Notes under the pieces: generated by a model
The model's database searches: none
The model's input: the letters and a program-made list of their open reading frames with translations, nothing else
What the model was told of the DNA's origin: nothing
In this document: positions 1 to 52,395 of the stretch, piece by piece
How the letters are laid out: each line of letters begins with the position of its first letter
How positions within the stretch are numbered: the stretch's first letter is position 1
Translations under genes and position numbers: made by a program
Assembly: GCA_003210695.1 (NCBI GenBank)
Contig: QCUW01000002.1
Coordinates: 1-52,395, forward strand
DNA: 52,395 nucleotides
Direction of reading: 5' to 3'
Source of the DNA: Prochlorococcus sp. AG-679-P15
GTDB taxonomy: Bacteria > Cyanobacteriota > Cyanobacteriia > PCC-6307 > Cyanobiaceae

Positions 1-2
1 GT

Positions 3-965
3 TCATTAGAACGTGAAATAGAATTATTCAATAAAACTGTTTTTAAAGGTTATGAATCACTGTATTCAGAAGCTGAAATAAAGGGTATATTTTTGGAATC
101 TACCTTGGTTCAGAAAGCAATTGAAGGCCAGAAAATTTTAATTGTTCTTGATCAGACTTCTTTCTATGGTGAATCTGGCGGACAAGTTGGCGATATTGGA
201 ATGATATTTTCAACTGATCTAGAGGTGATTATTGATAATGTCGTACGAAAGAAAAATGTTTTTCTACATTATGGAGTAGTGAAAAAAGGAATAGTAACTT
301 GTGGAAAAAAAGTCCAGACTAAAGTTAATGCCTCTAATAGAGCTAAGGCGGCAGCAAATCATACCGCTACACACTTGTTGCAAGCTGCTCTTAAAAAAGT
401 TGTTAACAAAAGCGTAGGACAAAAAGGTTCATTAGTCGCCTTTAATAAATTACGATTTGACTTCAATTCTTCTCAACCAATTTCTAAAGATCAAATTTCT
501 AAAGTTGAGACTTTAGTAAATTCTTGGATTATGGAAAACTATTTCGTAGCCACAAAAAATATGGCTAAGAGTGAGGCTCTTGAGAAAGGGGCAGTAGCTA
601 TGTTTGGAGAAAAATATGATGATGAAGTAAGAGTTGTAGATGTACCAGGTGTTTCGATGGAACTATGTGGAGGAGGTTTTGTAGTTAATATTTTGCGAGA
701 AGATAACTATCAAAAAATGTTTAGACACTTTTTAAAAAGATTTACACCAGGAGCAGACAGATTTGCTGAAGTAGACATAGTTAGCAATATCGCAAATGGT
801 GGGCCAGTACTATCTGATTCTCTAGCCTTCTTAGATTGTAAGGTAAGCTCCCGATTAGAGACTCCAGATCATTGGATAATTTACGGAATAGTCGAAAATG
901 GAAATGTCTCAGATTTATCCTGTAAAACAGCTGTTCATCATAGGAAAGTTGCAAATCATTATTAA
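3..965 (+). CDS. Chimeric ORF, 5' partial: alanyl-tRNA synthetase internal part (to about 674) fused in frame to the C-terminal flavin-reductase domain of a diflavin flavodiiron protein (about 675-965)
   Basis: Reading frame is open from position 3. AlaS-like [39 protein letters not shown], then an abrupt switch to Flv-type [30 protein letters not shown]...[12 protein letters not shown]...[12 protein letters not shown]. Confidence 0.85.
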
Positions 966-981
966 AAATAAATCTTTAAAA

Positions 982-2784
982 ATGTCAGAAATTAATACAA
1001 GCTTACCTTTAGAAAATCAAAACTTATCAACTTTTGAAATTACTGAAAATTTTACTTGCATCAGATTTCTTAATCAAAATAAAGAAAGATTCGAACTTGA
1101 ATTTAATCTTGAAAAAGGAACATCTTTCAACACCTTTCTAATTAGAAGTAATAGAGAACTTTTTATTATTCATCCTCCTGAAAAAGAATATTCAAAATCA
1201 ATTAATAAATTAATATCTACCTTTTTTAATCAATTTGATTTAAACAAAATTAACATTATTACAGGTCATATAAATCCCAAAATTATTGAAACTATAAAAA
1301 GTATAAGTACAAAATTCAGCAACTTAACTATCACATGCTCGAACCCTGGATTTAAGCTTATTAGCGAACTTTGGAATCAAAAAAATCCAAATTTAACAAA
1401 TTTTATTGACGTTCAATTGCCCGAAATCAACGTCATAAAAAAAGAACTTAGTTTAGAACTAGAAAACAATTTGTTAGAACTTATTCCTATTCCAACTGCG
1501 CGCTGGCCTGGTGGATTAATCGTTTATGAAAGTAATGAAGAAATCCTTTTGAGTGAAAAAGTTTTTTCTGCTCATATAGCAAGTGAAGACTGGTCAGAGA
1601 AGAACCGAATGAGTACAGAAATTGATAGAAAGCATTTTTATGATTGTCTTATGGCGCCAATGTCTAATCAAATCGCAACAATTACAGAAAAAATTTCTGA
1701 ATTAGATATTAAAAGTATCGCCCCAATCCACGGACCAGCAATTGAATATAGCTTAAAAAGCTTTTTAAATGACTACATTAGATGGGGCGGGGACCTTTCT
1801 AGAAATAATCCTAAAATTGCCTTGATATACGCTAGTGCATATGGCAATACAGCTTCAATAGGAGATGCATTAGCAAAAGGTATCAATAGAACTTCGGTAG
1901 AAGTTGAAAGTATTAATTGCGAATTTACATCTAATGAGCAACTAATAAAATCCATTCAAAATGCTGATGGCTATTTAATCGGATCTCCCACTTTAGGTGG
2001 ACATGCCCCTACTCCTATAGTCAGTGCTCTTGGTAGTTTATTGTCTGAAGGAAATAGAGATAAACCAGTAGGGATATTCGGTAGTTTCGGATGGAGCGGG
2101 GAAGCAATAGATTTACTTGAAACAAAATTAAAAGATGGTGGCTTTAAATTTAGTTTTGATCCAATAAGAATAAAATTTAGTCCAAATAAACCAAAAATTA
2201 AAGAACTGGAAGAAATTGGTACTCATTTTGGTAGAAAAATATTAAAAAAAGCAAAACAAAAAATTAGAAAATCTGATACTGGAATGATATCTAGTAAAAC
2301 CGATCCAACTTTGCAAGCTTTAGGAAGAGTGCTTGGTTCACTCTGTGTTCTTACTGCTTCTAAAGGAAAAGATGAGAATAATATAAAGGGAGCAATGCTT
2401 GCATCTTGGGTAAGCCAAGCAAGTTTTTCTCCTCCTGGATTAAGTATTGCAGTGGCAAAAGACAGATCAGTAGAATCGCTTCTCCAAATAGGCGACTCTT
2501 TTGCATTAAATATTCTTGGCGAAAAAGATTTCAGGGAACCTTTAAAAAGATTTACAAAACCTTTTTCGCCCGGAGAAGATAGATTTGAAGGTTTGAATAT
2601 AGAATTTACACCTAATGAGCAAGTAATTATTCCTGAGTCTTTAGCATGGTTAGATGCTTCTGTAAAAGAAAGAATGGAATGTGGAGATCACTGGGTAATA
2701 TATGCTGAGGTTTTACACGGCAATGTATTAAAATCCGAAAGCTTAACTGCTGTTCATCACCGAAAAAGTGGAGCTAACTATTAA
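982..2784 (+). CDS. Diflavin flavodiiron protein (Flv1-like, degenerate metal ligands)
   Basis: Metallo-beta-lactamase-like + flavodoxin (IALIYASAYGNTASIGDALAKGI) + flavin reductase domain (DHWVIYAEVLHGNV...AVHHRK). Start moved to ATG 982 (MSEINTSL). Confidence 0.88.
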   Translation: MSEINTSLPLENQNLSTFEITENFTCIRFLNQNKERFELEFNLEKGTSFNTFLIRSNRELFIIHPPEKEYSKSINKLISTFFNQFDLNKINIITGHINPKIIETIKSISTKFSNLTITCSNPGFKLISELWNQKNPNLTNFIDVQLPEINVIKKELSLELENNLLELIPIPTARWPGGLIVYESNEEILLSEKVFSAHIASEDWSEKNRMSTEIDRKHFYDCLMAPMSNQIATITEKISELDIKSIAPIHGPAIEYSLKSFLNDYIRWGGDLSRNNPKIALIYASAYGNTASIGDALAKGINRTSVEVESINCEFTSNEQLIKSIQNADGYLIGSPTLGGHAPTPIVSALGSLLSEGNRDKPVGIFGSFGWSGEAIDLLETKLKDGGFKFSFDPIRIKFSPNKPKIKELEEIGTHFGRKILKKAKQKIRKSDTGMISSKTDPTLQALGRVLGSLCVLTASKGKDENNIKGAMLASWVSQASFSPPGLSIAVAKDRSVESLLQIGDSFALNILGEKDFREPLKRFTKPFSPGEDRFEGLNIEFTPNEQVIIPESLAWLDASVKERMECGDHWVIYAEVLHGNVLKSESLTAVHHRKSGANY

Positions 2785-2797
2785 ACTTATTTAATTT

Positions 2798-3322
2798 ATG
2801 ACTCAATCAAAAGAGCTTATAATCATTTCAGCTAGTTGTGGGAAAAATCTAGAACTTTCGAAAAAATTTCAAGAGAAAAGTAGTGAACTGAATTTTACTT
2901 CTGAAATTTTAGATCTTACTACTTTTGATATTCCATTATTTAATCCACGAATTCATACAAAAGAAAAAATTCCAGTTGAAATAATGAAAATAAAAGACAA
3001 GCTTTTTGCTACTGAAAAATGGATTATATGTGCTCCTGAATACAACGGTTCAATACCTCCAATACTCTCAAATTTAATTGCATGGCTATCCGTCTCAGGA
3101 GATGATTTTAGAGATTTATTTAATGGACAACCAATTGCTATTGCAACTTTTTCTGGTGGTGTTGGGTTAGAATTACTAACCTCTTTGAGAATTCAATTAG
3201 TACATTTAGGAAGTCAAGTATTGGGAAGACAGCTATTATCATCTTTTAGTAAACCAATTGATGTAAAAACAATTGAAGATATAATTTTACGACTATCACA
3301 AATGCAAAAATTAAAAATATAA
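2798..3322 (+). CDS. NADPH-dependent FMN reductase-like flavoprotein
   Basis: 174 aa, flavodoxin-like fold; APEYNGSIPPILSNLIAWLS motif typical of NAD(P)H:FMN reductases. Confidence 0.8.
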   Translation: MTQSKELIIISASCGKNLELSKKFQEKSSELNFTSEILDLTTFDIPLFNPRIHTKEKIPVEIMKIKDKLFATEKWIICAPEYNGSIPPILSNLIAWLSVSGDDFRDLFNGQPIAIATFSGGVGLELLTSLRIQLVHLGSQVLGRQLLSSFSKPIDVKTIEDIILRLSQMQKLKI

Positions 3323-3352
3323 GTTCCTTTTTTTAAAAATAAACATCTATAG

Positions 3353-5128
3353 CTATTTATTATTATTCCAAACTTTTAAAATTTCCTTTGCCATAGGCAG
3401 TGCATGTACAGATCCTCCTCCAGGTGTATTTTGAGCAAAAGCAACTATTAGCAACTCACTTTTGTCCGAAGGAGTAAAGCAAACAAACCATGCATGATCT
3501 GAACCTCCTTCGCCATCTTCAGCAGTACCAGTTTTGCCAGACACTGGAGGCAAATTAGAGACTCCATAATTAATGGAAACACCTGTTCCAGATTCAACTA
3601 CTTTTCTTAAGCCATTTTTTACTAACTGAATATTGTTTGGATCAATATCAATTTTTATTGGCTTATGATTGGAATAAGGTTGACCTACTTTTTTAGATAA
3701 ATGAGGGGTTACTAAATACCCCCCATTTGCAATTGCAGCATATGCACGAGCTATTTGAATAGGTGTTACTTGCACAACAAATTGACCAATTGACATACTC
3801 GCGATATCTTCTGGAACCCAAGGGGTTTTTCCTGGATCACCCCATCCTCTGCCTTCCTTAGCCCATTTACTATTAGCTACTAAGCCTATATTTTCTTGTT
3901 CAGATATTTCGATTCCAGATAATGAAGCAAAGCCAAGCTTTTTTGAAACACTATAAATTTCATCCACACCTACACCATATCCAATCTGATAAAAAAAAGT
4001 ATTGCTCGAAACTCGCAAAGCATCTTCATATCCTATTGTTCCGAAACCTAAGTCATTATGTTCTCTAAAACATTGACTGCCATATGTAATACAAGGTTTA
4101 GTTTCTAACAAAGTTTCAGGAGGGAACCTACCACTTTCTAAACCAGCGATTGCAGTAACAATTTTCCAAACACTACCTGGATCATATGCGTTTAAAGCTC
4201 TATTAAATAATGGTTTATTAGAAGAATTAAATAATTCATCATATTCTTTTTGAGGCTTAAAATCTTTTGAAAAAAAATTCAAATCAAAAGTTGGTTTGCT
4301 AGCCATTGCTCTTATTGCACCATCTCTAGGATCCATTACTATTATCGCTCCGCCAATTTTATCTTTAAGGACTTTCTCAGCAACTAATTGCAAATTCAAA
4401 TCAATTGTCAATTCAAGATCTTTTCCTTGTGTTGATGGTTTAACACCTAAAGATTTTACAAATGTGCCCAAAGAGTTTACTTCAATCATTTCTCCTCCCC
4501 ATTCCCCTCTTACATGATCTTCAAAAACAAACTCAATTCCAGTTCTTCCTATTAAATCATTCAATTTATAACCCTTTTTAGACAAAATATTAAATTCTGA
4601 ATCTGTAATGGGTTGGGTATAGCCAATCACATGAGAAGCAACATCTTTATAAGGATAATTTCTAATAATTTTTGAAGAAATTTCTAAACCATTTAGGTTA
4701 CTTTCATTTTCTTTAAATTTAATAATTTGATCTACTTTTAAATCATCTAATAAAGTTATTGCAAAATTTTTATTTTCTAAACCATTTGCATATTTCTTTT
4801 GGAGGGAATCCAATGAAATATTTAATAATTTCGAAATCTTTGATTTATATTTCTGCCATGCTAATTCATCAACGTATTGAGGCTTAATAATTAAAGAATA
4901 AGTTATCCGATTATCTGCCAAAATAAATCCATTTTTATCGATTATCCGACCTCTTATTGGTTGGGTTGCTATAAGCCTAATTCTATTTTCATCAGACATT
5001 TTTTTATAAGTTTCATTATTTATTAATTGCAAAAAAATTAATCTAAGTAATATTAATAAAAAAGTAAAACTAGTAATTAAATATAAAACCAAAGGCTGTC
5101 TATTAAATGAGGGAAACTTATTATTCAA
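3353..5128 (-). CDS. mrdA: Penicillin-binding protein 2 (peptidoglycan D,D-transpeptidase)
   Basis: N-terminal TM, RGRIIDKNG, SVWK, SSN, SGKTGTAED motifs. Confidence 0.88.
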   Translation of the reverse strand: MNNKFPSFNRQPLVLYLITSFTFLLILLRLIFLQLINNETYKKMSDENRIRLIATQPIRGRIIDKNGFILADNRITYSLIIKPQYVDELAWQKYKSKISKLLNISLDSLQKKYANGLENKNFAITLLDDLKVDQIIKFKENESNLNGLEISSKIIRNYPYKDVASHVIGYTQPITDSEFNILSKKGYKLNDLIGRTGIEFVFEDHVRGEWGGEMIEVNSLGTFVKSLGVKPSTQGKDLELTIDLNLQLVAEKVLKDKIGGAIIVMDPRDGAIRAMASKPTFDLNFFSKDFKPQKEYDELFNSSNKPLFNRALNAYDPGSVWKIVTAIAGLESGRFPPETLLETKPCITYGSQCFREHNDLGFGTIGYEDALRVSSNTFFYQIGYGVGVDEIYSVSKKLGFASLSGIEISEQENIGLVANSKWAKEGRGWGDPGKTPWVPEDIASMSIGQFVVQVTPIQIARAYAAIANGGYLVTPHLSKKVGQPYSNHKPIKIDIDPNNIQLVKNGLRKVVESGTGVSINYGVSNLPPVSGKTGTAEDGEGGSDHAWFVCFTPSDKSELLIVAFAQNTPGGGSVHALPMAKEILKVWNNNK

Positions 5129-5148
5129 CTTAATTTTTCACAAGAAAT

Positions 5149-5298
5149 TTATATTCCTTTCTTTAACAAATTTTTTTCTAACATGTCAATAATCTTTTTA
5201 ATACTTTTAAGTTTTTGAACTAAATATTTATAATCTTTTGGAAAGTTACCTTTATTATATTCCAAATTCGATATATCTTTTTGATCATTATTAGTCAT
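5149..5298 (-). CDS. Small conserved-looking hypothetical protein, 49 aa, below the supplied ORF-track cutoff
   Basis: ATG at 5298 to TAA at 5149-5151: MTNNDQKDISNLEYNKGNFPKDYKYLVQKLKSIKKIIDMLEKNLLKKGI; fills the gap upstream of the PBP2 gene, same strand. Confidence 0.5.
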   Translation of the reverse strand: MTNNDQKDISNLEYNKGNFPKDYKYLVQKLKSIKKIIDMLEKNLLKKGI

Positions 5299-5411
5299 AA
5301 ATATATTGATAGGTTTAATTCAAATAAACTCCTTTTATATTATCCTAAATAAATTACGAATCATCAAAAATAATATTAAGCTTAAAAAATAATGCTATTT
5401 AATTCAGCATT

Positions 5412-6020
5412 TTAAATTGACTGATCTAGATTTTGTTCAAAATAAGGATTACAACTGTTTTTTGAAATCCCTGAAGACCAGCCAATAAAAGCCGAGATAA
5501 ATATAACGACAATTATAGGTAGTAAAGCTTGCTGAGTATTTTCAAGAATCAACCATTCTTTCCAGCTTCTAATGAATCTATCTCTTTGAAATTTTCTTTT
5601 TTCGCTTTGTTTAGCTTTAGCTTTTTTAGCAAAAGAATTTTTTACCCACTTTTCAAAAGATAATTTTTTTGTGATTGCCATTTTCCTCTCAACTTCTAAT
5701 AATTGTCCAGAATTAAGCTGAGGATGAAAAGTACTTATAAGCTCTAGAGTCTTAAGAAACATTTCTACACTTGCATCTTTTATTAGCTTTTGATCTTGAC
5801 TTAAATCAGCCCAATCAATTTCAGGATAAAACCGATTTCTATTTGACTGAATTTGCTCTTCTGACATTTGTCCAGGTTCTCTCAACCATCTATTAGTATT
5901 TTCATCAAACCTTCTCCAATATAAAAAGGGATTAATAAAAATTGTTTTGCCTGCAATTTTGACAACATCTTGTTGTAGATGACTGCTAATTTTATTATTA
6001 GAACTTTTCGGCTTAAGCAA
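5412..6020 (-). CDS. Hypothetical protein with C-terminal transmembrane segment
   Basis: 202 aa ORF; C-terminal LLPIIVVIFISAFIGWSSG hydrophobic stretch. Confidence 0.75.
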   Translation of the reverse strand: MLKPKSSNNKISSHLQQDVVKIAGKTIFINPFLYWRRFDENTNRWLREPGQMSEEQIQSNRNRFYPEIDWADLSQDQKLIKDASVEMFLKTLELISTFHPQLNSGQLLEVERKMAITKKLSFEKWVKNSFAKKAKAKQSEKRKFQRDRFIRSWKEWLILENTQQALLPIIVVIFISAFIGWSSGISKNSCNPYFEQNLDQSI

Positions 6021-6106
6021 AATCTGAAATTTATTCTCTACTTAAAGATTATCTTTATTTAAAAAATTTTTCCAGAAATATCTAACAATATTATTTTTCA
6101 GTTTAA

Positions 6107-6823
6107 TTAATTAAAATTTGACAACTGCCAACGCTTCTTTAAATAATTACAATATTCGCATTTTAAGGATGGTGGAGGAAACTCATTAGATCTTAATAAC
6201 TTTACTGTTTGAATCACCTTACCTTCTACCCATGATGATGAGCAATTTACCTTAATAAAATGCACGTCAAATTTTAACTGATTATTAAAAAACTTTTCAT
6301 TCTTTTTCGCATTGAAATAGAGAAGATAGGCTTCATCCGCTACTTTGAAACCATTTTTTCTAAATAACCACTGATACATTTCTAATTGTCTTTTATATCC
6401 CTTTGCATAATCATATTTATTGAAAGTTTCAAACCAATCAAAATTATTTTTTGATGTTGCTTTTACATCAACGATAATAAGCTCTCCATTTTTTTTTTGC
6501 CAGATATCATCCACCGCGCCGCCAAAATCGTAATTATGATCATAGGATTTGTATCTTATACCTTTAAAATTACTTCTCCATATATCTATATCTTTATGTT
6601 TAAAGGGTACAGCATCAATATTATGTTCAATAAATAAAGGGTGAGGCTCCTGAATATCGCGATAATAATCAAATTCATTTTTACACAAATTATCTACGGC
6701 AATATTTAAAGTAAATGGTAGTGCTGGAGGTTTTATTTTATGCTTTTTATCAAGAATGCAACATCTTGGGCAATTAATATATTTTTCAACAGTAGACCTA
6801 CTTAATTTAATAACTTCTTCCAT
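6107..6823 (-). CDS. PD-(D/E)XK nuclease family protein (RecB/Cas4-like) with N- and C-terminal cysteine motifs
   Basis: GGAVDDIWQKKNGELIIVDVKATS (D...D-x-K core), QLEMYQWL (QxxxY motif), N-terminal NCPRCC and C-terminal CEYC. Confidence 0.8.
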   Translation of the reverse strand: MEEVIKLSRSTVEKYINCPRCCILDKKHKIKPPALPFTLNIAVDNLCKNEFDYYRDIQEPHPLFIEHNIDAVPFKHKDIDIWRSNFKGIRYKSYDHNYDFGGAVDDIWQKKNGELIIVDVKATSKNNFDWFETFNKYDYAKGYKRQLEMYQWLFRKNGFKVADEAYLLYFNAKKNEKFFNNQLKFDVHFIKVNCSSSWVEGKVIQTVKLLRSNEFPPPSLKCEYCNYLKKRWQLSNFN

Positions 6824-6872
6824 AATTATTTTGTATGTTTTTTAAAAATATAAAAAATAATAAAATTATTTT

Positions 6873-6894
6873 TTATTCCCACTTAATTGTTCCA
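6873..6894. repeat. Distal copy of the guaA 3'-end direct repeat (att-like)
   Basis: ttattcccacttaattgttcca; 20/22 identical, same orientation, to 8963-8984. Reverse complement reads GTIKWE*, versus GTIEWE* of guaA. Confidence 0.7.
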
Positions 6895-7112
6895 ATTCTA
6901 TAAAACCCCTACTGAGACAGGTAAAATTTTTGCCTGAAAAAACTGTGAAAAACCAAATTATTCCTAACATTATTTAAGGGATTTTACTTGTTGCACTCAT
7001 TGTAGAGAATTCGTTAGAAATTACAATTAAATTAAATCCTTATTAAGCAAGAAATATTTTTAAAATTTTTTATAAAGACTATAATCACTTAAAGAAATTA
7101 TCTTGATTAATA

Positions 7113-8597
7113 ATGAAAGGTTTTGGCGAAAAGAACCAATCAAAGAGAGAAAAAATACCAAAAAATAAACAGAAAGCAAATATCGATCAATTGATTAAAA
7201 AAGCATTCGAACTACAAACACAAGGAAAGCAATTAGAGGCTGTAAAATACTATTCAAATCTTATTAAACAAGGAATAAAAGACTATAGATTGTTTTCAAA
7301 TTATGGAGCGTTCCTAAACGAGATTGGAAAACATAAAGAAGCAGAATTAGAACTTAAAAAAGCAATATATTTAAATCCTAAATATGCAAATGCTTACTAT
7401 AATCTTGCAGTTGTATCAATTGGTCAAAGAAATTTTGAAAAAGCAGAATTAGAACTTAAAAAAGCAATAAAACTGAAATCCGACTTTGCTATTGCTTACT
7501 ACAATCTTGGATTTATTTTAAAACATCTGGGTCGATTAAAAGAGGCAGAGTCATTTAATCAAAAAGCACTAGAAATCAATCCTCAACTTACTGATGCATA
7601 TTTTTCACTATCAACTATGCAAGCAAGTGATAAAACTCAAAAATGGCACAATCATCTTTTTTCTGAAAGTCTTTTAAAAAATAAAAATAATAGAGAGTTG
7701 GTGAATATTTTTTTCGCAAGATCAAATATTCTTCATAAAGAGCAAAATTACAAAGAAAGTTCTAGATATCTTCAATTGGCAAATAGATTAAAACTTGATC
7801 TTAACCCCTCTAAACCTGAGCTGATATTTAATAAATCAAAATTATTATTTAATGAATCTAATAAAAAAGGCATCAATCAAGAAAAACAAGCAAATTACCC
7901 TGAGAGTATTTTTATTGTAGGTATGTTTAGAAGTGGTTCAACATTAGTCGAATCAATTATTAGTATGAAAACTGATGTTTATGATCTTGGTGAGATTGAT
8001 TTTCTAGAAGAATCATTCATTGAAAGTAAGAAATCTAAACAAGAATTAAATCTTGCTAATTTTTATTGGAAAAAATTAAATAATAAGACTAAATTGAATA
8101 TCACAACTAATAAAAACTTATTTAATTATCAATTTACAGGGATTATTGCTCAGAAGATACCAAACGCAAAAATTATTCATTGCTTTAGACATCCATTGGA
8201 TAATATTCTTTCAATTTACCGAGCACATTTTGCTGGTGGAAATGAATATTCCTCTTCCTTGGTTGATTCAGCAAAAGTATATTTAGATCAAGAAGAATTA
8301 ATGACTGTATATAAGAATAGATTTAGATCAAAAATATATGACTTGAATTATGACTCACTTGTCATTAATCCTAATCAAGAAATTAAATCTTTAATATCTT
8401 GGTTGGGTTGGGAGTGGGAAGATAAGTATCTATTACCACATCTCAATACGCGTTCAGTTGAGACAGCAAGCAATGTTCAGGTGCGGTCACCAATCAATAC
8501 AAAATCTTTAGGAGGATGGAAAAATTATGAGGATATGCTTAGACCTGCGATGGAAATTCTTACTCAAAAAGATAAATATAAAGATCTTAAGTATTAA
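7113..8597 (+). CDS. Tetratricopeptide repeat sulfotransferase family protein
   Basis: N-terminal TPR units (AELELKKAI...NPKYANAYYNLAVV); sulfotransferase PAPS-binding FIVGMFRSGSTLVESI and downstream FRHPLDNILSIYR. Confidence 0.88.
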   Translation: MKGFGEKNQSKREKIPKNKQKANIDQLIKKAFELQTQGKQLEAVKYYSNLIKQGIKDYRLFSNYGAFLNEIGKHKEAELELKKAIYLNPKYANAYYNLAVVSIGQRNFEKAELELKKAIKLKSDFAIAYYNLGFILKHLGRLKEAESFNQKALEINPQLTDAYFSLSTMQASDKTQKWHNHLFSESLLKNKNNRELVNIFFARSNILHKEQNYKESSRYLQLANRLKLDLNPSKPELIFNKSKLLFNESNKKGINQEKQANYPESIFIVGMFRSGSTLVESIISMKTDVYDLGEIDFLEESFIESKKSKQELNLANFYWKKLNNKTKLNITTNKNLFNYQFTGIIAQKIPNAKIIHCFRHPLDNILSIYRAHFAGGNEYSSSLVDSAKVYLDQEELMTVYKNRFRSKIYDLNYDSLVINPNQEIKSLISWLGWEWEDKYLLPHLNTRSVETASNVQVRSPINTKSLGGWKNYEDMLRPAMEILTQKDKYKDLKY

Positions 8598-8609
8598 TCA
8601 AAATAATAT

Positions 8610-8972
8610 CTAGAGAAAACCACTACCACTCATTGGGTCTATAACCAATGAGTCATTAGCTGTGTACTTATCGATTAGATAAGTGGCAATAGGAGGAGGA
8701 AACTTTCCAAAAAATCTCATCGCACCATGTGTGGCATAAGCAAGTTGTTTGTTAGTTCCCAAGGCAGTCCATGCTTCTAATTTCGCATATCCTTCTAAAT
8801 TAGCCCTTTTCATTTTTTCTATTTCATCAGGAAATAACTGACGTCTCTTTCGAACCTCAAGACCAATTTTCGTTTTTTCTAAATTGCTTGTGGAATAACT
8901 CACTATCTTATTATTATTAGTTTTTAGATTTTTTTTATTTATTAAGATATACGGGTATGCTATTACTCCCAC
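8610..8972 (-). pseudogene. Truncated DNA methyltransferase (N-terminal part through motif I only)
   Basis: HGAMRFFGKFPPPIATYLIDKYTANDSLVIDPMSGSGFL* ends right after motif I (DPxxGSG); no (D/N/S)PP(Y/W/F) catalytic motif. Nominal GTG start lies inside guaA. Confidence 0.65.
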
Positions 8973-8984
8973 TCAATTGTTCCA
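8963..8984. repeat. guaA 3'-end copy of the direct repeat (att-like)
   Basis: ttactcccactcaattgttcca = reverse complement of ...GGAACAATTGAGTGGGAGTAA (GTIEWE*). Confidence 0.7.
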
Positions 8985-10549
8985 GGAGGCTTGCTAGTTA
9001 TATCGAAAACAACTCTGTTTACCTGTGTAACTTCATTAACAATTCTATTAGAGATTCTCTCCAAGGTTTCATAAGGAATTCTTGACCAATCTGCTGTCAT
9101 ACCATCTTCACTTGAGACACATCTCAAAACAATTGGCCAAGCATAGGTTCTCTTATCACCCATTACCCCAACTGTTTTTACAGGTAAAAGGACAGCAAAT
9201 GCTTGCCAAATATCATTATAAAGACCTGCTTTTTTTATTTCATCTCTCACTATCCAATCTGCATCTCTTAAACAAATTAGCTTTTCTTCAGAAACTTGAC
9301 CCAAAATTCTTATTGCTAAGCCAGGCCCAGGAAATGGATGCCTTTTTATAATTTCATCTGGCAATCCAAGAACCTTTCCAACTTGTCGAACTTCGTCCTT
9401 AAAAAGTTTTCTTAATGGTTCAACTAATTTAAATTGTAAATCTTTTGGCAAACCTCCTACATTATGATGACTTTTTATTTTTACTGCGATACGCTCACCA
9501 GTTTTAGGATCTAAATTCGTTCCAGCACTTTCAATAACGTCTGGATAAAGAGTTCCTTGAGCCAAGTATTGGAAAGGGCCTAGTCTATTACTCTCCTCTT
9601 CAAAAACTCTAATAAATTCTTCCCCAATAATCTTGCGTTTTTCTTCAGGATCAGTTATTCCGTTTAACTTTTGAATAAATCTTTGTCTAGCATTAATATA
9701 TTCAACTTTTATCTGAAATTTTTTATCAAAATATTCCATTAAAAATTCAGGTTCATCTTTTCTCATGAAACCCTGATCAATAAACATACAAGTAAGCTGC
9801 TTACCAATCGCTTTATTAAGAAGAAAAGCAAGAGTTGATGAATCTACCCCACCAGATAAAGCAAGTAAAACTTTTTTATCGCCTACCTGTTCCTTAATTC
9901 TCGGAATTGTTTCATCTAAAAAAGTTTCAGTGGTCCAATCGGCTTTACATTTAGAAATAGAATAAACAAAATTTTTAATTACGGTCATTCCGAATTCTGA
10001 ATGAATAACTTCTGGATGAAATTGAACGCCAAATAATTTTTTTTCTTTATTTGATATTGCAGCATGTAATGTATTCTCAGTATGAGCAATTTTAATAAAT
10101 CCATCAGGCAAGTTTTTTATAGAATCTCCATGACTCATCCACATAATAGATTTATCTTTCACACTAGAAAGTAAATCGCTTTCCAAATCAATAGTTATTG
10201 GTGCTCTACCATATTCGGCTTTATTAATTGCAGGAGTAACGGTCCCACCTAACTCTTTAACCATTAATTGCATTCCATAACATATACCCAAAACCGGAAT
10301 ACCTAAATTAAAAATCTTTTTATCACATTTAGGTGGATTATCTTCATATACAGAATTTGGTCCACCACTCAAAATAATTCCTTGAGGATTTATATCCTGA
10401 ATCTCTTTAATAGAAATGAAGTTAGTTACTACAAGAGAAAATACATTTGCTTCTCTTATTCTTCTTGCAATCAATTCAGAATATTGAGATCCAAAATCTA
10501 ATATTAATATTGAGGGATCTCTCTCTTTTTTTAGTAAATTTTTACCCAT
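8963..10549 (-). CDS. guaA: GMP synthase (glutamine-hydrolysing)
   Basis: GATase ([19 protein letters not shown]) and ATP-PPase ([11 protein letters not shown]) motifs; C-terminus PPGTIEWE. Confidence 0.97.
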
Positions 10550-10596
10550 GTATAAAAGTTACCTCAATTTATTTGCAAAAACATAAAACCCTCAAA

Positions 10597-11715
10597 TTAC
10601 AAACCTTTAAAAGTATCAATATAATCTTTACCATTATTTCCAGACCAACGTATATTTCTTTGTCTATCAAAGAGAATAGCCGCAACTTCCATATCTGTTT
10701 TTGTGTATCTATTAATGTATTCTATTGAACGCTGTTCAATAGTATCTGATAATTTATTCCAAAGTTTATTAGCCAAAGATAGACTAAAACTTTCAAGAAT
10801 TAACAACGCATTTTCAATAGTATTTGCCAGAGACAATTTTTCAATTATCTCTATTGGAACTGTTTCTTTTACCGCTAAATAAACAAGAATTTCAATCCTC
10901 GCATCCGCTAAATGATTATGAGTATGAAAAATTCCTCCAGCTAATTTAATTAATTTGCCATGATAACCAAAAAGAATTACAGTTTTAATTTTTTTTAATG
11001 CTGCATCAACTAATAATGGACCTATCCAATTCCCTACCTTAATAATAGGAAACGTAATATTGGAACTATTTGCTAGATGTAAACCATTTTCACCAATAAC
11101 AAAAATAATTTTTTCACATAATTCATTAGAAATAATTTTTTCAAGTTGAGCTTTTGCGTTTTTTAATTGATCAGGTGAAGCACTAGAAAAGGTTTCGGCA
11201 CTAGTACCTATAATTGATAATCCTTCAACAATACCAAAGGATTGATTACTAGTTCTTTCTGCCAAAAATTTTCCATTTGGTAATATGATTTCTAAATTAA
11301 GTTTGAATCCTTCAGGAATAATATCTAGTAAATTTTGAACTAAAACCTCTTTTGCGAAATTAGAAATACAAATCTCTTTAGTTTTTTGATAAACACCAAC
11401 ACCATAACCTGGAATAATATTTATTAAATCTGAAGACTTATTACTTACCTTTTCAGTCTTTTCTAAAGAAACTATTGTCCATATTTCTAAGTTTTGTGTG
11501 ATATCAAGATACAATCCAGAATCTGCAAAAGAAATTCCAAGAGCATTAGATTCTCCATTAATAAGTCCAGAAGAATGAACCTTTATTTTTATAAGATTTT
11601 TGTCTTTTGGAATTTTAATTAATTCATAATCTTCAAATGGTAATCCTATTAACTTTTTTACTGCTGATTTAGCAGCTCCAGTTACCCATAAAGGTAAAGA
11701 AAATCCTTTTTTCAA
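10597..11715 (-). CDS. cbiD: Cobalt-precorrin-5B (C1)-methyltransferase
   Basis: CbiD-type sequence: ITQNLEIWTIVSLE..., IIPGYGVGVYQK, VGNWIGPLLVDA, HGKLIKLAGGIFHTHNHLADAR. Confidence 0.9.
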   Translation of the reverse strand: MKKGFSLPLWVTGAAKSAVKKLIGLPFEDYELIKIPKDKNLIKIKVHSSGLINGESNALGISFADSGLYLDITQNLEIWTIVSLEKTEKVSNKSSDLINIIPGYGVGVYQKTKEICISNFAKEVLVQNLLDIIPEGFKLNLEIILPNGKFLAERTSNQSFGIVEGLSIIGTSAETFSSASPDQLKNAKAQLEKIISNELCEKIIFVIGENGLHLANSSNITFPIIKVGNWIGPLLVDAALKKIKTVILFGYHGKLIKLAGGIFHTHNHLADARIEILVYLAVKETVPIEIIEKLSLANTIENALLILESFSLSLANKLWNKLSDTIEQRSIEYINRYTKTDMEVAAILFDRQRNIRWSGNNGKDYIDTFKGL

Positions 11716-11775
11716 ATCAAGTAATTGAAAAATATTTAATGACTACTAATCTTAGAATGACCTATTAATTAAAAA

Positions 11776-12939
11776 GTGGCCATACAACAAAAATTATCAT
11801 TGATGATACCTGGTCCCACACCAGTTCCAGAAAAAGTTTTAGAAGCACTAGCAAGACATCCTATAGGACATAGAAGTAAAGATTTTCAAGATCTTGTTGA
11901 AATCACTACGAAAAATCTAAAATGGTTACATCAAACGGAAAATGATGTTTTAACAATTACTGGTAGTGGAACTGCGGCTATGGAAGCAGGCATAATAAGT
12001 ACATTAAGCAAAGGAGACAAAGTTATTTGTGGTGAGAATGGAAAATTTGGACAAAGATGGGTAAAAGTTGCGAAAGAATTTGGACTAGAGGTAATTAAAA
12101 TTGATGCTGAATGGGGGACCCCACTTAATCCAGACAATTTCAAAAAAATCTTAGAAAAAGATCATAAGAAAGAAATAAAAGCTGTTATTCTTACACATTC
12201 AGAAACCTCAACAGGAGTAATTAACGATTTAAAAATGATAAGTTCTCATATTCGTAATCATAATAAAGCCCTATCAATTATTGACTGCGTAACAAGTCTA
12301 GGAGCTTGTAATGTTCCTATTGATGAATGGGAGCTAGATATTGTTGCATCAGGTTCTCAGAAAGGATACATGATCCCTCCAGGATTAAGCTTTGTATCTG
12401 TGAGTAAAAAGGCATGGCAAGCTTCAGAAAAATCTAATTTACCTAAGTTCTATTTAAATTTACAGTCATATAAAAAAAGTCTTTCAAGCAATAGCAATCC
12501 TTATACTCCAGCAGTTAATTTAGTTTTTGCCTTAGATGAATCATTAAAAATGATGAAAGATGAAGGACTAGTAAAGATTTTTCAAAGGCATCAAAGACAT
12601 AAACTAGCGGTGAGTGAAGCAGCTAAAACACTAAATCTCAAATTGTTTGCAGATGAAAAAAATTTGAGTCCCTCAGTAACTGCAATACAAACTGGAGAAA
12701 TAGATGCAGAAAACTTTAGAAAAATTATAAAAAATAAATACGATATATTATTAGCTGGAGGCCAAGATCATCTTAAAGGAAAAATATTTAGGGTGGGTCA
12801 CTTAGGTTATGTAAATGATAGAGATATAATTTCAGTAATAGCCGCTATTGGAAATACTCTAGTAGAGCAAAATAAAATTTCTACTGAGAGAGTTGGAGAA
12901 GCACTAAAAATAGCTTCTTATCATTTAAAGGTATCTTAA
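11776..12939 (+). CDS. Class V aminotransferase (alanine--glyoxylate/serine--pyruvate type)
   Basis: MIPGPTPVPEKVLEALARHPIGHRSKDF, SGSQKGYMIPPGLSF PLP-lysine region; GTG start. Confidence 0.9.
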   Translation: MAIQQKLSLMIPGPTPVPEKVLEALARHPIGHRSKDFQDLVEITTKNLKWLHQTENDVLTITGSGTAAMEAGIISTLSKGDKVICGENGKFGQRWVKVAKEFGLEVIKIDAEWGTPLNPDNFKKILEKDHKKEIKAVILTHSETSTGVINDLKMISSHIRNHNKALSIIDCVTSLGACNVPIDEWELDIVASGSQKGYMIPPGLSFVSVSKKAWQASEKSNLPKFYLNLQSYKKSLSSNSNPYTPAVNLVFALDESLKMMKDEGLVKIFQRHQRHKLAVSEAAKTLNLKLFADEKNLSPSVTAIQTGEIDAENFRKIIKNKYDILLAGGQDHLKGKIFRVGHLGYVNDRDIISVIAAIGNTLVEQNKISTERVGEALKIASYHLKVS

Positions 12940-12940
12940 T

Positions 12941-13138
12941 TTAAGTACCTGGTTCCTCAACATTGCCACCTAATTCGAATATCTTTTTTCGTAGTGCTAG
13001 AGATTTTTCTTCATCGCCTTGAGTTTGGGCTACTGCAAGAGCAAATTCTAACTTTTCTAGTTGATGTCCACCTTCAAAAAAAGATAATTTCTTTTTAATT
13101 GGGTTTTTATTAACTCTATAAGAAGTGGGTGAAGCCAT
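12941..13138 (-). CDS. Conserved small cyanobacterial hypothetical protein
   Basis: 65 aa, non-repetitive composition; convergent with the upstream aminotransferase with 1 bp between stops. Confidence 0.7.
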   Translation of the reverse strand: MASPTSYRVNKNPIKKKLSFFEGGHQLEKLEFALAVAQTQGDEEKSLALRKKIFELGGNVEEPGT

Positions 13139-13409
13139 AACAAATAATTCTTTACTTAATATTATGCCAACTAAAGTGCCTAAAATGCAGCAAAAAATTC
13201 AACCAATTTTTAAAATATTAATTTTTTAGTAAAAAATATATTATGAATTTCGTAATTTCAAAAAAATTTAAAGCCTTAATTAACAGTCTTATTTTATAAA
13301 TCCTAAATAAATTTAATAAATTTCTTAAACTATGCTAAAAAGTAAATAACAATAAATAACCAAGTTTATAAGTTTTTTCTAAATAATGTCCAATTAACTA
13401 ATTTTTTTA

Positions 13410-13922
13410 ATGACAAATATAAATTTAATTTATTATTTAATTGCGGGCTCTGCTTTTGGAGTATTCGCTCTAAAAACAGGCATCCCTGCTGCTCCTCTAG
13501 CAGGAGCTTTAATAGGAGCAAGTATTCTCAGTATCAGTGGAAAAATTGAAGCAGCTCAATGGCCAAACGGAACAAGAACCTTATTAGAAATAGGAATTGG
13601 AACCGTTATTGGAACTAGCCTTACAAAAAACTCCTTAGTTGAATTGCAAACTTTATGGAGGCCTGCGATCCTAATAACCTTTACACTTGTTTTAACCGGT
13701 TTAGCCATTGGTTTATGGACAAGCAGGTTACTTAAGGTAGATATAATAACAACAATTCTTGGCGCAGCACCCGGTGGAATAAGCGGAATGAGTCTCGTCG
13801 GTTCTGAATATGGTGTGGGACCAGCAGTTGCTACTCTGCATGCAGTAAGGTTAATTACTGTCCTTTTAATTCTACCCTTAATTGTAAAAATGCTAAATCT
13901 TTTTGGAATAATTAAATCTTAA
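13410..13922 (+). CDS. AbrB-family (AbrB duplication) membrane protein
   Basis: Hydrophobic 170 aa; GIPAAPLAGALIGASI, LGAAPGGISGMSLVGSEYGVGPAVATLHAVRL. Confidence 0.8.
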   Translation: MTNINLIYYLIAGSAFGVFALKTGIPAAPLAGALIGASILSISGKIEAAQWPNGTRTLLEIGIGTVIGTSLTKNSLVELQTLWRPAILITFTLVLTGLAIGLWTSRLLKVDIITTILGAAPGGISGMSLVGSEYGVGPAVATLHAVRLITVLLILPLIVKMLNLFGIIKS

Positions 13923-13979
13923 AGATCTCTAGACATAATGTAAATAAAAGATATTTTTTATATAGATAGTAAAATACTA

Positions 13980-14396
13980 ATGAAAAGATACAAAGTGAAA
14001 AAATTATTTTTTCTACTAGTGATATTCATTCCTACAACATTTTTTGTCTCTGAAGCAAGTGCAAGTGGATTTGGAGCAGAAATATTTTGTACTATGCGAG
14101 ACGGTGGAAATGATCATGAAAGCAGTTGGAAAGCTGCTTACAGTTATATTAAAAAACAAAAGGGGGGGCTTTTTAAGATCAAACCAAATCGAGCTGCCAG
14201 TCAAATTGTTGAAACAGTTATAAGAGAAAGGGAAAAATTCTCATATTGTGTTGAATATTTAGATCAACTTTATCCTGACAGAAAACTTCAATTAGAAAAA
14301 AATAGAGAAGAAAAAAGGAAAAAAGAGGCTAAACTTTTGAAAGAAAAAAGAAATAAAAATAACTCAGAAGAAACATTTGATAGATATAGTTATTAA
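13980..14396 (+). CDS. Hypothetical secreted protein
   Basis: 138 aa with signal-peptide-like N-terminus LFFLLVIFIPTTFFVSEASA; highly charged C-terminus. Confidence 0.75.
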   Translation: MKRYKVKKLFFLLVIFIPTTFFVSEASASGFGAEIFCTMRDGGNDHESSWKAAYSYIKKQKGGLFKIKPNRAASQIVETVIREREKFSYCVEYLDQLYPDRKLQLEKNREEKRKKEAKLLKEKRNKNNSEETFDRYSY

Positions 14397-14570
14397 TTCA
14401 TAAAGGTATAAATAATTACATTTACGTAACCAATTAAATATTATTTTTTAAAGTATATTTTAATACATAAAAAATATTTTACCTAATGAATAAACTGTTT
14501 ATAAAATAATCAACATTATGTTGACTTTTATAATTAATCCGGCAATATTAAATGTAATTAAATAATCTGA

Positions 14571-14972
14571 ATGCATATTAATGATGCGATCTTTTTGGAA
14601 GATTTATGTCCTAAATTCAGATTAAGACAATGGCGTAAATCAATTCATAGATTTACAGGAAAAAGTTGCATATATTGCGGAAAACCTTCGGAATCAATTG
14701 ACCACGTAATTCCTAGAAGCTTAGGAGGACTTAGTACAACAGAAAATTGTGTTCCAGCATGTCTGTCATGTAATGGAGATAAATCAGATGACAATGCTTT
14801 GTATTGGTACCGAAAACAAAAATTTTATGATCCAAGAAGAGCTATGGCTATTAGAGCGTGGTTAGATGGTGATTTAAGATTAGCTATTAGATTATTAGAA
14901 TGGGCTAAACCTAACTCAAAGAGTAAAAATAAAAATTACGAATTAAATGATAATAAATTTAATGCTGCTTAA
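14571..14972 (+). CDS. HNH endonuclease family protein
   Basis: CIYCGKPSESIDHVIPRSLGG...NCVPACLSCNGDKSD: HNH with two CxxC motifs. Confidence 0.9.
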   Translation: MHINDAIFLEDLCPKFRLRQWRKSIHRFTGKSCIYCGKPSESIDHVIPRSLGGLSTTENCVPACLSCNGDKSDDNALYWYRKQKFYDPRRAMAIRAWLDGDLRLAIRLLEWAKPNSKSKNKNYELNDNKFNAA

Positions 14973-15209
14973 TCACCAAATAAGACATGCCTTGGTAGAG
15001 TAATATTTCTCACATAAAACTTCAGAACTTTTTGGTGATTCAGGAAATATTAAAAATGCGCAAGATGCAAGAAGTATTGGAATAACTTTTTGATAGAATT
15101 TATAATTTGAACCAATTTTTGAATAGTTAAATTTTTCTTTTACTCTAAAAGTTGAATTATCAAAACTAATTATCTTTAGTTTTACATTAGGATGTATTAG
15201 GTTTTGCAT
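14973..15209 (-). CDS. Hypothetical protein
   Basis: 78 aa ORF abutting the HNH gene; possible TM/signal-like segment VIPILLASCAFLIFPESP. Confidence 0.5.
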   Translation of the reverse strand: MQNLIHPNVKLKIISFDNSTFRVKEKFNYSKIGSNYKFYQKVIPILLASCAFLIFPESPKSSEVLCEKYYSTKACLIW

Positions 15210-15245
15210 TTTCTAATAATACATATGTACTAAATTTAATACTAT

Positions 15246-16127
15246 ATGATCGATTTAGCAAGTCCACTAACAATCAAAAACAAATTCATAATCTTTGGAG
15301 GAGGTTTTAGCGGAGAGTATTTTGCTAAATCAATCAGAAAACTAGGCTGCACTGCTCTAACAAGTTCTCGGTCAATAAATGATGACCCCAACAGTTTTAT
15401 TTTTAACAGCGAACAAAACCTATTACCTGAAGATTCAATCTTTGATGGAGTTACGCATATTCTTAGTTGCATACCGCCAGGCAAAAATGGTAAGGACCCA
15501 GTATTAAAAAGTCTTAAAAATAAAATAAATAGTCTACCTATCCAGTGGGTTGGATATTTATCTACCACTGGGGTTTATGGCAACACTGATGGTGATTGGG
15601 TCTCTGAAAAAGATCAACCCAAACCTTTTCAAGAAAGAAGTCAAAGACGATTAAATTGTGAAAAAGAATGGATTAATTCAAATTTGCCAATTCAAATTTT
15701 TAGGCTACCAGGTATTTATGGACCTGGGAGGTCAACTTTAGAGGCTATTAAAAATAAAAAGATCAAAGTAATCCATAAAAATAATCAAGTTTTTTCGAGA
15801 ATACATGTTGCTGATATCGCAAATGCAATTATTTACTTAATACAAAATAAAAATAAATTAGATTTTCATCAAATAATTAATATCGCTGACGATGAGCCAT
15901 GCGCACAGATTGAAGTAATAAAATATGCCTACCAATTGCTTGGACTAAAGATGCCTAAAAAAATATTATTTGAAGAGGCTAAAACAGATTTATCTCCAAT
16001 AGCTCAATCATTTTGGTTAGAAAATAGAAGAGTTTCCAATAAATTATTATGTAAAAAATTAGGTTATAAACTTATTTACAAAAACTATCAAGTAGGATTA
16101 AATAATTGTTTGACTAATTTTAAATAG
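15246..16127 (+). CDS. NAD(P)-dependent epimerase/dehydratase (extended SDR)
   Basis: FIIFGGGFSGEYFAKS, YLSTTGVYGNTDGDWVSE, FRLPGIYGPGRS. Confidence 0.85.
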   Translation: MIDLASPLTIKNKFIIFGGGFSGEYFAKSIRKLGCTALTSSRSINDDPNSFIFNSEQNLLPEDSIFDGVTHILSCIPPGKNGKDPVLKSLKNKINSLPIQWVGYLSTTGVYGNTDGDWVSEKDQPKPFQERSQRRLNCEKEWINSNLPIQIFRLPGIYGPGRSTLEAIKNKKIKVIHKNNQVFSRIHVADIANAIIYLIQNKNKLDFHQIINIADDEPCAQIEVIKYAYQLLGLKMPKKILFEEAKTDLSPIAQSFWLENRRVSNKLLCKKLGYKLIYKNYQVGLNNCLTNFK

Positions 16128-16224
16128 ACAATCAATAATATAAATTTCATTTAATGCATTAAATAAAAATCAAATTTTAAAAGAAAAATGAGAACTGTAA
16201 TTTATAACTAATAAAATTTTATTT

Positions 16225-17265
16225 ATGAGCATTCAAAATTCTACTATTGATGATAAATTTAAAGTTATCATTAGCGTTGGAGATGATTCAGGAATTGGAC
16301 CTGAAATTATTTTAAAAGCTCTTTTTTCCAAAGAAATTCCAAATAATATTGATATTTCAATTGTTGGATCCCAAATAAACTTAGAAAATACATATAAGCA
16401 TCTTAAATCTTTAGGAGTCGAAGATATTGTAGATCCAAGCAACTACAAAATATTTGATATTAAAATTCCTTTTGAAATTAATCAACCAAAAAAAAATAAT
16501 GGGAATACAAGTTTTTTTTATTTAAAAAAAGCTATTGAAATTGTCCAAGAATATCCAAATGCAGCTTTAGTTACTGGACCTATTTGTAAAAAGTCATGGG
16601 CTTTAGCGGGTCACAATTATTCTGGTCAAACAGAATTTTTGGCAGAATCTTGCCACGCAAATAATGTTGGTATGTTGTTTACTGCTAAATCTCCAATAAC
16701 TAATTGGAGGTTTAATACATTATTAGCTACTACCCACATACCTCTTTGCGAAGTACCAAAACAATTATCAACAAAATTAATCCATAGAAAATTAGATTTG
16801 CTGGCGAAATTTTGCAGGAATTACGTTAATAATCCTCTTCTAAAAGTTGCGGGATTAAATCCTCATGCTGGTGAAGGAGGAATATTAGGAAATGAAGAAA
16901 AGGATTGGATTAATAATGCATTAGAGAGCTGGATTAAACAAAATAAAGAAGTGAATTTGATAGGTCCGATTTCTCCTGATACTTGCTGGAATTCATCAGC
17001 AAAAGCGTGGAGAGAAAAAACAGCTCCACTACATGATGGGATTCTTGCTATGTATCATGATCAAGGATTAATTCCAATTAAAGTTATTGCACTTAATTAC
17101 TCAGTTAATACAACCATAGGTTTACCTTTTATTAGAACATCTCCTGATCATGGTACAGGATTTGATATTGCGGGGAAAGGTTTAGCGCAATCTCAAAGCA
17201 TGGTAGAGGCAATAAAAACAGCTATTGATTTAACCAAAGATTCAAAGCTGTTTAACGCGCATTAA
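16225..17265 (+). CDS. pdxA: 4-hydroxythreonine-4-phosphate dehydrogenase
   Basis: GDDSGIGPEI, GHTEFLAE-like GQTEFLAESCH, AGLNPHAGEGG, MYHDQGLIPIKV, RTSPDHGTGFDIAGKG. Confidence 0.95.
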   Translation: MSIQNSTIDDKFKVIISVGDDSGIGPEIILKALFSKEIPNNIDISIVGSQINLENTYKHLKSLGVEDIVDPSNYKIFDIKIPFEINQPKKNNGNTSFFYLKKAIEIVQEYPNAALVTGPICKKSWALAGHNYSGQTEFLAESCHANNVGMLFTAKSPITNWRFNTLLATTHIPLCEVPKQLSTKLIHRKLDLLAKFCRNYVNNPLLKVAGLNPHAGEGGILGNEEKDWINNALESWIKQNKEVNLIGPISPDTCWNSSAKAWREKTAPLHDGILAMYHDQGLIPIKVIALNYSVNTTIGLPFIRTSPDHGTGFDIAGKGLAQSQSMVEAIKTAIDLTKDSKLFNAH

Positions 17266-17748
17266 TACCTGTCCAAACTCTACAGGTGTTCCATTATCAA
17301 CAAGTATTTCTACGATTTCAGCGTTAAATTCAGATTCAATTTCGTTCATTAACTTCATAGCTTCAAGTATACAAATCGTTTGGCCAACATTTATCTTACT
17401 GCCTAACTCCACGAAAGGATCCTCTTCAGGAGCCGCAGCTCTATAAAATGTTCCAACCATAGGAGAAGTGATGTCAGTAAGACCTGAGCTCCCTGGAGGA
17501 GCCACCTGAGAGACTTCAGCGTTGCCTATAGAAGGCATATTATCAATTGGACCTGCTTGAGAAGCAATTTTTTGCTTCTGCAAAGAATTTTTTATTGTTG
17601 AATTATCAGATAAGTGATTCTTATCGAGCAGATTTCTTTTTATCTCAAGTTTAAAATCTTCTCCTTCCAGAGAAAATTCTTGAATATCACTTGTAGAAAT
17701 TTTTTCTATTAAGCGATCTAGGTCATCATGATCTAATTTCATAGCCAT
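17242..17748 (-). CDS. accB: Biotin carboxyl carrier protein of acetyl-CoA carboxylase
   Basis: SPMVGTFYRAAAPEEDPFVELG, ILEAMKLMNEIE biotinylation motif. 3' end overlaps the pdxA 3' end by 24 bp (convergent). Confidence 0.95.
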   Translation of the reverse strand: MAMKLDHDDLDRLIEKISTSDIQEFSLEGEDFKLEIKRNLLDKNHLSDNSTIKNSLQKQKIASQAGPIDNMPSIGNAEVSQVAPPGSSGLTDITSPMVGTFYRAAAPEEDPFVELGSKINVGQTICILEAMKLMNEIESEFNAEIVEILVDNGTPVEFGQVLMRVKQL

Positions 17749-18308
17749 TAGTTTTCACGTCCAAGGTAACTATCGTTACGGGTATCAACCCTAATCATTT
17801 CACCAGGGGAAATAAACAAAGGGACCATAACTTGTGCTCCTGTCTCTAGGATAGCTGGTTTAGTACCCCCACTTGCTGTATCTCCTTTAACTCCAGGATC
17901 TGTTTCTTTCACTTTTAAAGTGATGGAAATAGGTAATTCAACTTCTAAGACTTTTTCTTTGTAAAAAATCACATTAACCTCCATACCTTCTTTTAAATAT
18001 TTTGAACCTCTACCAATTTGATCAGAGGATAGTCTTGTCTCTTCAAAACTTTTCATATCCATAAAAACATAATCACCTGACTCCACATAAGTATGTTGCA
18101 AGTTAGACTTTTCTAGGATAGCTTGTTGTACTGATTCTCCTGCTCGAAAAGTTTTTTCGATCAAATTACCATTTCGAACTGATTTTAATTTTGTTCGCAC
18201 AAATGCAGAACCTTTACCGGGCTTAACATGTAGAAATTCTACGACGCGCCAAACTTGCCCATCAATTTCAATGGTGGTACCTGTGCGAAAATCGTTACTG
18301 GAAATCAT
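17748..18308 (-). CDS. efp: Elongation factor P
   Basis: [42 protein letters not shown]; start trimmed to ATG at 18308. Confidence 0.95.
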
Positions 18309-18351
18309 TCCTGTATTACATACCCAAGGATCATAAACCTGCAAGAGTGCT

Positions 18352-19443
18352 ATGCAAAACTTCTTATCAAATCAGAACAAATTTTATTTGCTTGTTATGT
18401 TAATTCTAATACAAGTTTTCTTCTTAAATTCAGGCCAAGTATTAGCTGATTTACCTACCGGAAACGCAGTAAAAGACCCTAATGCAATCCTCAGAAATGC
18501 TCTCCCTATCAAGCAAGTTGAATTACAAGAAATTCAACATAAGTTAGAAGAAACTAGTGATCTTGTAAGAGGAGGAAGATGGCCAGCCCTTTCAAAAACT
18601 GTTACAAAATGTCAATCTTTACTAAAAAAATATAAGAAAAATATTATCGAAGAATTACCCATTGAAAAACAAAAAAAAGCAGAAAGTACTTTTTTAGATC
18701 TTAAAAATGATTTTGATAATCTTCAAAACGATGCCAAATCAAAAGATAAATACTCGTTTATCGCAACTAGAAAAGAGGCATTAGATAAAATAGGCGGAGT
18801 TGAAGAGTATTTTTTGCCCTCCGATTTTCCTTATTCTATCCCAAGCGAATTTGATGATCTCCCCAGATTACTTGGTAGAGCGCGCGTTGATATAAAGACA
18901 TCAAAAGGGGATATGGAGGCAATAATAGATGGATTTAATGCTCCTCTTACTGCTGGTGCATTTATAGATTTATCTTCAAAAAACTTTTACAATAATTTAC
19001 CAATTAATAGAGCAGAAGAATTTTTTGTTCTTCAAACCGGTGATCCTCTTGGCGATGAAATTGGATATATAGATCCTGAAAAAAAAGTCGAAAGACACGT
19101 TCCTCTAGAAATAAGAATACCTAACGAAAAAGAAACTTTTTACAACGAAACATTTGAAGAATTAGGTCTTTATACAGAAACACCAACTCTGCCATTTGCG
19201 ACACTTGGTACCTTGGGATGGTCTCATTCAAGTACAGAAGTTAATGATGGATCATCTCAATTTTTCTTCTTTTTGTATGAAGCCGAGCTAAATCCAGCTG
19301 GTAGAAATTTAATTGATGGAAGGAATGCCGCATTTGGTTATGTTGTGAAAGGTTTTGAAGTTTTAGAGGAGCTTACAAAAGATGACACAATCTTATCTAT
19401 TGATGTTTTAGATGGACTAGAGAACCTTAAACTAAATGCATAA
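18352..19443 (+). CDS. Cyclophilin-type peptidyl-prolyl cis-trans isomerase, secreted/lumenal
   Basis: Signal-like N-terminus ([20 protein letters not shown]); [61 protein letters not shown]. Confidence 0.88.
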
Positions 19444-20422
19444 AGAATTGTTAGAAGATATTGGCGAAAAAGAATTAATAAAAAGACTTGCCAAATTTAT
19501 GCCTAAAAATCAAATTTCTGATGATTGTGCATTCATAAAAACCACAAATAAAGATCTTTTAATTAATACTGATTCATTAGTTGAAAATGTTCATTTTAGT
19601 AATGAAACAATTTCTGCCTTGGACATTGGATGGAAAGCTGTAGCCAGCAACGTTTCTGACTTAATCTCAAGTGGTTGCAACAAAATTATCGGGGTTAATA
19701 TTGGTTTAGTAGTTCCACCTGAAACAGATTGGACTTGGATTAAAGATTTATATTCGGGCATAAATCGAGCATTGGAATATTTCGGAGGGTCAATTCTTGG
19801 AGGAGATTGCTCTATGGGAAAAGAAAAAGTAATCTCAATGACAGTTATTGGAACACAGGGAGAAATAAAATTACGAAGAAGCTCATGCAGGCCGAAAGAA
19901 ATTATTATGACAACTGGTATACATGGCCTTAGCAAATTAGGCTTAATGATAAAAAGTAAAAAAATTTTTGATAGTAATATTTATCTAACGCAAACTTTAA
20001 TCGATAGATCCATACAGCAATTTTGCAAACCAAAACTTCAACCGAAATTTCTAAAAAAAATACTTAAAACACGTCCAAATAAAAGTTTTAAAACAATTGG
20101 TTGCACAGATAGTAGTGATGGCTTATTCCAAGCCTTAAAAGATTTATCAATTGAAAGTAATTGTAAAGCAATAATTGATTACAAAAAAATTCCAAAGCAC
20201 ACAAACTGGCCTAAAGGGAATGAGTGGGACAGGTACTATTTCTTTGGCGGAGAAGATTATGAATTAGTTTTTTCTTTACCAAGAAGATGGGCTAAAAATC
20301 TTTTAAATTCAGACAAAAGGATCTCAGAAATAGGGTATTTTACTGAGGGAGTTCCCTCAGTTGAATTTAAAAATCTCAAAAATGATAAGTTTCTAACATA
20401 TAAATCTTTTTCCCACTTTTAA
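19436..20422 (+). CDS. thiL: Thiamine-monophosphate kinase
   Basis: ISDDCAFIKTTNKDLLINTDSLVENVHF, GGDCSMGKEKVISMTVIG, FGGEDYELVFSLP. Confidence 0.92.
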   Translation: MHKELLEDIGEKELIKRLAKFMPKNQISDDCAFIKTTNKDLLINTDSLVENVHFSNETISALDIGWKAVASNVSDLISSGCNKIIGVNIGLVVPPETDWTWIKDLYSGINRALEYFGGSILGGDCSMGKEKVISMTVIGTQGEIKLRRSSCRPKEIIMTTGIHGLSKLGLMIKSKKIFDSNIYLTQTLIDRSIQQFCKPKLQPKFLKKILKTRPNKSFKTIGCTDSSDGLFQALKDLSIESNCKAIIDYKKIPKHTNWPKGNEWDRYYFFGGEDYELVFSLPRRWAKNLLNSDKRISEIGYFTEGVPSVEFKNLKNDKFLTYKSFSHF

Positions 20423-21445
20423 TTACTCCCAATTTTTCGCTACTATCTCTGCTAAATCTACAACTCTTTGACTATACCCCCATTCGTTGTCATACCAAGC
20501 AAGAACTTTTACAAGGTTTTCACCAATACACATTGTAAGATCGCTATCAACTATAGATGATTCATTAGTACCTGCATAGTCACTTGATACAAGTGGTTCA
20601 TCACCATATTTAATAATTCCTTGCATTGATCCAATAGAAGCTTCTTTCAGAGCATTATTAACTTGATCGCTGGTAACAGATTTTGAAGATTCAAAAACAA
20701 AATCAACAGCTGAGACATTAGGAGTAGGTACTCTCATCGCTATACCAGTTAGTTTTCCTTTCATCTCAGGGTAAACTAGAGCAACTGCTTTAGCAGCCCC
20801 TGTTGAAGTAGGAACAATATTTGTGGCTGCTGCTCTAGCCCTTCTTAAATCTCTATGACTGTTATCTAATATACGTTGATCACCTGTATAACTATGAATA
20901 GTTGTCATCAATCCTTTATTAATACCAAAAGTTTGATCAAGAACTTTAACTACTGGAGCTAAACAGTTTGTAGTACAACTAGCATTACTCAAAATATCAA
21001 AATCACTATGTTTATACTGATCAGCATTTACTCCTACTACATAAGTACCAACCCCTTCACCTTTACCAGGTGCAGTAAGGATTACTTTTTTAGCTCCAAC
21101 TTCAAGGTGTTTACTTGCTCCTACATCAGTATTGAAAACTCCAGTTGATTCGATAACCAAATCAACTCCCCAATCTTTCCATGGTAAATTCATTGGGTTT
21201 CTATCTGAAAAACACTTAATTGTTTTGTTATTAATCACAAAAGTGTCATCAGTATATTGAATATCAACACCATCCAATTGTCCTAATACTGAATCATATT
21301 TAAGTAGATGCGCATTAGTTTTAGGATCTGAAGTTACATTAATACCAACTACTTCTATATTGGTATAAGCACCTCTACTTAACCAACAACGCATAAAGTT
21401 TCGCCCAATTCTGCCAAACCCATTAATTGCAACACGCAAAGTCAT
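20423..21445 (-). CDS. gap: Glyceraldehyde-3-phosphate dehydrogenase
   Basis: [29 protein letters not shown]; start trimmed to ATG 21445. Confidence 0.97.
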
Positions 21446-21638
21446 AACTAAAATTTCTGATGATAACCTAAGTTGCTGATCATACAGAATTTTGTGCAAT
21501 AAAGTAAGTGTTTTTTAATTTATTAAGCAAATAATTCTATATTTTGTATTAATTCAATAAACATAAATCAATTTTTTTGTTAAAAAAATACCAAAATAAT
21601 TACTTAGAAGTTATCTTGATTTAAGTCAAAGATGACAA

Positions 21639-23075
21639 TTGCAAACGGAATTAGTAAATAAGGAACATTATCATTTAATTGGCATTGGTGGTATTGGAAT
21701 GTCTGCAATCGCTTTAGCATTAATTAAAAAAGGATACTCAGTTTCTGGCTCTGATTTAATTCAAAATCAAGAAACACAAAAATTAAAAGAATTAGGTGCA
21801 ATAATTTTTGATTCTCAAATAAAAAATAATATTGATTTTGTAATTTCAAGATTTCAAAATAAAAAAATCAATATTGTTATAAGTTCAGCTATCAAAAATG
21901 AAAACGAGGAATTACACTATTGCCAAAAAAATAATTTTTTAATAAAACATCGTTCAGAAATTCTTGCAATGATAATGAAGTCATATATATCATTATCAAT
22001 AGCTGGTAGCCATGGGAAAACATCCACAAGTACATTCCTCTCCACTTTATTAGAATTATGTACGCATAATTCTTCTTCAATTACAGGTGGAATAATACCA
22101 ATTTATAAATCAAATGCCTATATAGAAAATACAAAATTCTTAGTTACAGAAGTTGATGAATCTGACGGAACAATTAATAATTATAATTCTAATCTTGGAA
22201 TAATTAATAATATTGATTTTGATCATTGTGACCATTTCACCAACATTAATGAAGTGCTATCTTCATTTAAAAAATATGCTTCTAATTCCAAAAAGTTATT
22301 AATAAATTATGATTGTGAAATTACGAAGAAAAATTTTACTTCAAATAATCAATGGTCAAATAAAGAAAGTGATAATATTGCCTATTCAATAATTCCTATT
22401 GAGATAAATAAAAATAATACTATTGGCAAATATTATGAAAATGGGCATTTCATTGACATGGTAAATATACCAGTTCCAGGATTACATAACCTATCTAATA
22501 TTACTGCTGCGATAGCAGCATCTAGGATAATTGGAGTACGTTTTAGCGAAATCAAAAAACACATCAAATCTTTAGAATTACCAAAAAAACGATTTGAATT
22601 TAAAGGGAAACTAAATGAAAGAATTATTTATGATGATTATGCACATCATCCTAGTGAAATTAAAGCAACAATTGCTTTGGCAAGACTATTTCTTAAAGAT
22701 AAAAACAACAATAATATTAAACCAAAAAGTAGACTAGTTGCCATTTTTCAACCCCATAGATTTACCAGAGTAAAAAAATTTATAAATGAATTTGTTAAAG
22801 AACTTTCAAAAGCAGATGTTATTTATTTAACAAGTATTTTTGGGGCTGGAGAGAAAAATATAGATAACATTAACTCACAACTAATTGCTGAACTTATCTA
22901 TAAAAATAATAAAAATGTTAAATATCTAAAAAATAATTATGAGATTAAAGATAATTTTTTTGAGTTAACACGAAAGAATGATTTTATAATAAATATGGGA
23001 GCTGGAGATTGTCATAATCTTTGGTCAATCTTAAATAAAAAAAATAACTATAATAATAAAATAACTAATGAATAA
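21639..23075 (+). CDS. murC: UDP-N-acetylmuramate--L-alanine ligase
   Basis: YHLIGIGGIGMSAIAL, GSHGKTSTSTFLS, DDYAHHPSEIKA; TTG start (in-frame TGA immediately upstream). Confidence 0.95.
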   Translation: MQTELVNKEHYHLIGIGGIGMSAIALALIKKGYSVSGSDLIQNQETQKLKELGAIIFDSQIKNNIDFVISRFQNKKINIVISSAIKNENEELHYCQKNNFLIKHRSEILAMIMKSYISLSIAGSHGKTSTSTFLSTLLELCTHNSSSITGGIIPIYKSNAYIENTKFLVTEVDESDGTINNYNSNLGIINNIDFDHCDHFTNINEVLSSFKKYASNSKKLLINYDCEITKKNFTSNNQWSNKESDNIAYSIIPIEINKNNTIGKYYENGHFIDMVNIPVPGLHNLSNITAAIAASRIIGVRFSEIKKHIKSLELPKKRFEFKGKLNERIIYDDYAHHPSEIKATIALARLFLKDKNNNNIKPKSRLVAIFQPHRFTRVKKFINEFVKELSKADVIYLTSIFGAGEKNIDNINSQLIAELIYKNNKNVKYLKNNYEIKDNFFELTRKNDFIINMGAGDCHNLWSILNKKNNYNNKITNE

Positions 23076-23958
23076 TATTAATTTTGAAAAGAAAATACTA
23101 CTTTCTAAGTATACAACAATAAAAGTGGGCGGTTTTGCAGAATATTTTTCAAAACCAAATAATAAAGGTGAATTTATAAATTTAATTAAGTGGTCACATT
23201 TTAATAATCAAGAATGTCGAATAATTGGAGCTGGCTCAAATCTGTTAATAAATAATATTTTTTTAAAAGGATTAACTATATGTACCAAAACAATGAGATC
23301 TATCAAAATTAATTCTAACACTGGGATTGTAGAGGCAGAAGCTGGAGCTTTGTTGCCAACTATATCAAATATGCTTGCAAAAAATGGATTGCAAGGCGGT
23401 GAATGGACTGTGGGAATTCCCGGGACAGTCGGTGGCGCTATTTGTATGAATGCAGGATCAGGAAAATTTTCATTAGACCAGAATCTTTTGTCAGTTCAAG
23501 TGATTAATACTAAAACTCTTGAAACATATGAAATACAGAAAAAAGATATAGATTTTCAATATAGGTACAGTCCTTTTCAACAAAATAACCTAATAATAAT
23601 AAGTGCCAAACTGCTTTTTGAACCAAAAGGAAATATTCAAAAGTTATTAGAAACAACAAAGAATAATCTTAAGAAGAAAAAAGAAACACAACCATACGAT
23701 TTACCAAGCTTTGGAAGCGTTTTTAAAAATCCAATTAATAATTATGCAGGAAAATTAATTGAAGAGTTAGGATTAAAAGGTTTTAAAATAGGTGATGCAG
23801 AAATATCAACTAAACATGGGAATTTTATCGTAAACAATTCGTCCGCGAATTCACAAGAAATATTAGATTTAATAACAGTAATTCAACAAAAAGTGCTACA
23901 AAAAAAAGGGATTTTTCTTCAACCCGAAGTAAGAATGATGGGTTTTGACTATCCTTAA
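23068..23958 (+). CDS. murB: UDP-N-acetylmuramate dehydrogenase
   Basis: [53 protein letters not shown]. Confidence 0.95.
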
Positions 23959-23978
23959 ATAAAGAAACATTTTATAAA

Positions 23979-24329
23979 ATGGCAGGTTTTGGACTTCCTA
24001 ACTTTGGACAACTAACAGAAGCTTTTAAAAAAGCTAAAGAAATTCAACAAAATGCTCAAAAATTACAAGATGAACTTGAAAGCATGGAAATTGAAGGTAA
24101 AAGTGATGATAATATGATTAAAGTATGGATTAGCGGAAACCAGGTCCCTCTAAGAGTTGAAGTAAATGAAGAAATTTCTAATTCCAATAAAGAAGAAATA
24201 GAAAAAAATATTTTAGAAGCTATCAAGAAAGCACATGAAAGCTCAACTTCTACAATGAAGGAGAAAATGAACGATTTAACTGGTGGCTTAAATATTAATC
24301 TCCCCGGATTAAACAATAATGACTCTTAG
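23979..24329 (+). CDS. YbaB/EbfC family nucleoid-associated protein
   Basis: 116 aa; [23 protein letters not shown] typical of YbaB. Confidence 0.9.
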
Positions 24330-25212
24330 ATGATTCAATCATTTCCTTATAAAAAGTATACCTTTCAAAATTCTTATTTAAATTACAACCCTCATCATTT
24401 ATATGTAAGCAATTACGGAATTTACAATTTATTCCTTGATGGACTACTTGTTTATAAATTTCTGGATACAAATTAGGCAATTCAAGAATATCTATTTCGA
24501 GTGTTTGCATGTTAAATCCAGGAGTATCAACGATATAACTTTTACTTGATAAAGAAAATAGCTCAACATTTCTAGTAGTATTTTTTCCACGTTTTATTTT
24601 CCTTGAAACTGGTGCCGTAGTATTGTCCAAACCTGGAATAATTCTATTTAATAAAGTAGTTTTACCAACACCGGATGGGCCCATAAATATAGAGCATTTT
24701 TTTTTCTTTAACTCAGTCAACAAATTTATAAAATTCTCTGGAGTGTTCAAATTTAAAGTGATAGCTTGATATCCCCATTTATGAAATTTATCAATTAAGA
24801 AAAGTCTTTTTTGCTCTGTTATTAAATCACATTTTGTGAGCAATAGTGAAACTTCTACACCCATTTGCTCAGCAGATATTAAAAACTTATTGACTTGAGA
24901 TAAATTTAATTTTGGCTCTTCGACAGAACAAATTACATATATATTTGAAATATTTGCAACAGATGGTCTTTCTAAAAGATTAGTCCTTTTAACTAAACTT
25001 TCTATTGTTGCCCTTTTACTTTTCAAGTCAATTTGATGAAGAATCACTTTATCTCCAACAAAAACAAGTTGATTTCTAAAATTTACAGACTTTCTGATTT
25101 TGCATAAAAATTTTGTATTAAATTCCGAATTTTGATGTTCTTTTATTTCAACCAAATAAAATTCATTAAATTTTTTTATAACAAGTCCTTTAAGTTTTTT
25201 ATCAACTCTCAT
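24295..25212 (-). CDS. rsgA: Ribosome small subunit-dependent GTPase A
   Basis: Circularly permuted GTPase: LLTKCDL (G4), [14 protein letters not shown] (G1), DTPGF (G3), Cys/His zinc site. Convergent 35-bp overlap with the YbaB gene. Confidence 0.93.
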
Positions 25213-25435
25213 GCAAGATTTTTAATTTTATTATTTTTTTATCTTCTTCAAGTATTTGAAAAAAATAATTCATTTCGTTTAAAGATTTTTTGACCATTTC
25301 TTCTGGTTCTCCTTTATCTAAATACACAATCAAAGTTTCATGTATTGATAACTTCTCTAATGCTAATTTACATTTCACAACATTCAAAGGGCATGGAATT
25401 GATTCCAAATCCAAAACTCTTATAACCTCCTTCAA
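25202..25435 (-). CDS. TusA/SirA-family sulfurtransferase
   Basis: [22 protein letters not shown]: CPxP-like motif. Confidence 0.85.
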
Positions 25436-26556
25436 GATTCCTTACCAAACAACTTACTAAATAGTCCACTATTAGTGCTTGAATTCTTATCAGAATATTT
25501 AGAAGCTAAATTCTCAAGAAGAACACGCTCGTCGTCTGTAATTCGAGTTGGAAGTTTAACCTTTACTAAAACTTGGTGATAACCTCTAGCAACTGGATTA
25601 CCCAATCGAGGTACACCTTTGTTCTCTAATGATAGGGAACTGTTTGGCTGAGTGCCGCTTGGAATTTTTAAATTAACTTTTCCATCAACGGTGATGATAT
25701 CAATAGTATCTCCAAGAATAGCTTGAAGATAACTTACTGATATTTCGGAGTAAATATTGATACCCTCTCTCTTTAAGTTTGGATCATTTTTAACTTTTAT
25801 AAAAACATAAAGATCTCCAGCTGGACCACCTTTTAAACCTACATTTCCCTCTCCAGAAACTCTCAATTTGGTTCCTGTATCAACTCCTGCGGGAATATTA
25901 ATACGCAATTTTTTTCTAACTTGTTTGACGCCATTTCCACCACAACTTGTGCATGGATCTGCGATTATTTGACCAGAACCATTACAAGTTGGACATTCTG
26001 CTACTTGAGTAAAATTACCAAAAGGGGTTCTTGTTGCTCTTCTAACCTGACCGCTTCCACCACATGTTGTACAAGTAGTGGGGCCTGTTCCTGGTTTTGC
26101 TCCGGTGCCTCTACATACTTCGCAAGTTTCTAAATGAGGTATTTTTATTTCTGTTTGTTGTCCAAAAATTGCATCTTTAAAACCAATATTTAAGTCGTAC
26201 CTTAGATCATCACCTTGTTGTGGACCTCTTCTCTGTGATCTACCTCCTTGTGGAGATTGTCCTCCAAAACCGTTAAAAAAAGTTTCAAACAAGTCTGCAA
26301 AACCACCCATATCTCCCATATCTGGCATTCCAGCTGCTCCTCCTAACCCAGCCTCACCAAACTGATCATATCTAGCTCTAGTTTCAGGATCAGCTAAAGC
26401 CTCATAGGCCTTACCTATCTCTTTAAATTTATCTTCAGCTCCTGGATCTTTATTAACATCAGGGTGATATTGTCTCGCTAACTTTCTATAAGCACTTTTT
26501 AAAGTATCAGCATCAGCATCTCTTGATACACCTAGTATTTGATAAAAATCAGCCAT
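25432..26556 (-). CDS. dnaJ: Chaperone DnaJ
   Basis: J-domain [20 protein letters not shown] region, four CxxCxGxG zinc repeats. Confidence 0.97.
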
Positions 26557-26586
26557 TAGATAATGCTCAACTATTCATTAAGGGAT

Positions 26587-27306
26587 TTAATTATTTTCAG
26601 AGATAGTGCTCTCTGAATCAATATCTTCTTCAACTTTATCCTTTTCTTCTGGTTCTTGTGAATTTTTTTGGCCAGGACCCATTGAAACTTTCACCAATGC
26701 ATGTCTCAAAACCTTACCCTCTAAATGATACCCTCGTTGTAGTTCTTCAGTGATTATGTCCTCATTAAACTGTTCACTTGGTTCTCTTAAAACTGCTTCA
26801 TGCAAATTCGGATCGAATTGTTGTCCAACTACCCTCATTGGAGCAACTCCTTGTTGTTTTAATACCTCTACTAATTGTTTATATAAGCCTTGGTAACTTC
26901 TATGTAGAGTTTGAGCCTCATCACTCTCAGGTTTTAATTGTTGCCTTGCCCTCTCAAAATTATCAACGATAGGCAATATTGCAGTTAAAGCTTTGGAAAC
27001 AAGTTGAACTTTTAAATCATCTTGATCTCTTGATTGTCTTTTTCTAAAGTTATCGAAATCAGCCGCAATTCTTACATATTGACTTTTTAAAGTCTGATGC
27101 TCTTTTTCTAGTTGTTCTAATCTTGCATCATTATTGGTAATCGTATTTTTTAAATCATCTGCATTAACTTTATCTTTACTTTCTTCAGATAATTCTTCAT
27201 TTTCATTAGTTTGATCTTCAATTAAAGGAGAATCTTCATTAATATTATTCTCTTCAGAAACATTCTCTTCTTTATTATTTGTATTTTCTGATTGTTCTTC
27301 AATCAT
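26587..27306 (-). CDS. grpE: Nucleotide exchange factor GrpE
   Basis: [13 protein letters not shown]...[11 protein letters not shown]...GMV-like [17 protein letters not shown]; start trimmed to MIEEQSEN at 27306. Confidence 0.93.
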
Positions 27307-27381
27307 TACTCTAAAATTTATTAAAACTATTGTGAATGAAATTGACGCACAAAACAAGTTGCGGAAGGCCGCACTAATTGA

Positions 27382-27876
27382 TCATTCCGCTACAAACTTC
27401 AAGGCAAGACCATTATTACAATATCTTTTCCCTGTTGGCAAAGGTCCATCATTAAAAACATGACCTTGATGTCCTCCGCATCTGGAACAATGATATTCTG
27501 TTCTTGGAACAATTAATTTAAAATCTTTTTTAGTTTCTACAGAACCTTGAATTGGATCCCAAAAGCTAGGCCATCCTGTTCCACTATCAAATTTAGTATC
27601 AGAAGTAAAAAGAGCCTGATTACAACCTGCACAATAAAAAATTCCTTTTCTCTTCTCATTATTTAATTCACTACTGAATGCTCTTTCAGTGCCCTCTTCG
27701 CGCAGGATATAATAAGATTCTGGACTAAGTTTCTTTTTCCATTCTTCATTTGTTAAATTCCAATCTTCCTCAGAAGATATAGATTTAGCGGATACTTCCT
27801 TGGGTTTAAAAATAAATTTTAAAATTGACATAGTAGGAATTAAAATAAAAGTTCTTCTGGATAAAAATTTATTCAT
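27382..27876 (-). CDS. msrB: Peptide-methionine (R)-S-oxide reductase with possible Tat signal
   Basis: GIFYCAGCNQALFTSDTKFDSGTGWPSFWDP...YHCSRCGGHQGHVFNDGP...RYCNNGLALKF; N-terminus MNKFLSRRTFI. Confidence 0.93.
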   Translation of the reverse strand: MNKFLSRRTFILIPTMSILKFIFKPKEVSAKSISSEEDWNLTNEEWKKKLSPESYYILREEGTERAFSSELNNEKRKGIFYCAGCNQALFTSDTKFDSGTGWPSFWDPIQGSVETKKDFKLIVPRTEYHCSRCGGHQGHVFNDGPLPTGKRYCNNGLALKFVAE

Positions 27877-27903
27877 ATCTTCAATACTCTTGAATAATAT
27901 TTA

Positions 27904-28908
27904 ATGAAAAGTTATCAAACTAATTCTATAAATAATTTACACAAAATCAGTGTTGCTCCAATGATGGATTGTACAGACAAACATTTTAGGATGATAATGA
28001 GAAAAATAAGCTCAAAAGCCCTTTTATACACTGAAATGATAGTGGTCCAAAGTTTAATTTATACAGATAAAAAAGAAAAATTTTTAAACTTTAATTCAGA
28101 AGAACGCCCCTTATCAATACAATTTGGTGGAGATGACCCTAAAATGCTTAAAGAGGCGGCAAAAATTGCTCAAGATTGGGGATATGATGAAATTAACTTC
28201 AATGTAGGATGTCCAAGTCCAAGAGTTTGCTCAGGAAATTTTGGTGCTTCACTTATGAAAGAACCTAAAAAAGTAGCTAAATGTATAGAGTCTTTGAAAA
28301 ATAATTGCACCTTACCCGTAACAATCAAACATAGAATTGGAGTTGATCAGGAATATAGTTTTGAGAAATTAAATAGTTTCGTGAAAGAAGTTGCCAATGC
28401 TGGAGCAGACAGATTTATCGTGCATGCAAGAAAAGCAATCTTAAAAGGCTTAAACCCTAAACAAAATAGAACTATTCCACCACTCAAGTACGATGTGGTT
28501 AAAGAATTAAAAACAATGAATCCTGAACTGCTAATAGAGATAAATGGTGGTTTTACAAATATTGATCAATGTATAAATGCATTAAACGATTTTGATGGTG
28601 TAATGATAGGAAGATCTGCTTACAAACATCCTTTAATATGGTCTGAAATTGATCAAAAGATCTATAAAGAAAACAATAAAATCAAAAGTGCTTCAGAAGT
28701 TATATTTTCCTTAATTCCCTACATTGAAAACCATTTAAAAAACAAAGGAAATAGTTGGGATATATGTAAGCATCTTATAAATCTAGTTGAAAATATACCT
28801 AAAGCAAAAATCTGGAGAAATAAAGTTTCTAATAAATCAAAACAAAAAGAATTTAATATTGATTATTTAATCAAAATTACATCAGAACTTAGAGAAATGG
28901 GTTATTAA
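27904..28908 (+). CDS. dusA: tRNA-dihydrouridine synthase, DusA-like
   Basis: SVAPMMDCTDKHFRMIMR, INFNVGCPSPRVCSGNFGASLM, KHRIGVD. Confidence 0.92.
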   Translation: MKSYQTNSINNLHKISVAPMMDCTDKHFRMIMRKISSKALLYTEMIVVQSLIYTDKKEKFLNFNSEERPLSIQFGGDDPKMLKEAAKIAQDWGYDEINFNVGCPSPRVCSGNFGASLMKEPKKVAKCIESLKNNCTLPVTIKHRIGVDQEYSFEKLNSFVKEVANAGADRFIVHARKAILKGLNPKQNRTIPPLKYDVVKELKTMNPELLIEINGGFTNIDQCINALNDFDGVMIGRSAYKHPLIWSEIDQKIYKENNKIKSASEVIFSLIPYIENHLKNKGNSWDICKHLINLVENIPKAKIWRNKVSNKSKQKEFNIDYLIKITSELREMGY

Positions 28909-29354
28909 TTACTTTCCTGAGAAATTTCAGAATTGTTTACTACACTTCTTTTTCTTCTACTTCTGCCATTTTCAAATTCAGAATTTTCGGAAGAGTTTCC
29001 ATAACTTCTATCTTCCCATCCTTCTGCTCCAGAAGATTTATTAGCATAAGTTGCAGTAGGTTCAGAGTAACCGCCTCTACCGCCGCCGCCGCCTCTTCGA
29101 TTACCGCCGCCACCTCTTGGTTCTGCTTTATTAATTCTTAAAGGTCTTCCCATAAGTTCAGTTCCCTGTAACCCATCAATAGCAGCTGATTCGATTGATT
29201 CATCTGCCATCTCAACAAAAGCAAATCCTCTTTTTCTACCTGTATCTCTTTCCAAGGGAAGAGAACAATTCATAACTTCACCAAAGGGTGTAAATAATTC
29301 TACTATGTCTTCTCGCTCTGCGCGGAAAGGCAAATTGCCAACAAAAATACTCAC
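28905..29354 (-). CDS. RNA-binding protein, RRM domain with Gly/Arg-rich tail
   Basis: SIFVGNLPF (RNP2), KRGFAFVEM (RNP1), GGGGNRRGGGGGRGG. Confidence 0.95.
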   Translation of the reverse strand: MSIFVGNLPFRAEREDIVELFTPFGEVMNCSLPLERDTGRKRGFAFVEMADESIESAAIDGLQGTELMGRPLRINKAEPRGGGGNRRGGGGGRGGYSEPTATYANKSSGAEGWEDRSYGNSSENSEFENGRSRRKRSVVNNSEISQESN

Positions 29355-29394
29355 TTGAAACTCAACTTTAAAAAATAACCTAGATTAAAACTAC

Positions 29395-29422
29395 TAATTA
29401 ATAATTAATAATTAATAATTAA
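29395..29422. repeat. Heptamer TAATTAA x 4 tandem repeat
   Basis: Direct read: taattaa taattaa taattaa taattaa, 41 bp upstream of the RRM gene start. Confidence 0.9.
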
Positions 29423-29479
29423 GCAGTCCAAATACATTACTACATTATTCTACTTCAATACATAGCATGTTGTAGAAAA

Positions 29480-30880
29480 TTAATTGATTTTTTGTTTAAC
29501 AATTTTTTTCTGCCATTTATTTATCTCTACTTTTACTTGATCAAATCCTGTTCCACCTAAACTATTTCTGGACTTGACTACGTTCATAGGATTAAGATTT
29601 TCAAAAATATCTTCTTTAAATTCACTATGAAATCTATGAAATTCTTCCAAATCTAAATCTTTAAATAAAATACCTTTTGTTAAGCAATACTTAACAATAT
29701 CTCCCACTATTTGATAAGCCTCTCTAAAAGGAACTTTCTTCCCAACTAAATAATCTGCTAAATCAGTTGCATTAGAAAAATCATTATTGACTGAATCCAT
29801 TAACTTTTCAACATTAAACTCGATCCCCTCATTTATTAAAATTGTCATAGCTTTCAAGCATGCAGAAACAGTATCTACAGTGTCAAAAATTGGTTCTTTA
29901 TCTTCTTGGAAATCCTTATTGTATGAGAGAGGTACACCTTTTATGATTGTTAATAATGCATGCAGATTGCCATAAACTCGGCCAGTTTTACCACGTATTA
30001 ATTCTGGAACATCTGGATTTTTCTTCTGAGGCATTAAGCTACTTCCCGTAGCACACTTATCTGTTAATTTTGCAAAAGAAAATTCATCAGTAACCCATAA
30101 AATAATTTCTTCTGAAATTCTACTTAAATGTGACATTATTAAAGCAGAAGTTGATACAAATTCAATGCAAAAATCTCTGTCGCTTACAGCATCAATACTA
30201 TTATGATAAATATTTTCAAATCCTAATTCTTCGGCAGTAAAGTATCTATCTATCTTTATTTTTGTACCTGCTAGAGCTGCTGCCCCTAAAGGGGAAATAT
30301 TTACCCTAGCTCTAACTTCTTTAAGCCTTTCACGATCTCTTTGAAACATCTCAATATATGCTAAAAGATGATGAGCTAAAGATAATGGTTGTGCTCTTTG
30401 CATATGGGTATAACCAGGAATTAAGGTATAAATATTTGACTCTGCAATAGAAAGTAAAGAATATTGTAATTCTGCAAGTTGACTGTCAATTATATCAATT
30501 TTTTTCCTCAACCATAGTCTGATATCTGTTCCTACTTGATCATTTCTACTCCTGCCAGTATGTAATTTTTTACCCGTTTCACCAATTAAATTAATAAGCT
30601 TTTCTTCAATACTATAATGAATATCCTCAGATGGAGCTTCAGGAGAAAATTTTCCCTCAATAAAATCTTGTTTGATAGACTCTAAGCCCTCAATAATCTC
30701 TATAGATTCACTATTAGACAAGACCTTTGTTTTACCTAGCATTTTTGCATGAGCAATAGAACAATCTATATCTTCAAAAATTAATGTCTTATCAAAACTT
30801 ATTGAAGCATTAAACCCCTCAATAAAAGGATTCAAACTGCTATCAAACCTATTACTCCAAACTTTAGACATATTATTCAA
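29480..30880 (-). CDS. argH: Argininosuccinate lyase
   Basis: [44 protein letters not shown]. Confidence 0.97.
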
Positions 30881-30931
30881 AAACTTTAATTACTTCTAAT
30901 AAAGCATTTTTTTATATAAGTGACAAAAAAT

Positions 30932-32275
30932 CTAATCTATCTGAAAAACTATCATTGAAGCATCGTCCTCTAATTGTCTGTTTTTACCTGTAAATGCATC
31001 TAGGGTTTTGAAAATTGTATGTAAAATTTCTTTAGATTTGAGTGATTTTTTACATAGCTTTGAAAAGGATTTAATTAAACGTTCTTCATCAAATCTTTCT
31101 CCTAAAGCATTAGAAGCATCAGTGACTCCATCAGTATAAAAAAGAATTGCATCATTTTTTTTAAGTTGAATTTGACTACATTTATATTCAGCATCATTTT
31201 GTAAACCAAGGACAAAACCATCAGAATCCAACTTTACAATTTTTTGCTCAGAACTTTTCCAAAGCAAAGGGGGGTTATGTGCTGCATTAGCATACCTTAA
31301 TTTCTTTGTTCTAGGATCATAATCTGAATAAAATAAAGTGACAAATCTATGAGACTGATCTAAATCATAAATAGTTAGCTGATTTAAATCGTGTAATATT
31401 CTATCTGGAGGCAAACCTGTCAAAACCTCTGCTCTAAGCATTCCACGTAACATAGTCATTAAAAGGCCTGCTGGAATTCCTTTACCCATGACATCACCAA
31501 TAACTAAAGCCCACCTCGCCTTTGCCCTTCTTTTTTCAGAAATGTTTGTTTTTAAGGACATAAAATCGTAATAATCTCCTCCTAGTTGAAGTGCTGGTCT
31601 GCAGTGAGCGGCTAAATCAACTCCAAAAATAATTGGGCAATAATCCGGTAAAAGTTGCGATTGAATTTCTGCTCCAATAGAAATTTCTCTATCTAATTTT
31701 TCATGCTTTTTTTTTGTTTTAGTTAGCCAATAATTTTCTAAACCAACCGCCAAACAATTAAGAATAAAAGTTAAATTTCGTTCATTTATAAGAGATTCAT
31801 TTAATATTTCTTGGTTGAATGTGTAAACAAATCCTCTACATTTCCCTCTTGACAAAATTTTATAAGACTTAATTTTATATTCTTTAAATTTATTATTTAA
31901 AGCTTTTTCAAAAGAATCAATTTCTTTAAGTCTATGATTTTTTGAAAAATCAAAATTTTTTAGATAACTCTTAATTTGGCAATCTATTTTTAAATTTTTT
32001 GTATACCCCGAAAACTTGATATTATCTTTCCATATTTCACCGTTTTCATTTAAAGGAATAATTAGACTTAATTGTTGGTTGAAAGTATGTTTTAAGATTA
32101 AAGAAATATAGTCTAGAAATCTTTTAATATTTGAGAAAGATTTTAAATAATAAGATAACGAAGATGCTATCTCAATAAATTTATCTTTCTTATCAAGTGA
32201 AAATTGATATTCACTTTCTAAAAATTTTTGAATTACCTCATTAGAGAGTAATTTTTCTTTTTGATTATTAGACAA
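30932..32275 (-). CDS. PP2C-type (RsbU/SpoIIE-like) serine phosphatase
   Basis: IQSQLLPDYCP, LGGDYYDF, VIGDVMGKGIPAGLLM, LFYTDGVTDASN. Confidence 0.92.
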   Translation of the reverse strand: MSNNQKEKLLSNEVIQKFLESEYQFSLDKKDKFIEIASSLSYYLKSFSNIKRFLDYISLILKHTFNQQLSLIIPLNENGEIWKDNIKFSGYTKNLKIDCQIKSYLKNFDFSKNHRLKEIDSFEKALNNKFKEYKIKSYKILSRGKCRGFVYTFNQEILNESLINERNLTFILNCLAVGLENYWLTKTKKKHEKLDREISIGAEIQSQLLPDYCPIIFGVDLAAHCRPALQLGGDYYDFMSLKTNISEKRRAKARWALVIGDVMGKGIPAGLLMTMLRGMLRAEVLTGLPPDRILHDLNQLTIYDLDQSHRFVTLFYSDYDPRTKKLRYANAAHNPPLLWKSSEQKIVKLDSDGFVLGLQNDAEYKCSQIQLKKNDAILFYTDGVTDASNALGERFDEERLIKSFSKLCKKSLKSKEILHTIFKTLDAFTGKNRQLEDDASMIVFQID

Positions 32276-32339
32276 AACAAATTAAATGTATAGGTATGTT
32301 TTAACACTAAAAATACATTTTTAAAAAATTAATTACATT

Positions 32340-33620
32340 TTATCTATCAGCAAGTAGAGCCTCAACAAATTCAAAACTATTAAAAGGCCTTAAATCTTTA
32401 ATACCCTCTCCAGCTCCAATGAATCTTATGGGCAAATTCACTTCTGCAGAAACAGCTAAAGAAACCCCACCTCTTGAAGTGCCGTCCAATTTAGTAATAA
32501 TTGCACCACTTAAATTTGCAGATTTTGCAAAACTTTTTGCTTGCTTTAATCCATTTTGTCCCTGGCTAGCATCTAAAACTAATAAAGATTCAATAATTGC
32601 ATCAGGCACTTTTTTATCAATAATTTTTTTAATTTTTGATAATTCGTCCATAAGATTATTTTTAGTTTGCAACCTACCCGCAGTATCTACAAGTAATAAA
32701 TCACTATTACGTTTTTTTGCTGCATTAATAGCATCAAAAACAACTGCTGCAGGATCTGCATTCTTTGATTGATTAGAAATAACATCAACCTGACTTCTAT
32801 CGCCCCATACCTTTAATTGTTCTACTGCTGCTGCTCTAAAAGTATCTGCTGCTGCTATTAAAGTTTTATAATTACTTTTTGATGATAAATAAGCAAGTTT
32901 TCCAAGAGTTGTAGTTTTACCAACACCATTAACTCCAACTATTAACCAAACATTTAACTTACCTTTTTTTGGAACAAGAATATTTGATCCAGAATTTTTT
33001 ATTGGTTCTTCAATGATTGCTTGTAATTCATTTTTTAAAAACTTTATCCCTTCTTCTCCTCCAACAACTTCTTCATTTAATTTTTTCCTAAGAGAATCAA
33101 TCACCTTATTTGTTGAATCCATGCCAACATCTGCTCTTATTAATAAAGTTTCTAAATCATCTAAAGACTCTGGTGTGAGTGGATCATCTCCTAATTTATC
33201 TAATAATTCGGTTACAAAACCTTTTCTTGTTTCTTCTAATCCTCTACGCAATTTACTTAACCAATCTATTTCGTCCGTGGAAATTTCATTTATTTTTTTA
33301 CCTTGTGCAGCCAACACCATCGCTGACCAAGTAAATTCATCATCAAATTCTCCTAAATTGGCTGCAGTTTCATATGTAACATTTGAAAAATCTTTCTTAT
33401 AAACCTCTTCTTTAATCTGCTCTTCTTCTTTAATCTGCTCTTCTTCTTTAATCTGCTCTTTTTCTTTAATCTGCTCTTTTTCTTTAATCTGCTCTTCTTC
33501 TTTAATCTTCTCTTTTTCTTTAATCTTCTCTTCTTCTTTTTTTAATGCTTGTTTTTGTTTTAATAAAGCATAGGCTTGAGCAGCCCATTCACGAGATGTA
33601 TCGGAATCATTATTTATCAT
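32340..33620 (-). CDS. ftsY: Signal recognition particle receptor FtsY
   Basis: GVNGVGKTTTLGKLA, AADTFRAAAVEQL, DTAGRLQTK, TKLDGTSRGG; N-terminal KEK-rich repeat. Confidence 0.95.
   Translation of the reverse strand: MINNDSDTSREWAAQAYALLKQKQALKKEEEKIKEKEKIKEEEQIKEKEQIKEKEQIKEEEQIKEEEQIKEEVYKKDFSNVTYETAANLGEFDDEFTWSAMVLAAQGKKINEISTDEIDWLSKLRRGLEETRKGFVTELLDKLGDDPLTPESLDDLETLLIRADVGMDSTNKVIDSLRKKLNEEVVGGEEGIKFLKNELQAIIEEPIKNSGSNILVPKKGKLNVWLIVGVNGVGKTTTLGKLAYLSSKSNYKTLIAAADTFRAAAVEQLKVWGDRSQVDVISNQSKNADPAAVVFDAINAAKKRNSDLLLVDTAGRLQTKNNLMDELSKIKKIIDKKVPDAIIESLLVLDASQGQNGLKQAKSFAKSANLSGAIITKLDGTSRGGVSLAVSAEVNLPIRFIGAGEGIKDLRPFNSFEFVEALLADR
33411..33536. repeat. 18-bp in-frame minisatellite, 7 copies, within ftsY
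   Basis: tttaatct(g/t)ctctt(c/t)ttc x 7, encoding (EEQIKE / KEQIKE / KEKIKE)-type hexapeptides. Confidence 0.95.
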
Positions 33621-33681
33621 AAATATTTTTTTAAATCGTATTTAATTAAATTATAAAAAATTATTGATTTATATCCAATAA

Positions 33682-34311
33682 TTATTTTACTTTAATTCTT
33701 TGCAACCTCCTTAAAACACCATTAATCATTTTTCTACCTTGAATATCGCTATATTTATTGGCTAAATTAACAGCCTCATCACATGCAACCGCAACAGGAG
33801 TATTTAAAAAATGAATATCAACATAAGCTAAACGCAAAATATCGCGATCAATTCTAGGTAATCTCTTTAATCTCCATCCATCCATTACCGCATCAATTTC
33901 ACAATCAATTCTTTGAAAATTTTTAATTATGCTTGAAATTCTATTATTAACATCTTTTCTAATATCATTTTGATTGCTTGAAACAACCAATTTAGGAAAA
34001 TCTAAAGTAACTGAAACTGAATTCATTACAGATTCAATTTTATGAAAAGCTTTTTTGAATTCATCTCTAACATTGCCAAAAGAAGAATTGCTTCCTTCTT
34101 TTAATTCAATGTCTAAAAGATTTTGCGATACATTTTCTAAATCTGCTTCACAATCATCTAACTCATCTCTGCAGTAGTTTATTAAAGAATCTAAAGCAGA
34201 TTCAAAAATCTCATCTATTTCTAATTTATTTAATTCTAAATCTCCTTTGTCATTAATAAGGCCTAATGAAAGTAATGATAATTCTCTAGAAAGCGATCTA
34301 TTATGCATCAA
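33682..34311 (-). CDS. nusB: Transcription antitermination protein NusB
   Basis: SRELSLLSLGLI, C-terminal RIDRDILRLAYVDIHFLNTPVAVACDEAVNLANKYSD...NGVLRRL. Confidence 0.92.
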   Translation of the reverse strand: MMHNRSLSRELSLLSLGLINDKGDLELNKLEIDEIFESALDSLINYCRDELDDCEADLENVSQNLLDIELKEGSNSSFGNVRDEFKKAFHKIESVMNSVSVTLDFPKLVVSSNQNDIRKDVNNRISSIIKNFQRIDCEIDAVMDGWRLKRLPRIDRDILRLAYVDIHFLNTPVAVACDEAVNLANKYSDIQGRKMINGVLRRLQRIKVK

Positions 34312-35049
34312 TTAAGTAGATGAAATATTTGAAGAAGCTCTTAGTTGAGAAAATAATTTCGAGAAAGTGGGATTTGTAGAATTAACTTTTTCATCTGGAT
34401 TAACAATCCCAACTGAAATAATTGTTCTAAAAGCATCTTCAACTGAAATATCTAGGTCTTTCACAGAAGATTCAGGAACTAATGTATACCAACCAGTTGT
34501 TGGGTTAGGAGCAGTAGGTATAAAAACACTTAATAATTTCTTATCTAATTCTGATTGCAGTGATGGGCCAACATCACCAGTAACAAAACCAACACTAAAT
34601 AATCCCTCTCGTGGATACTCAACTAAAACAACTCTTCTAAACCTATTAGACTTATTACTTAAAAATGTTTCAAGTAATTGTTTAAGAGTTTTATAAACTG
34701 CTCCTGCTACTGGAATCTTTGATAAAGTACCTTCTCCGAATTCTAATAACCACCTTCCTACAAAATTTCTAGCCATCAAACCAATAAGTAAAATAGCTAA
34801 TAAAGGGACAGTTAAACCTAAGGTTAAATTAATTAAATCTTGTAATAAAGGGTTTAATGTAATGAATGGATTTAGTTGTTTTGGTACCGAAGTGACTAAT
34901 GTAAGAACAAATTTACTAACGATAGAAGATAGCCAAATAGTTGTTGCTAATGGGATAACAACTAACAATCCAGCTATAAGATCATTTTTTAAATCTTGTT
35001 GGAGCCTAGTACCTAGGTTCGAATCTTGACTTTGAGTTGATTCAACCAA
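34312..35049 (-). CDS. DUF502 family membrane protein
   Basis: LIAGLLVVIPLATTIWL, IPVAGAVYKTLKQL, VFIPTAPNPTTGWYTLVPES. Confidence 0.9.
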   Translation of the reverse strand: MVESTQSQDSNLGTRLQQDLKNDLIAGLLVVIPLATTIWLSSIVSKFVLTLVTSVPKQLNPFITLNPLLQDLINLTLGLTVPLLAILLIGLMARNFVGRWLLEFGEGTLSKIPVAGAVYKTLKQLLETFLSNKSNRFRRVVLVEYPREGLFSVGFVTGDVGPSLQSELDKKLLSVFIPTAPNPTTGWYTLVPESSVKDLDISVEDAFRTIISVGIVNPDEKVNSTNPTFSKLFSQLRASSNISST

Positions 35050-35196
35050 AATTAAAATTCCTAATTTTATACATTTTACTAATAATTTAACTAGTTTTAC
35101 TAGATAGGGATATATCTATTTTTGAAAAATTAAAACTATATTATTAGTTTCCTTTTTAAAGATACCATTTTTTTCAATCTAAATCATAATATAGTA

Positions 35197-36141
35197 ATGA
35201 AAGATGTAAGTCATAAAAACGAAGACTTAAGTTATAAACTAAAAAAAAGAGCAATTCTTGAAGGTTTTGCTGTGTCTGGCATAGCATCAATACCAGGGAG
35301 TACCCGTCTCAAATTAAGAACTAAAGCATTAGATAGATGGCTTGCAAATAATTATCATGGTGAAATGAAATGGATGGAATCAGAAAGGAGAAAGGATATA
35401 AAATCTCTCTTAAACGGAGCAAAAAGTGTTTTAGCTGTTGGTTTTAATTATTTAAGTGAAGAAAACAAACAAAATTCAAAATTTAAAATTGGAAAATTTG
35501 GCCAAGGAGAAGATTACCATAAAGTTATTTTTAAGAAATTAAAAAAGATAGGTCAATGGATTAATAATGAAATTCCAGATTGCAAATGGAAAATTTGTAT
35601 TGACACCTCTCCACTTCTAGAAAAAGCTTGGGCAGAGGAAGCAGGATTGGGTTGGATAGGAAAAAATAGCAATATTATTAATCAAAAATATGGCTCATGG
35701 TTAACTTTAGGTTTTTTAATTCTTACTAAAGATTTTACACCTGATGGTTCATCTGAATCTCTTTGCGGGAAATGTGAAAAATGTATTGAACAATGTCCCA
35801 CAAATGCCATAACAGAACCTTTTGTTGTAAATTCTGAGTTATGCATTGCTTATCACACTATAGAAAATAGGAATAAAACTTTTCCAGAACACATTGAAAA
35901 AAATCTAAATGGCTGGATTGCTGGTTGTGATATTTGCCAAGATGTATGTCCATGGAATAAACAAGTTCCTCTAAATAAAAGTATTGAAGCTATCCCAAGA
36001 GAATGGATTAAAAATCTTAACGTTGAATCATTAAGTTGGAATAAAAAAAAATGGGAATCATATCTAAAAGGAACTACATTAAAGAGAATAAAACCTTGGA
36101 TGTGGGAAAGAAATATAAAAGCAGTCCTCAAAACAAAATAA
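35197..36141 (+). CDS. queG: Epoxyqueuosine reductase
   Basis: DTSPLLEKAWAEEAGLGWIGKN; two 4Fe-4S motifs CGKCEKCIEQCPTNAI and CDICQDVCPWN. Confidence 0.95.
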   Translation: MKDVSHKNEDLSYKLKKRAILEGFAVSGIASIPGSTRLKLRTKALDRWLANNYHGEMKWMESERRKDIKSLLNGAKSVLAVGFNYLSEENKQNSKFKIGKFGQGEDYHKVIFKKLKKIGQWINNEIPDCKWKICIDTSPLLEKAWAEEAGLGWIGKNSNIINQKYGSWLTLGFLILTKDFTPDGSSESLCGKCEKCIEQCPTNAITEPFVVNSELCIAYHTIENRNKTFPEHIEKNLNGWIAGCDICQDVCPWNKQVPLNKSIEAIPREWIKNLNVESLSWNKKKWESYLKGTTLKRIKPWMWERNIKAVLKTK

Positions 36142-36145
36142 AAAA

Positions 36146-37000
36146 ATGAAAAAATCCATAGTAAAATTATTATTTTTTTCAATAATAAGTGGCCATATTT
36201 TTAATATGCATAATTTAAAAGCTATCGTACCGCATTATTATTTCCCAGAAACAAAATTTTTAAAACAAGAAGCTCTATCAATTGGGAAACAGGCCTATCA
36301 AATTTTATTTTTTGGTCAAGTCAAAGATAGCTTAAATATGGCCAAATTAGCTGTAAAAATTGATGATAAAAATGAAATATTATGGACGATTCTTGCTGAA
36401 ACACAAATAGCCAGCAAATTATACAATGATGCTCTGATTTCTTTAAATAATGCCCACAAAATCAACCCTAAGATGGCTGAAGTATATTTTGCAAAAAGTA
36501 CTATATATTTAAAACAATCAAAAATAGAAAAAGCAAAAATCTCCTTACAATCAGGTATCAAAATCCAACCGAAAAACTTTAATGCTATTTTTCAATTAGG
36601 AAATATTTATTTAATGGAAAAAAATTATGAAAAAGCTTTAGAAGAATTTAATAAGGCAATTAAAATTAAAAAAGATTTTTGGCAAGCTATCAATAACAAA
36701 GGTTTAGCATATTTTGAGCTAGACAAAACAAGTCTTTCTATTATCTCTTTTGAAAAAGCTATTTCTATAAAAGAGAACGCAGAATCACTGCTAGCATTAG
36801 CTACATGTTTAAGAACTAAAGATATTAATCAAGCAATAATAATTGCAAAAAAAGCTTTAATTAAAGATCCGAATTACGTCGAATATAATTACAGAAAAGA
36901 ACAGCTTTGGGGTGAGAAACTGCAAACTTCTACTGAAAAACTTTTTAATAATACTGAACTTAAAAAAGAAATATTATTTGCAAAAACAAAATTAAATTAA
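36146..37000 (+). CDS. TPR-repeat protein
   Basis: Multiple TPR units (AIFQLGNIYLMEKNYEKALEEFNKAIKI, AINNKGLAYFELDK). Confidence 0.85.
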   Translation: MKKSIVKLLFFSIISGHIFNMHNLKAIVPHYYFPETKFLKQEALSIGKQAYQILFFGQVKDSLNMAKLAVKIDDKNEILWTILAETQIASKLYNDALISLNNAHKINPKMAEVYFAKSTIYLKQSKIEKAKISLQSGIKIQPKNFNAIFQLGNIYLMEKNYEKALEEFNKAIKIKKDFWQAINNKGLAYFELDKTSLSIISFEKAISIKENAESLLALATCLRTKDINQAIIIAKKALIKDPNYVEYNYRKEQLWGEKLQTSTEKLFNNTELKKEILFAKTKLN

Positions 37001-37088
37001 ATTTCATAATTATTAATACTGGTAAATATTTATTTACCTATTAATCTTAATTTAGTTTATGAAAGGACAAAGTTAATTTCCTAATTAA

Positions 37089-39530
37089 ATGACTAAGGAA
37101 AAATTCACTTCAATATCGCTGCAAGAGGAAATGCAACGTTCTTATCTGGAATACGCAATGAGCGTGATAGTAGGACGTGCTTTACCTGATGCTAGAGATG
37201 GCCTAAAACCAGTCCAAAGAAGGATTCTTTTCGCGATGCATGAATTAGGGCTTACTCCAGATAGACCCTTTAGAAAGTGTGCAAGAGTTGTTGGAGATGT
37301 GCTAGGAAAATATCATCCTCATGGAGATCAAGCTGTCTACGAAGCCTTAGTTCGGTTAGTTCAAGATTTTTCTACAAAATATCCAACTCTTGATGGACAC
37401 GGAAATTTTGGATCCGTTGATAACGATCCACCAGCTGCAATGAGATATACCGAAACTCGGCTAGCACCAATAGCTAATGAATGTTTTCTTGAAGAAATTG
37501 GATCTGATACTGTAAGTTACTCAAATAATTTCGACGGTTCACAACAAGAACCTGACGTATTACCTGCAAAGTTACCCTTCTTAATGTTAAATGGTTCCTC
37601 AGGGATTGCCGTTGGAATGGCTACAAATATTCCTCCACACAATTTAGGTGAGATAGTAGATGGCTTAATTGCTTTAATAAGAGATAAAGAAATAAGTGAC
37701 TCAAAATTATCTAAAATTATATTAGGCCCTGATTTTCCTACAGGAGGAGAATTAATTCATAATGATGCAGTTAAAGAAGTTTATGAAAGTGGAAGAGGAT
37801 CCATAACAATAAGAGGTGTTATTAAGAGGGAAGAAATTAATTTAGGAAAAGGGAAACATAAGAAAAATGCACTAATAATATCAGAACTCCCTTACCAAAT
37901 AAGTAAAGCTGGATGGATTGAGAAACTTGCCGAATTAGTAAATTCAGGAAAAATTGATGGTATCTCTGACATTAGAGATGAAAGTGATAGGGATGGAATG
38001 AGAATAGTTATTGAATTAAAGAAGGATTCAAATCCTGAAATTGTAATATCAAATTTATATAAAAAAACCACATTACAAACAAATTTCGGTGCAATATTTT
38101 TAGCTTTAGTAAATGGTAAACCTATTCAACTTACTTTAAGAAAGTATCTAGATTATTTTTTAGAATTTAGAGAAGCAACAATTAAAAAAAGAACACAATA
38201 TTTTTTAAAAATTACATCTGAAAAACTCGAAATATTAAAAGGTTTTTCAATAGCAACTAAAAATATAAAAAATATTATTGAAGTTATTCAAAACTCATCA
38301 AATGCAGCTGAAGCAAAATCAATATTAATGCCAAAATTTATTCTGAATAATATACAAGCAGATGCAGTTTTAAGCATGCCTCTTAAAAAATTAACAAATT
38401 TAGAAAGAAAACAAATAGAAGTTGATATGAAAGGATTAATTGAAAAAGAGGAAAATCTTAGAAATCTTCTCGATAATAGAAGTTTATTACTTGAAACTTT
38501 AATTAAAGAACTTACGCTTTTGAAGAAGAATTTTAATACAAAAAGAAAAACAAAAATCTTGAAAGATGTTAATGAAGCTGCAGAAATAGACACTATAAAT
38601 AATCAAATATTAGAAGAACTTATAATTAAAAAAACCAAAATATCAATTGATAATAGATTCTATTTTAAAAAATTAATTTATTCTAATTACAGAAAATTAT
38701 TAGAAAATGAAAATAAATTTATTGAAACTAAAAATGTTCAAAAGTTTATATGCAACATAAAAAAAAGCTTGAAAATCATCGGAGTTTCATCCTCTGGAAA
38801 AATACTTCAAATAGATTGGAAATCCAATATAAATTACGACTATAAATTAGATAAAAAAGTTTTAGGAAATATAGATCCAAAAGAAATTATAAATTTTCAT
38901 CATCTAGACAGTAATTTAAATAATTATTTATGCATTTTAAGTTCAGATGGAAAGTTTAAGAAAGTTTTATTTGATGAAGAGATGCTTAAAAGTAATAGGA
39001 TATTTTCAATTGCAAAATTAAAAAATTCTACGAAAATTGTTGATTCATTTATTTGTAGCGAAGAACATAAAGTAATAATATTAACTTCAATTGGTAGAAT
39101 TTTTAAATTTGATTTGTCAAACAAATACTTGAAAGCAAGTACTAAACAATCACAAGGAATTTTGTTAGTAAAACTTTTACCTAAAGAACAAATAGTTTCT
39201 TGCTGTAAAAGTAAAGAGAAAGATTTACTTTTTTTAGTTTCTAAAAAAGGAAAATTTTTTAAATTAAGAACTAATGAAATTTATGATTCTTATAATTCAA
39301 AATTAGGATATGTAAATGAAAAAATTCAGCTTAGTAATGATTATTTTATCAAAGTTCTTCTTGATAATGAATATATTGATTTTGAAACAAATAAAAATAA
39401 ATCTGCAAGAATAAATTTAACTAAATTCACGTCAAAGCCTGATAAAAATATTCTTAAAGTTGATTTTCTGAATCTAGAAAAAGATGAATATATTGAGAAT
39501 TATTCCTGTCTAGAAAATCTTATAAATTAA
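37089..39530 (+). CDS. DNA gyrase/topoisomerase IV subunit A (GyrA/ParC-like)
   Basis: [40 protein letters not shown] catalytic Tyr; diverged C-terminal domain. Confidence 0.95.
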
Positions 39531-40987
39531 GATTTATATTCATTTTCAACCCATTTTAAATACTCTTGATTTACAGTTCCCGTAACGTAAGAACCGGTAA
39601 AGCAACTCATCTCTAAATCTTTAACACGAGAATCATTAATTATTGATTGCCTCAAATTATCAACACTTTGATATACAAGATTATCAATTTCAAGCTTTTT
39701 TGCTATTTCAGTGATTGTTCTATCATGAGCTATTAATTCATCTCTATTAGGCATATTAATTCCATAAACATGAGGAAATCTAACTGGAGGGGCAGCTGAA
39801 GTAAAAAAGACTTTATTTGCTCCGGCATCTTTTGCCATTTGAACTATTTGTTTTGAAGTTGTGCCTCTAACTATAGAATCATCTACTATTAATACATTTT
39901 TGTTTTTAAATTCTGTACTCATAGCATTCAACTTTTGCCTAACCGATTGTTTACGTTTTTGATGACCAGGCATTATAAAAGTCCTTCCAACATATCTATT
40001 TTTAAAAAATCCCTCTCTATACTCAATACCTAATTGTCTAGCTACTTGCATTGCAGCAGGTCGCGAAGAATCCGGAATAGGCATCACAACATCAACATCT
40101 CCTGAATTGATTTTTTCCTTAATTGTTTGTGCTAAGTAGTCGCCCATTTTTAAACGTGCTTTGTATACAGAAATTCCATTCATCACGGAATCTGGTCTAG
40201 CTAAATAAACGTATTCAAATGCACAAGGAAATAAACGTGGATTTTCTGAACATTGCTTTGAATAAAATTCACCATTATGAGTTATAAAAATTGCCTCACC
40301 TGGTTCAACGTCTCTTACAACTTGATAATCATTATTTTCTAATACTAATGATTCACTTGCCACCATCCATTCTTCTTTTTGAGTAGTAAAAGAAATTCTT
40401 TTTCCAATTACTAAAGGTCTTATACCAAAAGGATCTCTAAAAGCTAATAACCCATGACCAGAAATAAGTGCAATTGATGCATAAGATCCTTGAATTCTCT
40501 TATGTAGGTTTTTTACTGCATTAAAAATAATTTCTGGCTGTAAGTCTTGATTATGTATTTGTTCTTGTAATTCAGTTGCAAATATATTTAACAACATTTC
40601 TGTGTCACTTGAAGAATTTGTATGGCGTTTATCTACAATAAATAATTGTTTTTCTAAATCTCTAGTATTAGTAAGATTTCCATTATGAATTAAAACTATT
40701 CCATAAGGTGCATTAACATAAAAAGGTTGTGCTTCTTCAACACTTTCAGCTGATCCTTTTGTTGCATATCTGACATGACCTAACCCAATTTTTCCAATTA
40801 GATTCCTCATATCTCTTGTTCTGTAAGCAGTATTTACTTGTCCTTTCGCCTTATGTAAATGAAAAACAGTATTTTCCATTGTAGCTATGCCCGTAGAATC
40901 TTGTCCTCGATGCTGTAGTAACAAAAGACTGTCATAAATTTGTTGATTTACATCATCTGAAGAAACTATTCCAACAATTCCGCACAT
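39527..40987 (-). CDS. purF: Amidophosphoribosyltransferase
   Basis: [10 protein letters not shown]-terminal Cys, [22 protein letters not shown]. Confidence 0.97.
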
Positions 40988-41035
40988 AATTTAACTTCTA
41001 AAATTTTTGAAAAGTTGCATACATTTCTTCATTAA

Positions 41036-43375
41036 TTAAAAGCAACTAGAAATACTATTATTAAATTTTTTAGCTAATTGATCAACCCTAAGATTGCAAA
41101 TTTCATCGTCTTCAATAGATATATTAAGATTTTCTTTAGAAACAAACCCTATTTTTTTGACATATAAATTTTTATCAAATTTTTTCATATTAAAATCTAC
41201 AAAATCTAAAAATTTTAATTCTTGTTTTTTATTAATTGAAAATATAATTCTTGATCCTCCCTCACTAAAAAACAAGTTATCTTTGCGAATATTATTCCCT
41301 TCTAAGTTTACAGTTGCTCCCATAGAAGACAAAATACAACATTCTGCTAGGGCGATCGCTAAACCTCCATCACTAACATCATGAGAAGAAATAATAAAAT
41401 TTTTTAAAATAGCTTCTCTTAAAAAACTTTGACAATATTTTTCATCTTTTAAATCAATTTTTGGAGGTCTACCAGTAACTAAACCATGGAAATATTCTAA
41501 ATAAGAACTTGCTGCTAGTGTCGATTCAGAGGATTTTGAACCAATTATCCAAATTTGATCATTGATATTTTTCCATCCAGAGCTAATAGCTTTATCTACA
41601 TTTTTAATTGTCCCTACCATTCCGATCACAGGAGTAGGTTTAATAGGAGTTAATTCGTTCTTTTGATTTTTGGATTCATTATATAAAGAAACATTACCTC
41701 CAGTAACAGGAGTTTCTAAAGCAATACAAGCCTTAGAAATCCCATCACAAGCTGATGCAAGTTGCCAATATCCTATTTCAGTCTCAGGCGATGAAAAGTT
41801 TAAATTATTAGTTATTGCTATTGGTTCAGCCCCTATACAACTTACATTTCGTGCTGATTCAGCAACAGCTGCAATACTTCCCCTAAAAGGATCTAATGAA
41901 ACCCATCTACTATTACAATCTACAGAAGCTGCTACGCCAGAAAAATTTTTATTTTTGTTTTTATCATCTTGCCTTCTAAGTCTTATTAATGCAGCATCTG
42001 ACTCTCCTGGCTTAAATACGGTATTTGATTGTACTTGAGAATCATATTGTTGATACACCCATCTTTTAGAAGCAATTGAGGGTTGTGACAAGAGTTCTAA
42101 TATAATTTCAGCCAAAGAATATGATTTTTGATCTTCTAAGGAAAGAATTCTATTTTTACTTACTAATGGTAAGTTATCTTCTGTCCACTCCCATTTCTTT
42201 ATTAAATAGTTGGGTGGCTCTTCAAGTACCTTATGAATATTAATCGGAGTTTCATCAGATAAGGCAGAAGTAGGTATTTGAGCAACAATTTGATTATTTT
42301 GAGAAATAACAACCTCTTTTTTAGGTATCACTTTTCCAATAACATTTGCGAAGAGCCCCCACTTTTTAAATTGCTTGATAAGACTATTTAATTTTTCTTC
42401 TTTAACAACAAGTAGCATTCTCTCTTGAGATTCTGATAACAAATATTGATAAGCAGTCATATTATTTTCTCTTGCTGGGACCAAATCTAAATTAATCGAT
42501 ATTCCTAAACCTCCATTTGCAGCCATTTCAGCACTACTACATGTAAGACCTGCAGCTCCCATATCTTGAGCGGCAATTACATCTCCTGTTTTAAAAGCAT
42601 CTAAACATGCTTCAATAAGGCTTTTTTCTATAAATGGATCTCCTACTTGTACCGCAGGTCTATTATCTAAAGACATAGTAGTTAGTTCAGAACTAGCAAA
42701 ACTAGCTCCTCCTACACCATCCTTACCTGTTGTATTCCCTACATATAAAACAGGAGAACCTACTTTTTTTGCTCCTGAACATACAATTTCATCAGTTTCT
42801 AACAAACCTAAAGCCATAACATTAACTAAAGGATTACCTGAATAACTATCATCAAAATCTATTTCTCCACCCACAGTAGGAACTCCAACACAATTACCGT
42901 AATGAGATATTCCAGCAACAACACCTTGGAGAAGAGAGATATTAGATGAATTATCTAGATTACCAAATCTTAAGGAATTTAAAACTGCTATAGGTCTAGC
43001 ACCCATAGTAAAGATATCTCTTAGTATCCCACCGACTCCTGTTGCAGCTCCTTGAAAAGGTTCAATTGCCGATGGATGATTATGACTTTCTATTTTAAAA
43101 ACAAGTTTCTGATCGTTTCCAACATTAATGACACCTGCATTCTCTCCAGGACCAACTAATATATTTTTTCCTTTGGTAGGAAAATTTGCTAATAACGGTT
43201 TAGAATTTCTATAGCAGCAATGTTCAGACCACATTACTCCAAACATACCTAGTTCTGTTCTATTTGGTTTTCTTCCTAACCTTTTGCATATCTCCTGATA
43301 ATCATCACTAGTTAAGTTTTCGACTTTCAGTGATTGATTGATGTTATAAATATCATTTTTTGAAGAATCTATCAT
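41036..43375 (-). CDS. purL: Phosphoribosylformylglycinamidine synthase subunit PurL
   Basis: [58 protein letters not shown]. Confidence 0.97.
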
Positions 43376-43378
43376 TAA

Positions 43379-44086
43379 TCAAATCCAAGGGTCATCATAT
43401 TTTTTATTACTTAAAAAACTTTTTTTTCCATCATTATTATAAAAAGTATTTTGTTTAAATTCTGATTTTTGGTTTATATCTTCATCTTCTTCGAGCCAAT
43501 CCTCCAATCTATTTGTCGCAGTATTTTTCATCTCATCAAAACGATCAAAAATTTTTCTTCCTTTCTTTAGAAACTGATTTTTGAGACTTGACTTAATTAA
43601 AGGCAGATCCTCTAAGGAAATGGAAGAACAAAAAACTAATCCAGGTTGCTGATCAAGAATATCATCTATATTTAATTTCCACCTACTTGAACCCGGTATT
43701 CTTGGATTAGAGCGAGAAATCAAATAAAATTTTATGTTACCAGTTTTCATATCAAACAAAAAATCTGCAATTACTCCTATCTTTGAACCCTCGGAATTAA
43801 TTAAACTAGCTTCTATTAAATTAGGAAATCTATTCAATGTTGCTAGATCTGAAATAGCAGGATCTCCTTTCACAAAAATATCATTATCTATTATTTGATT
43901 AATTTGATTTAACTTCCAAACATTTCTCTTTAAATCGAAATTCGATGGACGAGAATACCAACCTAAAATTCTGTGAACAGGAGGATGCATCCAAACATTT
44001 TCACCATTACCATAATTTAAGGCTGCATTACCCTTAACGTTATGGTTAAGTAATTCGCTTAATAAAAATTCTTTTGGTAATTCCAA
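43379..44086 (-). CDS. PRC-barrel domain-containing protein
   Basis: GSKIGVIADFLFDMKTGNIKFYLISRSNPRIPGSSRWKLNIDDILDQ PRC-barrel-like. Confidence 0.75.
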   Translation of the reverse strand: MELPKEFLLSELLNHNVKGNAALNYGNGENVWMHPPVHRILGWYSRPSNFDLKRNVWKLNQINQIIDNDIFVKGDPAISDLATLNRFPNLIEASLINSEGSKIGVIADFLFDMKTGNIKFYLISRSNPRIPGSSRWKLNIDDILDQQPGLVFCSSISLEDLPLIKSSLKNQFLKKGRKIFDRFDEMKNTATNRLEDWLEEDEDINQKSEFKQNTFYNNDGKKSFLSNKKYDDPWI

Positions 44087-44087
44087 A

Positions 44088-45245
44088 CTAAGAACGGACT
44101 TGAACTGGCATAACTAAATAAGTAAAAGCATTAACACTATCTTCTGGAACCAGAACAGCTGGTGTTGTAGGAAGATTACATTTAAAAATTACATTTTGAC
44201 TTGAAATAACTTTTAAGCCCTCTAAGAGATACCTTACATTAAAAGCAATATCAAACTGGTCAAAATCAAAAGATACAGGTACAGTTTCATATGCGTTACC
44301 AATATCTTGAGCCTCAGCACTAATTAAAGCTAAATCCTTTTCTTCTAATTTGATCTTCACAACACTACTTTGTTGGTCTGCCAACACTGCTATCCTTTCT
44401 AATGCTTCGATCAATTTTTTTGTATTAAAAGTAAAAATTTTGGAAAAACTATCAGGTATTAATTGAGGATAATTTGGATAAGAACCTTCCAAAGTTCTAG
44501 TAGTAATTATTTGATTAGATGAAATAAAAACTACCTGACCTTTATCATAAAAAAGTTTAATTGAATTTTCAGATGACCTCAAACTTACCAGTTTTTCTAT
44601 TTCTCTTAAAGATCTTGTTGGAATAGTAACTGATAAATTTTCTTGATCATTTGAATTGGATTCTTTATCATATAAATTTTCTTCATTACCTACCAAAACA
44701 ACAGCTAATCTATGACCATCCGTTGCTGCTGATTCCAAATATTTTAAGTTAAAAGTAAAATTCACTCCAGTCAATAATTGCTTAGAATCGTCAGTGCTAC
44801 TAGCAAATATAGTGAGTTTTAAAGCTTTTAAAAAAGAACTTGGATCAATATTTAAAGAGGTACCACTTTCAACAAATGGTAAATTAGGATAATCATCTGA
44901 TTGAATTCCTTTTAAATTAAAAGAACCCCTATCGCTTTTAATTAAAATATTATCTGAACTCTCATCTACCTCAAGAGAAACTGGAGTTTCACTTGGTAAT
45001 TTATTAACAATTTCAGATAAAAGTTTTGAAGGAATAGTGATAGCACCACTCTTATTAACATTTGCTTCAAAAGAAGTTTGTATTCCTAAATTCAAATCAA
45101 ATCCTGTCAAACTTATTTTGTTAGTTCCTTGGTCAGCTGTTAGAAGTAAGTTTGCGAGAATAGGATGAGTTGGTCTTGTAGAAACAGCTTTACTAACTAA
45201 TTGAATAGCATAATTAAATTCATTTTGGTTACAAACAATATCCAT
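44088..45245 (-). CDS. dnaN: DNA polymerase III subunit beta
   Basis: MDIVCNQNEFNYAIQLVSKAVSTRPTHPILANLLL...TDGHRLA...YLVMPVQVR; start trimmed to ATG 45245. Confidence 0.97.
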   Translation of the reverse strand: MDIVCNQNEFNYAIQLVSKAVSTRPTHPILANLLLTADQGTNKISLTGFDLNLGIQTSFEANVNKSGAITIPSKLLSEIVNKLPSETPVSLEVDESSDNILIKSDRGSFNLKGIQSDDYPNLPFVESGTSLNIDPSSFLKALKLTIFASSTDDSKQLLTGVNFTFNLKYLESAATDGHRLAVVLVGNEENLYDKESNSNDQENLSVTIPTRSLREIEKLVSLRSSENSIKLFYDKGQVVFISSNQIITTRTLEGSYPNYPQLIPDSFSKIFTFNTKKLIEALERIAVLADQQSSVVKIKLEEKDLALISAEAQDIGNAYETVPVSFDFDQFDIAFNVRYLLEGLKVISSQNVIFKCNLPTTPAVLVPEDSVNAFTYLVMPVQVRS

Positions 45246-45317
45246 CTGATTTCGTAACTTTATTTCTATATTAGGTCTATTTTCTAAATTATTGCAATTA
45301 AAAATAATTCTTTTCAA

Positions 45318-45587
45318 CTTTGTTTTTCTAATAAATATTTTTCAAGTAAATAATTAATATAGTTATAGTAGTTTATGTGGAAACTGTGGATAAAATAAAA
45401 AATTACTTACGGTAACTTAGAAGGAGAAAAAATTTTTTAGTGGAAAAAAAAATCATATTGTGGAGGTTTATCGATTATTAGAATTTTTTAAAAATTTTAT
45501 CAACAATATTTAAATTGTTTTAATGATTAATCAACAGATTTTAGTTAGTTTTAAACTATTTCCACAGCCACTTTTATTTTTGGATGT
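45318..45587. promoter_or_regulatory. Candidate chromosomal replication origin (oriC)
   Basis: dnaN-adjacent intergenic AT-rich region with DnaA-box-like sites: TGTGGAAAC 45376-45384, TGTGGATAA 45385-45393 (perfect TTATCCACA on minus), TGTGGAGGT 45459-45467, TTATCAACA 45497-45505, ATTTCCACA 45558-45566. Confidence 0.6.
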
Positions 45588-46691
45588 TTAGTATCCTAAA
45601 ATCTTAGTTATATTTTTTAACGATGGTTCTATATTTTTTCGGAATATAGCATCATTATTCTTAATTGCACAATCCGGATCTTTTAATCCATTACCCGTTA
45701 AAACACAAACTATAGTTGATTCTTTTTTTATTCTATTTTTATTTTTAATAAGTCCTGCCACTGATGCTGCACTTGCTGGTTCACAAAAGACACCTTCTTT
45801 AGCAAGGATTTTATACGCTTTAATAATTTCCTCGTCTGTAATAGATTGAAAATCACCTTTGCTTTCTTTTTTTACAACTTTTGCTTTATCTCTATTTACT
45901 GGATTTCCTATTCTAATTGCAGTTGCAATCGTTTCAGGATTTTCAACTATAATGTTTTTTACTAATGGAGCAGATCCTTCAGATTGAAATCCCATCATGA
46001 TTGGTAATTTTATATTTTTTCTTTTTTTTGAATATTCATTAAAACCCAACCAATAAGCGGTTATGTTACCAGCATTTCCCATAGGTATACAAAGCCAGTC
46101 AGGGGCAAAGCCTAAGTCGTCTATGATTTCAAATGCAGCTGTCTTTTGACCTTGTATTCGGTAAGGATTTACAGAATTTACAAGATTAATTGGATATTGT
46201 GAAGATAATTCTCTTACGATTTTTAAAGCTCTATCAAAATTTCCTTGTATTGAGATGATTTCTGCTCCATACATTAAAGCTTGAGCAAGTTTTCCTTGAG
46301 CAACAAAACCATCAGGAATTAAGACATAAGATTTTAAACCACCTCTTGAAGCATAAGCAGCAGCAGCAGCGGAAGTATTGCCTGTACTAGCACAAATTAC
46401 CGCTTCACTTCCTTCTTCTTTAGCTTTACTTATAGCCATAGTCATTCCCCTATCTTTAAATGATCCAGTAGGATTTAAACCGTCATATTTTAAAAAAACT
46501 CTTGTTTCGTTTCCAATCAAATCGCTTATTGATTTACTATAAATTAATGGAGTATTTCCTTCATTCAAAGAAATAATGGGAGTGCTTGAAGATACAGGTA
46601 AATATTGTTTATATGCATTAATTAATCCTGGCCACCTTTTTTTTCTGTAATTAAAATGAAATTTATCTTTGAGTTTATTTATTATTTTCAT
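45588..46691 (-). CDS. thrC: Threonine synthase
   Basis: [49 protein letters not shown]. Confidence 0.95.
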
Positions 46692-46697
46692 AATTAT

Positions 46698-47270
46698 CTA
46701 ATTGTTTTTAATTTTTTCTAATGGCTGGTTTGTGAAAAATTTTAATAAATCTGCTATTGATTCTACTTTATCCATTACTTTACTTAAAGCGTTGACATTT
46801 AAAATAACAGTTTTAGTTGGATAAGCTTCAAAAAATTTTATAAGGTTTATTTTGCCATCTCCTAAATAAATACCTTTTACAAGGCTTGATCTTAGCGCTA
46901 ACATACCAGTTCTTTCATCGTTTGCCTTAGGGGTATGAAGTATAGAAGACAGCCTGCTCAAGAAAACATTTCCTATTTCGGAATATACTAATTTGCTTGC
47001 AAGAGTAATAGGTATTTCAAAACTTTTATTTAATGCTGATCGAATTTCTTCATCAGAAGAACCAGTTGCTTTTAAAATCCTTTTTAATTCATTTGATGAT
47101 TTTCCTTTATTAGCAAAATTTTTTAAAGATTCGACAGTTAAGGTTCTTGAAAATATGCTGTAGACTATTTTTATATTTTCTGCAGATTTAACTTTTGGAA
47201 TATTAAAGAAAAATTGGTTAACTATCAAAATTAAAAATATTTTAGGCAATAAAATCTTAGAAAATTTCAT
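46698..47270 (-). CDS. DUF1400-like secreted protein
   Basis: Signal-like N-terminus; AENIKIVYSIFSRTLTVESLKNFANKG resembles the cyanobacterial DUF1400 pattern. Confidence 0.7.
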   Translation of the reverse strand: MKFSKILLPKIFLILIVNQFFFNIPKVKSAENIKIVYSIFSRTLTVESLKNFANKGKSSNELKRILKATGSSDEEIRSALNKSFEIPITLASKLVYSEIGNVFLSRLSSILHTPKANDERTGMLALRSSLVKGIYLGDGKINLIKFFEAYPTKTVILNVNALSKVMDKVESIADLLKFFTNQPLEKIKNN

Positions 47271-47272
47271 TA

Positions 47273-49129
47273 TTAGATATTTGAACCAGCTGCAATTTTT
47301 ACAAGTCTGACTACGCTTTTCTCCGTTACTTTTTTTGCTATTTCAAAACCCATTTTTTTTGTGTAAGGTTCGTTTATAAGTCGTGGTACTTGTTTAAGAA
47401 AGATATCGATTGAATATCCTGGTACTTTTTGAATTATATTTAAAAAATTTCTGAAAGGTTCTATATATAAAATTAAATTATTAATATCTTTGTCACTTCT
47501 AGCGATATTTAATTTGACACTTTTTGGAAGGTAATTATTGACACTTTTTAATAACTGAAAACCTATCAAATCAATTTGGTTACTAAAACTTTGAACAATT
47601 TCATTTCTTAAGAATCCACCTTTTGGAGAAAAAAGTAGATTAATAACTTCATTAAGAAGTTTTTCTAAGTCAAGATTAGTTTGTTTTGCTGCATTAGAAA
47701 GTAAATCTTCTAATCTGTCCCATTTAAATTGTTTATTATCAAAAAGCATTTCTTTTAAACTCTCTCTTAATTGGGGATCAGGGTCTTCCATTAATCTTCT
47801 AGCAAAATATGGATAAGCAGCACCGAGTATCTTAAAGTTAGGATCAACACTTAACGCAATTCCTTCCAAAGTTAGTAGAGATCTAATTATAAGAGCATAG
47901 TATGGAGGTAATTTAAAGGGAAATTTGTACATTACTCCTGACATGTCGTCAGTTACGCTTTTGAAATCCATCTTTGAAACTCCAAGTTCAACTGCATTTA
48001 CAAATACATCTTGAAAAGCTGGAACAATAGGTTTAAGGTTTACCTCTTCTGAAAGAAAACCCAATTTAACAAAATCTTGAGATAATTTATCAAAATTTTT
48101 ATTCACAAGATGAACAACTGCTTGGATCAAACCTGATCTAGAACTTTTTGTAACTTCACTCATCATCCCGAAATCTAAGTAGCATAATCTTCCATCTTCC
48201 AAAGCTAATAAATTCCCTGGATGTGGGTCAGCATGAAAAAATCCATGCTCTAACAATTGCTCTAAACTACATTGCACACCTATCTCAATCATTTTGTCAG
48301 GATCAATACCTAATTTCTTAAAACCTTCAAGATTTGTTAACTTTGTTCCATCTATCCATTCCATCGTTAATACTCTTCTTGAAGTAGTTTCTTTATAAAT
48401 TTTTGGTACAGCAATTTTCGAATTATGTAAATGCATTTTTCTAAATTTTTCAGCATTTGCAGCTTCATTTAAATAATCCATTTCTTCAAAAACTCTTTTT
48501 CCCAATTCATCAATTAAAGCAACAAGATCGCTTCTAATAATTCCAATATTATTTTTCAGCCAATAAGCTATATTTCTAACTATGTATAAATCAAGCGTAA
48601 TTTGTTCTCTCAAACCTGGTCTCTGAACTTTTACAGCTACAACTTCTCCATTTTTAAGAACAGCCTTATGTACTTGTCCTAAAGAGGCAGCAGAAATTGG
48701 TTCTTTATTGATAGTTAAGAAAATATCTTCAATTTTTCTGTTTAAATCTTCTTCTATCAGATCCATTGCTTTTTTGCTATCAAATCCTGGCAATTGATCT
48801 TGAAGTTCAGATAACTCATCAAGAAGAATGCTAGGAATAATGTCAGGTCTAGTTGATAAAGCTTGTCCTGCTTTAACAAATGCAGGACCTAATTCCACTA
48901 ACAAATTTGTTAGTTGCTTAGCTCTGAATTTTGCTATTGATTCTTTTTTTAGTCGCCCCGTTAATTTATCCCATCCAACCGAAATTATATAAATAAATAT
49001 TGGAATTAATGTTTGCCAAAGCCTTTTAAAAAGTCGTTTGGGATTTTTTTGATAAATTTTTGAAATTATTTCTGGATCATATTTTAGTAATCCTGATGCT
49101 TCAATAAAATCGGTATAATCTTCATTCAT
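47273..49129 (-). CDS. ABC1/UbiB (AarF) family kinase-like protein
   Basis: KAGQALSTRPDIIPSILLDELSELQDQLPGF, AAASLGQVH-like ASLGQVHKAVLKNGEVVAVKVQRPG, HADPHPGNLL. Confidence 0.93.
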   Translation of the reverse strand: MNEDYTDFIEASGLLKYDPEIISKIYQKNPKRLFKRLWQTLIPIFIYIISVGWDKLTGRLKKESIAKFRAKQLTNLLVELGPAFVKAGQALSTRPDIIPSILLDELSELQDQLPGFDSKKAMDLIEEDLNRKIEDIFLTINKEPISAASLGQVHKAVLKNGEVVAVKVQRPGLREQITLDLYIVRNIAYWLKNNIGIIRSDLVALIDELGKRVFEEMDYLNEAANAEKFRKMHLHNSKIAVPKIYKETTSRRVLTMEWIDGTKLTNLEGFKKLGIDPDKMIEIGVQCSLEQLLEHGFFHADPHPGNLLALEDGRLCYLDFGMMSEVTKSSRSGLIQAVVHLVNKNFDKLSQDFVKLGFLSEEVNLKPIVPAFQDVFVNAVELGVSKMDFKSVTDDMSGVMYKFPFKLPPYYALIIRSLLTLEGIALSVDPNFKILGAAYPYFARRLMEDPDPQLRESLKEMLFDNKQFKWDRLEDLLSNAAKQTNLDLEKLLNEVINLLFSPKGGFLRNEIVQSFSNQIDLIGFQLLKSVNNYLPKSVKLNIARSDKDINNLILYIEPFRNFLNIIQKVPGYSIDIFLKQVPRLINEPYTKKMGFEIAKKVTEKSVVRLVKIAAGSNI

Positions 49130-49198
49130 AACTTTATCTACTTAAAACCCTTTATTTTTTTAAAAAAGAAGCTAATTTTCTTGTATAAAAGAATTACC

Positions 49199-50878
49199 AT
49201 GTTAATACAATTAAATTTAAAAAATATTGCCTTAATAGAAATTATAGAAATTAATTTCGAAAAAGGTTTGAATATTTTTACAGGAGATTCAGGTTCAGGA
49301 AAATCTCTGATATTAGATTCTTTAAATGTCTTATTTGGTGGAACTAATATACCCATAAAGCATTTAATTCGTCCAGGAAAAGAGGAATGTGTAATTGAGG
49401 CGAAATTTTCTAATACTTTAAAAGTATCTGATTGGTTATTTAGAAATGGTTTTACTAAAAATTCAGATGAAATAGTTGTAAAAAGAAAATCCTATAAAAA
49501 AAACAATAAAGTAATCTCAAAATATACTATCAACAATTTAAATATAAGTAAGAAACTTTTGGAAAATTTAGGTTTATTATTAATAGATTTTGCAGGTCAA
49601 TCTGATTCCTTTTTATACGATAGTCAAGAATATAGAAGATTGATAATTGATGAACTTGGTCCTAAAGAATTAAATAAGATAAATTTTGAAATTAAAAATA
49701 AGTGGCATGAAGTTCAGATTTTAAAAAAAAGAAGAGAAGAAATTCTACAATCTTTTAAAAAGAAAGAAGAGAATAATTTTGCAATTAAAGAAATGTATAA
49801 AATGTTGAAGGAAGCAAATTTAACTTCTGGCGATGAAATTATAGAATTACAATTGAAAGAATCCAGACTTGCAAACAATTTTGATATTAGTAAGTCTATT
49901 TCATTTTTACTTGATAATTTAAATAATTATAAAAATGAGGTTCCATCGGTAAGTGCTTTAATTACTGAATCAATAAAGGAATTAAGTAAGGTTTGTGAAT
50001 ATGATTTTAAGATTAAGAATTTTTATCTAAATTTAATAAATATTCAAAGTGATGTAGAAAATTTAATTTTTTCTTTAACAGAGTATCTAAATGGAGTTGA
50101 GAACGAAGATATTAGTTTGGAAGAAATTCAAAAAAGATTATTTTATTTGCAAAATTTAGAAAGAACATTTTCTTTAGAACTACCAAAATTGATCCTAAAA
50201 AGAGATGAATTAAAAAAGTTTGTAGATAAAAATTTATACGAGGATGAGATTATGAAGTTAGATATTCAAATCAGTCAATCAACATCAAATTTAGAGACTC
50301 TTTTTGAGATTCAGTCCACTCAAAGACGCAAAACAGCTAATCAGCTCCAAGAGTCTGTTATTTCTATATTGAAAAATCTGGGTTTAGAAAATGCAAATTT
50401 TTTAATTGACTTCACAAATGCTATTCCTTCTGCTGAAGGTAAACAAAATATAGATTTTCTTTTTTCTGCAAATCCTGATCAAAAGTTAGCACCGCTTTCT
50501 AAAGTTATTTCAGGTGGTGAAATGTCAAGGTTTTTGTTAGCAATAAAGTCTACTATTTCTAAAAAACCTGATACTTTTTTCTTAGATGAAATCGACAATG
50601 GTTTAAGTGGTAAATCTTTGCACTCTCTAGTTGATTTAATAAAGCTAACTGCACAACAAAGGCAGGTTTTGTGTATTACGCATCAGCCCTTTTTAGCAGC
50701 AGCAGGAAGTACTCATTTTAAAGTTAAGAAAAATGTTATTAATGGAATAACCTTTACTTCTATTTCTAAATTAACAACAAAAAAAGAAAAACAAAATGAG
50801 CTAATTGAACTTATTGGCGGACGTTTTAATGAAGCAAATAATTATGCTTCAAAACTAATAGATATGGCAGCCGCATAA
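49199..50878 (+). CDS. recN: DNA repair protein RecN
   Basis: MLIQLNLKNIALIEIIEINFEKGLNIFTGDSGSGKSLILDSL; VISGGEMSRFLLAIKS; FLDEIDNGLSG. Confidence 0.93.
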   Translation: MLIQLNLKNIALIEIIEINFEKGLNIFTGDSGSGKSLILDSLNVLFGGTNIPIKHLIRPGKEECVIEAKFSNTLKVSDWLFRNGFTKNSDEIVVKRKSYKKNNKVISKYTINNLNISKKLLENLGLLLIDFAGQSDSFLYDSQEYRRLIIDELGPKELNKINFEIKNKWHEVQILKKRREEILQSFKKKEENNFAIKEMYKMLKEANLTSGDEIIELQLKESRLANNFDISKSISFLLDNLNNYKNEVPSVSALITESIKELSKVCEYDFKIKNFYLNLINIQSDVENLIFSLTEYLNGVENEDISLEEIQKRLFYLQNLERTFSLELPKLILKRDELKKFVDKNLYEDEIMKLDIQISQSTSNLETLFEIQSTQRRKTANQLQESVISILKNLGLENANFLIDFTNAIPSAEGKQNIDFLFSANPDQKLAPLSKVISGGEMSRFLLAIKSTISKKPDTFFLDEIDNGLSGKSLHSLVDLIKLTAQQRQVLCITHQPFLAAAGSTHFKVKKNVINGITFTSISKLTTKKEKQNELIELIGGRFNEANNYASKLIDMAAA

Positions 50879-50932
50879 ATCAAACTATTTCCACTATAAT
50901 AGTAATTCTTTAAATCAATTATAGATTTAAGC

Positions 50933-52395
50933 ATGGTCAAAAAAAATAATTCTCTTGATAAAAGTAATGCAATAAATATTAGAGGTGCTCGCCAGCATAA
51001 TTTAAAAAATATAAACCTTAGCCTTCCAAGGAATAAATTTATTGTTTTTACAGGTGTAAGTGGCAGTGGTAAAAGTTCTTTAGCTTTTGATACTATTTTC
51101 GCTGAAGGTCAAAGGAGATATGTAGAAAGTCTCTCTGCTTACGCAAGACAGTTTTTAGGTCAGGTTGATAAACCTGATGTAGATAATATTGAAGGCTTAT
51201 CACCTGCTATATCTATTGATCAAAAATCAACAAGTCACAATCCTCGATCAACCGTCGGCACAGTAACTGAGATACAAGATTATTTGAGATTATTATTTGG
51301 TCGAGCTGGAGAGCCACATTGTCATCATTGTGGTCTGCCAATTGCTCCTCAAACAATTGATGAAATGGTTGATCAAATTGTTTTGTTACCTGAGGGAACA
51401 AGATATCAATTACTTGCACCTGTTGTAAGGGGTAAAAAAGGAACCCATGCGAAATTACTAAGCGGATTAGCTGCTGAAGGCTTTGCGAGAGTAAGAATTA
51501 ATGGTGAAGTTAGAGAACTTGCAGATAGTATTGAATTAGATAAAAATCATATTCATAATATTGAAGTTGTAGTTGATCGATTGATTGCTAGAGAGGGAAT
51601 TCAGGAAAGATTGAATGACTCTTTACAAACTTGTCTCAAAAGAGGAGATGGACTTTCAATTGTAGAAGTTGTGCCTAAAAAAGGAGAAACTTTACCTCCG
51701 AATTTAGAAAAAGAAAAGTTATATTCAGAGAATTATGCATGTCCAATTCATGGATCAATTGTTGAAGAATTGTCCCCACGATTATTTTCTTTTAATAGTC
51801 CCTATGGTGCCTGTCCTGATTGTCATGGTATTGGTTATTTAAAAAAATTTACTGCAGATAGAGTTATACCTGATACTTCTTTACCTGTTTATGCTGCTAT
51901 AGCTCCTTGGAGTGAAAAAGATAATACTTTTTATTTTTCTTTACTTTATTCGGTTGGTCAAGCATATGGTTTTGAATTGAAAACTCCATGGAAAGATCTT
52001 ACTGATTTGCAAAAAAATGTTTTACTATCAGGCTCTGATAAGCCAATTTTAATTCAAGCGGATAGTCGCTTTAATACTTCTAGTGGTTTTGAAAGACCTT
52101 TTGAAGGGATTCTGCCAATTTTAGAAAGACAATTAACAGAATCTAATGGGGAATTAGCTAAACAAAAGCTTGAAAAATATTTAGAGTTAGTACCTTGTAA
52201 AACATGTTCTGGTAAAAGATTAAAACCAGAGGCACTTGCTGTGAAAATTGGACCATATAACATTACTGATTTAACTTCAATCAGCGTATCGAAAACTTTA
52301 TTTCATATTGAGAAAATAATGGGATTAAGTAAAAACGTTGAAGAAAATATTACTTTATCTGAGAAACAAAAACAAATAGGCGAATTAGTGTTAAA
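50933..52395 (+). CDS. uvrA: Excinuclease ABC subunit UvrA, 3' partial at window edge
   Basis: MVKKNNSL...NIRGARQHNLKNINLSLPRNKFIVFTGVSGSGKSSLAFDTIFAEGQRRYVESLSAYARQFLGQ; CHHCG zinc site; open to end of window, so absent from the ORF track. Confidence 0.97.
   Translation, partial: MVKKNNSLDKSNAINIRGARQHNLKNINLSLPRNKFIVFTGVSGSGKSSLAFDTIFAEGQRRYVESLSAYARQFLGQVDKPDVDNIEGLSPAISIDQKSTSHNPRSTVGTVTEIQDYLRLLFGRAGEPHCHHCGLPIAPQTIDEMVDQIVLLPEGTRYQLLAPVVRGKKGTHAKLLSGLAAEGFARVRINGEVRELADSIELDKNHIHNIEVVVDRLIAREGIQERLNDSLQTCLKRGDGLSIVEVVPKKGETLPPNLEKEKLYSENYACPIHGSIVEELSPRLFSFNSPYGACPDCHGIGYLKKFTADRVIPDTSLPVYAAIAPWSEKDNTFYFSLLYSVGQAYGFELKTPWKDLTDLQKNVLLSGSDKPILIQADSRFNTSSGFERPFEGILPILERQLTESNGELAKQKLEKYLELVPCKTCSGKRLKPEALAVKIGPYNITDLTSISVSKTLFHIEKIMGLSKNVEENITLSEKQKQIGELVL

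Follow-up and report, generated by a model that had tools for sequence, protein, structure and literature searches.

The first open frame of the DNA analyzed here raises the question of whether an alanyl-tRNA synthetase (AlaRS) and a diflavin flavodiiron protein (Flv) are fused in a Prochlorococcus cell, or whether parts of their genes, alaS and flv1, were joined only in vitro. The whole stretch, referred to below as the window, is a complete contig of 52,395 bp (contig C2 of assembly G000), so the frame starts at a contig end.

The open frame and its two halves

The frame occupies positions 3-965 on the plus strand. In the list of open reading frames it counts 320 codons uninterrupted by a stop, and on the left it runs off the contig. 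In profile searches, its residues 1-228 resemble AlaRS (TIGR00344, profile positions 447-665 of 847), and residues 224-304 correspond to positions 55-135 of 153 in the Pfam family Flavin_Reduct. The AlaRS half is 95% identical to the AlaRS of AG-388-D03, and the C-terminus of the first diflavin Flv aligns with residues 221-320 at ~95%. The frame does run uninterrupted from AlaS into Flv, as the original prediction had proposed. At the nucleotide level, positions 1-674 are 90-96% identical to the real genes of relatives, and the sequence from 668 onward about 87-93%. Judged by this nucleotide identity of both halves to real genes, the frame is chimeric, and a chance alignment is excluded.

Neither half is complete. 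The left part (1..674, plus strand) is an internal piece of alaS, inverted with respect to the rest of the contig and 96% identical to positions 5999-6672 of the AG-388-D03 locus (L035). Its likeness to class II alanyl-tRNA synthetases, up to 96% in nucleotides, marks it as a genuine AlaRS segment; unlike those enzymes, it is truncated at both ends, once by the contig edge and once by the junction, at AlaRS residue 668 of 886. The cut falls in the editing domain, within CGGTH, which we take to be the zinc motif of that domain. To its right, the Flavin_Reduct match is missing profile positions 1-54, which leaves incomplete domains on both sides of the join. The flv1 remnant (675..965, plus strand), identified by this domain and by a nucleotide identity of 88-93% to relatives, comprises the last ~96 codons; the di-iron and flavodoxin domains and the first part of the flavin-reductase domain are gone.

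Sequence collinear with that of relatives resumes 3' of the chimera, from flv2 onward. The latter (985..2784, plus strand) is an intact second diflavin flavodiiron gene with ODP, Flavodoxin_1 and Flavin_Reduct domains. The arrangement resembles that of cyanobacterial diflavin Flv pairs in that a C-terminal flavin-reductase segment of flv1 precedes an intact flv2, but differs from them in that flv1 has neither its di-iron nor its flavodoxin domain. The next open reading frame (2798..3322, plus strand) is a normal neighbor, assigned by sequence appearance and synteny as an NAD(P)H-dependent FMN reductase-like gene, and is found in the same place in AG-388-D03 (L035 412-936).

Gene order in relatives and the junction

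The closest relatives are the Prochlorococcus single-cell genomes AG-388-D03, AH-716-K03, AG-402-N10, AG-442-M23 and AG-347-J22. In the loci of relatives, window positions 1-674 align on the plus strand and the sequence from 668 onward aligns on the minus strand. The order in AG-388-D03, with neighboring genes named from sequence appearance, is FMN reductase-like (minus), flv2 (minus), flv1 (minus), alaS (plus), a minus-strand gene and an ndk-like gene. The same divergent arrangement (flv2 and flv1 leading away from alaS on the opposite strand) is present in 72 of 72 scorable loci, scorable meaning that both pieces lie within the fetched sequence; the fetched set includes the isolates MIT 9302, MIT 9401 and MIT 9314. 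Genomes assembled in one contig, G022 and G041 among them, likewise have the two genes on opposite strands. A same-strand order of alaS and flv1 occurs in 0 of the 72 loci, contrary to the order alaS-flv-flv originally expected. The two breakpoints lie 3,603-3,609 bp apart in these loci, and the skipped distance is accordingly 3.6 kb rather than the predicted loss of ~2 kb. In AG-442-M23 (G025), an extra minus-strand gene of ~263 codons is located between the two flv genes (L042 1779-2570).

The fusion is private to one genome. In a genus-wide search of 101 genomes, 95 (including the source assembly itself) have matches, either to the AlaRS part or to the Flv part; among the matches listed for the 94 relatives none spans the junction, and the window alone does so. 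A nucleotide search with 1.3 kb over the junction finds 8 genomes of the same genus with separate matches and none across the join. An established fusion architecture, which the original prediction had allowed for, was therefore rejected on the lack of a match across the junction in relatives and of any same-strand locus.

Projection of five relatives side by side onto the window places the breakpoint between 673 and 675, within TGGAGGAGG (668-676), where a chimera at microhomology had been predicted. Normal alaS reads ..ATGTGGAGGA followed by ACTCATG.. (with GGCGGA in one relative), normal flv1 reads ..GTTGGAGAA followed by GGTTTTG.., and the window reads ATGTGGAGGA followed by GGTTTTG. It tracks alaS to 673/674 and flv1 from 674/675. 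The stretch common to both genes (668..674) is 7 nt long with one mismatch, TGGAGGA in alaS and TGGAGAA in flv1 (TGGAG[G/A]A). As judged on the relatives' sequences, the match is 6/7 nt in all five; strict identity right at the break extends over 1 nt, and 5 more matching positions lie past the mismatch. The frame stays open because this microhomology sits in the same register in alaS and flv1 (GGA GGA and GGA GAA). An open frame across the junction is a matter of chance, and would be expected about one time in three by chance alone.

Inverted structures and missing sequence in the assembly

The assembly is estimated to be 69% complete, with 1.08 Mb in 68 contigs. Most of it was compared with ~1.05 Mb of AG-442-M23, and 671 kb aligned, so that the number of chimeras found is a lower bound. 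Beyond the window, at least four further inverted structures are present. Self-comparison of contig C41 (L179) reveals two inverted copies of a 1.9-kb segment, 99.9% identical (1-1927 and 5253-7179), which give the contig a hairpin-like form; the join, at 1910-1920, has an overlap of 11 nt. A second inverted duplication, also found by self-comparison, occupies both ends of contig C22 (L160; 1-3195 and 16232-19426, 3,195 bp, 100% identity); both copies hold recR-like, PsbP-like and ABC-transporter-like genes, and the structure is very likely an MDA (multiple displacement amplification) chimera. It is difficult to account for near-identical inverted copies of ordinary genes at contig ends by anything but amplification. 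Contig C29 (L167) contains an inverted join at 295-303, ~300 bp inside the contig end, where the pieces overlap by 9 nt; this join is likely to be a chimera as well. The inverted join at 5827 in contig C17 (L155) has a 1-nt overlap and connects loci ~60 kb apart in AG-442-M23, and its halves lie apart from each other in those related genomes where both occur; it could be either an intermolecular chimera or a genuine rearrangement. The C41, C29 and C17 joins were not found in the related genomes searched, and the ~1.05 Mb of AG-442-M23, taken as a control, contains no inverted repeat of at least 150 bp at 99% identity or above. Another candidate, on contig C3 (3.5-kb gap, 166-bp match), was left uncounted, as its pieces do not abut.

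The start of the contig lies only 674 bp from the alaS-flv1 junction. When the normal 4.3-kb region of AG-388-D03 (L035 3050-7340) is compared with the source assembly, the sole match is window 1-674. The start and the end of alaS, the start of flv1, the skipped 3.6 kb and the reciprocal junction were not found in this 69%-complete assembly. Nor does it hold an intact alaS or flv1 elsewhere, although an intact alaS copy had been suggested as one way to reconcile the fusion with a living cell; the only other match of the flavin-reductase type is an unrelated gene of 30% identity on contig C40. Taken alone, the absence of the ends of alaS, the start of flv1 and the reciprocal junction is weak evidence in an assembly of this completeness.

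Origin of the join

With very high confidence, the alaS::flv fusion can be regarded as a chimera made in vitro during whole-genome amplification of DNA from one Prochlorococcus cell and preserved at a contig end. The inverted join, the other chimeras in the assembly and the contig end bear out the artefact of MDA or assembly that the original prediction had offered as an alternative; its chimera stands as well, and its strand, gene order and deletion size do not when measured against the 72 loci of relatives. A single-cell origin of the assembly is suggested by its relatives, mostly AG-/AH- single-cell genomes, by its fragmentation and by its chimeras. For published Prochlorococcus SAGs, amplification was by MDA or WGA-X and assembly by SPAdes --sc (PMC6122165).

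The probable cause is MDA. Among the 475 chimeras that Lasken and Stockwell (2007) analyzed after MDA of a single E. coli cell, over 85% combined an inverted orientation with loss of the sequence in between, the joined sites being mostly <10 kb apart, and complementarity of at least 2 nt was present at the join in 93.5% of such inversions (PMC1855051). The fusion resembles these phi29 products in being inverted, in joining sites 3.6 kb apart with the intervening sequence skipped, and in the occurrence of several such structures per assembly. Its short junction complementarity may be a further likeness: 2-21 nt would be expected for such a chimera, and here 6 of 7 nt match. The fusion differs in that it was found in assembled contigs, whereas the published chimeras were observed in raw reads (PMC1855051), and in the one mismatch within its complementarity.

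A plausible sequence of events begins with amplification by phi29 MDA or WGA-X, during which a nascent strand, its displaced 3' end lying in alaS (..TGTGGAGGA-3'), would anneal to flv1 DNA that had itself been displaced as a single strand. Annealing would take place through ~7 imperfectly complementary bases, at a site 3.6 kb away on the same branched molecule. Extension of the annealed strand on flv1 would then join alaS in inverted orientation to flv1 and skip the 3.6 kb between them; the mirror image of this event, with the strand switch beginning in flv1, would give the same product. If the true path had little or no coverage, the chimeric arm may then be where the assembler let the contig end.

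The strongest competing explanation, and a very improbable one, is a real 3.6-kb chromosomal inversion with breakpoints in alaS and flv1, which would leave two chimeric genes. A simple inversion would yield exactly the observed junction, and microhomology-mediated inversions are known in nature. However, a real inversion also needs a reciprocal junction and an inverted segment beyond base 1, neither of which is in the assembly. Such an event would also cut alaS at residue 668, in CGGTH, in an assembly that has no other alaS; the inversion junction is in no relative examined, and the abundance of amplification-type chimeras in the assembly argues against it further. It is just as improbable that a small inversion in a natural Prochlorococcus cell has produced an in-frame fusion of AlaRS with the Flv C-terminus that is devoid of AlaRS editing and C-Ala function.

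A computational mis-assembly, in which the assembler made a false join and no chimeric molecule existed, is slightly less probable still. Such an error would suit a junction that lies close to a contig end and within a short, imperfect repeat. However, assembly k-mers are much longer than 7 nt, and an imperfect similarity of that length is too short in comparison; several inverted joins in one assembly are also a better fit to real chimeric molecules. The short repeat at the junction could likewise be cited for a same-strand alaS-flv deletion of ~2 kb, which is practically dismissed by the opposite strands of the two genes in all 72 loci: because the genes are divergent, a deletion cannot put alaS and flv1 in one frame, and an inverted join with a 3.6-kb omission is therefore needed.

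As an amplification chimera, the fusion is almost certainly not a new protein, with no biological function and no fusion protein expected in the cell. It is of no importance as biology, and serves instead as a caution about a single-cell-type assembly with several inverted chimeras: novel fusions or inverted repeats near the contig ends of this assembly should be checked against the gene order of relatives before they are believed.

Farther along the window, positions 6875-8967 form a variable site beside guaA. By sequence appearance, the genes there are a TPR-sulfotransferase-like one at 7113-8597 and, at 8610-8972, a methyltransferase-like fragment of 120 aa; AG-442-M23 has ~15.5 kb of other DNA at this site.
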